The notes: generated by a model not told the origin, from the sequence alone. Positions 1-64,000 are shown, numbered from the stretch's first letter. The stretch: DNA of 64,000 bases from Marinicella meishanensis (GCF_019931145.1 NZ_JAIOUV010000001.1:434001-498000); one strand, 5' to 3'. Numbers and translations are program-made.

Positions 1-2126
1 TTTCCGGTCAATTTGACCACCCCTCCTTGAAACAACAATTTTTGCAGGAAATGCAGTTGTTGGCGGACTTGCGCCACCCGGGGGTGGTGACCATCATTGA
101 TGGCAACATCACGGCGCAGGGAAAACCCTGGCTGGTGTTGGACCACATCGATGGCTTACACATAGATCAACACGTGAAACGGCATGGTTTGAACACCGAA
201 GGGGTGGTCAAGTTGATGATGGACTTGTGTGAGACCTTGCAGTTTGTACACAACCGCCAGGTGTTTCACAAAGACTTGAAACCCGGCAATGTGTTGGTCA
301 ACAACATCAATGACGTGCCCTATCCGGTGTTGATAGATTTTGGCATCGCCATGCAGCAAGGTGATCAGGTGGCCATGAATTTTGGCACCCGCGGGTACAG
401 CGCGCCGGAACAAATCAAAGGCCAAACGGTGGACCAGCGCACCGATTTGTATGCCTTGGGCGTGTTGTTTGGGCATTTGTTGCTGACCCGTCAAGGCCAA
501 GCCACGGCGCTGACACATGCCGATGACTTGCGACAGGCGATGGTGGCGGCCGATGTGCCCAAAGATTTGCGCCGGGTGATCAGCAAACTGACCGCTGTCG
601 ACCCGGCCAAACGTTATCCCAGTGCCGATGCCCTGCGCTCAGACCTGAGCCTGTGGCAACAAGGGTTCCCCTTGAGTTTCGATAACCACAAGTTGACAGC
701 GGTGGTGGCCAAATCGGTTAAGCGCCATCCCTGGGTCACTTTGGGGCTGGTGATGGCGCTGGTTTCAGCGGTGTTTTTCACCATCAAATACACCCGCGAT
801 ACCCACCACTTACAACAGCTGACCATTGCCGAAAAAAATGCCACCGATGAATTGATGAATTTCATGCTTGATGACCTGTATGAGAACCTGGAGCGCATTG
901 GTCGCATCGATGTGTTGCAGAGTGTGGTCAACCAAAGTGTCGACCATTTGGGCAAACAGGATCCGCTGACCTTGGACCAGGCCGGCCATTTGCAAGCAGC
1001 CAAGGCTTACGCCAACACCGGTCGCGTGTTCGACTACCTGGAACAATCAGAGCAAGCGCAAAGCATGTTTCGGAAGGCCGAAAAACATTTACAACAGGCT
1101 TTGGAGGCCGGGGCCGACCCCTTGGACCACCTGCCTTTGCTGGCCAACTTAAAGGTCTATGAGAGCCAGGTATTGGTATCTGCCGGGCAAGAGCAAGCCA
1201 CCGAGCGGGTGCTGAATGAATCGATTTTGGCCATGCAGCAACTGCTGTTGTTGGACCCAAGCAGTTCGCAACTGCCGTTGTGGGAAGCCAGTATGGAGTT
1301 GGGTTATCATTACATGGAGTATGCCCGGGATGAGTCGGCGGCCCAAGTGGCCAACACCGTGGCCATCACGCAGCGCCAACTGGCCAACAACCCTGAGGAT
1401 GCCAATTGGTTGTATGCCAGCTCCCAAAGTTTACAAATGAAAGCCTGGTATGAATTGGATTATGGCGAGTTGAGTCAGGGCATCACCGACCTGCTGTTGG
1501 CCATCGAACACGCCCAAGCCAGCATGGCGTTGGACCCAGAAGACCTGAAAAAACAACACAACCAACGCATTTTGTACAACCAATTGGGCTTTTTCTATTT
1601 GGAAGACCAACAGTTGGAGCCAGCCCAACAGGCGGTGTTGCAAGCCATTGAATTGGGTGATGCCCTGAAACTCAAAGCCCCGTTCAACCAAGAGTATGAG
1701 CGCGAACATGCCTATTCTTACGGCACGGCGGGTGAAATTTCTCAGCAATTGGGCGATTTGGACGCGGCCTTGCGGTATTACCAATTCACTTTGGCCACCA
1801 CCCAAGAATTGTACGCTGCGGACCCCTTGAATTATTCAGCCGCCAATGACTTGGCGGTGGACTTGTTGCTGGTGGCTGATTTACAACAACAACTGGGACA
1901 AACTGCCGAGGCCCAGGCCCAGTTTGCGGCCGTGGATGCCTTGTTGCAACCAGTACATGAAGCCGAGCCCAACAACAAATACTATGCCCACACTTTGTTG
2001 GTGACCAAACTGCAGCTGCAACGATGGGCCGAGGCCAAAGCGCTCTATGAATTGGCCAAGAGCAATGACATGGTGGATGGCACCGTCAAGGCCTTGTTGG
2101 CAAAACACCAGTTGGACTGGCCATAA
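1..2126 (+). CDS. Ser/Thr protein kinase with C-terminal TPR-like region (5' partial)
   Basis: Hanks-type protein kinase whose N-lobe start lies before the window; the reading frame is open back to base 3, so the TTG at 27 is not the real start. Numbering from that TTG, the catalytic loop HKDLKPGN is at 81-88 (Lys replaces Arg of HRD), the Mg-binding DFG at about 104-106, and the APE motif region SAPEQ at about 125-129. A single hydrophobic segment near residues 233-252 probably spans the inner membrane. The remaining 440 residues are Ala/Leu/Gln-rich helical pairs resembling TPRs, likely periplasmic. The kinase-TM-TPR architecture is common in gammaproteobacteria, often beside ECF sigma genes, but the upstream side is not visible. 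It is followed by a terminator. The kinase call is firm; the substrate is unknown. Confidence 0.9.
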   Translation, partial: SGQFDHPSLKQQFLQEMQLLADLRHPGVVTIIDGNITAQGKPWLVLDHIDGLHIDQHVKRHGLNTEGVVKLMMDLCETLQFVHNRQVFHKDLKPGNVLVNNINDVPYPVLIDFGIAMQQGDQVAMNFGTRGYSAPEQIKGQTVDQRTDLYALGVLFGHLLLTRQGQATALTHADDLRQAMVAADVPKDLRRVISKLTAVDPAKRYPSADALRSDLSLWQQGFPLSFDNHKLTAVVAKSVKRHPWVTLGLVMALVSAVFFTIKYTRDTHHLQQLTIAEKNATDELMNFMLDDLYENLERIGRIDVLQSVVNQSVDHLGKQDPLTLDQAGHLQAAKAYANTGRVFDYLEQSEQAQSMFRKAEKHLQQALEAGADPLDHLPLLANLKVYESQVLVSAGQEQATERVLNESILAMQQLLLLDPSSSQLPLWEASMELGYHYMEYARDESAAQVANTVAITQRQLANNPEDANWLYASSQSLQMKAWYELDYGELSQGITDLLLAIEHAQASMALDPEDLKKQHNQRILYNQLGFFYLEDQQLEPAQQAVLQAIELGDALKLKAPFNQEYEREHAYSYGTAGEISQQLGDLDAALRYYQFTLATTQELYAADPLNYSAANDLAVDLLLVADLQQQLGQTAEAQAQFAAVDALLQPVHEAEPNNKYYAHTLLVTKLQLQRWAEAKALYELAKSNDMVDGTVKALLAKHQLDWP

Positions 2127-2150
2127 AAAAAGGGCCCGGTGGGGCCCTTT
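2125..2150 (-). terminator. Intrinsic terminator, possibly bidirectional
   Basis: An inverted repeat AAAGGGCCC / GGGCCCTTT sits between the kinase and the convergent His-rich protein gene. Read on the minus strand the stem is followed by a run of seven T, a classic terminator for the His-rich gene. On the plus strand only the TTT closing the stem follows, so termination of the kinase transcript is weaker. Confidence 0.75.
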
Positions 2151-2175
2151 GGATCATCCTGATAAGGGGGTTTGA

Positions 2176-2949
2176 TCAAAAGTTAAAACTGAACCAGATA
2201 CCGAAGTCACCATCGCCATGACGCCAGCCGTCGTGATAGGGATAGTAGGTGTAGTAATTGCGGTAAAACCATTCATCATGGTAGTCCATGCACCACATGC
2301 CTTCATGCCAGTGACCGTAGCCATAACCCGGCCGGTCGAAATAATGGCCCAGTCCCCGCAAGGGGCGATAGCGGTAATAATCATCATAGTACACATTGTA
2401 GTGATACAGGTGGCGGTAATGGTTGCGCAAGTGCTTGCGGTATTTCTTCATGCGCTTTTTCCACTTTTTGTAGTGCCGTTTGGGCTTGTAGTAGTTGTGC
2501 GCAATGTAACCACCGCGATCATACCGGTCATAGCGGTTGTGGCGATTGTAACCGCGGTCATGGTAATGGTGGTTGCGGTCATCAAAATGCCGGTTGCTGC
2601 GGTAATCACCATTGAAACCGCGGTGGCCTTGGCGATTTGAATGGTGTTGGCCATGGGCATGCTGGTTTCCATGACCGTGTCGAGCTTGGTCATGCTTGTT
2701 TTTGTGGTGCTTGCGCTGATGGGCTTCGTGCCGTGAACCATGGGCACCCTTGGGGCTGTGGTCGCGGTAACCCCCACGCTGGTGTTGGTTGTTGTGCTTG
2801 TGTGAGCGCTGTTGTTTGTTTTGCTGTTGATTGTGGTGTTGATGTTTGTTGTTGTGGCCCCGATGACCGCCATCTCTGGAGCGATCTGCCAAAGCCGAAG
2901 CACTGAATGCCAGAGCGGTTACCAAGAGCAAGGATTGCAAAGATTTCAT
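2176..2949 (-). CDS. Exported His/Tyr/Arg-rich protein, possible metal binder
   Basis: A 257-residue protein with a clear Sec signal peptide (MKSLQSLLLVTALAFSASALA, then D). The ATG at 2949 is chosen over an upstream TTG because AGGAG lies 8 nt before it and the signal peptide begins there. The mature part is extremely rich in His, Asn, Gln, Arg and Lys in the first 120 residues. It then becomes basic and Tyr-rich, with blocks such as YHDRGYNRHNRYDRYDRGGY, and ends in an aromatic segment GIWFSFNF. Composition suggests metal, polyanion or cell-wall binding in the periplasm. It loosely recalls RcnB-like periplasmic proteins, but no diagnostic motif was recognised. Divergent from the amidohydrolase gene; function unknown. 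Confidence 0.75.
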   Translation of the reverse strand: MKSLQSLLLVTALAFSASALADRSRDGGHRGHNNKHQHHNQQQNKQQRSHKHNNQHQRGGYRDHSPKGAHGSRHEAHQRKHHKNKHDQARHGHGNQHAHGQHHSNRQGHRGFNGDYRSNRHFDDRNHHYHDRGYNRHNRYDRYDRGGYIAHNYYKPKRHYKKWKKRMKKYRKHLRNHYRHLYHYNVYYDDYYRYRPLRGLGHYFDRPGYGYGHWHEGMWCMDYHDEWFYRNYYTYYPYHDGWRHGDGDFGIWFSFNF

Positions 2950-3129
2950 GATTGAATCTCCTGTTGTTACTGTGGAATCCAATTTAAGGGTGGCGACTGA
3001 ATCGAAACTGAATCGCTGATTTCTGTTCAGACAGCGTTAAGCTTGGCAGGGCCGTGGTATTCGACTGGGTCTGGAGAAAAGCCACCCGGATTGCTACAAT
3101 CAAGGTCATTTCCCAGCCAAGAGCCACCC

Positions 3130-4617
3130 ATGAAAACCTTTTTGACCTTAACACTTTTTTGGACCCAGTTGTTGTCGGCCGATGTTTCACTGCATCAACA
3201 ACAGCATGAAGAACTGTTGATCACCAATGCCATGGTGGTGGTTGGGGTGGGCACACCCGCTGAAGGCCCTTATGACATCCACCTCAAAGATGGCCTGATC
3301 GAGGCTTTAAGCCGGTCCAAAGTCGATGCCGAAATCCGCCAACAAGGGATCCAGGAATTGGATGCCCGGGGCGGCTATGTGCTGCCCGGATTCATCAACA
3401 TGCACGCCCACAGCATGACCGAACGGGCCGATATTGACATGCCGCAACCGTATCAACATTACCTGTGGTTGGCCAGTGGCATCACCACCATACGGGATTT
3501 GGGCAGTGATTTGGAAACCACCTTAGGGCACCGCCAACTCAGTGCCCAACACCGCATCATCGCACCGCGCATCTTGGTGTATCCTGGGATTTGGGGCAAC
3601 CACCGTGAAGCAGAACTGCAAAAAATCATCAAAGGTTATAAAAAACAAGGCGTGGATGGTTTGAAATTTGGCATGATGGATCGACAAACCTTTATGGCCG
3701 CCTCGGCATTGGCCAAAAAACACGGGCTGCCGGTGGCCAACCATGTGGGGGTGGAAGACATGACGGCCTGGGACAACATGAGCGCCGGTACCACCAGCAT
3801 CGAACATTGGTATGGGGTGCCTGATGCGGCCTTGAAAGGGGTGCAAAAATTCCCTGCGGACATGAATTATTCCAATGAATTGCACCGCTTTCGCTATGCC
3901 GGGCGGCTGTGGCGTGAAGCCGATCCAGACAAGCTGGATCGGGTGTTGCAAGGCTTGGTGGATGCGGGGGTGTCTTGGGACCCAACACTGGTGATCTATG
4001 AAGCTTCCAGAGACCTGCAGCGGGCCATTACCTCACCTTGGTTTCAGGATTACTTGCACCCAGGGCTGGAAAAATTCTTTCAGCCGGATCCTGAATCACA
4101 TGGTTCATTTTTTTGGGGCTGGACCAGCACCGACGAAGTGTTTTGGAAAGAAAACTACCAAATCTGGTTCCAAGCCTTGCGCGACTTCGCTGACAAGGGT
4201 GGCATCATCACCACCGGTGAAGACGGCGGCTACATTTATCAATTGTTTGGCTTTGGCTATTTGCGCGAACTGCAGCTGCACCAAGAAGCGGGTTTTCACC
4301 CCTTGGAAGTGATCAAACACGCCACCATGAATTCAGCGCAGGTATTGGGCTTGGGAGACCGCTTGGGCCAGGTGCGCATAGGCTATGTGGCTGATTTGGT
4401 CGTAGTCAATGGCAACCCTTTGGCTGACTTGTCGGTGCTGTTGCCTCGAAACATCCCACCACTGACCGGCGATGAGACCACCGGTGGCATCACTTGGACG
4501 ATCAAAGAGGGCATCCCGCACCACGCCCCGACCTTACTGCAAAAGGTTCGGGACATGGTCAAACAGGCCCGCGCTGAGCACCCGATCAACTACTTGGTCA
4601 AACCACGCGGGTTTTGA
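3130..4617 (+). CDS. Periplasmic amidohydrolase-family metal-dependent hydrolase
   Basis: A 495-residue amidohydrolase-superfamily enzyme. The ATG at 3130 begins a signal peptide (MKTFLTLTLFWTQLLSA); the longer frame upstream is not protein-like. Probable metal ligands are visible in family order: HAH at residues 92 and 94, Lys179 in GLKFG (candidate carboxylated lysine), His205 in NHVG, His226 in EHWYG and Asp365 in GEDGG. The C-terminal block GQVRIGYVADLVVVNGNPL is the usual return to the small beta-sandwich domain. Such secreted members hydrolyse cyclic amides, dipeptides or lactones; the substrate cannot be read from sequence. Its last 28 bases overlap the convergent gene that ends at 4590. 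No operon partner on the same strand. Confidence 0.88.
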   Translation: MKTFLTLTLFWTQLLSADVSLHQQQHEELLITNAMVVVGVGTPAEGPYDIHLKDGLIEALSRSKVDAEIRQQGIQELDARGGYVLPGFINMHAHSMTERADIDMPQPYQHYLWLASGITTIRDLGSDLETTLGHRQLSAQHRIIAPRILVYPGIWGNHREAELQKIIKGYKKQGVDGLKFGMMDRQTFMAASALAKKHGLPVANHVGVEDMTAWDNMSAGTTSIEHWYGVPDAALKGVQKFPADMNYSNELHRFRYAGRLWREADPDKLDRVLQGLVDAGVSWDPTLVIYEASRDLQRAITSPWFQDYLHPGLEKFFQPDPESHGSFFWGWTSTDEVFWKENYQIWFQALRDFADKGGIITTGEDGGYIYQLFGFGYLRELQLHQEAGFHPLEVIKHATMNSAQVLGLGDRLGQVRIGYVADLVVVNGNPLADLSVLLPRNIPPLTGDETTGGITWTIKEGIPHHAPTLLQKVRDMVKQARAEHPINYLVKPRGF

Positions 4618-6272
4618 CACAATTGATTGTGTGATCTGTCATCCACGCGGTACAAATCAAGGTCATAGGTATCGGTGCTGGTTACGATGTTGGCCGACAG
4701 CCGGTCACAAGCCGTCATGGTAAGCTCCAAGTTGGCAAAAGGGGTCTGGTTGGGGGTGGCATCGGCGGCGAATAAACCAATCCCATCGTATTGAAAGACA
4801 TCAACGGATAAAGTGCTGATGGGCCTGTTCAATTCGGCATTGCCAGCAAACCAAAATGGCTGGCCATCCAAAAACGTGTACCCCGTTACAAAGACATATT
4901 CAGAGCCGTTGTTGCGTTGAGCCACTTGAATCACCAAGCCTTGGTTTTCTAAGGTGGGGTCAATCCATGCACCCTTGGTGATGGTGCCAATATCGGGCGT
5001 GTCTTCGATCTCATAAATCATGTTGTTGGTGGCGACCACAATTCGATCGGATTGGCCGTCAGCCAGAACCCGTGCATCAGGTCCCAATGGCAGTGACAAA
5101 AACAGGGTGTCCGCTGCAAAGGGGTTCAGCAAAACGTTGGTTGTGATCAGACCGTTGGCTTGGGCATAGGTGTTGGTCAGCAGTGACGCAGAATTGGTTG
5201 ATCGTGCAGTGAGTGGCTTGGTGCGTGAATGATATAGAGCCAAAGGTAAATCTGGCAGCTGGCGGGCCAGTAAGCGCGTGGTGACCAAGGCATCTGAGTC
5301 ATCTGGACGGGTGGTGTCAATGGCAATATAAGGCCCCACAGAATACCAGTCTGTGATGACCAAGGATGGGTCATCAAAATCAACAAATGTGGCATCCACA
5401 GCATCACCAGCTTGGTTGAGGCGTTTGATTTCATACCCGGCTGCTTGGCCACCGGATTGCCTGACATACAAACGCCCTTCGTGCATCAATAAATCGTGGG
5501 TAAAATTGGCTCCCAACAGGTCATTCAGTGAAGTGATTTCACCGGATGCAGCAATCCGCCACAAGTCAGTCCCATCATCGAAATTGGGCACCATGGCATA
5601 ACAGGCCGTTTCGTCACCCACCAAACGGATGGTGGCGTCATCGGCGTCATCAGGAATAACGAGATCAATGGTGGAAGTGCCCCCTTGATCGGAACGAACC
5701 AACACCAAAACGTCATTGACCAGACTCACGCCAATGATGTGGTTTGTGGTGTAGGCACAAAGGTCATTGATTGAGTTTCCGACCAGAGCCACTTCGTGAA
5801 CCACGGCCTGTTGTCCATCGGTGACCACATACCGGTTGTTGATGGCTTCCACCATGTAAAGCAAATCATTGCTGGTATTGAATTCGGGATAAACTACTTC
5901 CGGGTAAACCAAGGCTGATCCAGCGGGGGTGCCGTCGGTCTGCCACAGTTTGGTTTCTCCGGCCTCTTTGTGCAGAAAAAACAAGGTGTTGTCTTGTTTG
6001 AAGTAAGTGGGGCTGTCATTTGACTGCACCAGCTCACCGGCCACCAATTTTTCTATTTCTTGGCTGTCAAGGTCCCAAGCGTATAGTCCGGGTTCCGCCT
6101 GATTGATCAGAAAGAAAGTGTGCGAGTAAATCAGCCGGTCTCCCAACAACTCAGTCGAATTGGGTACCAAGTAGATTTGAGATTGGCTGGGGTCGAGTTT
6201 TTGATTCAAGGTGAACGCGCTGGGTGTTGCCACCCACAGCATTGCCAGGATCAAAGTCAGGTGTTTGTACAT
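4590..6272 (-). CDS. Exported repeat protein, probable beta-propeller
   Basis: A 560-residue exported protein. The ATG at 6272 starts a signal peptide (MYKHLTLILAMLWVATPSAFT) and has AAGGAG 7 nt upstream, so it is preferred to the longer frame. Internal segments such as TKLWQTDGTPAGS match the ELWxTDGTxxGT repeats of bacterial exported proteins, and alternating beta-strand-like stretches suggest a propeller. Near residues 430-500 is a segment beginning GAWIDPTLENQGLVIQV and containing GQPFWFAGNAEL, which resembles the WYNPxxxGQGF...GxPxW domain often seen at the end of secreted proteins in this type of bacterium. No catalytic motif seen. Function unknown. Its 3' end overlaps the amidohydrolase gene by 28 bases. 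Confidence 0.7.
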   Translation of the reverse strand: MYKHLTLILAMLWVATPSAFTLNQKLDPSQSQIYLVPNSTELLGDRLIYSHTFFLINQAEPGLYAWDLDSQEIEKLVAGELVQSNDSPTYFKQDNTLFFLHKEAGETKLWQTDGTPAGSALVYPEVVYPEFNTSNDLLYMVEAINNRYVVTDGQQAVVHEVALVGNSINDLCAYTTNHIIGVSLVNDVLVLVRSDQGGTSTIDLVIPDDADDATIRLVGDETACYAMVPNFDDGTDLWRIAASGEITSLNDLLGANFTHDLLMHEGRLYVRQSGGQAAGYEIKRLNQAGDAVDATFVDFDDPSLVITDWYSVGPYIAIDTTRPDDSDALVTTRLLARQLPDLPLALYHSRTKPLTARSTNSASLLTNTYAQANGLITTNVLLNPFAADTLFLSLPLGPDARVLADGQSDRIVVATNNMIYEIEDTPDIGTITKGAWIDPTLENQGLVIQVAQRNNGSEYVFVTGYTFLDGQPFWFAGNAELNRPISTLSVDVFQYDGIGLFAADATPNQTPFANLELTMTACDRLSANIVTSTDTYDLDLYRVDDRSHNQLCQNPRGLTK

Positions 6273-6456
6273 ATGAAGCTCCTTTGTGTTATTAATTAAG
6301 TCCAAAATACCAAGATCATCGTAAAACGACAGACCCCATTGTTGAATGATTGTTCAAAATAACTGGATTGACATCAGCATCGATTTGATTGCTTGGAAAA
6401 TGATTGTGCTGCTTGGTTTGATTCATTATCATGGTTGCTTTTGGAAAAACTGCACA
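6273..6456. other. Divergent AT-rich intergenic region with a short inverted repeat
   Basis: Separates the start of the exported repeat protein (minus) from gloA (plus). It holds an inverted repeat TTGAA-N6-TTCAA at 6342-6357, a possible binding site for a dimeric regulator. No gene or RNA recognised. Confidence 0.35.
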
Positions 6457-6879
6457 ATGAAATACCTGCACACCATGATCCGGGTTAGAGACCTGGATGA
6501 ATCGCTTGATTTTTTTGTCAACAAACTGGGGTTGGTCGAGCACCACCGCAAAGAGGTGCCAGCAGGTCGTTTCACTTTGGTGTTTTTGCATGCGCCGGGG
6601 GATGAATCGGCCATGGTAGAGTTGACCTTCAATTGGGACGAAACCGAGGGCTACAGTGAGGGCCGCAACTTTGGCCACCTGGCTTACTCGGTGGCAAACA
6701 TCTATGCACTGTGTCAACAGTTGATGGATCAAGGGGTGGTGATCAACCGCCCGCCACGCGATGGGCGCATGGCCTTCATCCGCAGCCCGGACAACATCTC
6801 GATTGAGTTGCTGCAGCAGGGTGAAGCCTTGCCCCTGCAAGAGCCGTGGCAGTCGATGGAGAATCAGGGCAAGTGGTGA
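6457..6879 (+). CDS. gloA: Lactoylglutathione lyase (glyoxalase I)
   Basis: Converts the hemithioacetal of methylglyoxal and glutathione to S-lactoylglutathione in the cytoplasm, the first step of methylglyoxal detoxification. The 140-residue length is typical of the short bacterial form. The metal ligands of the family are present: His5, Glu55 (VELTFN), His74 (GHLAYS) and Glu117 (SIELLQ), with the glutathione-binding Arg9. The start at 6457 is chosen because [16 protein letters not shown] is the canonical N-terminus; the upstream part of the frame is not conserved-looking. Only a weak GGAAAA lies before it. It is monocistronic, convergent with dgkA. Retention of the two His and two Glu ligands suggests the Ni/Co or Zn enzyme works normally. 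Confidence 0.95.
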
Positions 6880-6902
6880 ATGTCAGGGGTTGTAAAATGG
6901 CC

Positions 6903-7280
6903 TTAGGCCAATAAATTTTGGTAACCGATCACGCCCCAGGTTAAGGCCACCATCAGCAGCGCGATGAATACCGCTGCCGAACCCATGTCTTTGGCCCGCC
7001 CGGCCAATTCATGGTGCTCATCACCACAGACCATGTCAACCACGGCTTCGATCGCTGAATTCAGGATTTCCACCAACAGCACCAATAAACAAGAGCCGAT
7101 CAACAGGATCAGTTGCAAGCCAGTGGCGGCCAGGAAAAAAGCCGCGGGGATCAAAATGGCGCACAGGTAGACTTCCATGCGAAAGGAGGCTTCGGCCCGG
7201 TAGGCCGCTTTCAGGCCTTGCATGGACCACTGGAAAGCCCGGTAGATTTCCTTCGGTCCACGAAAGCCTGAATCAGGCAT
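6903..7280 (-). CDS. dgkA: Diacylglycerol kinase
   Basis: Small integral inner-membrane kinase that phosphorylates diacylglycerol to phosphatidate, recycling the DAG released when membrane phospholipids donate head groups to periplasmic glycans. The 125 residues carry the family signature: EASFRME near residue 31, [12 protein letters not shown] near residue 70 and AKDMGSAAV near residue 96, with three transmembrane helices. The start overlaps the end of gcvPB by 8 bases, implying translational coupling. The LTA-synthase-like enzyme at 27 kb would release DAG if it uses phosphatidylglycerol, giving a plausible though distant functional link. Confidence 0.95.
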
Positions 7281-8724
7281 GGATCTTGTGCACCACGTTG
7301 GGTTGTTTCACCGCTTTCACCTCGTCCAAACGGCGACGCGGGGTGGTGTAGGGTGCGGCTTTCAACACGCCGATGTCGTCTTTGGCTTGCTGTAAGATCT
7401 TGGCCATGGCTTCGACAAAGGCATCGATGGATTGTTTGGATTCGGTTTCGGTTGGTTCGATCAGCAGGCATTCGGCCACCAACAAGGGGAAGTAAACGGT
7501 GGGTGCGTGCATGTCTTCGTCCAACAAAGCCTTGGCCAGGTCGCTGGCGGTCAGACCCAGATCCTTGGCTTGTTTTTTCAAAGTCACAATGAATTCATGG
7601 CTGGCCCGACGGTTTTTGAAGGCCAAATCAAATCCCACTGCTTGCAAGCGTTTCATCAGGTAATTGGCATTCAAGGTGGCGAACTCAGAGATGCGCTGCA
7701 TGCCTTCGCGGCCATTGAGCAGGGCATAGACATAAGCCCTGAGGTTGACCCCGGCATTGCCGGCAAAAGTCGACAACTGACCAATGGATTTGGGTCGGTC
7801 TTGGGCGGTTACAAAATGGTATTGGTCGTCGGTTTTGCCGACGAATGGCACCGGCATGAAGGGCAACAAACGTTCACTCACGCCAATGGCGCCCGAACCC
7901 GGGCCGCCGCCACCGTGTGGGGTGGAGAAGGTTTTGTGCAGGTTCATATGGATCACATCAAAGCCCATGATGCCGGGATTGGTTTTACCCAAAATGGCAT
8001 TGAGGTTGGCGCCGTCGTAGTACAACAGGCCGCCGGCGGCGTGGACTTTCTCGGCAATCACTTTGATCTGGCTTTCGAACACCCCCAGGGTCGATGGGTT
8101 GGTCAGCATGATGCCGGCCGTTTGGGGGCCCAGTGCCGCATCCAGTGCGTTCATATCGACGTTGCCGTTTTCATCGGTGCGGATTTCTTTGACGCGGTAG
8201 CCACACATGATGGCGGTGGCGGGGTTGGTGCCATGCGCCGCATCCGGCACGATGATCTCCTTGCGCGCAAAATCCTGGCGATCGTCGTGATACGCCTTGA
8301 TCATGGCCACCCCGGAGAACTCGCCTTGGGCGCCGGCCATGGGCGTTAAAGACACGCCTTTCATGTTGGTCACGGCTTGCAGGATCTGTTGCAAATGATA
8401 CATGCAAGCCAGATAGCCTTGGGACAAGCTGACGTGGGCCAAGGGGTGACGGGCCAAAAACTCGTCCTTCATGGCCAATGAATTACACGCCCGTGGGTTG
8501 TATTTCATGGTGCATGAGCCCAAGGGATAGAAGTTGGTGTCGATGGCAAAATTCTTTTGGCTCAGTTGGGTGTAATGACGCACCACATCCAACTCACTGG
8601 CTTGGGGCATGCCCAAACGGGAGCCGCGTTGATAAGCCTCGGGGATCAGGTGGGACACATCAACTTCGTTGGGGGATTGGGCGGTCGCTGTGCGACCTGG
8701 TTTGGACTTGTCAAATATCAACAT
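7273..8724 (-). CDS. gcvPB: Glycine dehydrogenase (decarboxylating) subunit 2
   Basis: PLP-dependent C-terminal half of the two-subunit P-protein of the glycine cleavage system, which decarboxylates glycine and passes the aminomethyl group to the H-protein. At 483 residues it matches the split-form subunit 2. The Schiff-base lysine is Lys264 in [16 protein letters not shown], and the Gly-rich loop follows as expected. The start ATG lies only 10 bases after the TonB-receptor stop and the stop overlaps dgkA, so the three genes may share a transcript. The partner gcvPA, usually adjacent, is not in this window, nor are gcvT or gcvH. Confidence 0.95.
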
Positions 8725-8734
8725 GATTCATTGC

Positions 8735-10804
8735 CTAAAAATCATAATAAAAGGAAACGTGGTAGTTTCTGCCTGGGGCATCCAATCCCGACGCGTGTTC
8801 GCGGTATTTTTTGTCAAAAATGTTTTCCACACCCAGTCTCACCTGACCATTGATGCTGTGGCGCCAGGTGAAGTGCGTATCATATACCACAAAACCACCG
8901 GTGCCAAATGGATTGATGCGTGGGTCGGTCAAATCCCGGGCGCTCAAGCGGTCTTGGGTGTTGGCATAGCGCACCTGTGAGCGCACCACCCACTCATCAC
9001 TGAGGTCTTGTTGATAGCCAACCACCCCAAAGGCAGGTGGGATGCGGTCAGCCGGTCCTTCGCCATCGGTGGTTTCTTCGGTGCCGTGGGTGTAGGTTAA
9101 GTTGGTGAACAAATGGCCGCCGTTGTCGAAATAGTAATTCAGTTCAGCCTCCAAACCATAGATGTCCACCTCGTTGATGTTTTGCGATTGCACCACAGCC
9201 AAACCATCGTCAGTCACCGCACCGGTCTCCACCGAGGCGATCACGTCCTGATAGCGGGAGACGAAAGCCACCACTTCGGCTTGCCAGCCGTTGCCGGCGT
9301 GTTTGTAGCCCAGGTCCAAAGAGATCACCGATTCCGGTTCCAGATCCGGGTTGATGATGTTGAAGCGGTTGCCCGAACGTTCGCCGACTTGGCCCAAGTC
9401 AAAGATGTTGGGTGGTCTGAAACCGCGGCCGACATTGGCAAACAGGCGGTCCTGGTCATTCAGTCGGTACAGCCAGCTGGCATGCCAGGTCAAATCGGTC
9501 AGGCTCAGGCGGTCGTTGTCAATATCGGGGCTGTTGAGATCGATGTCGTAATCACTGAAACGCAGTCCGGTGGAAAACTCATGGTCACCCAGGTATTGGT
9601 GCCAATCGGCAAACACCGCGATTTGTCGCATGCTTGAGCCATCAGGATAACGCGGGTCTCGGGGCACTTCGGTGCCGTCTGCCAGCACCCGTTGGCGCGC
9701 GCTGGTGATGGTGTCGTGGTAGGTGTCAATGCCGTACACCAACATGCTTTCATCACTCATGGCGCGGTTCCAGTCAGCCTGAAAAGTGAACAAGTCACTG
9801 TGGTTTTGTTCGGTGTCGGTGCGGCTTTCTGACCGTGGCATGCTGAACCGGTTGTCGGTGATTTTCTGGAATGCCAGGTGGTAATTGGCCATGTCATACC
9901 AGCGGGTTGGTTCAGCAGTGGTGTGTTTCAAATGGGCAAATTGGCGCTCATTGGGTTGAAACAGGTAAACCGCTGATTCGGGTTCGGTCTCGCCAAAGCC
10001 AGCCACCAGATTATCCACCCGGGGCGTGGCCGGTTGGTGGGTGTATTGAATGTCAAACACCCAATGTGAGCTGTTGGAGGTGTTGAGCACCCATTTGTTG
10101 TTGAATGAGCGGGCGGTGTAAGCGGTGAAAGGAATGGTTTGGCCAGAACCGGTGGTGCGTTGGCCAATGTCTTGGTAGCTGAGGCCAAAGGTGCTGGCGA
10201 TTTTGTTGTTGCCAATGTCACCACCGACATGTGAAATCCATTTTTCATCGGCACTGTCCCAGGAGCTGAATACCTGACCGGTCATTTCCCAGTCTGGGCT
10301 GTAAAATTCGGGGGTGTGGGTCAGGACATTGACCACACCACCCAATGCATCACCACCGTACAGCACCGAACTGGGGCCTCTGACCACTTCAATCTGTGAG
10401 GTCATGAAGGAATCCACCAAGGCCAGGTATTGATTTGGCGCGTTGCGGAAGAAGGCGGTGTTGACCCGCATGCCATCGACCAAATGCACATTGCCTGAAC
10501 CTTTCAAACCACGGATGAAAGGGATGCCTTGACCCGGGGTGGTTTGTTGGATGTAAACGCCGGATTCCTGGCGCAACAAATCGGGCAACAAGGTGTTGGG
10601 TTTGTTCTTGATTTCATCGCGGGTCACCACCGACACGGCCACAGCACTGTCGTTGGTGGTGGTGGCGGTTTTGCTGGCGGTGACTTGCAGCGGTGCCAGG
10701 TTTTCGATCTGGTCCTCATCCGGTGCGGGCGTGTGGGTCTCGGGGTTGTCTTGCACCCCCCAGCTGGAGCCAGTCACAAACAACAAAAGGTAACGAAATT
10801 TCAT
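8735..10804 (-). CDS. TonB-dependent outer-membrane receptor
   Basis: A 689-residue outer-membrane receptor. The start is set at the ATG at 10804, which opens a signal-like stretch (MKFRYLLLFVTGSSWG); a TTG six codons upstream is less likely. The plug domain runs from about residue 35 to 160 and shows a TonB-box-like PLQVTAS, then PFIRGLKGSGNVHLVDGMRV and QIEVVRGPSSVLYGGDALGG, all typical of plug domains. The C-terminal barrel ends NYHVSFYYDF with terminal Phe, the Bam recognition signal. The plug resembles receptors of the haem/haemoglobin and siderophore groups, but substrate assignment is uncertain. A candidate promoter lies 28 bases upstream. Confidence 0.92.
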   Translation of the reverse strand: MKFRYLLLFVTGSSWGVQDNPETHTPAPDEDQIENLAPLQVTASKTATTTNDSAVAVSVVTRDEIKNKPNTLLPDLLRQESGVYIQQTTPGQGIPFIRGLKGSGNVHLVDGMRVNTAFFRNAPNQYLALVDSFMTSQIEVVRGPSSVLYGGDALGGVVNVLTHTPEFYSPDWEMTGQVFSSWDSADEKWISHVGGDIGNNKIASTFGLSYQDIGQRTTGSGQTIPFTAYTARSFNNKWVLNTSNSSHWVFDIQYTHQPATPRVDNLVAGFGETEPESAVYLFQPNERQFAHLKHTTAEPTRWYDMANYHLAFQKITDNRFSMPRSESRTDTEQNHSDLFTFQADWNRAMSDESMLVYGIDTYHDTITSARQRVLADGTEVPRDPRYPDGSSMRQIAVFADWHQYLGDHEFSTGLRFSDYDIDLNSPDIDNDRLSLTDLTWHASWLYRLNDQDRLFANVGRGFRPPNIFDLGQVGERSGNRFNIINPDLEPESVISLDLGYKHAGNGWQAEVVAFVSRYQDVIASVETGAVTDDGLAVVQSQNINEVDIYGLEAELNYYFDNGGHLFTNLTYTHGTEETTDGEGPADRIPPAFGVVGYQQDLSDEWVVRSQVRYANTQDRLSARDLTDPRINPFGTGGFVVYDTHFTWRHSINGQVRLGVENIFDKKYREHASGLDAPGRNYHVSFYYDF

Positions 10805-10831
10805 CAGGTATTTTGCGGTCAAAGGGAGGGT

Positions 10832-10860
10832 AATTTACTATGGGAGAATGGCAATATCAA
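10832..10860 (-). promoter_or_regulatory. Candidate sigma70 promoter for the TonB-receptor gene
   Basis: Minus-strand -35 TTGATA (10860-10855) and -10 TAAATT (10837-10832), 17 bases apart. The -10 is 28 bases upstream of the chosen ATG at 10804. No convincing Fur-box palindrome was seen in the 143-base gap. Confidence 0.45.
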
Positions 10861-10947
10861 CCAACCAAAGGTAATCATTTGCCGCCTAATGAAAACAGGG
10901 CAGTTATCTGAACAGAAGCTGAACGAAACCGGGTTGGGCGGTCGGTT

Positions 10948-13602
10948 TCAGGCGGTTTCTTGCAGTTGTTTTTGGTACTTCCTGATCTCGTTCACCGTCA
11001 ACACATAAGCCTTGCGGGCATTTTGGATGTTGTCGATCACTTCCTGCTCCAGTTCTTCAATGGCAGCGGCTTCCACTTTCTTGCAATAATGGCTGAAGCC
11101 GGTGGCGCCGATGTTGGCCCCGGTCGACTTCAAAGTGTGGGCGATTTGTCGGGCGGCGGCAAAATCTTGGGTTTGGTTGAAGGTGTTGAGTTGGTTCAAC
11201 ATACCGGGAGATTCTTGTTGGAACAAATCCAACAAGGAATTGGTTTCATCGCCCATGAAGGAGCGGATTTCAGACAAGGCCCGGGTGCTGAGCCACTTGG
11301 AATTGACCTTGTCGTTGGCCATGGGCTTTGGGCTTTGTTCTTGATCGGTGCCTTTGGGGGCCGATTTTTGTGCCGCCAATGGGTCCCATTTTTTCAGGGT
11401 TTTTTCCAAAATGTAGCGGTTCAGTGGTTTGGACATGTAGTCGTCCATCCCCGCATCCAAACATTTTTCTTTGTCGCCCAGCATGGCATTGGCCGTCATG
11501 GCAATGATCGGTGTGTGGTTGAGGTTGTTGTTGGCTTCGTATTTGCGAATGCGCTTGGTGCAGAAGTAGCCGTCCATCACCGGCATCTGACAATCCATCA
11601 ATATCAAACGGTAGCGGGTTTTCTTGGCCTTATTCAGGGCCACCATGCCGTTTTCTGCAACATCAAAGGGGAAGCCGATGTAGTCAATCAGCTTTTGTGC
11701 CACCTTGAGGTTCACTTCATTGTCCTCAACCAACAAAATGGTGTCTGAAATGTCGCTGACATCCACCGGTTCTTTGGCGGCCGGTGCGGCTTCTTCCGCA
11801 GGATCTTTGGCCTCGGTTTCATACGATTCGTCATCACTGTCAGGGGCTTCGTCCAGCTCCATAACTTCTTCGGGATAATAGCGCCGTTCAAATTCGCCTA
11901 TGACCAGTTCAATTTCCTTGTCAGGGTGCATGATCTGGATGTTTTTGTATTGTTTGATGCCAGCGATGTGCCCACCGGTGGTGATGGCACAGATCCAGAC
12001 ATCATCCAACTCACCTTTTTCAACCAACAACAATATTTGTCGCAGGGTTTTGGCATTGGTGTCGAAATCAATGAACAGCAAGGTGGTTTTGCCATCCTGG
12101 ATGCCGCGGGCGGCTTGAATTCGAGACAAGGCATGTTGGTAGTTCAACGACGTTTGTACCGGTAACAGGGCTTTTTCCAAGGAGGCTTGAATGCGTTTGA
12201 ACAACACCGGGTTGGTGTTCAACAACACCGCCTGATGTTGGTGGACTTCGGTGCCACCGTGCAAGGCATCACCGGCCGATTTGGTGAACGGAATTTCAAA
12301 CCAAAAGGTGCTGCCCACCCCTTTTTTCGATTCCACACCCATTTGTCCTTTGAGCAATTCAACGATTTTTTTGCTGATGGCCAAGCCCAATCCGGTGCCG
12401 CCGAATTTGCGGGTCGATGAATTGTCCCCTTGGGTGAAAGCGTTGAACAATTTTTCCACTTGATCCGGTGCGATGCCGATGCCTTGGTCTTTGACCGAAA
12501 AACGAATCAATTCCTTGGTGGTGAAGTTTTTGACCTTCTTCACATCGACCTTGATTTTGCCATGGTCGGAAAACTTGATGGCATTGGAAAGGATGTTGGT
12601 CAACACCTGTCGGACCCGAATTGGATCACCGCGCAACAGGGGATTGATCTGGTCATCGATGTTGACCGAAATTTCCAGGCCTTTGCGTTCGGCCGATGAG
12701 CCCAATGAATCCAGCACTTCTTCCACCACCTTGCGCACCTTCAGACCGGTGACTTCGGTGGTCAGTTTACCCGCTTCAACTTTGGAGTAATCCAGCAAGT
12801 CGTCGATCAACTTCTGCATTTGGGTGGCTGAGGTGTGGGCGGTGGTCAAATAATCTTTTTGGAAGGCATTCAACTCCGTGTCCATAACGATGTCAATCAA
12901 CGGCACGATGCCATTCAATGGGGTGCGGATTTCGTGGCTCATGGTGGCCAGGAACTCCATTTTGGCCATTTCTGCTGCCGACAAGTCGACCTGCAGGTTT
13001 TTGATTTGTTCTTTCAACACTTTAATTTCGTGTAAAGCGTCTTCGGCTTTTTTCACTTGCTTGGCCAGGCTGGCTGGCAAGGGTTCGTTCTTTTTCCGTT
13101 GTTCTTTATCCGGTCGCAATAACCAGCGAGTGGCGGTCACCATAAAGGCCGCAGTGATCAACAGCAACAAGGCGAACACCAAAGGATGGGATAAGCCCAA
13201 CTGATTGGCTGGTTGCAACAGCAGCAAGGCCAACACACTGAGCACCGGTAAACCCAAGGCCATGGCGGTCTTTTCCAGGTTCAAATCGCTGAACAGCAAC
13301 ACCCCGGTCACCCAGGTCATCAACAAAGCCACGAACAGCGGCACATGCACCGGATCAATCAGCCAAAACCCCAAAGACAACCACAAACTGCCCACCACCG
13401 GCACGATCCAATTAACTTTGTTGGCAAAGTCTTCATCAAAACGGTCTTTGATGACTGGAAAGGTGTAGCCCCAACCGGCTGCCATGGTGATCACCAACAG
13501 CAACAAGGGAATTGATAATTGGGCGCCTTCGACCCATGCCAACAGAAACATCAGCAATGTCAGCACGCTCAGCAGCAATTTTTTGTTTTTTAACTCACCC
13601 AT
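10948..13602 (-). CDS. Hybrid sensor histidine kinase with receiver and HPt domains
   Basis: An 884-residue inner-membrane phosphorelay kinase of the BarA/ArcB-like tripartite type. About five hydrophobic segments fill residues 8-160 with no large periplasmic sensor loop, so it probably senses within or through the membrane. A short coiled coil precedes HisKA with phospho-accepting His223 (SHEIRTPLNG). The HATPase domain shows N, G1 (DQGIGIAPDQ) and G2 (GGTGLGLAISKK) boxes. Residues about 454-570 look like a degenerate receiver. A true receiver (ILLVEDNEVN) has Asp670 in MDCQMPVMDG, and the HPt domain has His822 in AHTLKSTGAN. No response regulator gene is adjacent, so the output partner is elsewhere. 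The ATG at 13602 starts the first hydrophobic region. Confidence 0.93.
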   Translation of the reverse strand: MGELKNKKLLLSVLTLLMFLLAWVEGAQLSIPLLLLVITMAAGWGYTFPVIKDRFDEDFANKVNWIVPVVGSLWLSLGFWLIDPVHVPLFVALLMTWVTGVLLFSDLNLEKTAMALGLPVLSVLALLLLQPANQLGLSHPLVFALLLLITAAFMVTATRWLLRPDKEQRKKNEPLPASLAKQVKKAEDALHEIKVLKEQIKNLQVDLSAAEMAKMEFLATMSHEIRTPLNGIVPLIDIVMDTELNAFQKDYLTTAHTSATQMQKLIDDLLDYSKVEAGKLTTEVTGLKVRKVVEEVLDSLGSSAERKGLEISVNIDDQINPLLRGDPIRVRQVLTNILSNAIKFSDHGKIKVDVKKVKNFTTKELIRFSVKDQGIGIAPDQVEKLFNAFTQGDNSSTRKFGGTGLGLAISKKIVELLKGQMGVESKKGVGSTFWFEIPFTKSAGDALHGGTEVHQHQAVLLNTNPVLFKRIQASLEKALLPVQTSLNYQHALSRIQAARGIQDGKTTLLFIDFDTNAKTLRQILLLVEKGELDDVWICAITTGGHIAGIKQYKNIQIMHPDKEIELVIGEFERRYYPEEVMELDEAPDSDDESYETEAKDPAEEAAPAAKEPVDVSDISDTILLVEDNEVNLKVAQKLIDYIGFPFDVAENGMVALNKAKKTRYRLILMDCQMPVMDGYFCTKRIRKYEANNNLNHTPIIAMTANAMLGDKEKCLDAGMDDYMSKPLNRYILEKTLKKWDPLAAQKSAPKGTDQEQSPKPMANDKVNSKWLSTRALSEIRSFMGDETNSLLDLFQQESPGMLNQLNTFNQTQDFAAARQIAHTLKSTGANIGATGFSHYCKKVEAAAIEELEQEVIDNIQNARKAYVLTVNEIRKYQKQLQETA

Positions 13603-13699
13603 CTCATCCTACCCTCTGATTCTCTGGCTGGTTCGGGAAGTGGCCAGCCACCGCACACAGCGGCATGTGTTGTGTGTTTTTTAGGTGTCAAGGTATATG

Positions 13700-13728
13700 A
13701 TTGTAGCCAAATATCAATCAGGTCTAAA
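13700..13728 (-). promoter_or_regulatory. Candidate promoter for the hybrid kinase gene
   Basis: Minus-strand -35 TTTAGA (13728-13723) and -10 TACAAT (13705-13700) with a 17-base spacer, about 98 bases before the ATG at 13602. The rest of the 190-base gap 13603-13792 shows no gene. Confidence 0.4.
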
Positions 13729-13792
13729 GTTTTTTTTAACCACATTTCAAGGAATGTGACCTAATTGGTTGAATCCGGGTGCTTTTTTGGGC

Positions 13793-16700
13793 TCAAACAC
13801 CACCTTTGTTCGGCATCAAATCGGCAATGGTGTTTTTCGCGGCTGCAAAAGAAAACCACTTTTCAACGTTTTCCAGGCCGCCTTTGGACAATTGTTCCCA
13901 CAGCGTTTGCGATTGGTAAAGCTCGGTCACCGCTGCGGCAAAAGCCGCGGCGTCATCAGCCATCATCACGTCATGGCGGTGTTGGGTATACATGCCTTCC
14001 ACGGCCACATGGGTGCCGACCACGGGTTGACCATAACTCATGCTCATGTTCACTTTGCCTTTGACCCCGGCGCCAAAGCGCAAGGGTGCCACGGCCAATC
14101 TGATGCCGCGCATCAGCGGTTCAATGTCAGCCACAAAGCCGTGAAACTCCACATTGGGGTGGTCGCCGAGTTGCACGACTTCGGGTGGTGCTTTGGAGCC
14201 AATGATGTGCAGTTTCAAGGCTGGAATTGACTGACAAATGGTGGGCAGAATGTCTTCAACAAACCACAAAATACCGTCGACATTGGGGGTGTGTTGGTAA
14301 CCACCTATGAACATGATGTCGCGGCTTTGTTCATACCCCACATGACCCCCATGGATGGCATGGATGTTGGACAACACCGCCACCTCGATGTCGGGGTTTT
14401 CTTCGTGCATCACTTGTTTTTCATAGGGGCTGACCACCAGGGTCAAATCACAAGCTTGGGCCACGGCGTATTCTTTTTGTTTGGTGGTGGCCGCCGCTTT
14501 GACCGCCGCTGCATCGCCCGCCATTTCCGCCATGCGCCCTTCGCGCAGGTAATGCAGGTCCACCGTGTCAAACCAGATTTGGGCTTTGGGGCAGTAGCTG
14601 CGAATCATCGGCATCACCGGTTCTGCCACATAGTAACGGCTGAGGATCACCAAATCGTAATACCGGCCTTTGGCTTGTAAATAATCCACCGCAGAGCCGT
14701 ATTTGGGGGCATAGATACAGGCCACGCCCAGCCTTTGCAGGTCTTGGGTGTAGGCATCAAAAAAGGCCATGTTCTCCGGCATGAAGCTGACGTGATGGCC
14801 CAATTCCGAATAGATTTGCATCAGGTTCATCATGCGCAAGGAACCCGAATCCTGGTCCGGCGTGGGGGTGCAGGCATCCAGGATCAACACCCGGGGTGGC
14901 TGCTGTTGAAAACGGGCCAGTTCAATGTCGGTGCCCGGTTGGGGTTGTTGGGACAGGGCCGTTGCCCATTTGTCGAGGAATTTTTGTTGGTTGATGACCT
15001 GGTATTTTTTGGTCCCTGAGTTGAGGTCGGTGCCCGAAGAAATGCCTTCGAAGTGGATCACCCGACTGAGGGGTTGGTAATAGACTTTCAAGCCGGCTTG
15101 GCGCACGGCAAAAGCCAAGTCGGTGTCCTCATAGTAAGCCGGTTTGTAGCGTTGATCAAACCGACCCAGCTGTTCAAACAAGTCCCGGCTGATCATGATG
15201 CTGGCACCACTGATGTAGCTCACTTCGCGCAGGTGTTGGTATTCCGGCGCATCGGGAGAGTCCAGCCGCCCATAGTTCCAGCCAGAGGCGTCACTGAAGA
15301 CGATGCCGCCGGCTTCTTGCAAACGGCCATCTGGATACAACAGCTGGCTGCCGACCAGTCCGGCCTGTGGTTGTGCGGCAAAGGTTTTGACCAGGTTGTC
15401 CAACCAACCATCGAGCACCTCGGTGTCATTGTTCAAAAACAACACATACTGGCCTGCAGCCATGGCCGCGCCGGTGTTACAAGCTTCGATGAAGCCGCCA
15501 TTTTCGGCTTGTCGGTGGTAGCGAATGCCGTCGATTTGTGGGCAGGCTGTGGCGGTTTCATCACTGGAACAATCATCCACCACAATCACTTCAAATGGTG
15601 TTTCATCGGCCAGTCGCGACAGGGATTGCAAGCAGTGATTGGTGTGTTGAAAGTGGTTGTAAACCGGGATCACCACACTGACCACAGGTTGTTCGGCGCG
15701 CGGCACACTGAAGGGCTGAAAGTCCTGTGGCAAGTTGTGGGCCGTGACTGGAACCGCAGCGGGCGGTTTTTTAAGCTTGTTTTTGGCCAGTTGCGCGGTT
15801 TGTTTGAGACCGCGGGTTTTGAGGCTGTTGATCACCCGACGGGGCAATGATCGCAGCTGTTTGAAACGGAATTTCACGGCGTTGCGTTTGTGTCTGGCAT
15901 AGGTGGTGAAGCGCCGCAATGGGGCGGTGTACCGCCAGGATCGGCTGTTGAGGGTCTCTTGCAGTTGGCCCTGAATCGTGCTGTTTGCAGCGTGCAATTG
16001 GTCGATTTGTTGGTCCAAATGTTGGTTGTGCGTGCGGGCTTCTTGCAGTTCCTGTTGCAAGCCATTGATTTCGCCTTTGAAGGCATTGACCGCCTGTTCC
16101 AACTGTTGGATGGCTTCGGTTTGTTCGGTGGTGACCTGGGTTAAATGGTCGTTTTGTGTGCGTTCGAGCGCCAGATTTTCGGTCAGGTGTTGGTTGTGCT
16201 CGTCCAATTGTTCGGCCCAGCTGATCTTGGTGGACAAATCTTGTTCCAGTGACCCAATGCGTTGCTTTTGTTGGGCCACATCGAGCCGGCTTTGGCCCCA
16301 AAGTGCGGTTTTGGCCGCTGGGTCCAACAACCCGATGCTGTGGTACTCAGGCGATTTGGGAGCCAAATCTTTGAGCAAGTTCTGATAGGCCAAGACCACG
16401 GTATCGGTGGTCGGTAAGGTGGTTTGTAAAGCCTGTTGGTGGACCCGTTCCAAGGCGTCAGGTTGTGTGCTCAGGGTTTGGATCTTGTCGACCATGGCCG
16501 TGGCCTCTGCGGGTACCAACCAACCGTTGTGATCGTCTTCAATGCGGCTGACAAAAGCGCCCACTGCGGTGGCCAACACCGGCACCCCCAGGCTCAGTAA
16601 TTCAGACAGGGTGTAGCTGAAGGTTTCAGCAGTGATGGAAGTCAGCAACGCCAATTGCGGTGACAGCTCATTGACCAAGCGACCCAGGTCAGCCATGTCG

Positions 16701-18139
16701 TATTGTTCGATCACTTGGGTGTTGGGCAAATCGGCCATCAGCTTGCCATGCTTGCCGGCACCCAACAAGATGAATTGCCAGTGCAAGGCATCGGCCAGTT
16801 GGTCCACACATTGGCGCAACAAGGCCTCTCCTTTGGGTTGGCTGATGCGACCCAACACCAATATTTTGAAGGGTTTGGCCGTGGCTTGGTACCGGATTGC
16901 CGGCAATTCGGTCGCGGCGTGGGGGATGATCTGGGTTTTGGCAAAACTGCTGGCATGGGGCAGTTTCAGGTGGTTGGTTTTGACCGACACATCCGGTGCG
17001 ATGACGGTCACATTGCTGGCCGCCAAACAGTCGTTGTGGGCCTGTTGCCAGTGATCCAAGGTGTCGCGGTCTATGCGGCCAAAGGGTTCATCGGCGCTGC
17101 GGTCCATAGCCAGTTGCAGGTCGTCTTCGGTCACCTTGGCTTGATCCAACTGGGCATTGAGGCTGGGCCAATGGGGAAAATAATCGTGCAACACCCGCCA
17201 GGTTGGTAGGCCGGTGCGCAAACAGTCCATGGCATGGCCAATCAAGGACGACACCACCACCAAATCCACCGAGTACCGCGACACCAAGTGACGCATCATT
17301 TGCGCGTATTCTGGGTGCTCGGTGGCGGTGGCGGCGATCGGATCACTGAAGTGAAACTCTTGCACCAGCAGGCCATCGGTGTGGCCCCAATACAGCAAAC
17401 AGCGTTCGCCTTGGCGCTGCCGAAAAAACTCGCCGGCGCTGATGAGCACCCAATGGTTGAATTCTGGGTGGTTGTTGATGAAATCATTGGTCCAGCGATG
17501 CACCCCGCCACCCCAGTCCATGACCACATGCAACACGGTGTTGGTGGGGTCCAGTCCGGGATAGCCAGCCGCTCCATGGTCAACGGCCCAATTGGCCAAA
17601 GCCGCTTGCACCGCGGCCAGCGGATGGGCCGGTAAGGGGTGTTGGTCACCGACGTCAATGGCTTCCGGGGGTGACAATGGGCCTTTGGCCGGTGGCACAT
17701 CAAGCACCAGGTTGTTCACCGCCACCGACCAGCCAGGGCTTGCCATGGCGGCCTTGTGACGCCAGGCCATGCCATGGGGGTTGGTCACCTGGATGCTGAA
17801 AAAGCCCGGATCTTGCAGCAAGTAAATGGCCTGGTCCAGGCTTGGCAAGTCGCCGGCAAAAGGGTGCCGGATGGGAGACAGCTCCGGGTGTTGTAAGCTC
17901 AGGGCTGAAACCTGGTTCACCTCGGGATTGTCCAGCAGCGGTTGACACAAGCGGGTCAGCCAATGGGGCGGTAAGACAGCCTGCTCATTGACCAGCACCA
18001 CCATGCGGTCGGCCGGCACCTGTTGTTCAATCAGCTGCCTCAGGTCATCATTGAATGAAGGCAGGGTGCTGTACAACGCAAAATCAGACTGCTGATCCTG
18101 TTGGCTGTTGTAATGAACGATGTGAACATTTTTTGGCAT
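13793..18139 (-). CDS. Giant multi-domain glycosyltransferase (GT-B, GT2, GT-B)
   Basis: A 1448-residue cytoplasmic protein combining several sugar-transfer modules. Residues 1-190 look like a degenerate GT2-type fold without DxD. About 210-590 is a GT4-like GT-B domain (ILVLGRISQPKGE near 422; ETFSYTLSELLSLGVPVLA near 508). About 613-730 is a Gln/Glu-rich coiled coil. About 818-1045 is a GT2 domain (VSVVIPVYNH; VVDDCSSDET; DxD-like NNDTEV near 903). About 1083-1448 is a second GT4-like domain (RVLILDACTPTPDQDSGSLR; VDGILWFVEDILP; RFGAGVKGK). Such fused enzymes assemble O-antigen or capsule repeat units. It is separate from the cluster at 26-38 kb but likely related in role. No signal peptide or membrane segment. 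The start ATG at 18139 is the only good one. Confidence 0.85.
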   Translation of the reverse strand: MPKNVHIVHYNSQQDQQSDFALYSTLPSFNDDLRQLIEQQVPADRMVVLVNEQAVLPPHWLTRLCQPLLDNPEVNQVSALSLQHPELSPIRHPFAGDLPSLDQAIYLLQDPGFFSIQVTNPHGMAWRHKAAMASPGWSVAVNNLVLDVPPAKGPLSPPEAIDVGDQHPLPAHPLAAVQAALANWAVDHGAAGYPGLDPTNTVLHVVMDWGGGVHRWTNDFINNHPEFNHWVLISAGEFFRQRQGERCLLYWGHTDGLLVQEFHFSDPIAATATEHPEYAQMMRHLVSRYSVDLVVVSSLIGHAMDCLRTGLPTWRVLHDYFPHWPSLNAQLDQAKVTEDDLQLAMDRSADEPFGRIDRDTLDHWQQAHNDCLAASNVTVIAPDVSVKTNHLKLPHASSFAKTQIIPHAATELPAIRYQATAKPFKILVLGRISQPKGEALLRQCVDQLADALHWQFILLGAGKHGKLMADLPNTQVIEQYDMADLGRLVNELSPQLALLTSITAETFSYTLSELLSLGVPVLATAVGAFVSRIEDDHNGWLVPAEATAMVDKIQTLSTQPDALERVHQQALQTTLPTTDTVVLAYQNLLKDLAPKSPEYHSIGLLDPAAKTALWGQSRLDVAQQKQRIGSLEQDLSTKISWAEQLDEHNQHLTENLALERTQNDHLTQVTTEQTEAIQQLEQAVNAFKGEINGLQQELQEARTHNQHLDQQIDQLHAANSTIQGQLQETLNSRSWRYTAPLRRFTTYARHKRNAVKFRFKQLRSLPRRVINSLKTRGLKQTAQLAKNKLKKPPAAVPVTAHNLPQDFQPFSVPRAEQPVVSVVIPVYNHFQHTNHCLQSLSRLADETPFEVIVVDDCSSDETATACPQIDGIRYHRQAENGGFIEACNTGAAMAAGQYVLFLNNDTEVLDGWLDNLVKTFAAQPQAGLVGSQLLYPDGRLQEAGGIVFSDASGWNYGRLDSPDAPEYQHLREVSYISGASIMISRDLFEQLGRFDQRYKPAYYEDTDLAFAVRQAGLKVYYQPLSRVIHFEGISSGTDLNSGTKKYQVINQQKFLDKWATALSQQPQPGTDIELARFQQQPPRVLILDACTPTPDQDSGSLRMMNLMQIYSELGHHVSFMPENMAFFDAYTQDLQRLGVACIYAPKYGSAVDYLQAKGRYYDLVILSRYYVAEPVMPMIRSYCPKAQIWFDTVDLHYLREGRMAEMAGDAAAVKAAATTKQKEYAVAQACDLTLVVSPYEKQVMHEENPDIEVAVLSNIHAIHGGHVGYEQSRDIMFIGGYQHTPNVDGILWFVEDILPTICQSIPALKLHIIGSKAPPEVVQLGDHPNVEFHGFVADIEPLMRGIRLAVAPLRFGAGVKGKVNMSMSYGQPVVGTHVAVEGMYTQHRHDVMMADDAAAFAAAVTELYQSQTLWEQLSKGGLENVEKWFSFAAAKNTIADLMPNKGGV

Positions 18140-18225
18140 CCGCGCATTCTACCAAAATTCATCCCCCCCCGGGCTGTCTAATGCAGTCGGTTGCTGCCAC
18201 CGATCATGGGCCGCGGCGCGGTGAA

Positions 18226-18981
18226 TCACTGCAGCATTTCAGTCGGCAAGGCTTGTTGTTGATACCCCTCGGGCACTTGAAAGGTCTGGGCGCCCAAGGT
18301 GCCGTGATCGACCGCCACCAGATAGGCTTGTTCTGAACCCATGCGGTAGTACACCGGCAACACCTGGCCAATTGAGGCAAAATTCATGCTTTGGTCTTGA
18401 CCGAATTGGGCGGCCATTTTTTCGGCGGTTTTCATGAAGGCACTGATGGCTTGGTATTCCGCTGTCGACACCCCCAAAGCGCTGTAATCAGTGACACAAA
18501 AATCACCGCTGGCTTGGCCATTCACGGTTTTGATGATGGTCTCACAAGCAAAACCGTTGTGACTGGCTTGTTGGCCTGACCGACTGTATTCTGGCACCGG
18601 GGCTGCTTTGGGCATCTGTTGTTTGATCATGTTTTCCATCATGCCACGCATTTGTTCGCGTTGGCCGGCCGGTAATTGGGCCAATTGTTCCGCCAGCATT
18701 TTGTCCACCATGGCCGACACATCGGACAAGGCAGCAATCTCCTTGACGCCAAACAGCAGGTAACTTTGCTCGGGGTGATTGACCACCGTGAAGGTGTTGG
18801 TTTGGGCGTTGAAAATCAAGTCGGTGCTGGTTTCACTTTGGTTGGTGATTTTGCTCATGCCGTCGCTGAGGTAGATGACGCTGCTGGTTTGCCCATTGGC
18901 ATCATGGTAAGTCAGGGTGGTGTCGGCGTGGGCCAGGCCGCTGCAGGCAGCGAAGGCCAAAAACAATGGCTTTGATTTCAT
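18226..18981 (-). CDS. Exported DUF4412-like protein
   Basis: A 251-residue protein with a signal peptide (MKSKPLFLAFAACSGLAHA, then D) and an AGAGGA ribosome site just upstream. The mature protein starts with a beta-rich segment containing YLSDGMSKI and IFNAQTNTFTVVNH, a pattern of lipid-carrier-like DUF4412 folds. It continues with a Met/Gln-rich amphipathic stretch (residues ~90-125) and has two cysteines (FACETI, GDFCVTD) likely to form a disulfide. Periplasmic location is well supported, the role is unknown. It lies alone between the giant glycosyltransferase and mrcB, which is divergent. Confidence 0.65.
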   Translation of the reverse strand: MKSKPLFLAFAACSGLAHADTTLTYHDANGQTSSVIYLSDGMSKITNQSETSTDLIFNAQTNTFTVVNHPEQSYLLFGVKEIAALSDVSAMVDKMLAEQLAQLPAGQREQMRGMMENMIKQQMPKAAPVPEYSRSGQQASHNGFACETIIKTVNGQASGDFCVTDYSALGVSTAEYQAISAFMKTAEKMAAQFGQDQSMNFASIGQVLPVYYRMGSEQAYLVAVDHGTLGAQTFQVPEGYQQQALPTEMLQ

Positions 18982-19063
18982 GGTGGTCCTCTGGATATGA
19001 ATGGCAGTTGCCCATTGTAGGCATTTACTTTGAATCTCATGTTAACATGCTGACTTTGATTTT

Positions 19064-21139
19064 GTGAACCGCGTCAAGAGCCCCTTGCCCAGCAAAAAAA
19101 ACCAACCCAAACGTGTGCGAAGCATCTTGTTCAAGGGCCTGATATTTGTCTTTGGTTTGATGTTTGGTTTGTCTGTGCCCTGGTATTTCTACATCAATTA
19201 CATCACCGACACCATCATTCAAGACCGTTGGGACATCCCCTCGGTGGTCTATGCCCGCCCTTTGGAACTGTACCAAGGTCAGTCATTGACCGCCAAAGCC
19301 CTGAGCTTTGAGTTGGACCTGCTGGGGTATCAGGTCACCGCCGGTGAACCCAAACCGGGGCAATATCGGCGCCAGGGCCAGCAGTACACCATCCACAGCA
19401 AGGGATTTGTGTTTCCAGAAGCCGCCACCCAACCGCAACGCATCCAGCTGCAATTGGGGGCCCAATCCATCCAATCCATGACGCCGGCTTTGGCCCGCTT
19501 GGAGCCCCCGATCATCGGCCGTTTTTACACCGCCGATTTTGAAAACCGGCAGCCGATTCAGTTGCCACAGATTCCTGACAGCATGATTCGCGGTTTGCAA
19601 GCGGTGGAAGACCGGGATTTCAAGAACCACCATGGGGTTTCCTGGTTGGGTATCCTGCGTGCGGCGGTGAAAAACCTGCTGGCTGGTGAAGTGGTGCAAG
19701 GCGGCAGCACCATCACCCAACAGTTGATCAAAAACAAGCTGCACTACAGTGAAAACAGCTTGTTGCGAAAATTACACGAAGCTTTGGCGGCCACCTTGTT
19801 GGAACGCAAAATGAGCAAAGGCGAAATCCTGGAAACCTATTTCAATGAAGTGTACTGGGGCCAGGAAGGCAAAGTGGCGGTGCATGGGGTGGTGGAAGCG
19901 GCCCAATATTATTTTGCCAAACCGGTGGCCCGACTGACCTTGGCCGAACAGGCTTTGTTGATCGGCATCATCAAAGGGCCCTCTTGGTACAACCCCTACC
20001 GCCAACCCGAGCGGGCCTTGCAACGGCGCAACGTGGTGTTGCAAGTGTGGCTGGATACCGGGGTGATCAACCCCACCCAACATCAACAAGCCAAAGCCAG
20101 CCCCTTGGCGCTGTCCAACAACCGGCAGCTGAAAACCGATTTTGCCGACTACATGGATGTGGTCAGCAGTCAAATCAGGAAACAATTTTCTTTACAGGAT
20201 CTGAAAAGTCAGGGCTTGCGGGTGTTCACCAGCATGGATCCCTATGTGCAGTACAAGACCACCCAAACCGCCCGCCGCACCAGCGAGTGGTTGTCCACGG
20301 AGGTGGAAAGTGTCATTTTGGTCAGTGGCGCCAAAAACGGTGAGTTGTTGGCCGTCACCGGATCCAAAACGGCGGCGTCCCAATACAACCGGGCCTTGTT
20401 GGCCAAGCGCCAAATCGGTTCATTGATCAAACCACTGGTGTATTTGGCGGCATTGGAGCTGAATCCGGCGTTTTCTCTGGAATCGACCTTGCGTGATGAA
20501 CCATTGACCATCAAAACCGCCGATCAGCAGACTTGGCAGCCCAACAATTGGGACCGCAAAAGCATGGGCGAGATCACCGCCGCCACCGCCTTGATCCAAT
20601 CCCGCAACCAAGCCACGGTGGACTTGGGCCAACAAATTGGGTTGGCGCGGTTGGTCGGGTTTTTGCAACAACTGGGGTTGCAGGTACAACGCAACAACCA
20701 CCCGGCTTTGTTCCTGGGTGCCACCGAATTGACGCCGTTCGAAGTGCAGCACCTGTTTGGCTTGTTTGCCTCCCGTGGGGCCAATCAATTCATCAATTCC
20801 ATCCGCTATGTGACCGATCAAGACAACCGCATTTTGGGCCGGTCCAAACAGGCCATGAACCACCACTTGAACCAAGACCACATCGACACCATCAATTGGG
20901 CCTTGCACCAAATCACCACCACCGGCACCGCCAGCAAACTGACCACGGCTTTCCAGCTGACCGGACCCTTGTTTGGCAAAACCGGCACCACCAACCAAGG
21001 TCGAGACAGTTGGTTTGCTGGATTCAATCACCAATACCTGGCCACGGTGTGGGTTGGCCGCGACGACAACCAGCCGACCCCATACTCTGGCAGCAACGGT
21101 GCTTTGGTGCTGTGGGGACACCTGTTTAAAAACCTGTGA
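19064..21139 (+). CDS. mrcB: Penicillin-binding protein 1B, bifunctional transglycosylase/transpeptidase
   Basis: Polymerises lipid II into glycan strands and cross-links peptides in the periplasm. The 691 residues begin at a GTG (no in-frame ATG nearby). A basic cytoplasmic tail is followed by a transmembrane helix at about 22-45, a UB2H-like region, then the GT51 domain with catalytic Glu182 in EDRDFKNHHGVSW and GGSTITQQLIKN. The transpeptidase domain has the SxxK serine at Ser453 in IGSLIKPL, which is the PBP1B-type form of the motif, SRN as the SxN box, and Lys639 of KTGTT. All catalytic residues are present. Shorter than E. coli PBP1B, mainly at the C-terminus. A terminator-like hairpin follows, then a putative lipoprotein gene that may encode a partner. 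Confidence 0.95.
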   Translation: MNRVKSPLPSKKNQPKRVRSILFKGLIFVFGLMFGLSVPWYFYINYITDTIIQDRWDIPSVVYARPLELYQGQSLTAKALSFELDLLGYQVTAGEPKPGQYRRQGQQYTIHSKGFVFPEAATQPQRIQLQLGAQSIQSMTPALARLEPPIIGRFYTADFENRQPIQLPQIPDSMIRGLQAVEDRDFKNHHGVSWLGILRAAVKNLLAGEVVQGGSTITQQLIKNKLHYSENSLLRKLHEALAATLLERKMSKGEILETYFNEVYWGQEGKVAVHGVVEAAQYYFAKPVARLTLAEQALLIGIIKGPSWYNPYRQPERALQRRNVVLQVWLDTGVINPTQHQQAKASPLALSNNRQLKTDFADYMDVVSSQIRKQFSLQDLKSQGLRVFTSMDPYVQYKTTQTARRTSEWLSTEVESVILVSGAKNGELLAVTGSKTAASQYNRALLAKRQIGSLIKPLVYLAALELNPAFSLESTLRDEPLTIKTADQQTWQPNNWDRKSMGEITAATALIQSRNQATVDLGQQIGLARLVGFLQQLGLQVQRNNHPALFLGATELTPFEVQHLFGLFASRGANQFINSIRYVTDQDNRILGRSKQAMNHHLNQDHIDTINWALHQITTTGTASKLTTAFQLTGPLFGKTGTTNQGRDSWFAGFNHQYLATVWVGRDDNQPTPYSGSNGALVLWGHLFKNL

Positions 21140-21158
21140 TCGACCGCTGCCGAACTTG

Positions 21159-21183
21159 AACGGCCGCCGCCGGCGTTTTTTTT
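21159..21183 (+). terminator. Probable intrinsic terminator after mrcB
   Basis: A very GC-rich segment with self-complementary arms (CGGC/GCCG, AACG/CGTT) followed by eight T, 20 bases after the mrcB stop. The stem is imperfect, so strength is uncertain. Confidence 0.5.
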
Positions 21184-21240
21184 CCACTTCTTGCGCTTGA
21201 AGTCTTGATTAATCAAAGGCAAAAGTTAAGATTAAGCGCT

Positions 21241-21741
21241 ATGTTCAGTCACCCACCCATTCTCTGGCTGCGCAGCTTGGGCTGCCTGTTGCTGCTGTTG
21301 CTGTTGACCCACTGTACCCAACGCCGTGTTGATGTCGACCAAGAAATCCGCGATCCTGCAGCCGGCAACGCCTCTTTGATCCAGGTCAACCCCCTGGTGC
21401 CGGCAGCGGTGCATGATTTGTTGCAAGAAGCCGATGCATTGCGCGAAGCCGGTGATTTGGCCGAAGCCATCCTCACCATCCAGCGGGGCCTGTCGATTGT
21501 GCCGGGGTCTTCGCTGGTCCAACAGCACTTGGCCGAAGCCTACCTGGCAGACGGGCAGTATCAACAAGCCATGTATTGGTCCACCCTGGTGGTCAATCAG
21601 GGCCCAGACCAAGGGACCTTGTGCGAACGTTCGCGTCGCACCCAAGCCCTGGCGGCTGAGCTGCTGCAAGAAGTGGCCATTCAAGCCCAGGCTTTGGAGT
21701 CGATAGCCAGTTGCTCGACCCAACGGCCCAACCGCTTTTGA
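21241..21741 (+). CDS. Probable TPR lipoprotein next to mrcB
   Basis: A 166-residue protein starting at the ATG at 21241, which opens a strong hydrophobic signal (LGCLLLLLLLTHC). Cleavage before Cys is suggested by the LTHC sequence, although His at -1 is unusual for a lipobox. Residues about 50-140 form helix pairs (DLAEAILTIQRGLSIVPGSS; HLAEAYLADGQYQQAMYWS) that read as two or three TPRs. Its TGA overlaps the ATG of the helicase gene (TGATG), so the two are translationally coupled. The position after mrcB makes an outer-membrane cofactor of PBP1B, analogous in role to the Lpo proteins, a reasonable guess; it is not recognisable as LpoA or LpoB. Confidence 0.65.
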   Translation: MFSHPPILWLRSLGCLLLLLLLTHCTQRRVDVDQEIRDPAAGNASLIQVNPLVPAAVHDLLQEADALREAGDLAEAILTIQRGLSIVPGSSLVQQHLAEAYLADGQYQQAMYWSTLVVNQGPDQGTLCERSRRTQALAAELLQEVAIQAQALESIASCSTQRPNRF

Positions 21742-23669
21742 TGGATTCGGTCAGGGACTTATTGGGCGCCGATGGGCTGTTGGCCCAACAACTGGACTCT
21801 TTTCAGCCCCGCGAACAACAAATGTTGATGGCTGAGACCATCGCCGAGGTCATGGCTGAGCAACAGGTGTTGATTGTTGAGGCCGGCACCGGCACCGGCA
21901 AAACCTTCGCTTATTTGTTACCGGCGCTGATTTCGGGGCAAAAAATCATTGTTTCAACCGGCACCAAAACACTGCAGGATCAGCTGTATACCAAAGACAT
22001 CCCCCTGTTGTTGAAGCTGCTGGGCATCCGACCCAAAGTGCGCTTGCTCAAAGGTCGCAACAATTACCTGTGTCTGGACCGTTACCACAAAGCCACATTG
22101 CAGCCGGTCAGCCGCTTTCCGGAAAACAAGCCCTTGTTTGCGCACCTGAAACAATGGATTCACCAAACCCAGCATGGTGAGTTGGCCGAAGTGGTTGAGT
22201 ACATAGAAAACCACATGCTGTTGGCCAACATCACCTCAACGGCTGAAAATTGTCTGGGGGCCGAATGCGACCACTACCAAGACTGTTTTGTGTACCGCGC
22301 CAGACGTCGGGCACTGGATGCCGATTTGTTGGTCATCAACCACCATTTGTTGTTTGCCGACATGGCCATCAAACAAGGTGGTTTTGGTGAACTGTTGCCA
22401 TCTGCTGATGTGTTGGTGTTGGATGAGTCGCACCAGATTCCGGAAATCGCCGGGCGCTTTTTCAGTCAATTGTTCAGCTCCCGACAGTGTCATGAATTGC
22501 TCAGTGACCTGTTGGCTGAAGCCGGTGAGGTGGATGCCGCCTTTGCCGCCATCAGTGAGCCACATGAGCACCTGAAACGGGCCCTGCGCGATGCATTGTT
22601 GGCCATGAGTCAGATGCCGGATCGGGAAAGCACCCATCGCCTGTTCAAGACCCCAATGATCATCGAGGCGTTTGACTTGTTGTCACACCACATGCAACAA
22701 CTGGCGGCAGCACTTGAGCCGCTGGTGGTGCAAAGCCCAGGCTTACAAAACACCTATTTGCGGCTGACCGCCATGCTGGATTTGTTGTCGGACATGCAAA
22801 GCCAAGCCGATGCCAATCACGTGTATTGGTTTGAGGCCCGAGACAAGTATTTTGCCTTGCACAAGTCGCCACTGGACATTGCCGACCCTTTGCAAGCCTT
22901 TCGAGCCGCTTTTGACACGGCTTGGGTGTTGACCTCTGCGACCTTGACGGTGAACCAAAGCTTTGCCCACTTTCAACAGCAAACCGGTTTTGAAGACGCC
23001 CGCACCTTGTTGTTGGACAGTCCGTTTGATTACCCGCAGCAGGCTTTGCTGTTGTTGCCGAAGAACCTGCCAGAGCCGAATGACTTTGAGTTCAACCCAG
23101 CCATGTTTGACTATGTGTTGCCGTTGTTGGAACAGGCCCAAGGTGGGGTGTTTTTCTTGTTCACTTCACACCGCTCGTTGCAGATGGCGGCGCGGTTTTT
23201 TCAGGACAAAACCAACAAGCCGCTGTTTGTACAGGGCACCGCCGATCGCAACCAGATGCTGGATTCATTTCGCCAGGCCGGTAATGGCTTGCTGTTGGGT
23301 GCCGCCAGTTTTTGGGAAGGGGTCGATGTGTCGGGCACCAGTTTGTCTTGTGTGATCATTGATAAATTGCCCTTTGCGCATCCCAGCGACCCGGTGCTCA
23401 AAGCCCGGATTGAACACATCAATAAACACGGCGGTAAGGCCTTTTTTGACCTGCAGGTGCCCAAAGCCATCATTGCCTTGAAACAAGGCGCTGGGCGCTT
23501 GATTCGTGGGGAACAAGACCGTGGGGTGTTGGTGATCTGTGATCGGCGGCTGATCAGCAAAGGCTATGGCCCGATGTTTTTGAATTCATTGCCAGACATG
23601 CCGGTCACCCATGATTTGTCTGCGGCCGTGCAATTTTTGCAAAACATTGAGGCAGATACTGGGCCATGA
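21741..23669 (+). CDS. yoaA: DinG/YoaA-family ATP-dependent DNA helicase
   Basis: A 642-residue superfamily 2 XPD-like helicase that unwinds DNA 5' to 3' during repair. Walker A is EAGTGTGKT at 47-55, the Walker B box is DESH at 228-231, and QGAGRLIRGEQDRG near the C-terminus is motif VI. Cysteines in NYLCLDRYHK and ENCLGAECDHYQDC fit the four ligands of the iron-sulfur cluster. Length and motif content fit YoaA better than the longer DinG. The ATG at 21741 is chosen because it overlaps the preceding stop (TGATG); a TTG 30 bases earlier is ignored. Confidence 0.92.
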   Translation: MDSVRDLLGADGLLAQQLDSFQPREQQMLMAETIAEVMAEQQVLIVEAGTGTGKTFAYLLPALISGQKIIVSTGTKTLQDQLYTKDIPLLLKLLGIRPKVRLLKGRNNYLCLDRYHKATLQPVSRFPENKPLFAHLKQWIHQTQHGELAEVVEYIENHMLLANITSTAENCLGAECDHYQDCFVYRARRRALDADLLVINHHLLFADMAIKQGGFGELLPSADVLVLDESHQIPEIAGRFFSQLFSSRQCHELLSDLLAEAGEVDAAFAAISEPHEHLKRALRDALLAMSQMPDRESTHRLFKTPMIIEAFDLLSHHMQQLAAALEPLVVQSPGLQNTYLRLTAMLDLLSDMQSQADANHVYWFEARDKYFALHKSPLDIADPLQAFRAAFDTAWVLTSATLTVNQSFAHFQQQTGFEDARTLLLDSPFDYPQQALLLLPKNLPEPNDFEFNPAMFDYVLPLLEQAQGGVFFLFTSHRSLQMAARFFQDKTNKPLFVQGTADRNQMLDSFRQAGNGLLLGAASFWEGVDVSGTSLSCVIIDKLPFAHPSDPVLKARIEHINKHGGKAFFDLQVPKAIIALKQGAGRLIRGEQDRGVLVICDRRLISKGYGPMFLNSLPDMPVTHDLSAAVQFLQNIEADTGP

Positions 23670-23709
23670 ATTCACGAATATTTAAGCCTGGACATGCTAT
23701 TTTAATCAC

Positions 23710-25791
23710 ATGAAGATTGCCCCTTTCAGGATCTGCTGGCTGCTGTTGATGATGGGTCTGGCGTTGGAAGCATCCAGCCAGGGCTTGGTGTCCGGGTGGC
23801 AGGAGGATCCCATCCATGGTCCATCACAGTCGGGCATTGCCGACGGCTTGGCCCTGGACTTCAACAATGATGGTCGGGTCGATGTGGTGTCGGTTTCTCT
23901 GGATGATGGTCATTTGCGGGCATACATCAACCAAGGCGAATACCGGTTCGAACAACAGATCATTGCCACCAATGTGCCCGGGGCTTTCCGTTTGGTGGCC
24001 ACCGATTTGAATGATGACGGGGGCATTGATTTTGTCATTCCGTCCATTTTCACCCAACAAATCATCGCTTTGATGCACCACCCCGATGGCCATCAAAAGC
24101 AAATCATCGCCGAAGGGGTGTTGTTACCCACCGACGTCAGCCCCATTGACTTCAACAACGACGGCTTGATGGATTTGGTGAGTCTGTCGTTTGAAGAAAA
24201 CTTGGTACTCAGGCACCGACAGCTGCCTGCAGGCGGGTTTGTCACCACAGTCTTGGCTGATGGCATCAGCGACCCCAGAAAACTGAGTGTGGCTGACTTC
24301 AATGGCGATGGTCTGGATGACATTCTGGTGATTTCTTCGGGTGACAATGCGGTGCGAATTTTAGAAAATTTGGGCAACACCAAATTCAGAGCCCGGTTGA
24401 TCAGTGATCGCATGGAGTCGGGTCGATTTGTCGCCACCTGTGACATCAATGGCGATGCGATGGTTGATTTTGTTGCGTCAGCCAATGCCGCCAATAAAGT
24501 GGCGTTGTTCACCAATCAAGGCAATTGGTCATTTGCCGAACGGTTTTTGTTTGCCACGGTGGTCGGGCCCAATGACCTGAAGTGCCATGACTTGGATGAC
24601 GATGGCGATCAGGAGCTGATCACCCTGGCCGGCCCCACCGGCTTGGTGGAAACCCATGAGCTGAATGGGTCGCCCAATTCCCATTTGGTGGCCAATCAGC
24701 GGGACGGATATGTGGCCATTGATGTGGGGCGCTTTGACGGCGTCAATCCGTACATTTTATCGCCGGCCTATTTCGAGGACAGAAACCTGCTGTACGCACC
24801 GGGTTCAACCAACAAAGAGATTGTGGTTTGGCAGGACTTTCCCGACGGCCCAAATGACGTGGTGGAAGCCGACCTCAATGGTGATGGTGTGAAGGACTGG
24901 GTGGTGGCCAGTTTTCGCGACGACCGGGTGCAATGGTACGATGGGCTGACCCGTGCGCACCACATCATTGCCGAGGACATTGATGGGGCCGCCAAAGTGG
25001 TGGCGGTTGACCTGGACCAAGATGGCTTTGTTGATGTGTTGTCAGCGGCTTCTTTTGCCAACCGTTTTTATTGGCACCGGCAAATAAGTGCCGGACAATT
25101 CAACACCCTGGTGATATATGACAATGCGCGCTTTGCCAACGGCCTGGCGGTGGGTGACATCAATTTGGATGGTCAATTGGACGTCATTGGCACTTCGGGC
25201 AGTGATGATTCGGTGCGCTGGTTTGATCGCAATGGCATGAATTTCACGGCCCATTTGATCGATAACCAAGGCGATGCGCCCAATGAAGTCAAAGCGCTCG
25301 ACATCGACCAGGATGGCGGGCTGGATTTGGTGGTTCCTTACACTTTTTCCAATGAACTGTATGTGTATTACAACCTGGGCGGTGGTCTGTTTGCTGCCGA
25401 ACCAGTGGCGGTTGGCTTGAATCGGGTTGATTCGACCACCCCGGTGGATTTGAATGAGGACGGCTTGATGGATTTGTTGGTGGCCGTGACTGGTGGCAAC
25501 ACCGTGATCCAATTACTGCAGCGATTGCACGGCGGATTTGATCAAGCCCCATTCATCACATCCATCATCACACCCAAAAAACTCAACACCAATGGTGCCG
25601 TGGCCAACCAGTTTTTGTTTGCCAAGAGTTTTCCTGAAAGCATCGAAACCAACATGGTTTATCGCATCAGGCCGGTGGTGGATAATGGCGGACCCTTGTT
25701 CGAACAAAGCAACATCACAGCGGCTGAAAATGTGGTGTTTCGCATGACCTTGGTCGACTTGATTTATCAGGACGGCTTTGAAATCCCATGA
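23710..25791 (+). CDS. Exported FG-GAP/VCBS repeat protein with DGFE-type tail
   Basis: A 693-residue exported protein with signal peptide MKIAPFRICWLLLMMGLALEAS. Nearly the whole mature chain is made of ~45-residue repeats carrying calcium-loop cores such as DFNNDGRVDVV, DLNDDGGIDFV, DFNGDGLDDIL and DLNEDGLMDLL, the hallmark of FG-GAP/VCBS beta-propellers. Roughly a dozen repeats would form one or two seven-bladed propellers. It ends LIYQDGFEIP, a tail also seen in modified form on two other secreted proteins in this window. No catalytic domain recognised; adhesion or polysaccharide binding is plausible. It starts 40 bases after the helicase gene. Confidence 0.85.
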   Translation: MKIAPFRICWLLLMMGLALEASSQGLVSGWQEDPIHGPSQSGIADGLALDFNNDGRVDVVSVSLDDGHLRAYINQGEYRFEQQIIATNVPGAFRLVATDLNDDGGIDFVIPSIFTQQIIALMHHPDGHQKQIIAEGVLLPTDVSPIDFNNDGLMDLVSLSFEENLVLRHRQLPAGGFVTTVLADGISDPRKLSVADFNGDGLDDILVISSGDNAVRILENLGNTKFRARLISDRMESGRFVATCDINGDAMVDFVASANAANKVALFTNQGNWSFAERFLFATVVGPNDLKCHDLDDDGDQELITLAGPTGLVETHELNGSPNSHLVANQRDGYVAIDVGRFDGVNPYILSPAYFEDRNLLYAPGSTNKEIVVWQDFPDGPNDVVEADLNGDGVKDWVVASFRDDRVQWYDGLTRAHHIIAEDIDGAAKVVAVDLDQDGFVDVLSAASFANRFYWHRQISAGQFNTLVIYDNARFANGLAVGDINLDGQLDVIGTSGSDDSVRWFDRNGMNFTAHLIDNQGDAPNEVKALDIDQDGGLDLVVPYTFSNELYVYYNLGGGLFAAEPVAVGLNRVDSTTPVDLNEDGLMDLLVAVTGGNTVIQLLQRLHGGFDQAPFITSIITPKKLNTNGAVANQFLFAKSFPESIETNMVYRIRPVVDNGGPLFEQSNITAAENVVFRMTLVDLIYQDGFEIP

Positions 25792-25793
25792 CC

Positions 25794-25836
25794 GCTGGAT
25801 AATTATCTGGGATAATTGCCAGCCAGTGATTATAAT
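25794..25836 (+). promoter_or_regulatory. Hairpin and -10-like element upstream of the methyltransferase gene
   Basis: An inverted repeat with arms GCTGG/CCAGC and AATTATC/GATAATT occupies 25794-25823 immediately after the FG-GAP stop codon. It lacks a T-run, so it is a poor terminator. TATAAT at 25831-25836 follows it at once. The arrangement suggests an operator overlapping a promoter for the downstream gene, but no good -35 box was seen. Confidence 0.35.
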
Positions 25837-25931
25837 TGAGCGCGGATCTCCTAATGGGGCTGGCCACGCCACTTTGGGTTGACGCCATCCACCACTGCCA
25901 AATACTGATCGCAAGAACTCCCAAAACCCAT

Positions 25932-26990
25932 ATGCACAACACCCCAGCACAAGAATTGAATCAGGCACTGAAGTCATGCGAGTCGATGACTGAAGTGAGC
26001 ACAGAGCAACGGACCTCGCTGTGCCAAATCATTGAGCAAGACCCATTTCTTTATGCCTATTTGCGGGATTTGGTGCGGGTGTTGGGGGCTGATCAAACCA
26101 GTCACCAACAAGCCACAGCGGCTTTGCAAACCATGGGGCAAAGGATGGCTTACTTCCATCACTGGGATGACGCTGCCAACCAAACCATTGGCCTGATTCA
26201 AGACCACATCTTGCCGGCATCAACGATCAAGCCCCACATCCGCCACAGTGATGCAGATTACCAGCGGTTTTATGAAACACAAAATGCCAAAGTGGGCCAA
26301 AGGGTGGGTAAAAATCGCCGTCCACTGAATCGCCTGAAACCCTATCAACCCTTGGTTTTGAATCGACATTTCGATCATTGCATCCGCAAATCTCATGCGG
26401 TCAATGTGATCGAAACCATGATGGCGGTGCTGGAGTCCAGTGACCTCGAAATCAACCGCAAGTGGTTGGACATTGGCTGTGGCAACGGCCTGATCGCCAA
26501 CGCCGTACATGCCAAAAAACACGGGGCCAAAGAATGGCAGATTTATGGTTGTGATTTGCAATCAAATAAAATCAAAATCGCGCAAAACCGGGCTTGTAAG
26601 AACCGGCACTTTTATCAGCAAAATGTGCTGGACACCTTGCAAGCCAACCAGACCAAAGAGGACGCTTATGATGTGGTGAGCATGTTCGAGTTTTGCGAAC
26701 ATTTTGCCGACCCATTTGCGCTGTTGAAACAAATTGCTGAGCAAGCGTTCAAAGTCATGGTCATCGCCACACCCTTGTGTCAGAAAACCGATCTGATTGA
26801 AGACAACCAACCAGATCCGGTGCATTTGTGGTCGTTTTCGGTGGAGGCCATCAAGCGCATGCTGGCGCAGTTGAATTTGACTGTGATCATGGATGTTGAG
26901 ACCCGGGTGGGTGAATACAACAAAGGCATGAACTGGTTAACCGTGGTTGCTTGCAAGCCAGAATATCATGCCGTTTTCAAATCCATGTGA
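25932..26990 (+). CDS. Class I SAM-dependent methyltransferase
   Basis: A cytoplasmic methyltransferase of 352 residues from the ATG at 25932; ATG 25854 in the same frame is an alternative that would add 26 residues of poor quality. The SAM-binding motif I is KWLDIGCGNGLIAN near residue 177, followed by YGCDLQ (motif II acidic end) and DVVSMFEFCEHF (motif IV). The N-terminal 130 residues are helical and not recognised. Its TGA is directly followed by the ATG of the LTA-synthase-like gene, implying one transcript and a shared role in surface-glycan or lipid modification. The acceptor is unknown. Confidence 0.85.
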   Translation: MHNTPAQELNQALKSCESMTEVSTEQRTSLCQIIEQDPFLYAYLRDLVRVLGADQTSHQQATAALQTMGQRMAYFHHWDDAANQTIGLIQDHILPASTIKPHIRHSDADYQRFYETQNAKVGQRVGKNRRPLNRLKPYQPLVLNRHFDHCIRKSHAVNVIETMMAVLESSDLEINRKWLDIGCGNGLIANAVHAKKHGAKEWQIYGCDLQSNKIKIAQNRACKNRHFYQQNVLDTLQANQTKEDAYDVVSMFEFCEHFADPFALLKQIAEQAFKVMVIATPLCQKTDLIEDNQPDPVHLWSFSVEAIKRMLAQLNLTVIMDVETRVGEYNKGMNWLTVVACKPEYHAVFKSM

Positions 26991-28856
26991 ATGATGCCAT
27001 CAGCCACCTTTGAGTTCCGTTCATGGCCCAGGTCTGCGCAAGTGATCGGCTCAGTGCTGCTGGCCGTTTTGGCTGTGACCGCCTTGTTCTTGGTGGTCAA
27101 TGGTTTGGTTGAAAAGTTCGGGTCTATCAGCCCACTGAGCTCTGCAATCAATGCCTTTTGGTTTGAGCCCTTGGCGCTGCTGTTGTCTTGGGCGTTGCTG
27201 GTTGTGCTGTGTGCCAGGATCTTCCACGGATTTTTGTTGTTGGTGTTTTTGTATGTCTCGTTCATGCTGATCAACATCCAGATGACCCAAATTTTTGGCA
27301 CGGTGTTGTCGCCTTATGACCTCAAATATGCGTTCCAATTGTTGCTGGCAAAAGAGGTCTTATACAGCTTTTGGCACCTGCTTTTGTTGACCTTGGTGGT
27401 GGCTGGTTGGTTGCTGTATCGCATCTCAAAAGCACCGGCCAATCAATGGATCAAACGGCACCGGTTGAAATTGATCGCCATCTTTGTGGTGACCCTGGTT
27501 TCGGTGCATGCTTTGCGTGACGAAGTGACGGGGCTGTTTCGCCAGCAGTTCAACATGAAGGGTCAGTCGGTGCCATTGATTTTTTCAGAATACCAAGGCT
27601 TTTTATTCAGCTTTTACTACCAGTTGTTGAAGCAGCAGCCCATCAAGCTGCCGCCCGGTTATGGTGACCAAGCCATTCGTGACATCATCAACCAACACCC
27701 CAGTGATGCCGTTGACGACAGTGCGGTCAAACCCCACGTCATCATTTTTTTCATCGAAGGTTTTGCCGACCCATGGGCCATGGACATCAAGACCACACGT
27801 GATCCGATCCCTAATTTCAGGTCCATGCAGGCTGAATCAATTCACGGTGATGTGTTGTCACCTGAGCTGGGAGGTAAATCAGCCAATCCTGAGTTTGAGC
27901 TGCTGACCGGAATGAGCATGCGCTTTGTTCCAGATGGATCCATTCCCTACATTGACCACCTCCACCAACCGGTGCCCAGCGTGGTGCGGGTGTTGCAACA
28001 GCACGGCTACCATGCAACAGCCATGCATGTGGCAAGTTTGGCCTTTTTCAATTACCGCAAGGCCTATGCGCTCTTGGGTTTTGATGAGGTCATGACTTTG
28101 TATGGGCAAGCCGGGGTGGCCATGGACCCCATCAATCGGTTTCCGTCGGAAAGTGCTTTGGTGGCGGCCATCATTGATAAAACCACCCAGGCTGATTCGC
28201 CTCAATTCATCTTTTCATTTCCCAATTCCACCCATGGTTTGTGGGATTATGACCATTACTTGGATTCGTCACTGGATGTGGTTGATGTGGCGCTGGAAGG
28301 CGGTCAGAATCATTTGAAAACGTACATCAACGCCATTCATGCGGCGGATCAGGCCATCGGGGAACTGATTGATCATTATCGCCAAGCCGATCACCCCGCG
28401 GTCATTCTGGTGTTGGGAGACCACCAGCCCGGTCTGCCTGAATTCAGACAGGAAGCGGCGGTGAAATTGTTGCAGAAACTGGATCCCGGTTTCACTTTTG
28501 ACAACAGAAAGGCCCTGCGTCGGGCGATTCGCACCAAAGCGCTCAAAGCCGATAATGAATTCTATTTGTTGAACCACCAAGTGCCTTATTTCATCTGGAG
28601 CAACCAAGCAACAGCGCCCCAACGCATCAACACAAGCATGAATTTTTTACCGTCCCTGTTATTGGACACGGTGGCGGTGCCGAAGCCGCCCTTCTATGAA
28701 TTGTTGGATGCACTGCGTGACCGGTTCCCTGCGGTGGGTCGAACCCTTCCAGGGGCTGAGGAACGGGATGCCTTGTTAATGGACTACGAAATGATCCAAT
28801 ACGATGTGTTGCATGGCAACAACCACTACATGGACCTCACCGACCCCGACCGTTAA
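26991..28856 (+). CDS. LTA-synthase/OpgB-like sulfatase-fold phosphotransferase
   Basis: A 621-residue inner-membrane enzyme of the alkaline phosphatase/sulfatase superfamily. Five hydrophobic segments occupy about residues 15-180, then a periplasmic catalytic domain begins at HVIIFFIEGFADPW (metal-binding Glu). The nucleophile region reads GGKSANPEFELLTG, with Ser where LTA synthases and most homologues have Thr. FPNSTHGLWDYDHY and VILVLGDHQP supply the remaining metal ligands. Known relatives move phosphoglycerol or phosphoethanolamine from phospholipids onto lipoteichoic acid, periplasmic glucans or lipid A. In this Gram-negative context a phosphoglycerol or similar decoration of a surface glycan is likely. 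Starts immediately after the methyltransferase stop; ends with a 4-base convergent overlap with the next gene. Confidence 0.85.
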   Translation: MMPSATFEFRSWPRSAQVIGSVLLAVLAVTALFLVVNGLVEKFGSISPLSSAINAFWFEPLALLLSWALLVVLCARIFHGFLLLVFLYVSFMLINIQMTQIFGTVLSPYDLKYAFQLLLAKEVLYSFWHLLLLTLVVAGWLLYRISKAPANQWIKRHRLKLIAIFVVTLVSVHALRDEVTGLFRQQFNMKGQSVPLIFSEYQGFLFSFYYQLLKQQPIKLPPGYGDQAIRDIINQHPSDAVDDSAVKPHVIIFFIEGFADPWAMDIKTTRDPIPNFRSMQAESIHGDVLSPELGGKSANPEFELLTGMSMRFVPDGSIPYIDHLHQPVPSVVRVLQQHGYHATAMHVASLAFFNYRKAYALLGFDEVMTLYGQAGVAMDPINRFPSESALVAAIIDKTTQADSPQFIFSFPNSTHGLWDYDHYLDSSLDVVDVALEGGQNHLKTYINAIHAADQAIGELIDHYRQADHPAVILVLGDHQPGLPEFRQEAAVKLLQKLDPGFTFDNRKALRRAIRTKALKADNEFYLLNHQVPYFIWSNQATAPQRINTSMNFLPSLLLDTVAVPKPPFYELLDALRDRFPAVGRTLPGAEERDALLMDYEMIQYDVLHGNNHYMDLTDPDR

Positions 28857-29389
28857 AGGCTGGCGTTGTGTTTGATGTTGAATTCACCCAAGGCGGCCTG
28901 TAGGTTGACCTCGGCATCGATGGCGGCACAAAATTGGCTGAAATCCTGTGCCCAGTTTTCCAGGGAGAAGTCCATCTGCTTGGTTTTGTCTTTCAAAAAC
29001 ATGCGGATGTTCTCGTTGATGGTGTGACAGTAGTCGCGGGCGATCACCTGGGGATCGGTGGTTTTGTCCATCTTTAACAACACACCAGGGGTTTTGTAAG
29101 CACGCATGATGCCTTGGTTGATGCGTTTGACCAGGCTGTTGCAGGTGTCTTCTTCGTTGCGGGTCAAATGCACGTAAAACGCATCGTTGCCGTACTTTTT
29201 GTCCAATCGCCCCAGCAGCCATGCTAACCTATTGTCAACTTCGATGTGGTTGGGCGGGTAAGCAAAACGGTCGGCACCCAACAACCCAGTTCGTGACTCG
29301 TGCGCGGCGGTGAAATTGTGGATGTGTTGACACGCTTTTGCAAAGGTGGTTGATCCACACCGGCCGGTGCAGAGGACAAAAACATTCAT
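28853..29389 (-). CDS. Short P-loop sulfotransferase-like protein
   Basis: A 178-residue cytoplasmic protein starting at the ATG at 29389 (MNVFVLCTGRCGSTTFAKAC). CTGRCGSTT matches the 5'-phosphosulfate binding loop of PAPS-dependent sulfotransferases. HLTRNEEDTCNSLVKR fits the 3'-phosphate binding region (Arg/Ser). It is short for the family (usually 230-300 residues), with the C-terminal part compressed. The longer upstream frame of 68 codons is not protein-like and overlaps the divergent gene. Likely sulfates a glycan made by the neighbouring transferases; acceptor unknown. Confidence 0.75.
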   Translation of the reverse strand: MNVFVLCTGRCGSTTFAKACQHIHNFTAAHESRTGLLGADRFAYPPNHIEVDNRLAWLLGRLDKKYGNDAFYVHLTRNEEDTCNSLVKRINQGIMRAYKTPGVLLKMDKTTDPQVIARDYCHTINENIRMFLKDKTKQMDFSLENWAQDFSQFCAAIDAEVNLQAALGEFNIKHNASL

Positions 29390-29444
29390 AAAGACAATTG
29401 AATTCGCGGTTTCAGAAACGACAATATAACAAAAATCACCCAAG

Positions 29445-30371
29445 ATGAAAGACTTAAATATTCCGGAGTCAGAAAAAGCTCGGTTTGAACAAATGGTCAG
29501 GGCCCAGCCAGAGTTGCTGAGCTCGCGTGCATTGTTGGCGGCCTTAAAACCGCTGGCAAAACAGGTGATCAGTGACCCGCAATCACCGGACATTGGTCGG
29601 TTGATTCAAACCGCCCTGCGCCAGGAACAAGCCTACTCAGTGATTCGTCTGGGAGATGGTGAAATGAACCTGTTGGCCTATTCAAAGTATCCTGAGGTGC
29701 CTGAAGTCAGTTTCAAAACGGCGGTGGAGACCGTCAACAAACGGCAACACAGTTTCAAAACCAGCCGCACTTGGTTGTACCTGCTGGAAGAAATGATGCA
29801 TACCGCCATGTTGGAGTCTGATCTCATTGGCGTGTTGGGTTTGTGGCGGCCAGGTCCCTTGAGCATGGAACAATTCATCGACAGCATAGACATGAATTTT
29901 CGGGGCCGTTGGGGGCAGTGGATTGGCTTGGATTACATCAAGAAACTGGCTTTGAAAGGGGTGTTTCAGGAAAGGGTGTTGGCCCCCGCCCACCTGTATT
30001 TTGCGGTGATCGAACAATTGGACCAGTTGTTGGCATGTGCCGCCAAAACCTATTTGATCACCGATCAGTCTCCGGTGCATGATTTGTTGTCGAAACAACA
30101 TCCCGACGGCCACTTTGCATTGATCCAGACCCCCATTTCACCCCGTCCTTTGGTGAACACTGAGCCAGACTTCTTGTATAATGTGATGAGCCAACTGCCA
30201 CCTTGTATGAAAGGCACCTTGACTTTGGTGGGGGCGGGCCCGTGGTCCGAATTCTATTGTGGTTGGATCAAACGCAGAGGCGGCGTGGCTGTGGACATCG
30301 GCACCGGCTTTGATTTGTTGTTGGGCCATCAAGTGAGGCCCGTACATCGGAAAGTAAAACTGAACCTATAA
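29445..30371 (+). CDS. GT-D-type (DUF1792-like) glycosyltransferase
   Basis: A 308-residue cytoplasmic protein. The segment YSVIRLGDGEMNLLAYS near residues 64-80 matches the RxGDGE signature of the GT-D fold described for DUF1792 enzymes, where the acidic residues bind the metal and nucleotide sugar. The N-terminal 60 residues are helical. LTLVGAGPWSEFYCGWIKRRGGVAVDIGTGFD near the end resembles the SAF/GP-rich closing motif of the same family. In streptococci such enzymes extend glycans on serine-rich repeat proteins; here the cluster context suggests polysaccharide assembly. The gene begins 55 bases from the divergent sulfotransferase and is followed after 4 bases by a methyltransferase. Confidence 0.75.
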   Translation: MKDLNIPESEKARFEQMVRAQPELLSSRALLAALKPLAKQVISDPQSPDIGRLIQTALRQEQAYSVIRLGDGEMNLLAYSKYPEVPEVSFKTAVETVNKRQHSFKTSRTWLYLLEEMMHTAMLESDLIGVLGLWRPGPLSMEQFIDSIDMNFRGRWGQWIGLDYIKKLALKGVFQERVLAPAHLYFAVIEQLDQLLACAAKTYLITDQSPVHDLLSKQHPDGHFALIQTPISPRPLVNTEPDFLYNVMSQLPPCMKGTLTLVGAGPWSEFYCGWIKRRGGVAVDIGTGFDLLLGHQVRPVHRKVKLNL

Positions 30372-30375
30372 GCGC

Positions 30376-31071
30376 ATGAACAAACAAGACAAAAGCCCCA
30401 TCTCTCGGGTCAACAACTACATCGGCAACCTCACCAAGGAACAGATCGAAAACAAACACCACCGCGACAAGATTGGTGGCTTTTGGGAAGAATTGGGTCA
30501 ACTGCAAATGGATTTCATGAAAGCCAAGGGTTTGCGCGCTGAGCACCGCCTGTTGGACATCGGTTGTGGTTGTTTGCGCGGTGGACTCAAATTCATCGAT
30601 TACCTGCAAGCCGGGCATTACCATGGGTCGGACATCAATGAGTCACTGATCGAAGCCGGCAAAATTGAAGTGGCAGAGGCCAACTTACAAGACAAAATGC
30701 CGCAGTTGCAAGTCAGCAATTGTTTTGGCTTTGGTGAATTCAACACCACCTTTGACCGCATGATCGCTTTTTCACTGTTCACGCATTTGCACATGAACCT
30801 GATTCTGCAATGCTTGAAACATGCCCACCAATGTTTACATGATGATGGCCGCTTTTACGCCACATTTTTCATTGCCCAAGAAGATGTTCAAGAACGGCCG
30901 GTTGATGACACCCCTGGGAACATCATCACCCACTTTGAAATGGATCCGTTTCATTATTCGATGGCGGAAATTCAGATGATGGCCCAACACATTGGGTTTC
31001 AAGCGGCGCATGAACCGTCATTTGACCACCCCCGCGGACAATCCATGGTGTGTTTCACGAAGTCGGTCTAA
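30376..31071 (+). CDS. SAM-dependent methyltransferase with GCGCLRGG loop (paralogue 1)
   Basis: A 231-residue class I methyltransferase. The SAM loop is unusual: LLDIGCGCLRGGLKFIDYL at about residues 57-75, followed by YHGSDINESLIEAGK, where Asp would hold the ribose. FDRMIAFSLFTHL is motif IV, and DDGRFYATFF is motif V. The gene starts 4 bases after the GT-D gene, so both are cotranscribed. A second protein at 36.9-37.6 kb has the same GCGCLRGG loop and similar spacing, so the two are paralogues. Presumably methylates a sugar or a glycan end; no partner motif tells which. Overlaps the convergent acyltransferase gene by 17 bases. Confidence 0.85.
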   Translation: MNKQDKSPISRVNNYIGNLTKEQIENKHHRDKIGGFWEELGQLQMDFMKAKGLRAEHRLLDIGCGCLRGGLKFIDYLQAGHYHGSDINESLIEAGKIEVAEANLQDKMPQLQVSNCFGFGEFNTTFDRMIAFSLFTHLHMNLILQCLKHAHQCLHDDGRFYATFFIAQEDVQERPVDDTPGNIITHFEMDPFHYSMAEIQMMAQHIGFQAAHEPSFDHPRGQSMVCFTKSV

Positions 31072-32083
31072 AACGCCTCTTCAGCCAATCCTGAGCCGGC
31101 TTTTCGAAGCCATGAAAGACCAGCCAGGACAAACCAAGTACCACGGCCAAAAACACCGGAAACATCAGCAGCGGGGCCGCCACCAAGTGGGGTTTCATGA
31201 GCAGGATGATGGGGTAATGCAGCAAGTACATGGAGTATGAAATCTGTCCCAAAAAGTCCCCCACCTTGTTGTTGACCCAACGGTTACTGGCCGGCAATAA
31301 AAACACCCAAGAGACAAAGAACACCAACACCGCTGACCAGGTGGTGACCGAGTACCACAAGGTGTTTTGAGAGCCAGTGACTGCCGTGAAAATATTGGGA
31401 TACATCAACGGCAATAACAGCATACTCAGCAACCACCAATGGCTTTTGGGCCAATGGATCAAGCGGTGGTAATGGGCACCCAGCACCGCACCGGCCACAA
31501 AAAATGGCAAGGACTTGATGATGGCAAAGGTCAAATCATGTGGGCCCCAATTGACTGACAGGCTGGGCTGCCAGACAAAAACCACCAGGAGGACTGTCAC
31601 CACCAACAGCCAAAACAAGGTGGTGCGGTGTTGCATCAAATACCACAACAGCAAAGCCAACAGATAAAACTGAATTTCGACTGGGATGGTCCACAGCAGT
31701 GACTTACCGTGTAAAAAAAACAGGTGAATGGCCAGGTCACTGACGGAATCAACTTGGAATGTGAAACGGCTGTCAAAGCCGGTCACCGCGATGAACGAGG
31801 TGATGCTCACCAAGTAATACAAAGGCACCACCCTGGCGGCCCGGGCCAGCAAGTATTTTTTGCTTTCAAGCGAGTTGATTTCGCGGTGAAAGTAGATGTA
31901 TGCAATCAAAAAGCCGCTGAGCACAAAAAACACCATGACCCCCACTTGGCCACCACCCTGGCCCAACAAGCGATCAAAGATTTTAGAAGAGTTGCTGTAG
32001 TGGCTGACCAGCACCATCAAAGCCGCCAAGCCGCGAATGGTGTTCAGAACTTTCAACTCACTGACGGTGGCGTTGCTTTTCAT
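31055..32083 (-). CDS. Acyltransferase-3 family O-acyltransferase (OafA/NodX-like)
   Basis: A 342-residue multi-pass inner-membrane protein. It opens with LNTIRGLAALMVLVSHYS, where His is the conserved catalytic residue of the acyltransferase-3 family, followed by VFFVLSGFLIAYIY and the basic loop YLLARAARVVPLYYLV, both typical. About ten transmembrane helices follow. Family members move acetyl or other acyl groups onto sugars of O-antigen, capsule or peptidoglycan. No SGNH domain is fused, so another protein may complete transfer. It is the last gene of a minus-strand run that begins at 36327. Confidence 0.9.
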   Translation of the reverse strand: MKSNATVSELKVLNTIRGLAALMVLVSHYSNSSKIFDRLLGQGGGQVGVMVFFVLSGFLIAYIYFHREINSLESKKYLLARAARVVPLYYLVSITSFIAVTGFDSRFTFQVDSVSDLAIHLFFLHGKSLLWTIPVEIQFYLLALLLWYLMQHRTTLFWLLVVTVLLVVFVWQPSLSVNWGPHDLTFAIIKSLPFFVAGAVLGAHYHRLIHWPKSHWWLLSMLLLPLMYPNIFTAVTGSQNTLWYSVTTWSAVLVFFVSWVFLLPASNRWVNNKVGDFLGQISYSMYLLHYPIILLMKPHLVAAPLLMFPVFLAVVLGLSWLVFHGFEKPAQDWLKRRFRPTS

Positions 32084-32120
32084 GGCTGGGTGTTAAGCGG
32101 ATGAGGCGGGTTTGACATGA

Positions 32121-32939
32121 TCAAGCGGCGGCGGTGGGGTAAACCGCTTGGTGATGCTGTCCGATGGCCTGCAGGCGCTGCTGCAGCACAGCGAGTTCAC
32201 TTTGGTCATAGGCTTGGTTTTTATTTTTGGAGCGCAACGCAGGCAGTTGATGGCTGGATTGGCCCGTGATGCCCCGGAGCACGGCCTGTGGGTCGCTGAT
32301 CAAAGATTCATAGCGCACCAGAGTGATGCGGTCTTGGTGGCGGGCATATTGTTTGAAAAACCAATCCAAAATCAAAATTTGGCGGCCCAGCAAATCATCG
32401 GCCTGGGTGTCACTGGCGAATTCAGGGTGGTACTTTTCGGCCACCAGCATCTTGCCATGACTGACCGGAATGTCCAATGAGCGCCATGACATCAACACCG
32501 AAACCGGGTTGCGCACCACGGCGATGATTTGATTGTTTGGGTTGCGCAGCAAGGCAGCCAAACAAGCGGTGAATTGGGCGTTGGCTTTGATGATGAAAGT
32601 GGCATCGGCCAAATGCTTGGGCAAGTGCTCAAACACTTCCTGCTTGTCAACAATGATCTGGCCGTCTTGGCTGCGGTGGTAGTAATTGTCTGGCACCCCG
32701 GATTTGAATCGGCTTTGTTTGATGGGTACCGGCTGACCGGATTGGATGTCTCGGCGCAAGTCATCGATCTGCTGTTGCAGCTGTCGTTGGAAGGCATCGG
32801 CGTCCGGAGACTGGTCGCGGACTTGTTTCATCCACAGCGGTTCGCTGAAGGCCACGGCCGACAAATTGGTCGCCAGCAGTGAGGTGATCAAGCTGGTTCC
32901 AGATCTGGGAAGGCCGGTGATGAGGAGATTCTTTGACAT
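32121..32939 (-). CDS. PAPS-dependent sulfotransferase family protein
   Basis: A 272-residue cytoplasmic protein. LLITGLPRSGTSLITSLLA at residues 5-22 is the 5'-phosphosulfate loop, and IIAVVRNPVSVLMSWRSL near residue 140 is the 3'-phosphate motif (Arg and Ser). The ATG is preceded almost directly by the T-run of the terminator for the upstream gene, so its ribosome-binding region lies within that hairpin; see the terminator entry. Probably adds sulfate to a surface glycan. Lies 37 bases from the acyltransferase gene, consistent with one transcript. Confidence 0.85.
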   Translation of the reverse strand: MSKNLLITGLPRSGTSLITSLLATNLSAVAFSEPLWMKQVRDQSPDADAFQRQLQQQIDDLRRDIQSGQPVPIKQSRFKSGVPDNYYHRSQDGQIIVDKQEVFEHLPKHLADATFIIKANAQFTACLAALLRNPNNQIIAVVRNPVSVLMSWRSLDIPVSHGKMLVAEKYHPEFASDTQADDLLGRQILILDWFFKQYARHQDRITLVRYESLISDPQAVLRGITGQSSHQLPALRSKNKNQAYDQSELAVLQQRLQAIGQHHQAVYPTAAA

Positions 32940-32940
32940 G

Positions 32941-32970
32941 AAAAAAAGCCCCGATCGGAATCGAGGCTTT
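32941..32970 (-). terminator. Intrinsic terminator abutting the sulfotransferase start codon
   Basis: On the minus strand, arms AAAGCCTCGAT / ATCGGGGCTTT (one mismatch) surround a four-base loop and end in a run of seven T. The run ends one base before the ATG of the sulfotransferase at 32939. It closes the transcript of the exported protein gene 33001-33744, and readthrough would be required for that promoter to serve the sulfotransferase. Confidence 0.8.
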
Positions 32971-33000
32971 GTTTGATTTGATTCGAATTAAATCAATTCA

Positions 33001-33744
33001 TTATGGCGCTGGTGAACTACAAGGGCCACCGATGAAGGTCTGACGACGAGACTCATACTCATCCAAGAAGTAGGTGTCACCTTCGGTCACACGGGTACTG
33101 CGGTCCATGGAGCCCAAACGAGCACGGGTGATGACCGGCCAGTCAGCAATGTCCAAACCAGACAGGTCCACCACTGGGGTATCGGCTTCGCTGGTGGCGT
33201 TAACCCATACTTTCAAAGTCGCGGCAGTCAAGTCCAAGTCATACTCAACACGGGTAGGCTCGTCATTGATGGGGATGAAGTGACGGTTTCTCCAAGTGGA
33301 GATGTTTTTGTCACGAACCCACAGATCCAACTCATAACCGGTGTCGGTGTTTTGCAGTTTGAACTGCATCACGTCACCACTTTCACACAGGCCGCCAGCA
33401 CATTGGGCTTGGTGGAATTTCACTCGGCGGTTGGGGCCAGTGGTAGGCATGCCAACGGTGTTGGGATCAATACACATGGCTGCGCGGAAACGGGTTTCGT
33501 TGTTGGGCGAGCTGTCTTGTACGAAGTGACGGGTGTTTTGGCCACCGGTTTGTGGAACCACTTCCACTTCCAAACCACAAGCACCATCCATGGCAGCGCC
33601 AGTGGTCACGTTCAATTTGGTTAGGGGGTTGGTCACTGAAGTCCAAGCAGACAAGTTGCTGTTGTCACACGATGGTGCAGCTAAGGCGGCTGAACCGACA
33701 ACTGTCATGCCCAATCCCGCAATTAATTTAGTGAATTTATTCAT
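33001..33744 (-). CDS. Exported cysteine-containing protein, apparently strongly expressed
   Basis: A 247-residue protein with a clean signal peptide (MNKFTKLIAGLGMTVVGSAALA, then APSC). The mature part is beta-rich, has about six Cys placed for disulfides (SCDN, DGACGL, AAMCIDP, AQCAGGLCES, GGPCSS), and resembles a concanavalin-like sandwich (YELDLWVRDKNIS; TRVEYDLDLTAATLKVWVN). No catalytic residues recognised. It has its own strong-looking promoter with phased A-tracts, a GGAG ribosome site and an immediate terminator, unlike its neighbours. It sits in the middle of the glycan cluster and may be a secreted carbohydrate-binding or coat protein; that is inference. Confidence 0.7.
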   Translation of the reverse strand: MNKFTKLIAGLGMTVVGSAALAAPSCDNSNLSAWTSVTNPLTKLNVTTGAAMDGACGLEVEVVPQTGGQNTRHFVQDSSPNNETRFRAAMCIDPNTVGMPTTGPNRRVKFHQAQCAGGLCESGDVMQFKLQNTDTGYELDLWVRDKNISTWRNRHFIPINDEPTRVEYDLDLTAATLKVWVNATSEADTPVVDLSGLDIADWPVITRARLGSMDRSTRVTEGDTYFLDEYESRRQTFIGGPCSSPAP

Positions 33745-33775
33745 TGTTTCTCCGAATTATAGTTCAAGTTCATTG

Positions 33776-33836
33776 ATTATAACGCAAGGGGCTTTTGATG
33801 TCGGTCACTTTTTTTTTGCTTTTTTTCATTTTTTTT
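33776..33836 (-). promoter_or_regulatory. Strong promoter with phased A-tracts
   Basis: Minus strand: -10 TATAAT (33781-33776) and -35 CCGACA (33804-33799) with a 17-base spacer. Upstream lie three A-runs (33809-33817, 33820-33826, 33829-33836) whose centres are about 10 bases apart, which matches an UP element and an intrinsically bent segment. It drives the exported protein gene at 33744. A second TATAAT lies nearer the gene. Confidence 0.65.
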
Positions 33837-33846
33837 CAGGACCCGC

Positions 33847-34803
33847 TCAAAACGTGGTGCTGATCAGGTTGAACGCATTCATCAAAGCCACCCGTTCGGC
33901 CTCTATGGCATACACCGCAGTGGAGGACTTGGCGGCTTGGATCACCGCCTCGAATTCGGCAGGCGGCAGTGCCAACACCGACTTCAGGGTTTGGACCAAG
34001 GCGTCGTTGTCATAGGTCGTGACCCGACAACAGGCCGGATCCAATGAGTAAGACCGGTTGCCTATGCAGTCAGGGATGATCAAAAAAGATTCCAACATCA
34101 TCGCTTCGATGCCAGGGATGTAGTGTTCCTCAACCTGTTTGGGCAAGTGCAACGAGACCTTGCTGCGGGCCAGCAGGCGTTGGAACTCGGTTTTTTCAAT
34201 CCAGCCATCAATCACCTGTACCCGTCCGGCGAATGATTTGATTTGTTCATGGATGGCCCGGGCGGCGCATGGGTTTTTGTTGCCCACCACCAACACATCG
34301 ATGGTTTTTTGTTGAGCGGCTTGTGCCGCGGTGGGACAAATGCCCACCCCATTGGGCATGTATATGGTCACCCCGTCGGTGTTGGGGTGGTTGCGCACGG
34401 CATGAAACAGTTCTGGGCTGGGGCACAGCCTGATGGCATTGCGCGGCAAAAAATCAAATGACGGGTGGCCTGGGCGCGTGGCCCGGAAGTTGTTCACCGG
34501 TGAAATGATCGGTGTGGTGGCGGGAATGGTCCGGTTGGCAGCGTAACGGATCCAGTCTTTGCCTGAATTCAAAAACAACACATCCGGTTCAAAATCCAGG
34601 TCATCCAGGGTCGGCATCCGGTCAAATTCATGGAACCAGGGGATGTGTTCATCCCACAGGCTTTCGGCGTCAAAAAAGATGTGTGGTTGGTAGCCTGCAA
34701 TGGTCTGCACATGGCCGAAGAAGTCATGGGTTTTGTGGTGCGCGCCACGGACCACTCCGGGTCGGCCAAAATGCTGATAGAAGACGACGTTTTTCACTGG
34801 CAT
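33847..34803 (-). CDS. GT-B-like glycosyltransferase
   Basis: A 318-residue cytoplasmic protein. The ATG at 34803 is chosen because it lies 2 bases after the stop of the preceding sulfotransferase gene and begins a good N-terminus (MPVKNVVFYQHFGRPGVVRG). TIDVLVVGNKNPCAARAIHEQ near residue 170 is the start of the second Rossmann half. EEHYIPGIEAMMLESFLIIPD near residue 225 resembles the ExxGxPxxE-like donor-binding region of GT4/GT1 enzymes in degenerate form. Probably adds one sugar to the cluster's glycan. The longer upstream frame would overlap the neighbour and is rejected. Confidence 0.65.
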   Translation of the reverse strand: MPVKNVVFYQHFGRPGVVRGAHHKTHDFFGHVQTIAGYQPHIFFDAESLWDEHIPWFHEFDRMPTLDDLDFEPDVLFLNSGKDWIRYAANRTIPATTPIISPVNNFRATRPGHPSFDFLPRNAIRLCPSPELFHAVRNHPNTDGVTIYMPNGVGICPTAAQAAQQKTIDVLVVGNKNPCAARAIHEQIKSFAGRVQVIDGWIEKTEFQRLLARSKVSLHLPKQVEEHYIPGIEAMMLESFLIIPDCIGNRSYSLDPACCRVTTYDNDALVQTLKSVLALPPAEFEAVIQAAKSSTAVYAIEAERVALMNAFNLISTTF

Positions 34804-34805
34804 CG

Positions 34806-35501
34806 TCAAATCGCCTGGTCCAGCAGTTGCCGGTAAAGGGGTTTCAAAGCATCGGGACATTCGGCCCATCCGTATTGGCTTTGGTTGCGCAAAGCGGCTT
34901 CGAAGAAGGGTGCCGATTCATTCAACGCAAGACCAAACTGTTCAGCCATGCTGGCGATCTTTTGGTTGTAAGCGGTTTCATCTTCATCAAAGTTGATGAT
35001 GGGAAAGGCTTGCTTGGCATGGGTCTCCAACAAGCGCTGATTGTAAATCGACCACAAGGCCAGCCCTTGTTCCAATGGCACCGGAAAAGCGTCTCGTGAC
35101 AACAACGATTCAGCCACTGCCAAGGGGTGACGGAACGTGCCCATCAGTTGGTGGGCGGGTAAATGCGGTTGCCACAAGGGGTAAGTCAGCACCATGCGGG
35201 GGTCTTTGATGCCCCAAGGTTTGGGTAACTGGTCATATTTGGCCAGCACCTCCAACAAGCGGTTCTGATGTTCAGCAGACAGCGCCAGGGGGCTGCTGGG
35301 TGGCTGGTTCCAACTGCCGCCATGGGCTTTCAGAATGGCCTCATTGAGGCGGAACACCCAATGGTTTTCCTGGTTGCCTTTCTGGTTGTATTGGTTGAAG
35401 GTCGACACATTGCCCAAGTTCAGGCCGTAGGCAGCCAGACAACCGGTCAAACAACTGGTGCCGCTGCGGTGCATGCCAAGGATGATGAAAGCGTCAGTCA
35501 T
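34806..35501 (-). CDS. Sulfotransferase family protein
   Basis: A 231-residue cytoplasmic protein with the P-loop FIILGMHRSGTSCLTGCLAA at residues 5-24, diagnostic of the PAPS-binding sulfotransferase family, and LMGTFRHPLAVAESLLSRD near residue 115 as the 3'-phosphate site. Overlaps the upstream glycosyltransferase by 8 bases and is 2 bases from the downstream one, so the three genes are translated as an operon. It is the third such enzyme in 7 kb. Acceptor unknown. Confidence 0.88.
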   Translation of the reverse strand: MTDAFIILGMHRSGTSCLTGCLAAYGLNLGNVSTFNQYNQKGNQENHWVFRLNEAILKAHGGSWNQPPSSPLALSAEHQNRLLEVLAKYDQLPKPWGIKDPRMVLTYPLWQPHLPAHQLMGTFRHPLAVAESLLSRDAFPVPLEQGLALWSIYNQRLLETHAKQAFPIINFDEDETAYNQKIASMAEQFGLALNESAPFFEAALRNQSQYGWAECPDALKPLYRQLLDQAI

Positions 35502-36327
35502 GCTGGTTCAACTTTTGATGGAAATTGGGGTCTTGTTTGAGCATCTCAAACACCTTTTTGCTGTTTTCCCGATTCACCGCCACTTCATACTTCAATGGGT
35601 TGAATAGCCAGCGTGCCAACCACAAGGGTAAGTACTTCTTGGCTTTTCTGAAGCGGGCCAATTTTTCTTCAAAATGGGCCACTTGGTTGCGGTCAATGCG
35701 GGTCCCGGGGTTGCGAAACGCAGCACCGTGGTGGTAAACCAACTGATCATACACGCCAAACAACAAGGGGTGCATGTCGTGGTGGTTGGATCGGTGCATT
35801 TTGTACCAATCCATGTTCCGTTCATTGAGAATTTTCAGCATCTTGCCCCCCACATCCCACACGTCTTTACCAAACACATCCTTCCACAACACTTGACCGT
35901 GCTTCCAGTCACCTTCGATTTCTTTCCAGGTTTTGATTTTCATCACACAGAAACAGGGGTGTGGTTGTATGTCGCCATTGTTCTCGGTGCGTTGGACTGC
36001 GGCAATCGGATATTGTTCGAGGGTCTGATCGATGAATTCATCCACCGACGCAATGGGAAAGGCATCACCATCGATGAACAACAAATAGTCCTCTTCACTG
36101 TCTGCGGCAAAGCCGGCGATGTCAGCCAACAAATTCAATTTCACCGGATGCAAGCGGATGTCTTCGGTGCTGCTGTAAAAAAATTTGTGGCGGTGCTGGT
36201 TCACTTCCGGGATGTGGTTTAAAAAGGTGTAAATGCGGAAGGGTTGTTTGATGTGTTTTTTCAGGTACTCAATCTGAATATCAATCCAGTCTGCAGATTT
36301 CCAGTGGATGGTGAGGACATGTATCAT
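35494..36327 (-). CDS. GT-A-like glycosyltransferase
   Basis: A 277-residue cytoplasmic protein. MIHVLTIHWKSADWIDIQIEYLKKHI is a typical GT-A opening beta-alpha unit, and LLFIDGDAFPIAS near residue 85 supplies the DxD-type metal/nucleotide-sugar site. PHPCFCVMKIKTW and HHGAAFRNP suggest an acceptor-binding face like that of capsule transferases. First gene of the minus-strand run 36327-31055. The region upstream is the inverted-repeat element. Not assigned to a CAZy family. Confidence 0.7.
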   Translation of the reverse strand: MIHVLTIHWKSADWIDIQIEYLKKHIKQPFRIYTFLNHIPEVNQHRHKFFYSSTEDIRLHPVKLNLLADIAGFAADSEEDYLLFIDGDAFPIASVDEFIDQTLEQYPIAAVQRTENNGDIQPHPCFCVMKIKTWKEIEGDWKHGQVLWKDVFGKDVWDVGGKMLKILNERNMDWYKMHRSNHHDMHPLLFGVYDQLVYHHGAAFRNPGTRIDRNQVAHFEEKLARFRKAKKYLPLWLARWLFNPLKYEVAVNRENSKKVFEMLKQDPNFHQKLNQHD

Positions 36328-36927
36328 GGTGTTCAGCTTGAAAAGGTCGGGATAGTATACAAGTTGTCCATTTCAAATAAAATGCCTGGCCACCAATTAG
36401 GGCCTGTTAACACCAACTGAAAGACCACTGTTCAGGCTGCAAAGGTCACAATCAAGGCGCGAATCGCGTGGTTTGGTCATTCCAATCGAACGATGAGCAA
36501 CGCCGGGTGTGGCCTTTGCAGTTTGAACCCATGGGGCTGGGTCGTGTTTTCCATCCCTCAGCGTTATTCATTCGTTCATGTGGAGTGACCACACCTCACG
36601 ACTGATGCCTTGATGGCTTAAAAATACGATCTACCAGTTGCCTTGCAGTTGGTGTTAACAGACCCTGGTGCTTTGTTTGATTGACTCCTCCTGTCCATGG
36701 CCGCGAGGCCACCAGCTCCGGCAGCCTTGCAGACCGCTTGGTTGGCGACCAGCCACCCACATGCGTGGTGGTTCTCATGCGGTGATCGATCCCGCAACAC
36801 CCCAGGTTTAGGGTTTGTGCTGTTCGGTCGGCGGAGGCCACCCGATCCGGCGTGCACCGTTTCACTGCTTGAATCACCGCACAAAGGTTTTAAAAGGCCC
36901 ATGGTGCAGGTAAAATGGCCGGTTTTA
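36328..36927. other. Gene-free region holding the inverted-repeat element
   Basis: A 600-base gap between divergent glycan genes. It contains the 266-bp element at 36400-36665 and its flanks; short frames in it have no coding character. No RNA gene recognised. The promoters of both flanking genes should lie here. Confidence 0.6.
36399..36666. mobile_element. MITE-like element with 21-bp terminal inverted repeats
   Basis: The left end (36399-36419) and the right end (36646-36666) are inverted copies of a 21-base sequence that differ at one position. The shared core is CTGTTAACACCAACTG. The interior of about 226 bases has no coding frame. No clear target-site duplication is visible. Size, terminal repeats and lack of a gene fit a non-autonomous transposable element or an insertion-sequence remnant. 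Confidence 0.6.
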
Positions 36928-37611
36928 ATGGATCAGTTCATCATGTCATCATTGAGCCAAAAAATAAAATTGATTGAAGACCGGGGGGTCTTTTTGGGTG
37001 GGCCCAAAGATTTGTTTGAGCTGGCGGGCAGGAAAATGCTGATGCTGTTGTTGTCCGAAGGGTTGGAACCTGAGTCCAAAGTGCTGGATTTGGGTTGTGG
37101 TTGTTTGCGTGGTGGTTATTGGTTCATTCACTTTTTGCAAAGCGGTGGTTACCATGGGATTGAGCCCAACCGGGCCATGTTGCAGGCCGGTTTGGAGGCT
37201 TTGTTCAGTGCCGACATGTTGGCCCAAAAACAACCGCGTTTTGTCCACAACACGGCATTCGACCCCAGTGAGTTTGAACAACAATTCGATTACTTTTTGG
37301 CCCGCTCCATTTGGACCCATGCCGCCAAAAAACAAATCACCATGATGTTGGATGCCTTTGCCAAATGGACCCATGACGATGCGGCCTTTTTCACCTCTTA
37401 CCTTGAGGCGACCAATGAGTCAGAAGAGTATTGGGGTAATGACTGGGTTGGCAAGAGTCACGAGTCGGACACCGCTGGCGTGGTCAAACACAGCATGCAC
37501 TGGATTGAAGCGGCCTGTCAAGACCGCGGTCTTAAGGTGACCAGCATGGACCAAGCACTGTTTGATTTGGACAACGCCCAACGTTGGTTGAAAATCACCC
37601 ATCAAGCATGA
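36928..37611 (+). CDS. SAM-dependent methyltransferase with GCGCLRGG loop (paralogue 2)
   Basis: About 227 residues from the ATG at 36928; ATGs at 36901 and 36943 are alternatives and no ribosome site settles the choice. The frame running upstream into the inverted-repeat flank is not protein-like. The SAM loop VLDLGCGCLRGGYWFIHFL is followed by YHGIEPNRAMLQAG, closely matching the protein at 30376-31071. FDYFLARSIWTHAAKKQI is motif IV and HDDAAFFTSYLEA motif V. Its stop overlaps the next start (ATGA), so it is cotranscribed with the glycosyltransferase-like gene. Likely methylates a glycan component. Confidence 0.82.
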   Translation: MDQFIMSSLSQKIKLIEDRGVFLGGPKDLFELAGRKMLMLLLSEGLEPESKVLDLGCGCLRGGYWFIHFLQSGGYHGIEPNRAMLQAGLEALFSADMLAQKQPRFVHNTAFDPSEFEQQFDYFLARSIWTHAAKKQITMMLDAFAKWTHDDAAFFTSYLEATNESEEYWGNDWVGKSHESDTAGVVKHSMHWIEAACQDRGLKVTSMDQALFDLDNAQRWLKITHQA

Positions 37612-38531
37612 AGCATGCCATCATATTTTGTGTGGAAAAAGGCTTTTTGGAAGACCAATGCCGTTTGTTGCTGCAGTCTTATCAACAGTTTGCCCAAGAT
37701 CCCAACATTGACTTGATCGCCTGTTCGCCGCGACCTGACAATCGGCCAACCCCAGAGATGGCGGCCGAATTACAAGCCGCTGGGGTCATTCACATGACCC
37801 AAGCTTTGAATCAGGATTTCCTGGACTATCCCATCGCCAACAAACTCTTGTGTTGTGCCCATGTGGAAAAGCATCACCCAGAGTATGCGTCCTATTTGTT
37901 CACCGATACCGACACCGTGTGGCTGAACCCCATCGGCCATCTGCATGCTGAGCCAGGGCTGTATTTGAAACCGGTCGGGCACAAGGGCCCCGGCACCTCC
38001 GGTGCACAGGATCCCATGGACACGTACTGGCAACAGGTCTTTGCCTTGTTTGATTTGCCCATGCCCGCGGTTGATGTGCAGACCACCATCGAGTTGATTC
38101 CCATCAGGGGGTATTACAATGCGGGGTACATTTGGGCCAACCAGCTCGATGGTTTTTTTCAACAATGGCTGGCAGACTTCAAGCGATTGCACCAAGCCGG
38201 TTTGGTGCCACCTGGTTTCGTTTCAAAAGATGGCAACAATTTCCGTTGCCTGGATCAAGTGGCCTTGGCGGTCACCGTGGCCCGCCATGATCAGCACCGC
38301 AAAGAGCTGCCCGTGCCCTATAACTATCATTTGCCATTTCGCCCCATGATGCCAGCCCAGCGGCGTTGTGCGCTGTCTGAATTGGTGCATGTTCACTACC
38401 ATAAGTGGTTTCAACACCCCGATTTTTTGGATCACGTGACGGTCGATGAAGAAAAAGCCAGCGCCCAATACCAGTGGCTGAAACAACGGCTGCCGCTGCA
38501 ACCAATTACTGGCGGCCCTTTCAAGTGCTGA
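37608..38531 (+). CDS. GT-A-like glycosyltransferase with DTD motif
   Basis: A 307-residue cytoplasmic protein starting at the ATG at 37608, which overlaps the methyltransferase stop (ATGA). MKHAIIFCVEKGFLEDQCRLLLQSY forms the first beta-alpha unit. YLFTDTDTVWLNPIGHL near residue 97 carries a DxD motif for metal and nucleotide sugar. RGYYNAGYIWANQLDGFFQQW near residue 165 resembles the FNSGVM-like acceptor loop of GT8-related transferases. Ends about 130 bases before polA. Closest role is transfer of a hexose in the surface-glycan pathway; donor and linkage unknown. Confidence 0.68.
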   Translation: MKHAIIFCVEKGFLEDQCRLLLQSYQQFAQDPNIDLIACSPRPDNRPTPEMAAELQAAGVIHMTQALNQDFLDYPIANKLLCCAHVEKHHPEYASYLFTDTDTVWLNPIGHLHAEPGLYLKPVGHKGPGTSGAQDPMDTYWQQVFALFDLPMPAVDVQTTIELIPIRGYYNAGYIWANQLDGFFQQWLADFKRLHQAGLVPPGFVSKDGNNFRCLDQVALAVTVARHDQHRKELPVPYNYHLPFRPMMPAQRRCALSELVHVHYHKWFQHPDFLDHVTVDEEKASAQYQWLKQRLPLQPITGGPFKC

Positions 38532-38597
38532 CCGCAAAACAAGCAGCTGCCAAAAACCCTCGCCATGTGATGGCGGCCTGTGGTCCTGAACGGGTCG

Positions 38598-38606
38598 TGA
38601 TATCAT
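38598..38606 (+). promoter_or_regulatory. Candidate extended -10 promoter for polA
   Basis: TGATATCAT gives a TGn extension and a TATCAT -10 box, 54 bases before the polA ATG. No strong -35 is needed for this class. The rest of the 38532-38660 gap shows nothing else. Confidence 0.4.
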
Positions 38607-38660
38607 GCTCACACGGGCCATGCGTTGTGCCCAGCCACCACCGCTAATTTGAGAGAGACA

Positions 38661-41327
38661 ATGAACAAAACCCTGTACCTCGTTGATGGATCTTCTTACC
38701 TGTTTCGGGCCTTTTTTTCGCCCGGGCTGAACCGTTTGCGCAGCCAAGATGGCCACCCCACTGGGGTCATGTATGGGGTGACCAACATGCTCAAAAGGAT
38801 GCTGGATGAATACGACCCCGAGCACATGGTGGTGGTGTTTGATGCCAAAGGCAAAACCTTTCGTCATGACATGTATGCCGAGTACAAAGCCAACCGGCCG
38901 CCAATGCCTGATGAGTTGCGCATGCAGTTGCAGCCGACCAAAGACCTGATTCAGGCCCTGGGCATTCCAATGCTGGAAATTCCCCATGTGGAAGCCGATG
39001 ACGTGATCGGTACCTTGGTCAAAAAAGCCGAAGCCTTGGGCGTCGAAACCTTGGTCTCCACCAGTGACAAGGACCTGGCCCAATTGGTTTCTGATCACGT
39101 GACCTTGGTCAACACCATGTCCGACGAGGTGATGGATGAAGCGGGGGTGATGAATAAATTTGGCGTGCGACCCGATCAAATCATCGACTATCTGGCCCTG
39201 ATTGGCGACTCCTCTGACAACATCCCCGGGGTCAATAAAGTGGGGCCCAAAACAGCGGTGAAGTGGCTGCATGAATATGACACGGTGGACAACATCATCG
39301 CCCATGCCGATGACTTCAAAGGCAAAGTGGGTGAGTACTTGCGTGAAGGCATTGAACAACTGAAATTGTCGCGGGAACTGGTGGTGATCAAACAAGATTG
39401 TGAGGTGGACTACCAGCCGGGTGATTTCGCTTTACATGCCAAAGACATCCCCACCTTGAAGGCCATCGGTGAACAATACAACATGCGCCGTTTTGCTGAC
39501 TTGACCGAAGACGATGCCGAGCCGGAACCCGTGGCCAAACTGGACTACACCTGTATCCAGGACATGGATACCTTACAACAATGGCTGGCGCGCATCGAAC
39601 AAGCCGGCCAAGTGGCCTTTGATTTGGAGACCGATTCATTGAATCCAATCGGCGCCCAAATCGTTGGCATGTCCTTTGCCTGCGCGGCCGAAGCCGCGGC
39701 CTATGTGCCCATTGCACACGAAACCGAGGAACCGCAGCTGGACTTGGCGGCGGTGTTGGCGGCTTTGATTCCGGTGTTGCAACAGGTCGAAGTGATTGGC
39801 CAACATTTCAAATATGACCTCAATGTGTTGTCCAATTATGGGGTGACTGTTGACAGCCTCAAGTATGACACCATGTTGGAATCTTATGTGTTGAATGCGG
39901 CGGCATCGCGACATGACATGGACACCCTGGCTGCTTTGCATTTGCAGAAGAAAACCGTCAAATACGAAGACATTTGTGGCAAAGGGGCCAAACAAATCCC
40001 CTTCGCCCAGGTGTCTTTGGCCGATGCCACCCATTACGCGGCTGAAGATGCCGACATCACCTGGCAATTGCATCAAGTGCTGTGGCAGAAGCTGCAGGAC
40101 GAGCCGCAAGCCCGCGTGTTCACCGGCATGGAAATGCCGTTGGTGGCGGTGTTGGCGGCGATGGAACAGTGTGGGGTACAAATTGATCGCGATGAACTGC
40201 AACAACAAAGCGAACACCTGCAACAACAAATGGATGACCTGCAAAGTCAGGCCTTTGCTTTGGCAGGCAAAGAATTCAACCTGGGATCGCCCAAACAATT
40301 GCAAGAAATCCTGTTCGAAGAACAGGGCCTGCCGGTGTTGAAGAAAACCGCCACCGGTCAGGCGTCGACTGCCGAAGATGTGCTGCAAGATTTGTCTGCC
40401 GACTACGAACTGCCGGCCGTGATCTTGCAATACCGCTCCTTGAGTAAACTGAAAAGCACCTACACCGATAAACTGCCGTTGGAGATCAATGCCAAAACCG
40501 GTCGGGTGCACACGTCTTATCACCAAGCGGTGGCGATCACCGGCCGCTTGTCCTCCGCCAACCCCAATTTACAGAACATCCCGATCCGCACCGAAGAAGG
40601 CCGCAAAGTGCGCAAAGCCTTCACCGCCCCGGATGGCTGGCAAATCATGGCGGCCGACTATTCGCAAATTGAATTGCGCATCATGGCCCACCTGTCGCAA
40701 GACGAACAGCTGCTCCAGGCATTCAATGACGGGGTCGATGTCCACAGCCAAACCGCATCACAGGTGTTTGACACGCCACTGGATGCCGTCAGTGGTGAAC
40801 AGCGGCGGGCGGCCAAGGCGATCAACTTTGGCTTGATGTATGGCATGAGTGCCTTCGGTTTGAGCAAACAACTGCACATCGCTCGCAAAGAGGCCAGCCA
40901 ATACATGAAACAGTATTTCGCCCAATACCCCAAAGTCAAAGGTTTCATTGATGAGGTCAAAGCCCGAGCGGCTGAACAAGGGTATTTGGACACCTTGTTG
41001 GGCCGACGCTTGTATTTTCCGGAAATCAACAACCGCAATGCGCGGGTGCGCGCCGGAGCCGAACGCGCCGCCATCAACGCGCCAATGCAAGGCACTGCCG
41101 CCGACATCATCAAACAAGCCATGTTGGCGGTGTATGCCGAGGTGCAAGGCGCCAAAGACATCAAACTCATCATGCAAGTGCACGATGAACTGGTGTTTGA
41201 AGTGCAAAAAGATGTCGCCCAAAGTTGGGCGGATCGCATCAAAGAATTGATGGAAAACGTGGTTGAGTTGGCGGTGCCATTGGTGGTTGATTATGGCATT
41301 GGCAACAATTGGGACGAGGCCCACTGA
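38661..41327 (+). CDS. polA: DNA polymerase I
   Basis: An 888-residue repair and Okazaki-fragment processing polymerase. The start at 38661 follows GAGAGAG and begins with the canonical MNKTLYLVDGSSYLFRAF. The 5'-3' exonuclease/FEN domain covers about 1-290 (HVEADDVIGTLV, STSDKDLAQLV). The 3'-5' exonuclease domain has the DxE pair in VAFDLETDSL near residue 320, so proofreading residues appear intact. The family A polymerase domain has catalytic Asp666 (ADYSQIELR), the O-helix RRAAKAINFGLMYG, and Asp842 in QVHDELVFEV. All key residues are present. Monocistronic; followed by a 324-base gap with DnaA-like boxes. Confidence 0.98.
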   Translation: MNKTLYLVDGSSYLFRAFFSPGLNRLRSQDGHPTGVMYGVTNMLKRMLDEYDPEHMVVVFDAKGKTFRHDMYAEYKANRPPMPDELRMQLQPTKDLIQALGIPMLEIPHVEADDVIGTLVKKAEALGVETLVSTSDKDLAQLVSDHVTLVNTMSDEVMDEAGVMNKFGVRPDQIIDYLALIGDSSDNIPGVNKVGPKTAVKWLHEYDTVDNIIAHADDFKGKVGEYLREGIEQLKLSRELVVIKQDCEVDYQPGDFALHAKDIPTLKAIGEQYNMRRFADLTEDDAEPEPVAKLDYTCIQDMDTLQQWLARIEQAGQVAFDLETDSLNPIGAQIVGMSFACAAEAAAYVPIAHETEEPQLDLAAVLAALIPVLQQVEVIGQHFKYDLNVLSNYGVTVDSLKYDTMLESYVLNAAASRHDMDTLAALHLQKKTVKYEDICGKGAKQIPFAQVSLADATHYAAEDADITWQLHQVLWQKLQDEPQARVFTGMEMPLVAVLAAMEQCGVQIDRDELQQQSEHLQQQMDDLQSQAFALAGKEFNLGSPKQLQEILFEEQGLPVLKKTATGQASTAEDVLQDLSADYELPAVILQYRSLSKLKSTYTDKLPLEINAKTGRVHTSYHQAVAITGRLSSANPNLQNIPIRTEEGRKVRKAFTAPDGWQIMAADYSQIELRIMAHLSQDEQLLQAFNDGVDVHSQTASQVFDTPLDAVSGEQRRAAKAINFGLMYGMSAFGLSKQLHIARKEASQYMKQYFAQYPKVKGFIDEVKARAAEQGYLDTLLGRRLYFPEINNRNARVRAGAERAAINAPMQGTAADIIKQAMLAVYAEVQGAKDIKLIMQVHDELVFEVQKDVAQSWADRIKELMENVVELAVPLVVDYGIGNNWDEAH

Positions 41328-41405
41328 GGATTCGGTCGCTTGGCTGCCGTGTTGCTGGGCCAGGGAATGCCGGGTCTTTTTGCCGACCTTTCTGCCCGTG
41401 AGGGC

Positions 41406-41637
41406 TGTGGATTAGCGGACTCTTATACACAATGTGAAATGGAAATGTCAGAAAACAACCCCTTAGCCAGCCACATTTGTTTCATACTTTCAAAAAAAGG
41501 CGTAAGTTGTTGATATATAAGGATTCAGCCTTCTGGTTAAAATTTAACCAAAGGGTCTCGGGTTTAAGTTTGGCTGGCAACCTGACCCCAAAAATGAAAG
41601 TTATATACAAAGTTATCCACAGGATTTGTGGATAACT
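41406..41637. other. DnaA-box cluster with AT-rich palindrome (candidate DnaA-binding locus)
   Basis: In the 324-base gene-free stretch 41328-41651 lie two perfect DnaA boxes TTATCCACA (41613-41621) and its reverse complement (41627-41635) as arms of an 11-base hairpin. A consensus-class box TTATACACA is at 41423-41431. One-mismatch boxes are TTATATACA at 41601-41609 and the reverse form TGTGGATTA at 41406-41414. Between them is an AT-rich palindrome TGGTTAAA-A-TTTAACCA at 41534-41550. The hairpin could instead terminate the convergent permease gene, although it lacks a strong T-run. Confidence 0.5.
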
Positions 41638-41651
41638 GAAGCGCCGAAGTT

Positions 41652-42446
41652 TCATTGCACTGAAAGGTACATTTTTATCGCCAAAATCAGGATCACGGCG
41701 GCGAACAATCGCTTCAGGGTCAGCACCGGCAAACGGTGGGTCAAGTGCGCGCCCATGGGCGTGGTGAGCAAGCTGCCGGCGGTGATGGCCACCGTGGCTG
41801 GCCAGTGAATGAAGCCCCAGGTGTGCCCACTGGTGCCATGTTCGGGAGCGGTCTGCAGCAGGTATATCATGCAAGCGACCAAGGACAAGGGCAGGCCGAT
41901 GCTGGCGGCGGTGGCGATGGCTTGTTTGATGTTGATTTGGTGGTGGGTTAAAAAAGGCACGCTCAATGAGCCGCCGCCGATGGCGATCATGGCAGACAAA
42001 AAACCAATCACCAAACCACCAGGCAGCAGCCGACCCCAAGTTAATTGGGCGCCACCGGATCCGGGTTGCCCCCAAACCAGTTGTCCGGCCACGGCCACCA
42101 TCAACAGCAAAAACACCAAGGCAATGGTTTGCGCCTCAATCTGAATCACCCATACCGTCGCCACCGCACTGCCCAACAGCACGGTGGGGGTCATTTTCCA
42201 GGTGATGGGCCAGCGGATGGCTTGATGTTGTTGGTGGGTGCGGGTGCTGATCAGCGCATTGATCACGATGCAAGACATCGAAGTGGCCAGCGCCAGATGC
42301 ACCACCAAATCGGGGCTGAATCCCCGCCACAAAAAATAACTGGTCAGGGCAGGCACCATGATGGCTCCGCCACCAATGCCCAACAATCCGGCGAAAAAAC
42401 CGACCACCAAACCCAACATCACCAACAACAGCCAGCTGGTCAGCAT
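41652..42446 (-). CDS. TauE/SafE-family sulfite exporter-like permease
   Basis: A 264-residue inner-membrane protein with eight predicted hydrophobic segments and the two-fold repeat of the TauE/SafE family: GFFAGLLGIGGGAIMVPAL at about residues 15-33 and VIGFLSAMIAIGGGSLSVPFL at about 150-170. Relatives export sulfite, sulfoacetate or other organosulfur anions. In a genome with several sulfotransferases, a sulfur-compound exporter is plausible, but the substrate is not shown by sequence. Ends 14 bases from the DnaA-box hairpin. It starts 18 bases after the HerA-like gene stop and may be its last operon member. Confidence 0.88.
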   Translation of the reverse strand: MLTSWLLLVMLGLVVGFFAGLLGIGGGAIMVPALTSYFLWRGFSPDLVVHLALATSMSCIVINALISTRTHQQHQAIRWPITWKMTPTVLLGSAVATVWVIQIEAQTIALVFLLLMVAVAGQLVWGQPGSGGAQLTWGRLLPGGLVIGFLSAMIAIGGGSLSVPFLTHHQINIKQAIATAASIGLPLSLVACMIYLLQTAPEHGTSGHTWGFIHWPATVAITAGSLLTTPMGAHLTHRLPVLTLKRLFAAVILILAIKMYLSVQ

Positions 42447-42464
42447 GTCAATCAGCCCTGTGGA

Positions 42465-43946
42465 TCAACGGCGTTTGCCAAACAAGGTTTTCCAGATGGC
42501 ATTGACCGCTTTGGTGGTCAAGCGGCGTTGCACCGACTTACCCAACTTGGTCATGAAGGAATCGGCGGGTCGGCCCGGCCGGCGTTTCGGCCGGTTCATT
42601 TCCGCGCGGCGTTCTTCCTCGGCCAAGCGGGCTTGCTCCTGGGTTTTTTGAGCGGCCATTTCTTGTTTGCGTTTGAGCAGTTTTTCATGCGCCGATTCGC
42701 GATTCAGATCGGTGTCGTATTTGCCTTTGACCGGTGAGCGTTCCATCACCACCTGGCGTTCGGCATCGGTGGCCGGTCCCATGCGACAACGTGGTGGGGC
42801 GATTTTGACCCGGTCCACCACCGAGGGAGCGCCTTTTTCTTCCAAGGTGGAGACCAGGGCTTCGCCGACACCCAGTTCGGTGATCACATCGGCGGTTTTG
42901 AAATTGGGGTTGGGGCGGAATGAATCGGCCACCGCGCGGATGACCTTTTTGTCTTTGGGAGTGTATGCCCGCAGCGCATGCTGGATTTTGTTGCCCAGTT
43001 GGCCCAGGATGTCCTCTGGGATGTCCCCGGGTGACTGGGTACAAAAGTAAACCCCGACCCCTTTGGAGCGGATCAAGCGGGCCACCTGTTCAATGCGCTT
43101 AAGCACTTCTTTGGGTGAGTCTTCAAAAATCAAATGGGCCTCATCAAAAAACAGGATCAACTTGGGCAGCGGTTGATCACCCACTTCTGGCAAGGTTTCA
43201 AATAATTCGGTCATCAACCACAACAAAAACGAGGCATACAGCTGCGGCTTCATCATCAATTCACGGGATTCCATGACACTGATGATGCCGTTACCGGACA
43301 TGTCTTGACGCATCAGGTCAGCCAGCGCCAGGGCCGGTTCACCAAACAATTGATCGGCACTTTGTGATTCCAAATTCAACAAGCGGCGCTGTATGGCGCC
43401 AATGGAGGCGTTGGTGATGCGCCCATATTCGGCGGAAATGGCTTGGTGGTTTTCACCCAAAAACTGCAGCAAAGATTTCAGGTCTTGCAAATCCAGCAAG
43501 GGCATTTGTTGGTCTTCGGCATAGCGGAAGGCCACGGCGATCACGCCTTCTTGCACATCGGACAACTCCAGCAAACGGCTGAGGTACATGGGACCAATTT
43601 CCGCAATGGTGGTGCGCACCGGGTGACCGTATTGTTTGAAAATATCCCAAAACACGGTGGGCGATCCGGCATAGCGGTGGTTTTTGATCTGCAGTTCCGC
43701 GGCCCGCTTGTCCAAAAAAGGCTTCTGTTCGCCGGCTTGTGACAAGCCCGACACATCGCCTTTGATGTCGGTCACAAACACCGGCACCCCCAGCTCTGAA
43801 AAGTTTTCTGCCAGCACTTGCAGGGTGACGGTCTTGCCGGTGCCGGTGGCGCCGGTGATCAGGCCATGGCGGTTGGCGAAATGGCCCAAGATTTTGGCCG
43901 GTTTTTCACCCTGTCCAAAATGCAAAAATTTCGATTCTGTGGTCAT
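42465..43946 (-). CDS. HerA/FtsK-like ATPase of the DUF853 (YjgR) family
   Basis: A 493-residue cytoplasmic ATPase. The ATG at 43946 is preferred over one nine codons earlier because AAGGA lies 8 bases before it. Walker A is GLITGATGTGKTVTLQ near residue 30, Walker B LILFFDEAHLIFED near residue 270, and the arginine-rich C-terminus ends RRLTTKAVNAIWKTLFGKRR. DUF853 proteins are widespread in proteobacteria and resemble HerA-type DNA translocases, but their role is not established. Starts 4 bases after the stop of the aminopeptidase gene. Confidence 0.88.
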   Translation of the reverse strand: MTTESKFLHFGQGEKPAKILGHFANRHGLITGATGTGKTVTLQVLAENFSELGVPVFVTDIKGDVSGLSQAGEQKPFLDKRAAELQIKNHRYAGSPTVFWDIFKQYGHPVRTTIAEIGPMYLSRLLELSDVQEGVIAVAFRYAEDQQMPLLDLQDLKSLLQFLGENHQAISAEYGRITNASIGAIQRRLLNLESQSADQLFGEPALALADLMRQDMSGNGIISVMESRELMMKPQLYASFLLWLMTELFETLPEVGDQPLPKLILFFDEAHLIFEDSPKEVLKRIEQVARLIRSKGVGVYFCTQSPGDIPEDILGQLGNKIQHALRAYTPKDKKVIRAVADSFRPNPNFKTADVITELGVGEALVSTLEEKGAPSVVDRVKIAPPRCRMGPATDAERQVVMERSPVKGKYDTDLNRESAHEKLLKRKQEMAAQKTQEQARLAEEERRAEMNRPKRRPGRPADSFMTKLGKSVQRRLTTKAVNAIWKTLFGKRR

Positions 43947-43950
43947 GGCA

Positions 43951-45327
43951 TCAATCCTTGGTATATTGGCCATGCAGCCAGTTGAACACCGCGGTCATGC
44001 CCAGGGCCTCGCCGCCCTCGGTGCCGCCGGTGCGGTCGCCGAAGTTCCAGCCGTAGGTGTCGACATGCACCCAAGGGGTGTTGGCGTCCACAAAATGCTC
44101 CAAAAACAAGGCCGCGGTGATGCAGCCGGCTTGTGGTATGGAGCCGGTGTTGGAGATGTCGGCAATGGTGGATTTGATGTATTTTTGATAGCTTTGCTGC
44201 AATGGCAAAGGCCAGGTTTCATCGTGGGTGATTTGGCCACTGGCAAAGAGGCCGTCACTGATGGACTTGCGGTTGGTGAAAAACGGCGTCACCGTGGGTC
44301 CCATGGCCACCCGCGCGGCGCCGGTAAGGGTGGCAAAATCGATGATCAATTCCGGATTGGATTCGCCGGCATAGGTCAGGGCATCGGACAAGATCACCCG
44401 GCCCTCGGCATCGGTGTGGCCAATTTCAATGGTTTTGCCGGAGCGGGTTTTGACCACATCACCCTGGCGATAAGCGCTGCCAGCAACGGCATTTTCTACT
44501 GTGGGGATCAAAACCTGTAAACACACCGGCAATTGGTGGTCGATGATCATTTGTGCCAAACCCAACACATGGGCGCCACCACCCATGTCCTTTTTCATCC
44601 AGCGCATGAATTGCGCGGATTTCATGTTGTTGCCGCCGGTGTCAAAACAGACCCCTTTGCCGACCAAAGAAATTTTCGGGTGGGCTTCATCGCCCCAATT
44701 CAATTCGATCAATCTGGGCGGTTTGTGGCTGGCCCGACCGACCAGGTGTATGGCCGGAAAATTTTCGGTCAACAGCGCATCGCCTATGATTTCGGTGAAT
44801 GTGGCGTGGTGTTTCTCGGCAAAGGCTTCGGCCATGGCCGACATCTCGGTCGGGCCCATGTCGTCAGCCGGGGTGTTGATCAAGTCCCGCACCAAAGCGG
44901 TGGCGTGAATGGTCGACAGTTCTGACGCAAAAGCCTGCGGGTCTGGCAGCACCAAAGTGGCGCAGGCTTTGGGTTGTTGGTAGCGGTTGAACTGATAGGT
45001 GCCAAATCCCCAAGACAAAACCATGGCTGAGGCCACATCGGCCGATTCACAAGCCACGTGGTAGTGTGCCACCGGAAAGTTTTTGAAGGCATGACAAAAA
45101 CTGTATGGGTTGAGGTCATCGGCAACCACCAGATATATTTTGGCCAGATGGCCATCGGCTTTGCGATCGATCAGGAAGTTGCCCACCTGATCACCCAATT
45201 TTTGTTGTTCGGCGGCGCGTTGTAGGTATTCATTTTGCGCGTCAAACCAAGTGTCGAATGTGTCCTTGATGATGGGCATCACAGGAATACTGGGTCCTTT
45301 GTGGGTGGTGCTGATGTGGTGAGTCAT
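43951..45327 (-). CDS. M17-family leucyl aminopeptidase
   Basis: A 458-residue cytosolic metallo-aminopeptidase that removes N-terminal residues from peptides. The catalytic C-terminal half has VGKGVCFDTGGNNMK (metal-binding Lys and Asp), KKDMGGGAHVLGLA and GHTDAEGRVILSDAL (metal-binding Asp/Glu and the catalytic Arg). The N-terminal half lacks the standard PepA domain and fits the shorter PepB-like group. The start is set at the ATG at 45327 (MTHHISTTHKGP). Followed after 4 bases by the HerA-like gene. Confidence 0.92.
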   Translation of the reverse strand: MTHHISTTHKGPSIPVMPIIKDTFDTWFDAQNEYLQRAAEQQKLGDQVGNFLIDRKADGHLAKIYLVVADDLNPYSFCHAFKNFPVAHYHVACESADVASAMVLSWGFGTYQFNRYQQPKACATLVLPDPQAFASELSTIHATALVRDLINTPADDMGPTEMSAMAEAFAEKHHATFTEIIGDALLTENFPAIHLVGRASHKPPRLIELNWGDEAHPKISLVGKGVCFDTGGNNMKSAQFMRWMKKDMGGGAHVLGLAQMIIDHQLPVCLQVLIPTVENAVAGSAYRQGDVVKTRSGKTIEIGHTDAEGRVILSDALTYAGESNPELIIDFATLTGAARVAMGPTVTPFFTNRKSISDGLFASGQITHDETWPLPLQQSYQKYIKSTIADISNTGSIPQAGCITAALFLEHFVDANTPWVHVDTYGWNFGDRTGGTEGGEALGMTAVFNWLHGQYTKD

Positions 45328-45421
45328 GATGGGTTTATGCAATGGATTCCACAATGATTATACTGAAGGCTGTGGGGAATATCGACCGTCAACACCAAAC
45401 TTCAGTCATCAATTGAGCGGA

Positions 45422-45883
45422 TCAACTGGGTTGGTAAATCATTTCCTGGTGCGGGATCTGGTCTTCCAGATAATAAGCGCCGGTGACGACAAAACCCAAG
45501 CTTTGATAAAACCGCGACAAATAGGACTGGGCCGAGATTTTGATGGGGTGCTCAGGGAATTGTTGCTGACAGACTTCGATGGCGGCTTGCATCAAGCGCC
45601 GGCCCAATTGGTGCGCTCTGAATTCGGGGTCAACCACCACCCGACCGATGCTGCAGGGGCTCCCAGGGGCTTGATCGGGCGGCAAGATGCGGGCGTAGGC
45701 CACCACCTGGTCGGTGGCTTGGAACAGGTGCCAGGCCGCTTGGTCCAGGTTGTCGATGTCCAGGTAAGGACAGTTTTGCTCCAGCACAAAGACGGCGTTG
45801 CGCAGTTGTAAGATCTGATACAACTCAGTGATGTTCAAGGCCGAAAATGTTCGGCATTGAAACGATTCGTCACTCAAAGTCAT
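45422..45883 (-). CDS. elaA: ElaA-type GNAT acetyltransferase
   Basis: A 153-residue GNAT-family protein. LRNAVFVLEQNCPYLDIDNLD is a conserved N-terminal segment of ElaA, and IGRVVVDPEFRAHQLGRRLM is the acetyl-CoA binding motif A (R/QxxGxG/A region, here HQLGRR). SAQSYLSRFYQSLGF is the usual motif B. The ATG at 45883 is preferred over a TTG two codons upstream; it overlaps the 3' end of the BNR lipoprotein gene by 14 bases, so the two are translationally linked. Substrate unknown. Confidence 0.9.
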   Translation of the reverse strand: MTLSDESFQCRTFSALNITELYQILQLRNAVFVLEQNCPYLDIDNLDQAAWHLFQATDQVVAYARILPPDQAPGSPCSIGRVVVDPEFRAHQLGRRLMQAAIEVCQQQFPEHPIKISAQSYLSRFYQSLGFVVTGAYYLEDQIPHQEMIYQPS

Positions 45884-48467
45884 CGGCAAAAATCAAATCA
45901 TCATCCAGTACCAGCGGCAGGGGCCACACATAGGCACCCCGGGAACGGGTGAACACCGCCAGGGTGGTGGCACCGCGGTCGATCGTCATGTCCCAGATCA
46001 TGACCGATGGCAGACCGGCGGTGAAGCGAAACCATTCGGGCTCGGCCACGGTCACGTCTTCGGTGTAATACAGGCCCCAATCGGTGCCAGCAAACACCAT
46101 GCCGGGGATGTTGGGATTGACCATCACGCTGTCCACCGGGATGTTGGGCAGGTTGCCGGATTTGTTGCGCCACTCAAAACTGGAACAATCGCTGTTGCAG
46201 GTCACTTCAAACAAGTGCCCAGGGGTGCTGGGGGTGTTTTGATCGAAGCCTCCCACCGCCGCGTAACCGGTGGTGGCGATGGTGCCATGGGTGACCACAT
46301 CAAGGATTGGTCGGTTGGGCAACACGCTGTTGCCATCGGTGACATCAACCCAGGTGGCTGAGTTGCTGCTGCCTTGTCCCAAACCAAACCCATAATACAC
46401 ATTGCCGTCATTGGTGCCAACAATGGCCACTTGGGCGTCGCTGATGCCGTAGTGCATTTGGTTGATGATGGAGCGGTTACCCAACACCCCTTTGGTGAGG
46501 TCCGGGCTGTTGATGTACCAAGCGCCGTTGTTGAGACCACCGGTGGTGGTTTCCCAGATGCGGTAGGTGCCGGCCATCAATTGACCACAAACTCCCACAC
46601 AGTCATGTTTGTTCAAATGAAAAGGAAAGATAAACGGCACCCGGTTGTCACCTGACCAGGGGTTGGCGAATGAGTTGTAACTGCCCAAGGGGCCCGTGGT
46701 GCTGATGCGCATGTTGCCAAACTGCGATTCCACATAAACCCGCTGGCCATTGATCGGTTCAATGGTGGCATAAATGCCATCGCCACCATTGACCCGGGTC
46801 CACGGTTTGGCGGTGAAGGATTCGCTGTTGGTGTCCCACAGGGCGACCGAAGAACCGTTGTCCTGGGCCCCGCCCACCGCCACCCGATTGGTGCTGTTGA
46901 CGAAATCAGCACTGATGTCTCCGGAGTAAAATTCGATGGTGTTGATGGTGTTGTTCAATTGGATGTATTCGATGTCACGGGGATCGGTGGCATCGGCGTT
47001 GCCGGTGTAATAAACCCCGCCATCATTCCCCACCAACAAGCGGGTGGGATCGCCATTCACATAAGCCCGGGCGTGTTGGTCGACGTGCACGTAGTCGCCA
47101 AAATTGGGCCCGCCGGCGTAGCCACAGGTGCTGTTGGTGAAGGTGTCACCGCCGTTGGTCGAACGGAACAGGTCGACGGCCGACAAAAACAACACGTCTG
47201 GATCGGTTGGCGACACGCTCATGCCCATGTCGTACCAGGCCTGCGTGCCGCTGTCATCACAGCCAAGGAAATCATTGGTGTCAGCGACCTGGGTCCAGCT
47301 GTCGCCGCCGTTGGTGGTTTTCCACACCCCACGCACGGCGCGGGTGGTGACGTCAGCCACTTGCGCATACAAAACGTCGTGGTCAGATGGGGCCATGGTC
47401 AGATCAATGCGGCCCAAACTGTTGGTTGGAAAGGGCGTGCCTTCGCCGGTGCCACTGGGCCAGCCGTTGCTGCTGGTCGACACCAAGGTCCAACTCGGAC
47501 ACGCGCTGCTGGGAAACGCGGCTTTGTAAATGCCGTTGGCGCCGTTTTGATTCAAATCAGGTTGCACCGTGGTGTTGTGGCCGCGGGTGCCAATGGCCAC
47601 GTAAATGTCCCCGGCGGCATTGACCTCCATGCCGGTCACGTCTTGGCGTTGGGTGTCAAAAGCATTGGTCAGGCAGGCCTCGGTCCAATCAACCCCGTCA
47701 TTGAATGAAAAGAACAGGCCGGTTTTGGTGCCCACCACCAGGTGACTTGAATTCAAGGGGTTGGTGCGCACCCGACCAATGGCCTGATACTGGGGGAACT
47801 CGCCAGCCGGTTGGTCTCGGTAGGGCGCGAATTCGACTTCGCCCAACACCGCCCAATTGGCCCCGGCATCGACCGAGCGCAGCAATCCGGCACTGCCGAA
47901 TGAGTAAGAACCGTAACGCAAGTCACCGGTACCGGCATAAATCACATTGGGATCATTGGGGTCCAGGTGTAAATCACCAATGGCGGCCCCATTGATGCCG
48001 GTTTGGTCAGTGACGTTGGTCCAAGTGGTTTGTTCGTCACAGCAGTCGGTGGTTTTCCACACCCCGCCACCGTCCACACCGGCATAAGCAATGGTTGGGT
48101 CGCTGGGGTGGGCCACAATGACATTCACCCGCCCTGAGAAGGCGGTGCTGGCTGGATCACCCAAAGGCAAAGGCCCCAAAGCGGTGAAGGCATTGGGATC
48201 GATGCCATTGAACTGATCGGCCTGTTTGAATTTTCGCCTGGGGGTTTGTTGGCGGACCTGTTGGTGCGACGTGCGCGCATCGACCAACCACTCTTGGCGG
48301 TATTGAAAGGTGGGATAACTGTAACGGGTCGCCCAATAATCACCGCGCACGGGTTTGTGAAAATCGGCCATGTCACTGTGATCGGCCGGGTCTTGGCTGC
48401 AGGCCAGCAAACAAGCACAGGTCAAGATGGGCGCCCAACAGCGGCTGGACTCAAAGATTTTTTTCAT
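45870..48467 (-). CDS. BNR-repeat (sortilin-like beta-propeller) lipoprotein with DDFE tail
   Basis: An 865-residue lipoprotein. The ATG at 48467 has GAGGAT 6 bases upstream and opens a signal peptide ending LLACS, a proper lipobox. The mature chain contains BNR/Asp-box-like units (GGVWKTTDCC, GLLRSVDAGANW, GVWKTTNGGDSW, DLFRSTNGGDTF) spread over its length, so one or two sortilin/VPS10-type propellers are expected. The last residues are LIFADDFE, related to the tails of two other secreted proteins here. No catalytic motif; exposed outer-membrane location is probable. It overlaps the waaA 3' end by 17 bases and ends the long LysM-dprA-topA-waaA run. Confidence 0.85.
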   Translation of the reverse strand: MKKIFESSRCWAPILTCACLLACSQDPADHSDMADFHKPVRGDYWATRYSYPTFQYRQEWLVDARTSHQQVRQQTPRRKFKQADQFNGIDPNAFTALGPLPLGDPASTAFSGRVNVIVAHPSDPTIAYAGVDGGGVWKTTDCCDEQTTWTNVTDQTGINGAAIGDLHLDPNDPNVIYAGTGDLRYGSYSFGSAGLLRSVDAGANWAVLGEVEFAPYRDQPAGEFPQYQAIGRVRTNPLNSSHLVVGTKTGLFFSFNDGVDWTEACLTNAFDTQRQDVTGMEVNAAGDIYVAIGTRGHNTTVQPDLNQNGANGIYKAAFPSSACPSWTLVSTSSNGWPSGTGEGTPFPTNSLGRIDLTMAPSDHDVLYAQVADVTTRAVRGVWKTTNGGDSWTQVADTNDFLGCDDSGTQAWYDMGMSVSPTDPDVLFLSAVDLFRSTNGGDTFTNSTCGYAGGPNFGDYVHVDQHARAYVNGDPTRLLVGNDGGVYYTGNADATDPRDIEYIQLNNTINTIEFYSGDISADFVNSTNRVAVGGAQDNGSSVALWDTNSESFTAKPWTRVNGGDGIYATIEPINGQRVYVESQFGNMRISTTGPLGSYNSFANPWSGDNRVPFIFPFHLNKHDCVGVCGQLMAGTYRIWETTTGGLNNGAWYINSPDLTKGVLGNRSIINQMHYGISDAQVAIVGTNDGNVYYGFGLGQGSSNSATWVDVTDGNSVLPNRPILDVVTHGTIATTGYAAVGGFDQNTPSTPGHLFEVTCNSDCSSFEWRNKSGNLPNIPVDSVMVNPNIPGMVFAGTDWGLYYTEDVTVAEPEWFRFTAGLPSVMIWDMTIDRGATTLAVFTRSRGAYVWPLPLVLDDDLIFADDFE

Positions 48468-49797
48468 GGCGGATCCTCGGAAAATGTTTGGCTTTGATGG
48501 TGTCGCCCAAGGGTTTGGTCTCCATGGCGGACTCAATCAGGTGCATGGTCAAGTTTACCGCGCCGCGGTGTCTTTGTACCATTTCTTTGGCCGCCTGGCC
48601 CATGGCCAGACGGGCGGCTTCGTTTTCAATCAAATATTCCATCGAGCGGATGATGTCATTGGCATCATGTACGGTTTGTGAACCGTCACAGTCATTCAAC
48701 AATTGGGTGATTTCGGTGAAGTTATGGGTGTTGGGCCCAACCAACACCGGCAAGGAAAAGACCGCGGCTTCCAGCACGTTGTGGCCACCGATGTTGGCAA
48801 TCGAACCACCCACAAAAGCGATGTCTGAGGAGGCATAAAACTCCAACATTTCACCCATGGTGTCGACCACGAAGACATCGCCTTCGATGTCGACCAAGCC
48901 TATTTCACTGCGCAGTTGGGTGTTGAAGCCTTTGTTGCGACAAGCTTGGGTGGTGCTTTGGAAGCGCTCGGGGTGGCGGGGGACGATGACCAGCATCAAT
49001 TTGGGGTGTCGTTGTTTCAACACGGCATAAGCGTCCAACACCTCTATTTCATCTTCTTGGTGGGTGCTGGCGGCTATCCATACCAGGCGGCTGTTTTGGT
49101 AATGGTCCCTGATTTCCTGGCCTTTTTCGATGATGTGGTTTTCGACGATGATGTCAAACTTGAGACTGCCAACCACGAATATCTTCTCCGGATAACAGCC
49201 CAGCTGAATCATGCGCTGGGCATCGGTAACCGTTTGGGCGGCGACATAAGCGGTGTCATTGAAGGCTTTGGCGGCCAACGATTCCACCCAGCGATAACCT
49301 TTCATGGAGACTTCTGACAAGCGGGCATTGGCCACCACGATGGGGATGTTTTTCTTTTTGCAAAAACGGAACAAATTGGGCCAGATTTCGGTTTCCATGA
49401 TCACCGCCAAATCGGGCTTGGTTTTGCGCAGAAACCGTTTCACTGCACCGGGCAAATCATAAGGCAGGTACACATGAAACACCTGATCACCGAATATTTG
49501 TTGCACCCGGTCAGAGCCGGTGGGGGTGATGGTGGTCAGCACAAAAGAGTGGTCTTGGTATTTTTCCATCAAGGCTTTGATTAAGGGGATGGCGGCATTC
49601 ACTTCACCGACCGACACCGCATGCACCCAAATGGACTGGTTCTTGAACTTGGGAGATTTGAACCAGCCAAACCGTTCATGCCAGCGCTGTAAATAGGCTT
49701 TGGTTTTGATCCCTCGGGTGGCCAGCCTGATCAGCACCAATGGCGTCAGCAAGGTGGTTACCAAGGAGTAAAAGCGGGAGCGCAGTTCGAGTTTCAT
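48451..49797 (-). CDS. waaA: 3-deoxy-D-manno-octulosonic acid transferase
   Basis: A 448-residue inner-membrane-associated GT30 enzyme that adds Kdo from CMP-Kdo to lipid IVA. The ATG at 49797 overlaps the tsaC stop (ATGA). An N-terminal hydrophobic helix precedes the Rossmann fold. WVHAVSVGEVNAAIPLI (catalytic Glu region), MVETEIWPNLF-like IMETEIWPNLF, SLKFDI and VPRHPERF (CMP-binding) are typical. Its presence marks an outer membrane with LPS, and so places the genome among Gram-negative bacteria. Whether it adds one or two Kdo residues cannot be read. Confidence 0.96.
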   Translation of the reverse strand: MKLELRSRFYSLVTTLLTPLVLIRLATRGIKTKAYLQRWHERFGWFKSPKFKNQSIWVHAVSVGEVNAAIPLIKALMEKYQDHSFVLTTITPTGSDRVQQIFGDQVFHVYLPYDLPGAVKRFLRKTKPDLAVIMETEIWPNLFRFCKKKNIPIVVANARLSEVSMKGYRWVESLAAKAFNDTAYVAAQTVTDAQRMIQLGCYPEKIFVVGSLKFDIIVENHIIEKGQEIRDHYQNSRLVWIAASTHQEDEIEVLDAYAVLKQRHPKLMLVIVPRHPERFQSTTQACRNKGFNTQLRSEIGLVDIEGDVFVVDTMGEMLEFYASSDIAFVGGSIANIGGHNVLEAAVFSLPVLVGPNTHNFTEITQLLNDCDGSQTVHDANDIIRSMEYLIENEAARLAMGQAAKEMVQRHRGAVNLTMHLIESAMETKPLGDTIKAKHFPRIRHEKNL

Positions 49798-50351
49798 CGC
49801 AACACCTGGCCGGAGCTGGCCAAGCGCATGGCCGAAGGCCCAGCTTGTTGGCCCAATGGCAAATCCAAATAATGATCCACCTGATCGCCCCAAATGGCGG
49901 CAATCTCGGCACAGGAGTTTGGGGTGGGTTGGCCACTGAGGTTGGCGCTGGTGGAAACCAAGGCATGACCCAGCTCATCGCACAAGGTTTTGACCGCCGG
50001 GTGGTCGGTCAGCCGCACCGCCACGGTGTCATGGTCGCCGGTGATCCAACGGGGCGTCAGCGCGGTGGCTGGAAATACCCAGGTGTGATGGCCTGGCCAG
50101 GTTTTTAAGGCCCGGGCCAAATCGAACGGGTCAGCCGGTTGGATCAATGGCAACAGTTGTTGCAGGTGGCTGGCGATGAGGATCAGACCCATGTTCACAG
50201 GCCGTCGTTTGAGTTGGAGGATGCGCTGCACCGCGGCTTCATCGCGGTAATCACAACCGATGCCAAAAACCCCTTCAGTGGGATACACCAACACCCCGCC
50301 CTGTCGCACAGAGTCAGCTGCTTGCTTGATGGAAGTCCCCAATTCAGCCAT
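49794..50351 (-). CDS. tsaC: Threonylcarbamoyl-AMP synthase
   Basis: A 185-residue Sua5/YrdC enzyme that makes threonylcarbamoyl-AMP for the t6A modification of tRNAs that read ANN codons. GGVLVYPTEGVFGIGCD opens the domain (usually YPTET/SxYGLG), LKRRPVNMGLILIA corresponds to the KxRP...PLI loop, and LVSTSANLSGQP is the conserved ATP/Thr site. Short form without the Sua5 extra domain. Starts 2 bases after topA and overlaps waaA by 4. The E. coli order smf-smg-topA-like is preserved. Confidence 0.95.
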   Translation of the reverse strand: MAELGTSIKQAADSVRQGGVLVYPTEGVFGIGCDYRDEAAVQRILQLKRRPVNMGLILIASHLQQLLPLIQPADPFDLARALKTWPGHHTWVFPATALTPRWITGDHDTVAVRLTDHPAVKTLCDELGHALVSTSANLSGQPTPNSCAEIAAIWGDQVDHYLDLPLGQQAGPSAMRLASSGQVLR

Positions 50352-50353
50352 GG

Positions 50354-52777
50354 TTATTTGGCAGTCGATTTCTTTGCTGCTTTTTTCTTAGTGGTCTTTT
50401 TTTTCGTGGCTTTTTTGACGACTTTTTTCTTCGCCACCTTTTTCTTGGTGGTCTTCTTCTTGGTCACTTTTTTCTTGCTGGTTTTCTTCTTGCCACGGCG
50501 CTTTTTGTCGGGTGCATTGGCCAGGATTTCGATGCACTGTTCATGGGTCAGGGCTTTCGGATCCTGGTCTTTGGCAATCTTGCCGTTTTTGTTGCCGTCG
50601 GTCACGTAAGGACCCCAGCGGCCATTCAGCACTTGAATGCCATCATCAAAAGTTTGGATGATTTTGTTGGCATCGGCAATCTTTTTCTCGGTGATCAGCA
50701 CCAGCGCCTCTTCCAAGGTGATGGAGTATGGGTCGCCGTCTTTGATGCTGACGAATTTATTGTCATAACGCACATAGGGCCCAAAGCGACCGATGTTGGC
50801 CGACACTTTTTCACCCTCTGAGGTTTCGCCCAAATGTCGGGGCAAGGCAAACAAGGCCATGGCCTCATCGAAGGTGATGGTGTCCAGTTTTTGTCCGGGC
50901 AACAAGCCCGCAAAATTGGGTTTGTCTTCATCATCACGGGTGCCTATCTGTACGAATGTACCGTACTTGCCGATGCGCACTGAGACCGGTTTGCCGGTTT
51001 TGGGGTCGGTGCCCAGTTCTCTTTTGTACTGCGCTTCGTCGCGGGACACGGATTCTTCTTTTTCTTCCACCAGTTTGATGAAAGGGTCCCAGAACTTTTT
51101 CATCAATGGTTTCCAGGATTTTTCCCCGCGTGACACCGCGTCCAAGGCGTCTTCCAGCCGGGCGGTGAACTCATAGTCCACATAGTCTTTGAAGTGGGAT
51201 TCCAGGAACCGGGCCACCACTTTACCGACGTCGGTGGGGATGAAGCGTTTGCTTTCCAATTCCACATAGTCTCGGTTCAACAAAGTGGAGATGATGCTGG
51301 CATAGGTCGAGGGCCGACCGATGCCGAATTCTTCCAGCGCCTTAACCAGCGTGGCTTCAGAATACCGCGGTGGTGGTTCGGTGAAGTGCTGCACCCCTTC
51401 AATCGATTTGACCGCCACCACATCGCCTTTTTTCAGGTTGGGCAAGTGGTTTTCTTTTTGGTCTTTTTTGACGTCGTCCATGCCTTCTTCATAAACTGCC
51501 AGAAAGCCTTTTTCCAGGATGGTGGAGCCAGAAGCCCGCAGGTTGTGGCCATCACCGAAGGTGAAATCAGCCGACACAGTGCCGATGGTGGCGTTGATCA
51601 TTTGTGAAGCCAGGGTGCGTTTCCAGATCAAATCATACAAACGGAATTGGTCGCGATCCAAGAATGACTTGATTTCGGCCGGTATCAACTGGGCCGACAC
51701 CGCACGAATCGCCTCATGGGCCTCTTGGGCGTTTTTCGATTTGCTTTTGTAATGGTTGGGTTTGTCAGGGACTTGCTTGGCCCCATACTTGTCTCGAATG
51801 ACGCCCCGAATGTCTTCGATGGCATCGTTGGCCAGGTTCAATGAGTCGGTCCGCATGTAAGTGATCAAACCTTGGCTTTGTCCATTGATCTCCATGCCCT
51901 CATACAATTGTTGGGCGATTTGCATGGTTTTGCGCGCGGTGAACCCCAGTTTTCTGGCCGCCTCTTGTTGCATGGTAGAGGTGATGAAAGGCGGTGCGGG
52001 TTTGCGTTTGCGTTCCCGCTGGGTCAGCTCAGTCACCGTCAGTTCGGTTCCGGCTTGGCTGCGCAATGTTTTCAGTGCCTCATCGGCCTTTTGCTGGTTG
52101 TTGATGTCAAACTTTTTCAGTTTGTTGCCGGCGTAGATGTTCAGGTTGGACTCAAAGCCGGCGGCTCCTTTGGCCAATTGTCCATGGATGGTCCAATATT
52201 CTTCTTTGATGAAGGCGGCGATTTCATCTTCGCGCTGCACGATCAAGCGCAGGGCAGGGGATTGCACCCGACCGGCCGATAAGCCCCGCCGCACTTTTTT
52301 CCACAACAAGGGCGACAGGTTGAAACCCACCAGGTAGTCCAGTGCCCGACGGGCTTGCTGGGCATCCACCAATTCATCGGAAATTTGGCGGGGGTTGGCC
52401 ACCGCTTCCTGAATGGCTGATTTGGTGATTTCTGAGAACACCACCCGTTTGATGTCTTTGTCTTTGAGCAGGTTGCGGTCTTTGAGGATTTCCACCACGT
52501 GCCAGGATATGGCCTCTCCTTCGCGGTCCAAATCCGTGGCCAGATAGATGGTGTGTGCTTTTTTGGCGGCTTTGACGATGGCGTCGATGTGCTTCTTGTT
52601 TTTTTCCACATCGACGTATTTGAGTTCGAAGTCGTTGTCCGGGTCTACCGCACCTGATTTGGCCAAAAGATCTCGCACATGTCCATATGATGCCAATACT
52701 TTGTGTCCTTTGCCGAGGTATTTTTCAATGGTTTTTGCTTTTGCAGGTGATTCTACAATCAGTAAGTTGTCTGCCAT
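50354..52777 (-). CDS. topA: DNA topoisomerase I with lysine-rich C-terminal tail
   Basis: An 807-residue type IA topoisomerase relaxing negative supercoils. The TOPRIM domain has IVESPAKAKTIEKYLG at residues 7-22 and ATDLDREGEAISWH near 95. The nucleophile is Tyr307 in TYMRTDSLN. Two topoisomerase C-terminal repeats (VRIGKYGTFVQIG, IGRFGPYVRY) are present, while the four-cysteine zinc ribbons of E. coli TopA are absent. The last 50 residues are almost only Lys, Thr, Val and Ala in KKK-containing repeats, similar in style to eukaryotic H1 tails. Start ATG 3 bases after the smg stop. Confidence 0.96.
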   Translation of the reverse strand: MADNLLIVESPAKAKTIEKYLGKGHKVLASYGHVRDLLAKSGAVDPDNDFELKYVDVEKNKKHIDAIVKAAKKAHTIYLATDLDREGEAISWHVVEILKDRNLLKDKDIKRVVFSEITKSAIQEAVANPRQISDELVDAQQARRALDYLVGFNLSPLLWKKVRRGLSAGRVQSPALRLIVQREDEIAAFIKEEYWTIHGQLAKGAAGFESNLNIYAGNKLKKFDINNQQKADEALKTLRSQAGTELTVTELTQRERKRKPAPPFITSTMQQEAARKLGFTARKTMQIAQQLYEGMEINGQSQGLITYMRTDSLNLANDAIEDIRGVIRDKYGAKQVPDKPNHYKSKSKNAQEAHEAIRAVSAQLIPAEIKSFLDRDQFRLYDLIWKRTLASQMINATIGTVSADFTFGDGHNLRASGSTILEKGFLAVYEEGMDDVKKDQKENHLPNLKKGDVVAVKSIEGVQHFTEPPPRYSEATLVKALEEFGIGRPSTYASIISTLLNRDYVELESKRFIPTDVGKVVARFLESHFKDYVDYEFTARLEDALDAVSRGEKSWKPLMKKFWDPFIKLVEEKEESVSRDEAQYKRELGTDPKTGKPVSVRIGKYGTFVQIGTRDDEDKPNFAGLLPGQKLDTITFDEAMALFALPRHLGETSEGEKVSANIGRFGPYVRYDNKFVSIKDGDPYSITLEEALVLITEKKIADANKIIQTFDDGIQVLNGRWGPYVTDGNKNGKIAKDQDPKALTHEQCIEILANAPDKKRRGKKKTSKKKVTKKKTTKKKVAKKKVVKKATKKKTTKKKAAKKSTAK

Positions 52778-52780
52778 GGG

Positions 52781-53257
52781 CTAATGTTCATGATCGACCG
52801 GTGGATCAAACATCAAACTTTCCATTGATGCAAAGGCTTGTTCCTCATCCGGTTGTGAAAATAAAATTATCAAAGCGAGCCATTGTAAATCATCAACATC
52901 AATGTTGTCAGCATTTAGATTGAGCAAACCATTGATCAGCAGTTCCCGGGTATTGGGGGTTAGGATACCTGAGGATTCGAGGTAATGGATGAAATTGATG
53001 CCTTCTTCGTCGAGCAATTCCAATTCGGCGTTGGTGTAGATTCGAATCGCATCGGCCGATTGCTCAACCGGTTGGTGGGTCTTGTCGTGTATGCTCAACA
53101 ACCAGTCAAAAGCATGGTCGATGGTGCTTTGCTCAAAGCCGGCTTGTTCGAGGCCATCATAGATGCTGTTCTTGGTGTATTGTTCTTGGAGGTTGGCTTG
53201 CTCTGACAAATAATTCTCAAATAAATAAACCAAGACGTCAATGATGTTTTCATTCAT
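52781..53257 (-). CDS. smg: Smg family protein (DUF494)
   Basis: A 158-residue acidic, helical protein. The opening MNENIIDVLVYLFENYL and the FDWLLSIHDK segment are characteristic. Smg is found between dprA and topA in many gammaproteobacteria, and its biochemical role is unknown. Its ATG overlaps the dprA stop (ATGA), so it is translated after dprA. Confidence 0.9.
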   Translation of the reverse strand: MNENIIDVLVYLFENYLSEQANLQEQYTKNSIYDGLEQAGFEQSTIDHAFDWLLSIHDKTHQPVEQSADAIRIYTNAELELLDEEGINFIHYLESSGILTPNTRELLINGLLNLNADNIDVDDLQWLALIILFSQPDEEQAFASMESLMFDPPVDHEH

Positions 53258-54378
53258 ATTTTTTGATAGTTCGCACCCGGTAGTTTTTCAATCACACCAG
53301 CGAGCTCCATGATCAATAAATCAGAAGCCACATCACCACTGGTTAATTGAGTTCCTTCAACGATATCATCAAATGCGGTGGGATGATAGTCTAAATGCCT
53401 TAAAATGTGCTGTTGCGATTCGGAAAGCTTGATATCGGGTGTGCCGGTGCTTTTTTCAAGGCTTGATTCGTGCAGTTTGCTGCTCAGTTGGTCGGACAGC
53501 ATGTGGATGCCCGGTTCGATTTCCTGCAAGATGTCCGGTGCGGTCTCCACCAATTTGGCCCCTTGTTTGATCAAGGCATGACAGCCTTTGGCCAAGGGGT
53601 TGTGAATGCTGCCTGGAATGGCCATCACCGGCCGGTTGTATTCCATGCTCAAACGGGCGGTTATCAGGGTGCCACTTTTTTGCGCCGCTTCAACCACCAG
53701 GGTGCCCATCGACAAACCCGCGATGATGCGATTGCGGCGGGGAAAATGGTGGGCATGGGGCGGGGTGTCCAAAGGCAGTTCAGACACCACCGCGCCATGG
53801 TTGGTGATGGTTTGGGCCAGGGCTTTGTTCTGTTTGGGGTAGATGCTGTTGATGCCGGTGCCCATCACCGCCACCGTTTGACCGCCGGCAGCCACCGCCG
53901 CCTGATGGGCTTGGGTGTCTACGCCAATGGCCAGCCCACTGGTGATCACCAAACCCTGCCGGGCCAAATCATGGCAGAAATCCTGGGTGTTGTTCAAGCC
54001 CGCCTGGCTGGCGTTTCTGGAGCCCACCACCGCCAGTTGGGGCAACAACAAAACCGCTGGGTTGCCTTTCACATACAACAACAAAGGTGGGTCATTGATC
54101 AGTCGCAGCTGCGGGGGATACAGTGGGTCATCCACCGTCAGGATGTGGTTGTTTGGTTTCGACAACCACGTCAGTTCGGCCTCCAAGTCTTGGTCATTGG
54201 CTTGTCTGAGATACGATTTGGCGGCGGCGGGCAGGACCGCATCTGAGGGCAGGTTGTGCAGTTGACACACGGCTTCGGCATCACCACAGGCCTCCAGCAG
54301 TGGCTGGATTTTAACCCAACCAAGTCCAGGTGCACGTTGTAAGTGCAACCAGGACTTGATGTTGTTAAGTTCAGACAT
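53254..54378 (-). CDS. dprA: DNA processing protein DprA (Smf)
   Basis: A 374-residue cytoplasmic protein that loads RecA on incoming single-stranded DNA during natural transformation. The Rossmann core shows AVVGSRNASQAGLN, GLVITSGLAIGVDTQAH and AVMGTGINSIYPKQN, all conserved. PHAHHFPRRNRIIAGLS carries the RNR box. A C-terminal winged-helix-like domain (DIKLSESQQHILRHLDYHP) is present. Intact core and ends suggest the cell could be competent, though no pilus or com genes are in the window. Preceded by the LysM gene 26 bases upstream. Confidence 0.96.
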   Translation of the reverse strand: MSELNNIKSWLHLQRAPGLGWVKIQPLLEACGDAEAVCQLHNLPSDAVLPAAAKSYLRQANDQDLEAELTWLSKPNNHILTVDDPLYPPQLRLINDPPLLLYVKGNPAVLLLPQLAVVGSRNASQAGLNNTQDFCHDLARQGLVITSGLAIGVDTQAHQAAVAAGGQTVAVMGTGINSIYPKQNKALAQTITNHGAVVSELPLDTPPHAHHFPRRNRIIAGLSMGTLVVEAAQKSGTLITARLSMEYNRPVMAIPGSIHNPLAKGCHALIKQGAKLVETAPDILQEIEPGIHMLSDQLSSKLHESSLEKSTGTPDIKLSESQQHILRHLDYHPTAFDDIVEGTQLTSGDVASDLLIMELAGVIEKLPGANYQKI

Positions 54379-54404
54379 TCCCTGTCATTATATATGGGTA
54401 TGAC

Positions 54405-55613
54405 TTACGGCAGCTTGACGTAGTCGTACATTTTGATCGGACGGTTGCCTTCGGTGATGATGGCATAGCTGATGTTCTCAAAGGTTTTGAACACCATGAT
54501 GTGGCCAGCGTATTCCATGGGTAAAGTGACCATGGCTTTGGAAGGCTTGAACAAAGTTTTCAGGTCTTCCTTCGGATGCATTACATCATCGCGAATGGTG
54601 CGCTCTGGACTGTATACTGAGAACACATCGCCCACAGATACGCCTTGTGCCGAACCATTGCTGATGGCAATCACTTGCCGCCGTCCACTGCCAAACAGGG
54701 CATTGTTGAGGGCCACGACCCGGATGTTGTCGTCATTGACGGTGGCGCCTTTGGGCATGAAATAAGGATCAAAGTTGAAGTCGTCAAGCGGCAGGATCAA
54801 ATCGCCTTTTTTGACTTCGGTATCCACCTCAATGATGCGCAAGGTGTTGATGTCGTCGGTGCCGACACGGACCACTTCTGCCACCCCGGTATCGGCCACT
54901 TCATAGCCCAAGATTTTGACGTTTTCCCAGTAGGTGCGATCGATGTACTTCTTCCAAAACCGGGACAATACGGCGGAGGTGGTGTGGTCGGATGATTTGT
55001 GCCAATCAATGGACTCGATTTCATGGGTCTTGGAAGTTTCCCAAGGGTAATCGGTGGGCACTTCGCGATAAATCACGGTGGGCCGCACAATCGCCAGTCG
55101 GTCGCCCTGACGGGCATTTTTCAAATTGCGCACATAAACCAAATCACTGGTGGCAGAGACGTTGCGGTCTTCTTCAGCAGCCACCACATAAGGTGCCAAG
55201 TCGATGTCTTCTTTGTTCAATATGCGCAGCTTGCGCAAAAAGGGCTCGATGTCTTTCAGGGGGATGGTTTCAACCGCTTTATTCTTGTCCAGCTCCCGAA
55301 CCTGGGGACCCAGCTTTACGGTCGGGTGGGCGCGGTTGACGGTGATGGCTGGCTGACCATTCAGGTAAACCAAATTGAGCTGATCTCCCGGATAAATCAA
55401 ATGGGGGTTTTCAATTTGAGGGTTGGCATGCCAGATTTCTGGCCACAACCAAGGCGATTGCAAAAACACCGCAGAAATGTCCCATAAGGTGTCCCCTTTT
55501 TGGACCACATAGGTGTCTGGATGAGCAGGATTCAGTTCAACTTCTTGAGCCTGGGCAGACAAAACCAACCCGAGCAGTAACGCTATAATTAAATGTTGTT
55601 TTTTAAACATCAT
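54405..55613 (-). CDS. LysM-domain exported protein
   Basis: A 402-residue exported protein beginning at the ATG at 55613 (a second ATG is adjacent); AGGG lies 7 bases before it. Signal peptide MMFKKQHLIIALLLGLVLSAQA. A single LysM domain at about residues 35-85 (YVVQKGDTLWDISAVFL, NPHLIYPGDQLNLVYL) should bind peptidoglycan. The C-terminal part is a beta-rich domain of the LysM proteins encoded before dprA in many gammaproteobacteria. First gene of the run LysM-dprA-smg-topA-tsaC-waaA. Function unproven; a cell-wall-anchored periplasmic protein is likely. Confidence 0.88.
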   Translation of the reverse strand: MMFKKQHLIIALLLGLVLSAQAQEVELNPAHPDTYVVQKGDTLWDISAVFLQSPWLWPEIWHANPQIENPHLIYPGDQLNLVYLNGQPAITVNRAHPTVKLGPQVRELDKNKAVETIPLKDIEPFLRKLRILNKEDIDLAPYVVAAEEDRNVSATSDLVYVRNLKNARQGDRLAIVRPTVIYREVPTDYPWETSKTHEIESIDWHKSSDHTTSAVLSRFWKKYIDRTYWENVKILGYEVADTGVAEVVRVGTDDINTLRIIEVDTEVKKGDLILPLDDFNFDPYFMPKGATVNDDNIRVVALNNALFGSGRRQVIAISNGSAQGVSVGDVFSVYSPERTIRDDVMHPKEDLKTLFKPSKAMVTLPMEYAGHIMVFKTFENISYAIITEGNRPIKMYDYVKLP

Positions 55614-55879
55614 CGGCAAACCCTTGATTTTCCTAAAACTTTAGTTTAGCCATTTTAAGAATAAAATTAAACAAAAAATGTGATTCAAACGGCAAATTGC
55701 CGCAAAAAAGTGGATTTTACCCTTGATTGATTCATTTGTATCCAGCAATTTTCGCCGCCAACACAGCAAAAAAGTTTAAATTTCACAGGAAAAAACCGCC
55801 AATTTATTTCCATCTGAGCCAGAAAACTATAAGATGTGCCACTCACATTGCATTGCGAACAACCACTGTTTCTATAATA
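55614..55879. promoter_or_regulatory. Divergent LysM/def intergenic region
   Basis: 266 bases, AT-rich. It holds a perfect inverted repeat CGGCAA-A-TTGCCG at 55690-55702 (candidate operator) and several -10-like elements, including TATAAG near 55830 and TATAAT at 55873-55878, the latter touching the def start codon. No gene or RNA recognised. Confidence 0.4.
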
Positions 55880-56374
55880 ATGACTCAACTGAACATCTTG
55901 ACCCTGCCTGACTCAAGATTAAAAACCGTTGCCCAACCGATCCCACAAGTGACGGATGAAATCAGACAGTTGGCTGCGGACATGTTAGAAACCATGTATG
56001 CGGCACCAGGCATTGGTTTGGCCGCCACCCAAGTCGATCGCCACATCCAAATGGTGGTCATCGATGTGTCTGAAGACAAATCAGAACCCTTGGTCTTGAT
56101 CAATCCCGAAATCATCGAACGGGCTGGCATCCAAACCCACGAAGAAGGTTGCTTGTCGGTGCCGGGCATCTACGCCAAAGTCAAACGCGCGGATCAGGTG
56201 ATGATCAAATACCAAGACCTCGATGGGCAATGGCAAGAATTGCAAACCGAAGGTTTGTTGGCGGTGTGTATTCAACACGAACTGGATCATTTGAAGGGCA
56301 TAGTGTTCCTCGATCACTTGTCGGTTTTAAAACGAAAAATTGCATTGAAAAAATTGGCCAAATTACATGACTAA
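55880..56374 (+). CDS. def: Peptide deformylase
   Basis: A 164-residue iron/zinc enzyme that removes the formyl group from nascent N-termini. Three catalytic motifs are intact: GIGLAATQV (motif 1), EGCLSVPG (motif 2, metal Cys) and QHELDHLKG (motif 3, two metal His and catalytic Glu). The ATG at 55880 is fixed by the conserved N-terminus ([14 protein letters not shown]); no Shine-Dalgarno sequence precedes it. In most relatives def is followed by fmt, but here an exported protein gene overlaps its 3' end by 8 bases. Confidence 0.97.
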
Positions 56375-57110
56375 AAACACCCTCATACTGGTATTGACCT
56401 TATTCATGGCTGGCTTGGCGCAGGCTGAAGAACCGGCGGCCAAGCCGCTGGAACGGTTCACCAAAAACATCACCATACAGCAAGCCACCCAAATCAAAAT
56501 CATCAACCATTACGGCGACATCCGCATCCGCAAAGCCGATGACGATCAATTCATCTTTCATGGTGTGGCCCAAGCGCAAGCCAGCCAACAAGTCAGTCTG
56601 GATGTCCAGCAAGACAAAGACCTGACGGTGTTCACGGTGCAGTACAGCGATCCGGCCAACACCAACCAATTGGACCGTTTTGATTTGGCCCTGGTGGTAC
56701 CCCCGCTGGTGGCCTTGGACATCGAAATTGAAAATGGCAAACTCAGCACCAAAGGATTGGGCAGCGCCGTCAGGGTGCGATCTGACAGCGCCGATTTGCA
56801 GGTCAAAACCTCTGGACCGGTGGACTTATACACGAAACAAGGGGCCATCGAGTTGTCCATCAAACCGGTGACCAGCAAAATCCAAAGTCAAATTCAAACC
56901 CACCAGGGTGTGGTCAGTGTGATTTTTTATGATGACTTGCCGCGGTTTGAAATCAACACAGGCAGTCATGTCACCAGCAATTCAGTGCCGGTGTTACAAA
57001 GCTTGAGCACCCAACAACGGACTGCCTATTATGGTGACATCAATAACAACCATCATTTGTCGGTGAAAACCGACACCGGCCAAATCAGTCTGATTGATTT
57101 GGCCCATTAA
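56367..57110 (+). CDS. Exported DUF4097-like beta-helix protein
   Basis: A 247-residue protein with signal peptide [20 protein letters not shown]. The mature part is a run of short beta strands with a stacking pattern ([61 protein letters not shown] cut into short turns), the signature of the DUF4097/putative adhesin family. No catalytic residues. Overlaps def by 8 bases and is followed after 27 bases by another exported protein, so the three form one plus-strand unit. Function unknown. Confidence 0.7.
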
Positions 57111-57137
57111 CAGCAACCAAAAAGAGAGGAAGTAATT

Positions 57138-60011
57138 TTGAAACATAAAACCAACTTAAAAACCGCCTTGGTCGGCTTGACTTGCTTGTTGGGCAGTCAG
57201 CTTGCCGGGGCCGAACCGGTCACGCGCTATGGCGCAGACTCCGTGGGTGATGTGGTGTATCCCGTCACCGTCACCGTCAACCTGAAAAATGGCACCAAGC
57301 CCAATGTCTGGCAACCAGGTGATCCGATCAAAGAGATCCCCTTGCGTTTTCGTCGGCCCAAAGATTGGGAGCGGCCAGCCGCCAAAGACCGTGGATTTGG
57401 CGTCGATCCATTGGCCGTGAAACAGTGGAGTGTTCAACAAGAGAACACCGAAGGGGCCATTTTTGACAGCACCATTGTCAACGTCGATGGCTTGGGCTTC
57501 ACCGGGGTGAACCCTTCTGACACCAATGGTGACATCGGTATTGATCACTACATCCAATCCATCAACAACGGCTCCAGTTCCGGTATTTTGATTTTGAACA
57601 AAGCCGATGGCACCACCGCAGCTTCCTTTGTGCTGGATGACATTGCGGCGGGTTCCGGCACCGGTTGTGGCGCGGGTACGGGTGACCCCATCATCATGTA
57701 CGATCAATTCGTTGACAACGGAGTGGGCAACCCCATCGGTCGTTGGGTGTTGACCGAATTCACCGGCAACTCACTGTGTATTTACATTTCACAAACCCAC
57801 GATCCCATTGGACCAACCGATTTGAGTACTTGGTATTTGTATGAGTTCATCTCAGATTCTGGTGGTTTGCCTGATTACCCCAAATTTGGGGTGTGGCGTG
57901 ATGCCTATTACATGGGTGCCAATGAAAGCAATCGTCAATATGCGTTTGACCGTGACAACATGATCAACGGTGCCCCGGCCCGTGGTTACCAGGTGTTTGC
58001 CACCGTTGGTTTGCCTGGCTTTGGATTCCAGCACTTGATGCCTGCAGATGGTGACGGCAACACCTTGCCGCCAGCCGGTGCGCCCGGAATATTCATGCGC
58101 CACCGCGATGCCCAATACCATGGTGATCCAGGTGGCACCCCTGACCGCTTGGAAATTTGGGAGTTCACCACCGACTTTGATACCCCAGCCAACAGTGCCA
58201 TCACCGGACCGATCAACATCGATGTGTCCGATTTTGACACCAACCTGGGTGGTACCAACTTCGGTGACCTGTCGGTACCACAACCCGATGGCGCCACCAA
58301 CCTGTTCCCACTGAAGCAGCCTTTGATGTGGCGGGTTCAACACCAGACCATTTTGGGTAAACAATATTTGGTGGGTAACATGACCACCGATGTGAATGGC
58401 AATGACTACCACGGTGTCCGCTGGTGGGTGCTGGAACGTCCAGAAGCTTCAATCAGTGGTGCTGATTGGGTGTTGTCTGATGAAGGCACCTACACCTCAG
58501 GTGATGGCATCACCACTGGGGATGGTGTACACCGCTGGATGGCTTCTGCGGCCATGGATTCGTCAGGTAATTTGGCCATTGGTTACAACACCTCAGCAGT
58601 CACTGGCAACAACAACTCAGCTGCTGACGTGTATGCCGGCATGCGCTATGCCGGACGGCTGTTCACCGATCCCGCGGGCACCATGCCCCGTGGTGAAAAC
58701 TCCATCATTGAGGGCAGCGCCTCCAATTCATCCGGTCGTTATGGTGACTACACGTCCATCAGCGTGGATCCGGTAGACGGCTGTACCTTCTGGTATACCG
58801 CCCAGTACAACACCTCTGGCAACTGGTCAACCCGCGTGGCTTCATTCAAGTTTGCCGCTTGTGGTGAACCTGGCTTTGCCTTGTCATCATTGGCTGGCGA
58901 CCAAGCATTTTGTACCTTGGGTGGTGATGTGGATTTCGATCCACAAATTGATGTGTTGTCAGTCAATGGATTTGTTGATCCTGTGACTCTGGCATTCAAC
59001 CCCGCTTTGCCAACCGGTTTCTCAGGCTCGTTCGTGACCAACCCCGTCACACCAGGTAACAGCACCGATGCCAACATCGACATTTCCTCGGCTTCAGCCG
59101 CCCCAGGCGACTACACCCTGATCGTGGAAGGCACCAGTGGCATGTTGACCGGTCAGTTGGCCTTCGATGTGTCGATTTATGATGACGTGCCACAAGTGGG
59201 CACCACCTTGACTGCACCAGCCGATGGCGCCAATGGCATAGCCACCAGCGGTGCGGTGTTGTCATGGGCCGATGGTGGCAGTTCGGTGACCGAGTACTTT
59301 GTTGAAGTGGCCACCGATGCGGCCTTCACCAATGTGGTTGAGTCAGCAACGGTCTCCAGCACGTCTTATCAGTTGACCAATGGCTTGATGAGCAACACCC
59401 AATACTTCTGGCGGGTGACCACTGTGAACTTGTGTGGTTCAGGGGTCACGTCAGCGGCCTTCTCATTTACATCGGCCAATGAAATTTGTTTGGTACAAAA
59501 CTTCTCCATCCCTGACAATGATCCTGCTGGGGTCGACATGCAGTTGGTGGTGGGCGATGCCGGCAACATTTTGGACCTGTTGGTTGAAGTCAAAGCCGAT
59601 CACACTTGGGTGGGCGATTTGATCTTCACTTTGACCCATGAAGACACCGGTACTGCGGTGACCTTGATGGATCGACCTGGCTTTACCGGCACCGGCTTCG
59701 GTTGTGGTAACGACAACGTAGATGCCATCTTTGATGACGCCAGTGGTTTGCCAGTTGAAAGTGAATGTGCGGCGACACCACCAGCCATTGGCGGTGTGGT
59801 TCAACCCCAACAAGCCTTGTCAGCCTTCATCGGTGAAGACATCGGTGGTACTTGGACCTTGAATGCCAATGACAACGCCGGCTTTGACACCGGACAGTTG
59901 ACCTCACTGTGTTTGATTCCATCGGTGGAAGATCCTTGTGATCCAGCGCCTCCGGTTGGTGATCCAGACGTGATCTGGTTCAATGGCTTCCAGTGTGTGC
60001 AAACACCCTGA
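57138..60011 (+). CDS. Exported protein with Fn3-like and P-domain, no protease domain seen
   Basis: A 957-residue exported protein. The start is the TTG at 57138, fixed by a strong GAGAGGAAG ribosome site 9 bases upstream and a signal peptide (KTALVGLTCLLGSQLAGA). Residues about 120-575 are Gly/Asn/Asp-rich beta repeats of propeller type. Residues about 690-775 resemble an Fn3 domain (ATSGAVLSWADGG; SNTQYFWRVTTV). About 783-935 is a proprotein-convertase P-domain (FSIPDNDPAG, HTWVGDLIFTLTHEDTG, IGGTWTLNANDNAG). No catalytic Asp/His/Ser triad was seen, so the P-domain is not attached to a convertase here. It ends DVIWFNGFQCVQTP, a variant of the DGFE-type tail. Confidence 0.85.
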   Translation: MKHKTNLKTALVGLTCLLGSQLAGAEPVTRYGADSVGDVVYPVTVTVNLKNGTKPNVWQPGDPIKEIPLRFRRPKDWERPAAKDRGFGVDPLAVKQWSVQQENTEGAIFDSTIVNVDGLGFTGVNPSDTNGDIGIDHYIQSINNGSSSGILILNKADGTTAASFVLDDIAAGSGTGCGAGTGDPIIMYDQFVDNGVGNPIGRWVLTEFTGNSLCIYISQTHDPIGPTDLSTWYLYEFISDSGGLPDYPKFGVWRDAYYMGANESNRQYAFDRDNMINGAPARGYQVFATVGLPGFGFQHLMPADGDGNTLPPAGAPGIFMRHRDAQYHGDPGGTPDRLEIWEFTTDFDTPANSAITGPINIDVSDFDTNLGGTNFGDLSVPQPDGATNLFPLKQPLMWRVQHQTILGKQYLVGNMTTDVNGNDYHGVRWWVLERPEASISGADWVLSDEGTYTSGDGITTGDGVHRWMASAAMDSSGNLAIGYNTSAVTGNNNSAADVYAGMRYAGRLFTDPAGTMPRGENSIIEGSASNSSGRYGDYTSISVDPVDGCTFWYTAQYNTSGNWSTRVASFKFAACGEPGFALSSLAGDQAFCTLGGDVDFDPQIDVLSVNGFVDPVTLAFNPALPTGFSGSFVTNPVTPGNSTDANIDISSASAAPGDYTLIVEGTSGMLTGQLAFDVSIYDDVPQVGTTLTAPADGANGIATSGAVLSWADGGSSVTEYFVEVATDAAFTNVVESATVSSTSYQLTNGLMSNTQYFWRVTTVNLCGSGVTSAAFSFTSANEICLVQNFSIPDNDPAGVDMQLVVGDAGNILDLLVEVKADHTWVGDLIFTLTHEDTGTAVTLMDRPGFTGTGFGCGNDNVDAIFDDASGLPVESECAATPPAIGGVVQPQQALSAFIGEDIGGTWTLNANDNAGFDTGQLTSLCLIPSVEDPCDPAPPVGDPDVIWFNGFQCVQTP

Positions 60012-60026
60012 ATCAGAGCCACTCTT

Positions 60027-60078
60027 GGGGTCAACGTGACCCCATAAAAAAACCCCAGTTTCGACTGGGGTTTTTTTG
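60027..60078 (+). terminator. Tandem hairpins, bidirectional intrinsic terminator
   Basis: GGGGTCA-ACG-TGACCCC (60027-60043) is followed by CCCCAGT / ACTGGGG arms flanked by A7 and T7. The second hairpin works on both strands and serves the P-domain gene and the convergent purA operon. Confidence 0.85.
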
Positions 60079-60118
60079 TGGCCAAGTGAAACTCAGCCGG
60101 TGATCAACGGTGTGTGTT

Positions 60119-61580
<1,462 letters not shown>

Positions 61581-61584
<4 letters not shown>

Positions 61585-62450
61585 TTGGGGTTTTTCTCGC
61601 GGAAATATTTAAAGAATTCTGAGTTGGGGTCCAACACCATCACATTGCCAGTCCCATGGCGGAAACTGTTGGCATAAGCCTCCAAACTTCTGACAAAGGC
61701 GTAAAACTCGGGATTCTGGTTGTGGCTTTCGGCAAACAATTTGGTGGCTTCGGCATCGCCCTCACCTCGCATCACGGCGGCCCTTTGCTCGGCATCGGCA
61801 ATCATGATTTGAATGCGTTTGTCGGTGTTGGCGCGGATGTTGATGGCCTCTTTGCGCCCATTGGAGCGGTGTTCGGCCGCTTCCACCAACCGTTCGGAGC
61901 GCATGCGGTTGTAAACCGATTCATTGACCGACTGATCCAGGTTGATTTGTTTGATTCTCACATCCACAATTTCCACCCCATAAGGCGCCGAACGGGTTTT
62001 CATTTGGCTGCGCAAATTTTCCATCAGTTCGATCCGTTGGGTCGAAATGGCTTGGTCCAGGGTGCGGACAGAAAACTCTTCTTGCAGGGCGTTTTTGATC
62101 ACGCCGGTCAAGTTGGCATTGGCTTTGGCAATCAAGCCGCCATTCGAGGTATAGAACTGCTTGACGTCTTGGATCTTCCACTTCACGTAGTAATCCACCA
62201 TCAGGTATTCGTTGTCGGTGTTGAACACGCGTTCTGGGGCATTGTCCAGGGTTTGGATGCGGCTGTCGAATTTAACGATGTTGTTGACGATCGGCATTTT
62301 CACATGCAGACCAGGCTCGTAGCCGGCTTGGACCACCTCACCAAAGCGCAGTTTAACCGCCGTTTCTCGTTCGTTGATGGCGAACAAAAACAGGCTGGCC
62401 AAGAAGGCCATGACCAATAAGGTGATGAGCAGAGCAATCATTTTATTCAT
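61581..62450 (-). CDS. hflC: HflC, FtsH-modulating SPFH protein
   Basis: A 289-residue inner-membrane protein that forms the HflKC cage around FtsH and limits degradation of certain membrane proteins. One N-terminal helix (ALLITLLVMAFLASLFLFAI), the SPFH/band-7 domain (RETAVKLRFGEVVQAGYEPGLHVKMP), and a helical coiled-coil (RRQ/EAAEHRSNGRKEAINIRA) with the conserved EGDAEA segment near residue 235 are present. ATG at 62450, 3 bases after the hflK stop. Confidence 0.97.
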
Positions 62451-62452
62451 GG

Positions 62453-63616
62453 TTATCGGCCCCTCCCACGGCGGGTGTTGCGGTTGGATTGGTTGTTGCC
62501 ACCGGCAGGCAGTTGCGACATGTCAGGTGTGACCACGGTGGTGCCCAGATCCAATGGTCGGTTGTCGGTGATTCGGGGTTGGTTCTTCATCAATTGGTCC
62601 AACGGCAAATACATCATGCTGTTGCCTGAATCTTGGTCCATGATGACTTTGGAGGTGTCGCCCAGGACGCTTTCCATGGTTTCCAGGAACAGGCGTTGGC
62701 GGGTCACCTCTGGGGCCAGCTCATACTGTTCGCGCAGCAGATTAAAGCGATCGGCTTTACCGGCGGCCTCAGCGATGATGGCTTCTTTGTAGGCTTCGGC
62801 TTCCTGGATGATTTTCAGCACCCGACCTTCGGCCTCTGGAATGCGGTCATTGGTATACTCGTTGGCTTGGTTGATGAAGGTTTTTTGGTCCTCACGGGCT
62901 TTGACCACGTCATCAAAGGCTTCTTTGACGTTGATCGGCGGATGCACTTCGGTGATGTTCACTTGGGTCAATTCAATGCCGGTTTTGTAGTCATTCAGCA
63001 TTTGCTGGATCTCGTCCCTGGCTTGTTGGTTCACCGCGGTGCGGTTTTCGTTGATGATGAAGTCCAAGGTGCGGGTACCGGCCACTTGGCGCATCACACT
63101 TTCGGCCACTTGGCGCACGGTGTTTTGCGGACTGGCCACACTGAACAGATAGTCATTGACCCGCTCTTCATCGATGCGGTATTGGATTGAATAATCGATT
63201 TCAATCAGGTTTTTGTCTTCGGTCAACATCTGCCCGGAATTGTCTTCTTGGCGGATGGTTTCGACGTTCACCCGATACACTTCGGCAAAGGGTCGGGGCA
63301 GGGTGAAGCGCAAGCCCGGTTGCATGGTGTGAGAGTATTTCCCAAACACCAGCACCACGCCGCGTTCGGCTTGTTGAATCTGATAGGCGGCGCTGTACAA
63401 GGCCAGCACCAACAAACCGATGATCAAAGCCAGCACCGGTCCCGATGAGCTTTTGTTGTTGCCTGAGCCGCCCATGCCCAAGGCACGTTTGATGGAGTTG
63501 AACAAATCACTGAGGATTTGATCAAACTCAGGTGGTTTGTTGCCACCGGGTCGGTTGGGGCCGTTGTTGGGCCGGTTGCCGCCCGGTTGTTGATTGCCAG
63601 GTTCATTCCAAGGCAT
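62453..63616 (-). CDS. hflK: HflK, FtsH-modulating SPFH protein
   Basis: A 387-residue partner of HflC. The N-terminus is Gly/Pro/Asn-rich (NQQPGGNRPNNGPNRPG) and contains the WNEPG opening typical of HflK. One transmembrane helix at about residues 65-83 (VLALIIGLLVLALYSAAY) is followed by the band-7 domain (ERGVVLVFGKYSHTMQPGL). ATG 63616 has AGGAG 7 bases upstream. The tail is Arg/Asn-rich. Same operon as hflX, hflC, DUF2065 and purA. Confidence 0.97.
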   Translation of the reverse strand: MPWNEPGNQQPGGNRPNNGPNRPGGNKPPEFDQILSDLFNSIKRALGMGGSGNNKSSSGPVLALIIGLLVLALYSAAYQIQQAERGVVLVFGKYSHTMQPGLRFTLPRPFAEVYRVNVETIRQEDNSGQMLTEDKNLIEIDYSIQYRIDEERVNDYLFSVASPQNTVRQVAESVMRQVAGTRTLDFIINENRTAVNQQARDEIQQMLNDYKTGIELTQVNITEVHPPINVKEAFDDVVKAREDQKTFINQANEYTNDRIPEAEGRVLKIIQEAEAYKEAIIAEAAGKADRFNLLREQYELAPEVTRQRLFLETMESVLGDTSKVIMDQDSGNSMMYLPLDQLMKNQPRITDNRPLDLGTTVVTPDMSQLPAGGNNQSNRNTRRGRGR

Positions 63617-63633
63617 GCATGTTCTCCTGTAAT

Positions 63634-64000
63634 TTACCAGTCTTGTGGGTTTTCTTTGATTTCGATTTGTTGACTGACCAGCAGTTGGCTGATGAAGTCA
63701 GCACTGGGGTCATCACCTTTGGCCAATTGTCGCCATTTCTCTAAGGGCAATTCTACCCTAAGCAGCCACTGTCCGGCGTCATCGACTTGTTCATCACGCA
63801 CCGCATCCTGCGCAAAAAACTGCGCCCGCAGCTTGGCCAGCGACATGGGCAAAGCGAATTCCAGGGATAAATGGGTACGATGCAAGCGTTCTTCAATGGC
63901 TTTGAGCAATAAATTGATGCCTTTGTTTTGGTGGGCGGAAATCCACACCTGATCGGGGCCTTTGGTTTCGTTCAAGCGCAACTGGGGCTGGGCCCCGGAT
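63634..64000 (-). CDS. hflX: HflX GTPase, C-terminal fragment (cut by window end)
   Basis: The frame is open to base 64000 and continues beyond it; an apparent start at 63981 is an artefact. The visible ~120 residues include DQVWISAHQNKGINLLLKAIEERL, the last part of the G domain (G5 region, SA) and its closing helix, and a C-terminal domain with LPMSLAKLRAQFFAQDAV, both typical of HflX. HflX splits hibernating or stalled ribosomes. Position directly upstream of hflK agrees. Confidence 0.88.
   Translation of the reverse strand, partial: SGAQPQLRLNETKGPDQVWISAHQNKGINLLLKAIEERLHRTHLSLEFALPMSLAKLRAQFFAQDAVRDEQVDDAGQWLLRVELPLEKWRQLAKGDDPSADFISQLLVSQQIEIKENPQDW

Follow-up and report, generated by a model that had tools for sequence, protein, structure and literature searches.

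A species-variable site upstream of polA in Marinicella probably encodes a short sulfated surface glycan and a co-inherited secreted protein

The interval between a helicase and polA in Marinicella is a species-variable site at which gene cassettes have been exchanged, as the comparison of congeners supports. We consider it likely that this is a 'glycotype' locus, which would provide a short surface oligosaccharide bearing sulfate, methyl, phosphoglycerol and acyl groups and, matched to it, a secreted protein that we name SEC. The locus was analysed in a window of 64 kb, which is the whole stretch of DNA studied and corresponds to positions 434001-498000 of its contig in a Marinicella genome of 3.99 Mb. 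In the literature searched, nothing relevant was found on sulfotransferase or glycan loci of Marinicella, and no description of this locus. The sulfotransferases that modify glycans in bacteria are still poorly understood.

Enzyme genes of the island

Every enzyme gene that a first-pass annotation of the region 25932-38531 had named was found as an intact open reading frame where it had been placed, and genes occupy 11.8 of the 12.6 kb. The genes had been described as tightly overlapping runs. Some gene pairs do overlap, but the coding strand switches six times across the region and the genes are therefore not one operon. One gene had been passed over, at 33001-33744 on the minus strand, which encodes the secreted protein SEC.

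The three proposed P-loop sulfotransferases were recovered by different kinds of evidence. ST2 (32121-32939, minus strand) is a PAPS-type enzyme that matches Sulfotransfer_3 at 3.9e-14 and has the motifs GLPRSGTS and RNP....S; its family occurs in 10 loci. ST3 (34806-35501, minus) scores 1.4e-3 with Sulfotransfer_3, which is under the family cut-off, yet its PAPS-site motifs GMHRSGTS and RHP....S are clear and its family occurs in 7 loci. ST1 (28853-29389, minus) gave neither a Pfam family nor a credible PDB match and is a putative sulfotransferase by its motifs only, a CTGRCGSTT P-loop and a TRN....S motif that was read from the sequence. When gene families were compared across loci, ST1 was found in this locus only.

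Four glycosyltransferases of the GT-D, GT-B and, twice, GT-A-like type had been predicted, and the profiles and a structural model agree with this. GTD (29445-30371, plus) matches the GT-D-like family PF22882 at 1.2e-7 and has an RLGDGE motif, and GTB (33847-34806, minus) was assigned with profile A5, which matched GlgA at 8e-8. The AF2 model of GTA2 (37608-38531, plus; pLDDT 91), which is encoded close to polA, resembled BoGT6a and glycogenin in Foldseek, as expected for a GT6/GT8-like GT-A enzyme. For GTA1 (35494-36327, minus) the family search and the PDB sequence search gave no match, and its assignment as GT-A-like comes only from the DxD motif in FIDGD, which is invariant in profile A6.

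The three SAM methyltransferases could also be retraced. MT1 (25932-26990, plus), with relatives in 5 loci, matches Methyltransf_23 at 6.5e-18 and MT2 (30376-31071, plus) matches Methyltransf_12 at 1.4e-9, both over the cut-off. MT3 (36901-37611, plus) is below the cut-off for Methyltransf_23 (5e-5), contains LDLGCGCLRG and clusters with MT2. The membrane O-acyltransferase AT3 (31055-32083, minus) is well assigned to Acyl_transf_3 (7.3e-37).

The LTA-synthase-like phosphotransferase LTAS (26991-28856, plus) belongs to the LtaS superfamily with a Sulfatase match of 1.1e-32, and its closest solved relative in the PDB sequence search is GacH (1.3e-17). It has five TM segments and the GDH motif of the metal site and so combines a membrane N-terminus with an LtaS/GacH catalytic domain, as GacH-type enzymes do. 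The nucleophile looks like the serine in GGKSANPEF. GacH decorates a side-chain sugar of a streptococcal carbohydrate with glycerol phosphate (PMC12282279). Compared with the streptococcal GacH/LtaS systems, the host here is Gram-negative, the glycan is another one and the match covers the catalytic domain only.

Pathway context in the host genome

The host genome was checked by family for APS kinase, PF01943, PF13440, PF02397, PF02563, PF00953 and Wzy_C. PAPS synthesis had been noted as missing, which holds for the island but not for the genome, where an APS-kinase domain is present in a frame of 576 aa, a fusion whose ATP-sulfurylase part was read from the sequence. APS kinase was found in 31 of the 31 genomes searched, and the supply of PAPS is therefore not specific to the island. 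The host accordingly has both PAPS-dependent sulfotransferases, recognised by motifs and Pfam, and a source of PAPS, as a sulfated glycan would need.

For Wzx, the genome contained no PF01943 protein and a PF13440 match below the cut-off only, and it contained neither a PF02397 initiator of the WbaP/PglC type nor a PF02563 (Wza) protein. Neither Wzx nor Wzy was recognised in any island, in agreement with the earlier statement that the island has no polymerase or flippase. The multi-TM proteins of the islands are of the AT3, MBOAT and LtaS types, save u38 and u40 in locus L017, which have no family assignment. The match to GacH, the types of membrane proteins and the absence of Wzx, PF02397 and Wza together make a short, decorated oligosaccharide likely as the product, and likelier than a polysaccharide. 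The decorated polysaccharide that had been suggested is thus strengthened in its phosphoglycerol part, whereas the word polysaccharide was probably too strong.

Sulfated capsules with sulfotransferase genes are known from marine Vibrio and Cobetia (PMC11641403, PMC11766843), and the island might accordingly be one share of a conventional capsule or exopolysaccharide pathway whose polymerase and exporter are located elsewhere. The clusters of Vibrio KMM 8419 and Cobetia marina KMM 1449 comprise about 70-80 genes, among them PAPS, sugar-nucleotide and ABC-export genes (PMC11641403, PMC11766843). They share with the island sulfotransferases and glycosyltransferases in one region and, in Vibrio only, an acyltransferase, but none of their PAPS, sugar-nucleotide and export genes is in the island of the window. 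Since the host genome lacks a Wza/KpsD-type outer-membrane exporter, PF02397 and a significant Wzx, a reading as capsule locus was set aside, and a share in a dispersed pathway of this kind is very improbable.

The only Wzy_C protein of the genome is a WaaL-like ligase in a neighbourhood of the LPS-core type, as read from the sequence. Elsewhere in the genome lies a second PF00953 gene, WecA-like, followed by a large gene that we read as WbpM-like.

Gene content varies between fixed flanks

The interval upstream of polA was compared in those congeners that have it assembled. Between the helicase/FG-GAP genes and polA these genomes hold differing mixtures of the same kinds of enzymes. The repertoire comprises sulfotransferases of many subfamilies, glycosyltransferases, FkbM and other methyltransferases, AT3 and LtaS-like proteins, and further MBOAT proteins with DltD-like partners, an epimerase, a DegT aminotransferase, DUF4915 and a metallophosphatase. 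The mean Jaccard similarity of gene content between loci was 0.17, compared with a mean identity of 0.87 for polA, and only one pair (G012 and G017) had an identical gene set. The flanks are conserved while the content differs among relatives, and the content is made up of glycosyltransferases and glycan-modifying enzymes, which is what characterises a variable surface-glycan locus. The genes are not scattered in relatives; the same kinds of genes occupy the same interval across the genus. The first-pass annotation is supported in part, for its proposed surface-glycan decoration, but its modification module did not include the variable cassette site and the co-varying SEC.

Only SEC and GTA2 are near-constant, with 16 loci each. 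GTA2 was found in 18 of 61 genomes, all of them Marinicellaceae and mostly the same genomes that have SEC. Neither protein was found in G005, G010 and G015, where the interval is incompletely assembled. A second site, near yebC-ruvC (names read from the sequence), was observed in a sister genus (L056) and contains SEC, GTA2, LtaS, sulfotransferases and glycosyltransferases. In another family, locus L063 combines SEC with a neighbouring ST3, further sulfotransferases and a glycosyltransferase.

Fixed flanks, near-complete turnover of glycosyltransferase and modification genes and recombination in the flanks are shared with O-antigen, capsule and LOS outer-core loci. Unlike these, the islands compared here show no recognised Wzx, Wzy or Wza, and nucleotide-sugar genes are sparse in them. 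They also differ in that sulfotransferases make up a quarter of the genes (48 of 191, SEC not counted) and in that the gene set is accompanied by a near-constant secreted protein which changes with it. Combinations of glycosyltransferases, methyltransferases and sulfotransferases are also known in natural-product clusters, and the enzymes might act on small molecules or natural products. A scaffold synthase is missing among the island genes, however, the GacH-like and AT3 enzymes indicate membrane glycans, and the turnover at one site is serotype-like, so that this explanation is hardly credible.

SEC is inherited with the gene set

The distances between SEC proteins were strongly correlated with the distances in gene content (Mantel r=0.82, p=0.0002; 11 loci), and the correlation was 0.75 and 0.70 when near-duplicate loci were dropped. 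No correlation to gene content was observed for polA in the adjacent flank (r=-0.17; 11 loci) or for the helicase of the left flank (r=0.0; 7 loci), and SEC distances were not correlated with those of polA (r=-0.18). Since SEC tracks the content and the flanking polA and helicase do not, the cassettes have been exchanged between the flanks. The correlation of SEC with the content might arise from linkage alone, and it shows joint inheritance but not function.

The neighbours of SEC were then compared with shuffled gene orders. Of the 17 loci, 13 have a sulfotransferase directly beside SEC, compared with a mean of 7.3 after shuffling (P=0.0016, which is only indicative because the test was chosen post hoc and applied to related loci). 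Glycosyltransferases were rarer as neighbours of SEC than expected in the same test. Each Marinicella genome with SEC has one strong copy, which excludes that SEC is an ordinary abundant paralogue, and in every congener having SEC this copy lies inside the island. One additional weak partial match to SEC was seen in G007.

These results bear on a further explanation, in which the island is a lipooligosaccharide outer-core or single-unit O-antigen locus and SEC is a hitch-hiker linked by position. The WaaL-like ligase in its LPS-core-type gene group and the WecA-like gene would suit such a locus, and loci without Wzy are known, as in the O-antigen genes of Vibrio KMM 8419 (PMC11641403). A passenger, however, is expected to be lost or to track the flanks, whereas SEC is kept in nearly all islands despite the wholesale turnover of genes and accompanies genes of this kind in two further genomic settings (L056, L063). 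We regard this explanation as rather unlikely.

Proposed scheme for the glycotype locus

In the reading as a glycotype locus, a short hetero-oligosaccharide would be built by the cytosolic glycosyltransferases. Its capping would also take place in the cytosol, where, judging from the enzyme families, PAPS-dependent sulfotransferases supplied by the APS kinase of the host and SAM methyltransferases may act. The glycan would then cross the inner membrane on a lipid, on lipid A-core or on undecaprenyl. On the periplasmic side, the GacH-like enzyme is predicted to add phosphoglycerol and AT3 to add acyl groups, again from their families. SEC would be the matched partner, most likely as a lectin-like binder of the decorated surface glycan and less likely as a carrier of the glycan. 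Whole cassettes would be swapped between species through recombination in the flanks, a step that the comparison of the loci supports.

A more specific form of this scheme, to which we give somewhat less than an even chance, is that each species has its own heavily sulfated short glycan with a dedicated SEC adapted to this glycan, either as its reader or as its acceptor, and that both are swapped as a unit. If true, such a matched cassette would confer a lineage-specific surface identity without a polymerase or flippase in the locus. More than 12 paired sets of glycan genes and partner proteins within one genus would then form a natural series, in which one could ask to which sulfotransferase each sulfation pattern is owed, and whether the pattern is recognised by the co-inherited protein.

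SEC as a predicted glycan-binding protein

SEC consists of a signal peptide, recognised by eye, a divergent body and a near-invariant C-terminal tail, DE[FY]ESRRQTFIG. The AF2 model is only moderately confident (pLDDT 76, pTM 0.77) and shows a beta jelly roll of the concanavalin type. In Foldseek, this model resembled PL7 alginate lyases, CBM40 and glucanases with TM scores of about 0.45. An activity as PL7 lyase was discarded, since inspection by eye did not reveal a QIH-type motif.

The secreted protein could itself be the substrate of the enzymes. SEC would then be the acceptor of a protein-glycosylation island, being glycosylated, sulfated and methylated in the cytosol before Sec export and finished in the periplasm, and a flippase would be unneeded. 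SEC is indeed the sole non-enzyme that is nearly always present, and it co-varies with the enzymes. A flippase was found neither in the survey of island TM proteins nor among the Wzx families in the genome, and the GT-D family (DUF1792), of which the island has a member, is known from Fap1 glycoprotein biosynthesis (PMC5063993). As in the Fap1/SRR adhesin islands, soluble glycosyltransferases including a GT-D enzyme lie beside a secreted protein; unlike in these, Ser-rich repeats are missing from SEC and accessory Sec genes were not seen in the island. SEC is, however, compact and without Ser/Thr-rich repeats, and its conserved tail is also present in relatives without the island. Moreover, export through Sec would be unusual for a compact domain that is already glycosylated. 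We regard this possibility as rather unlikely.

Full-length homologues of SEC in two other families (f3 and f12) stand alone. Around 20-odd SEC homologues from other families, no clear island-type neighbours were found within about 8 kb on each side, as far as the contigs permitted. SEC can therefore work without this locus and is probably older than its association with the island. As the stand-alone homologues have kept the tail, it is not an island-specific glycan site, and an obligatory role of SEC as acceptor across the order is weakened. Taken together, we favour a putative role of SEC as a glycan-binding surface protein over one as an acceptor. Purely by analogy, SEC may be compared with RbmC and Bap1 of Vibrio cholerae, secreted matrix proteins that act with the surface polysaccharide VPS (PMC10865864). 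VPS is polymeric, and the architecture of RbmC and Bap1 differs from that of SEC.

Near the stand-alone homologues, one weak DUF4915-like match was observed. Among the relatives of SEC, those with names come from Marinicella species and from MAGs of Lysobacterales, and these same-genus matches place the window in Marinicella.

The island, the variable glycan-gene block between a helicase gene and polA, is bordered on its left by a gene for a secreted FG-GAP repeat protein (window 23710-25791, + strand), and several congeners also have an FG-GAP repeat secreted protein placed between the helicase and the island. The protein of the window ends C-terminally in DGFE-type residues (IYQDGFEIP), perhaps a sorting tag. 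At the polA side, a protein of 510-540 aa adjoins polA in the gap after the GT-A glycosyltransferase gene GTA2 in five congeners (L013, L014, L016, L017 and L022), one member having a Peptidase_S74 (endosialidase chaperone) domain. The window lacks this polA-adjoining protein. The island of one congener (L023) contains both a transposase-like gene, recognised by eye (41-1048), and an integrase-core gene, assigned with Pfam (4746-5714), which are possible agents of the turnover of that island.

The homologues of SEC, the secreted jelly-roll protein of the island, in other Lysobacterales (L058-L062, L092-L108) are stand-alone secreted proteins. Several share the SEC-type C-terminal tail F[DE]SRR[QS]TFIG. 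In the structure model of SEC, the tail is positioned past the last strand, and it may serve as a signal for assembly or sorting.

Elsewhere in the genome, at L078 8588-11203 on contig C3, the APS-kinase fusion gene is directly followed by a gene for a 5'-3' exonuclease, a paralogue of the PolA N-terminus. Match coordinates showed the two as neighbours in many Marinicella genomes. At L079 2894-5249 on contig C11, a second, short APS-kinase-like gene adjoins one nucleotidyltransferase-like and one methyltransferase-like gene, both read from the sequence.
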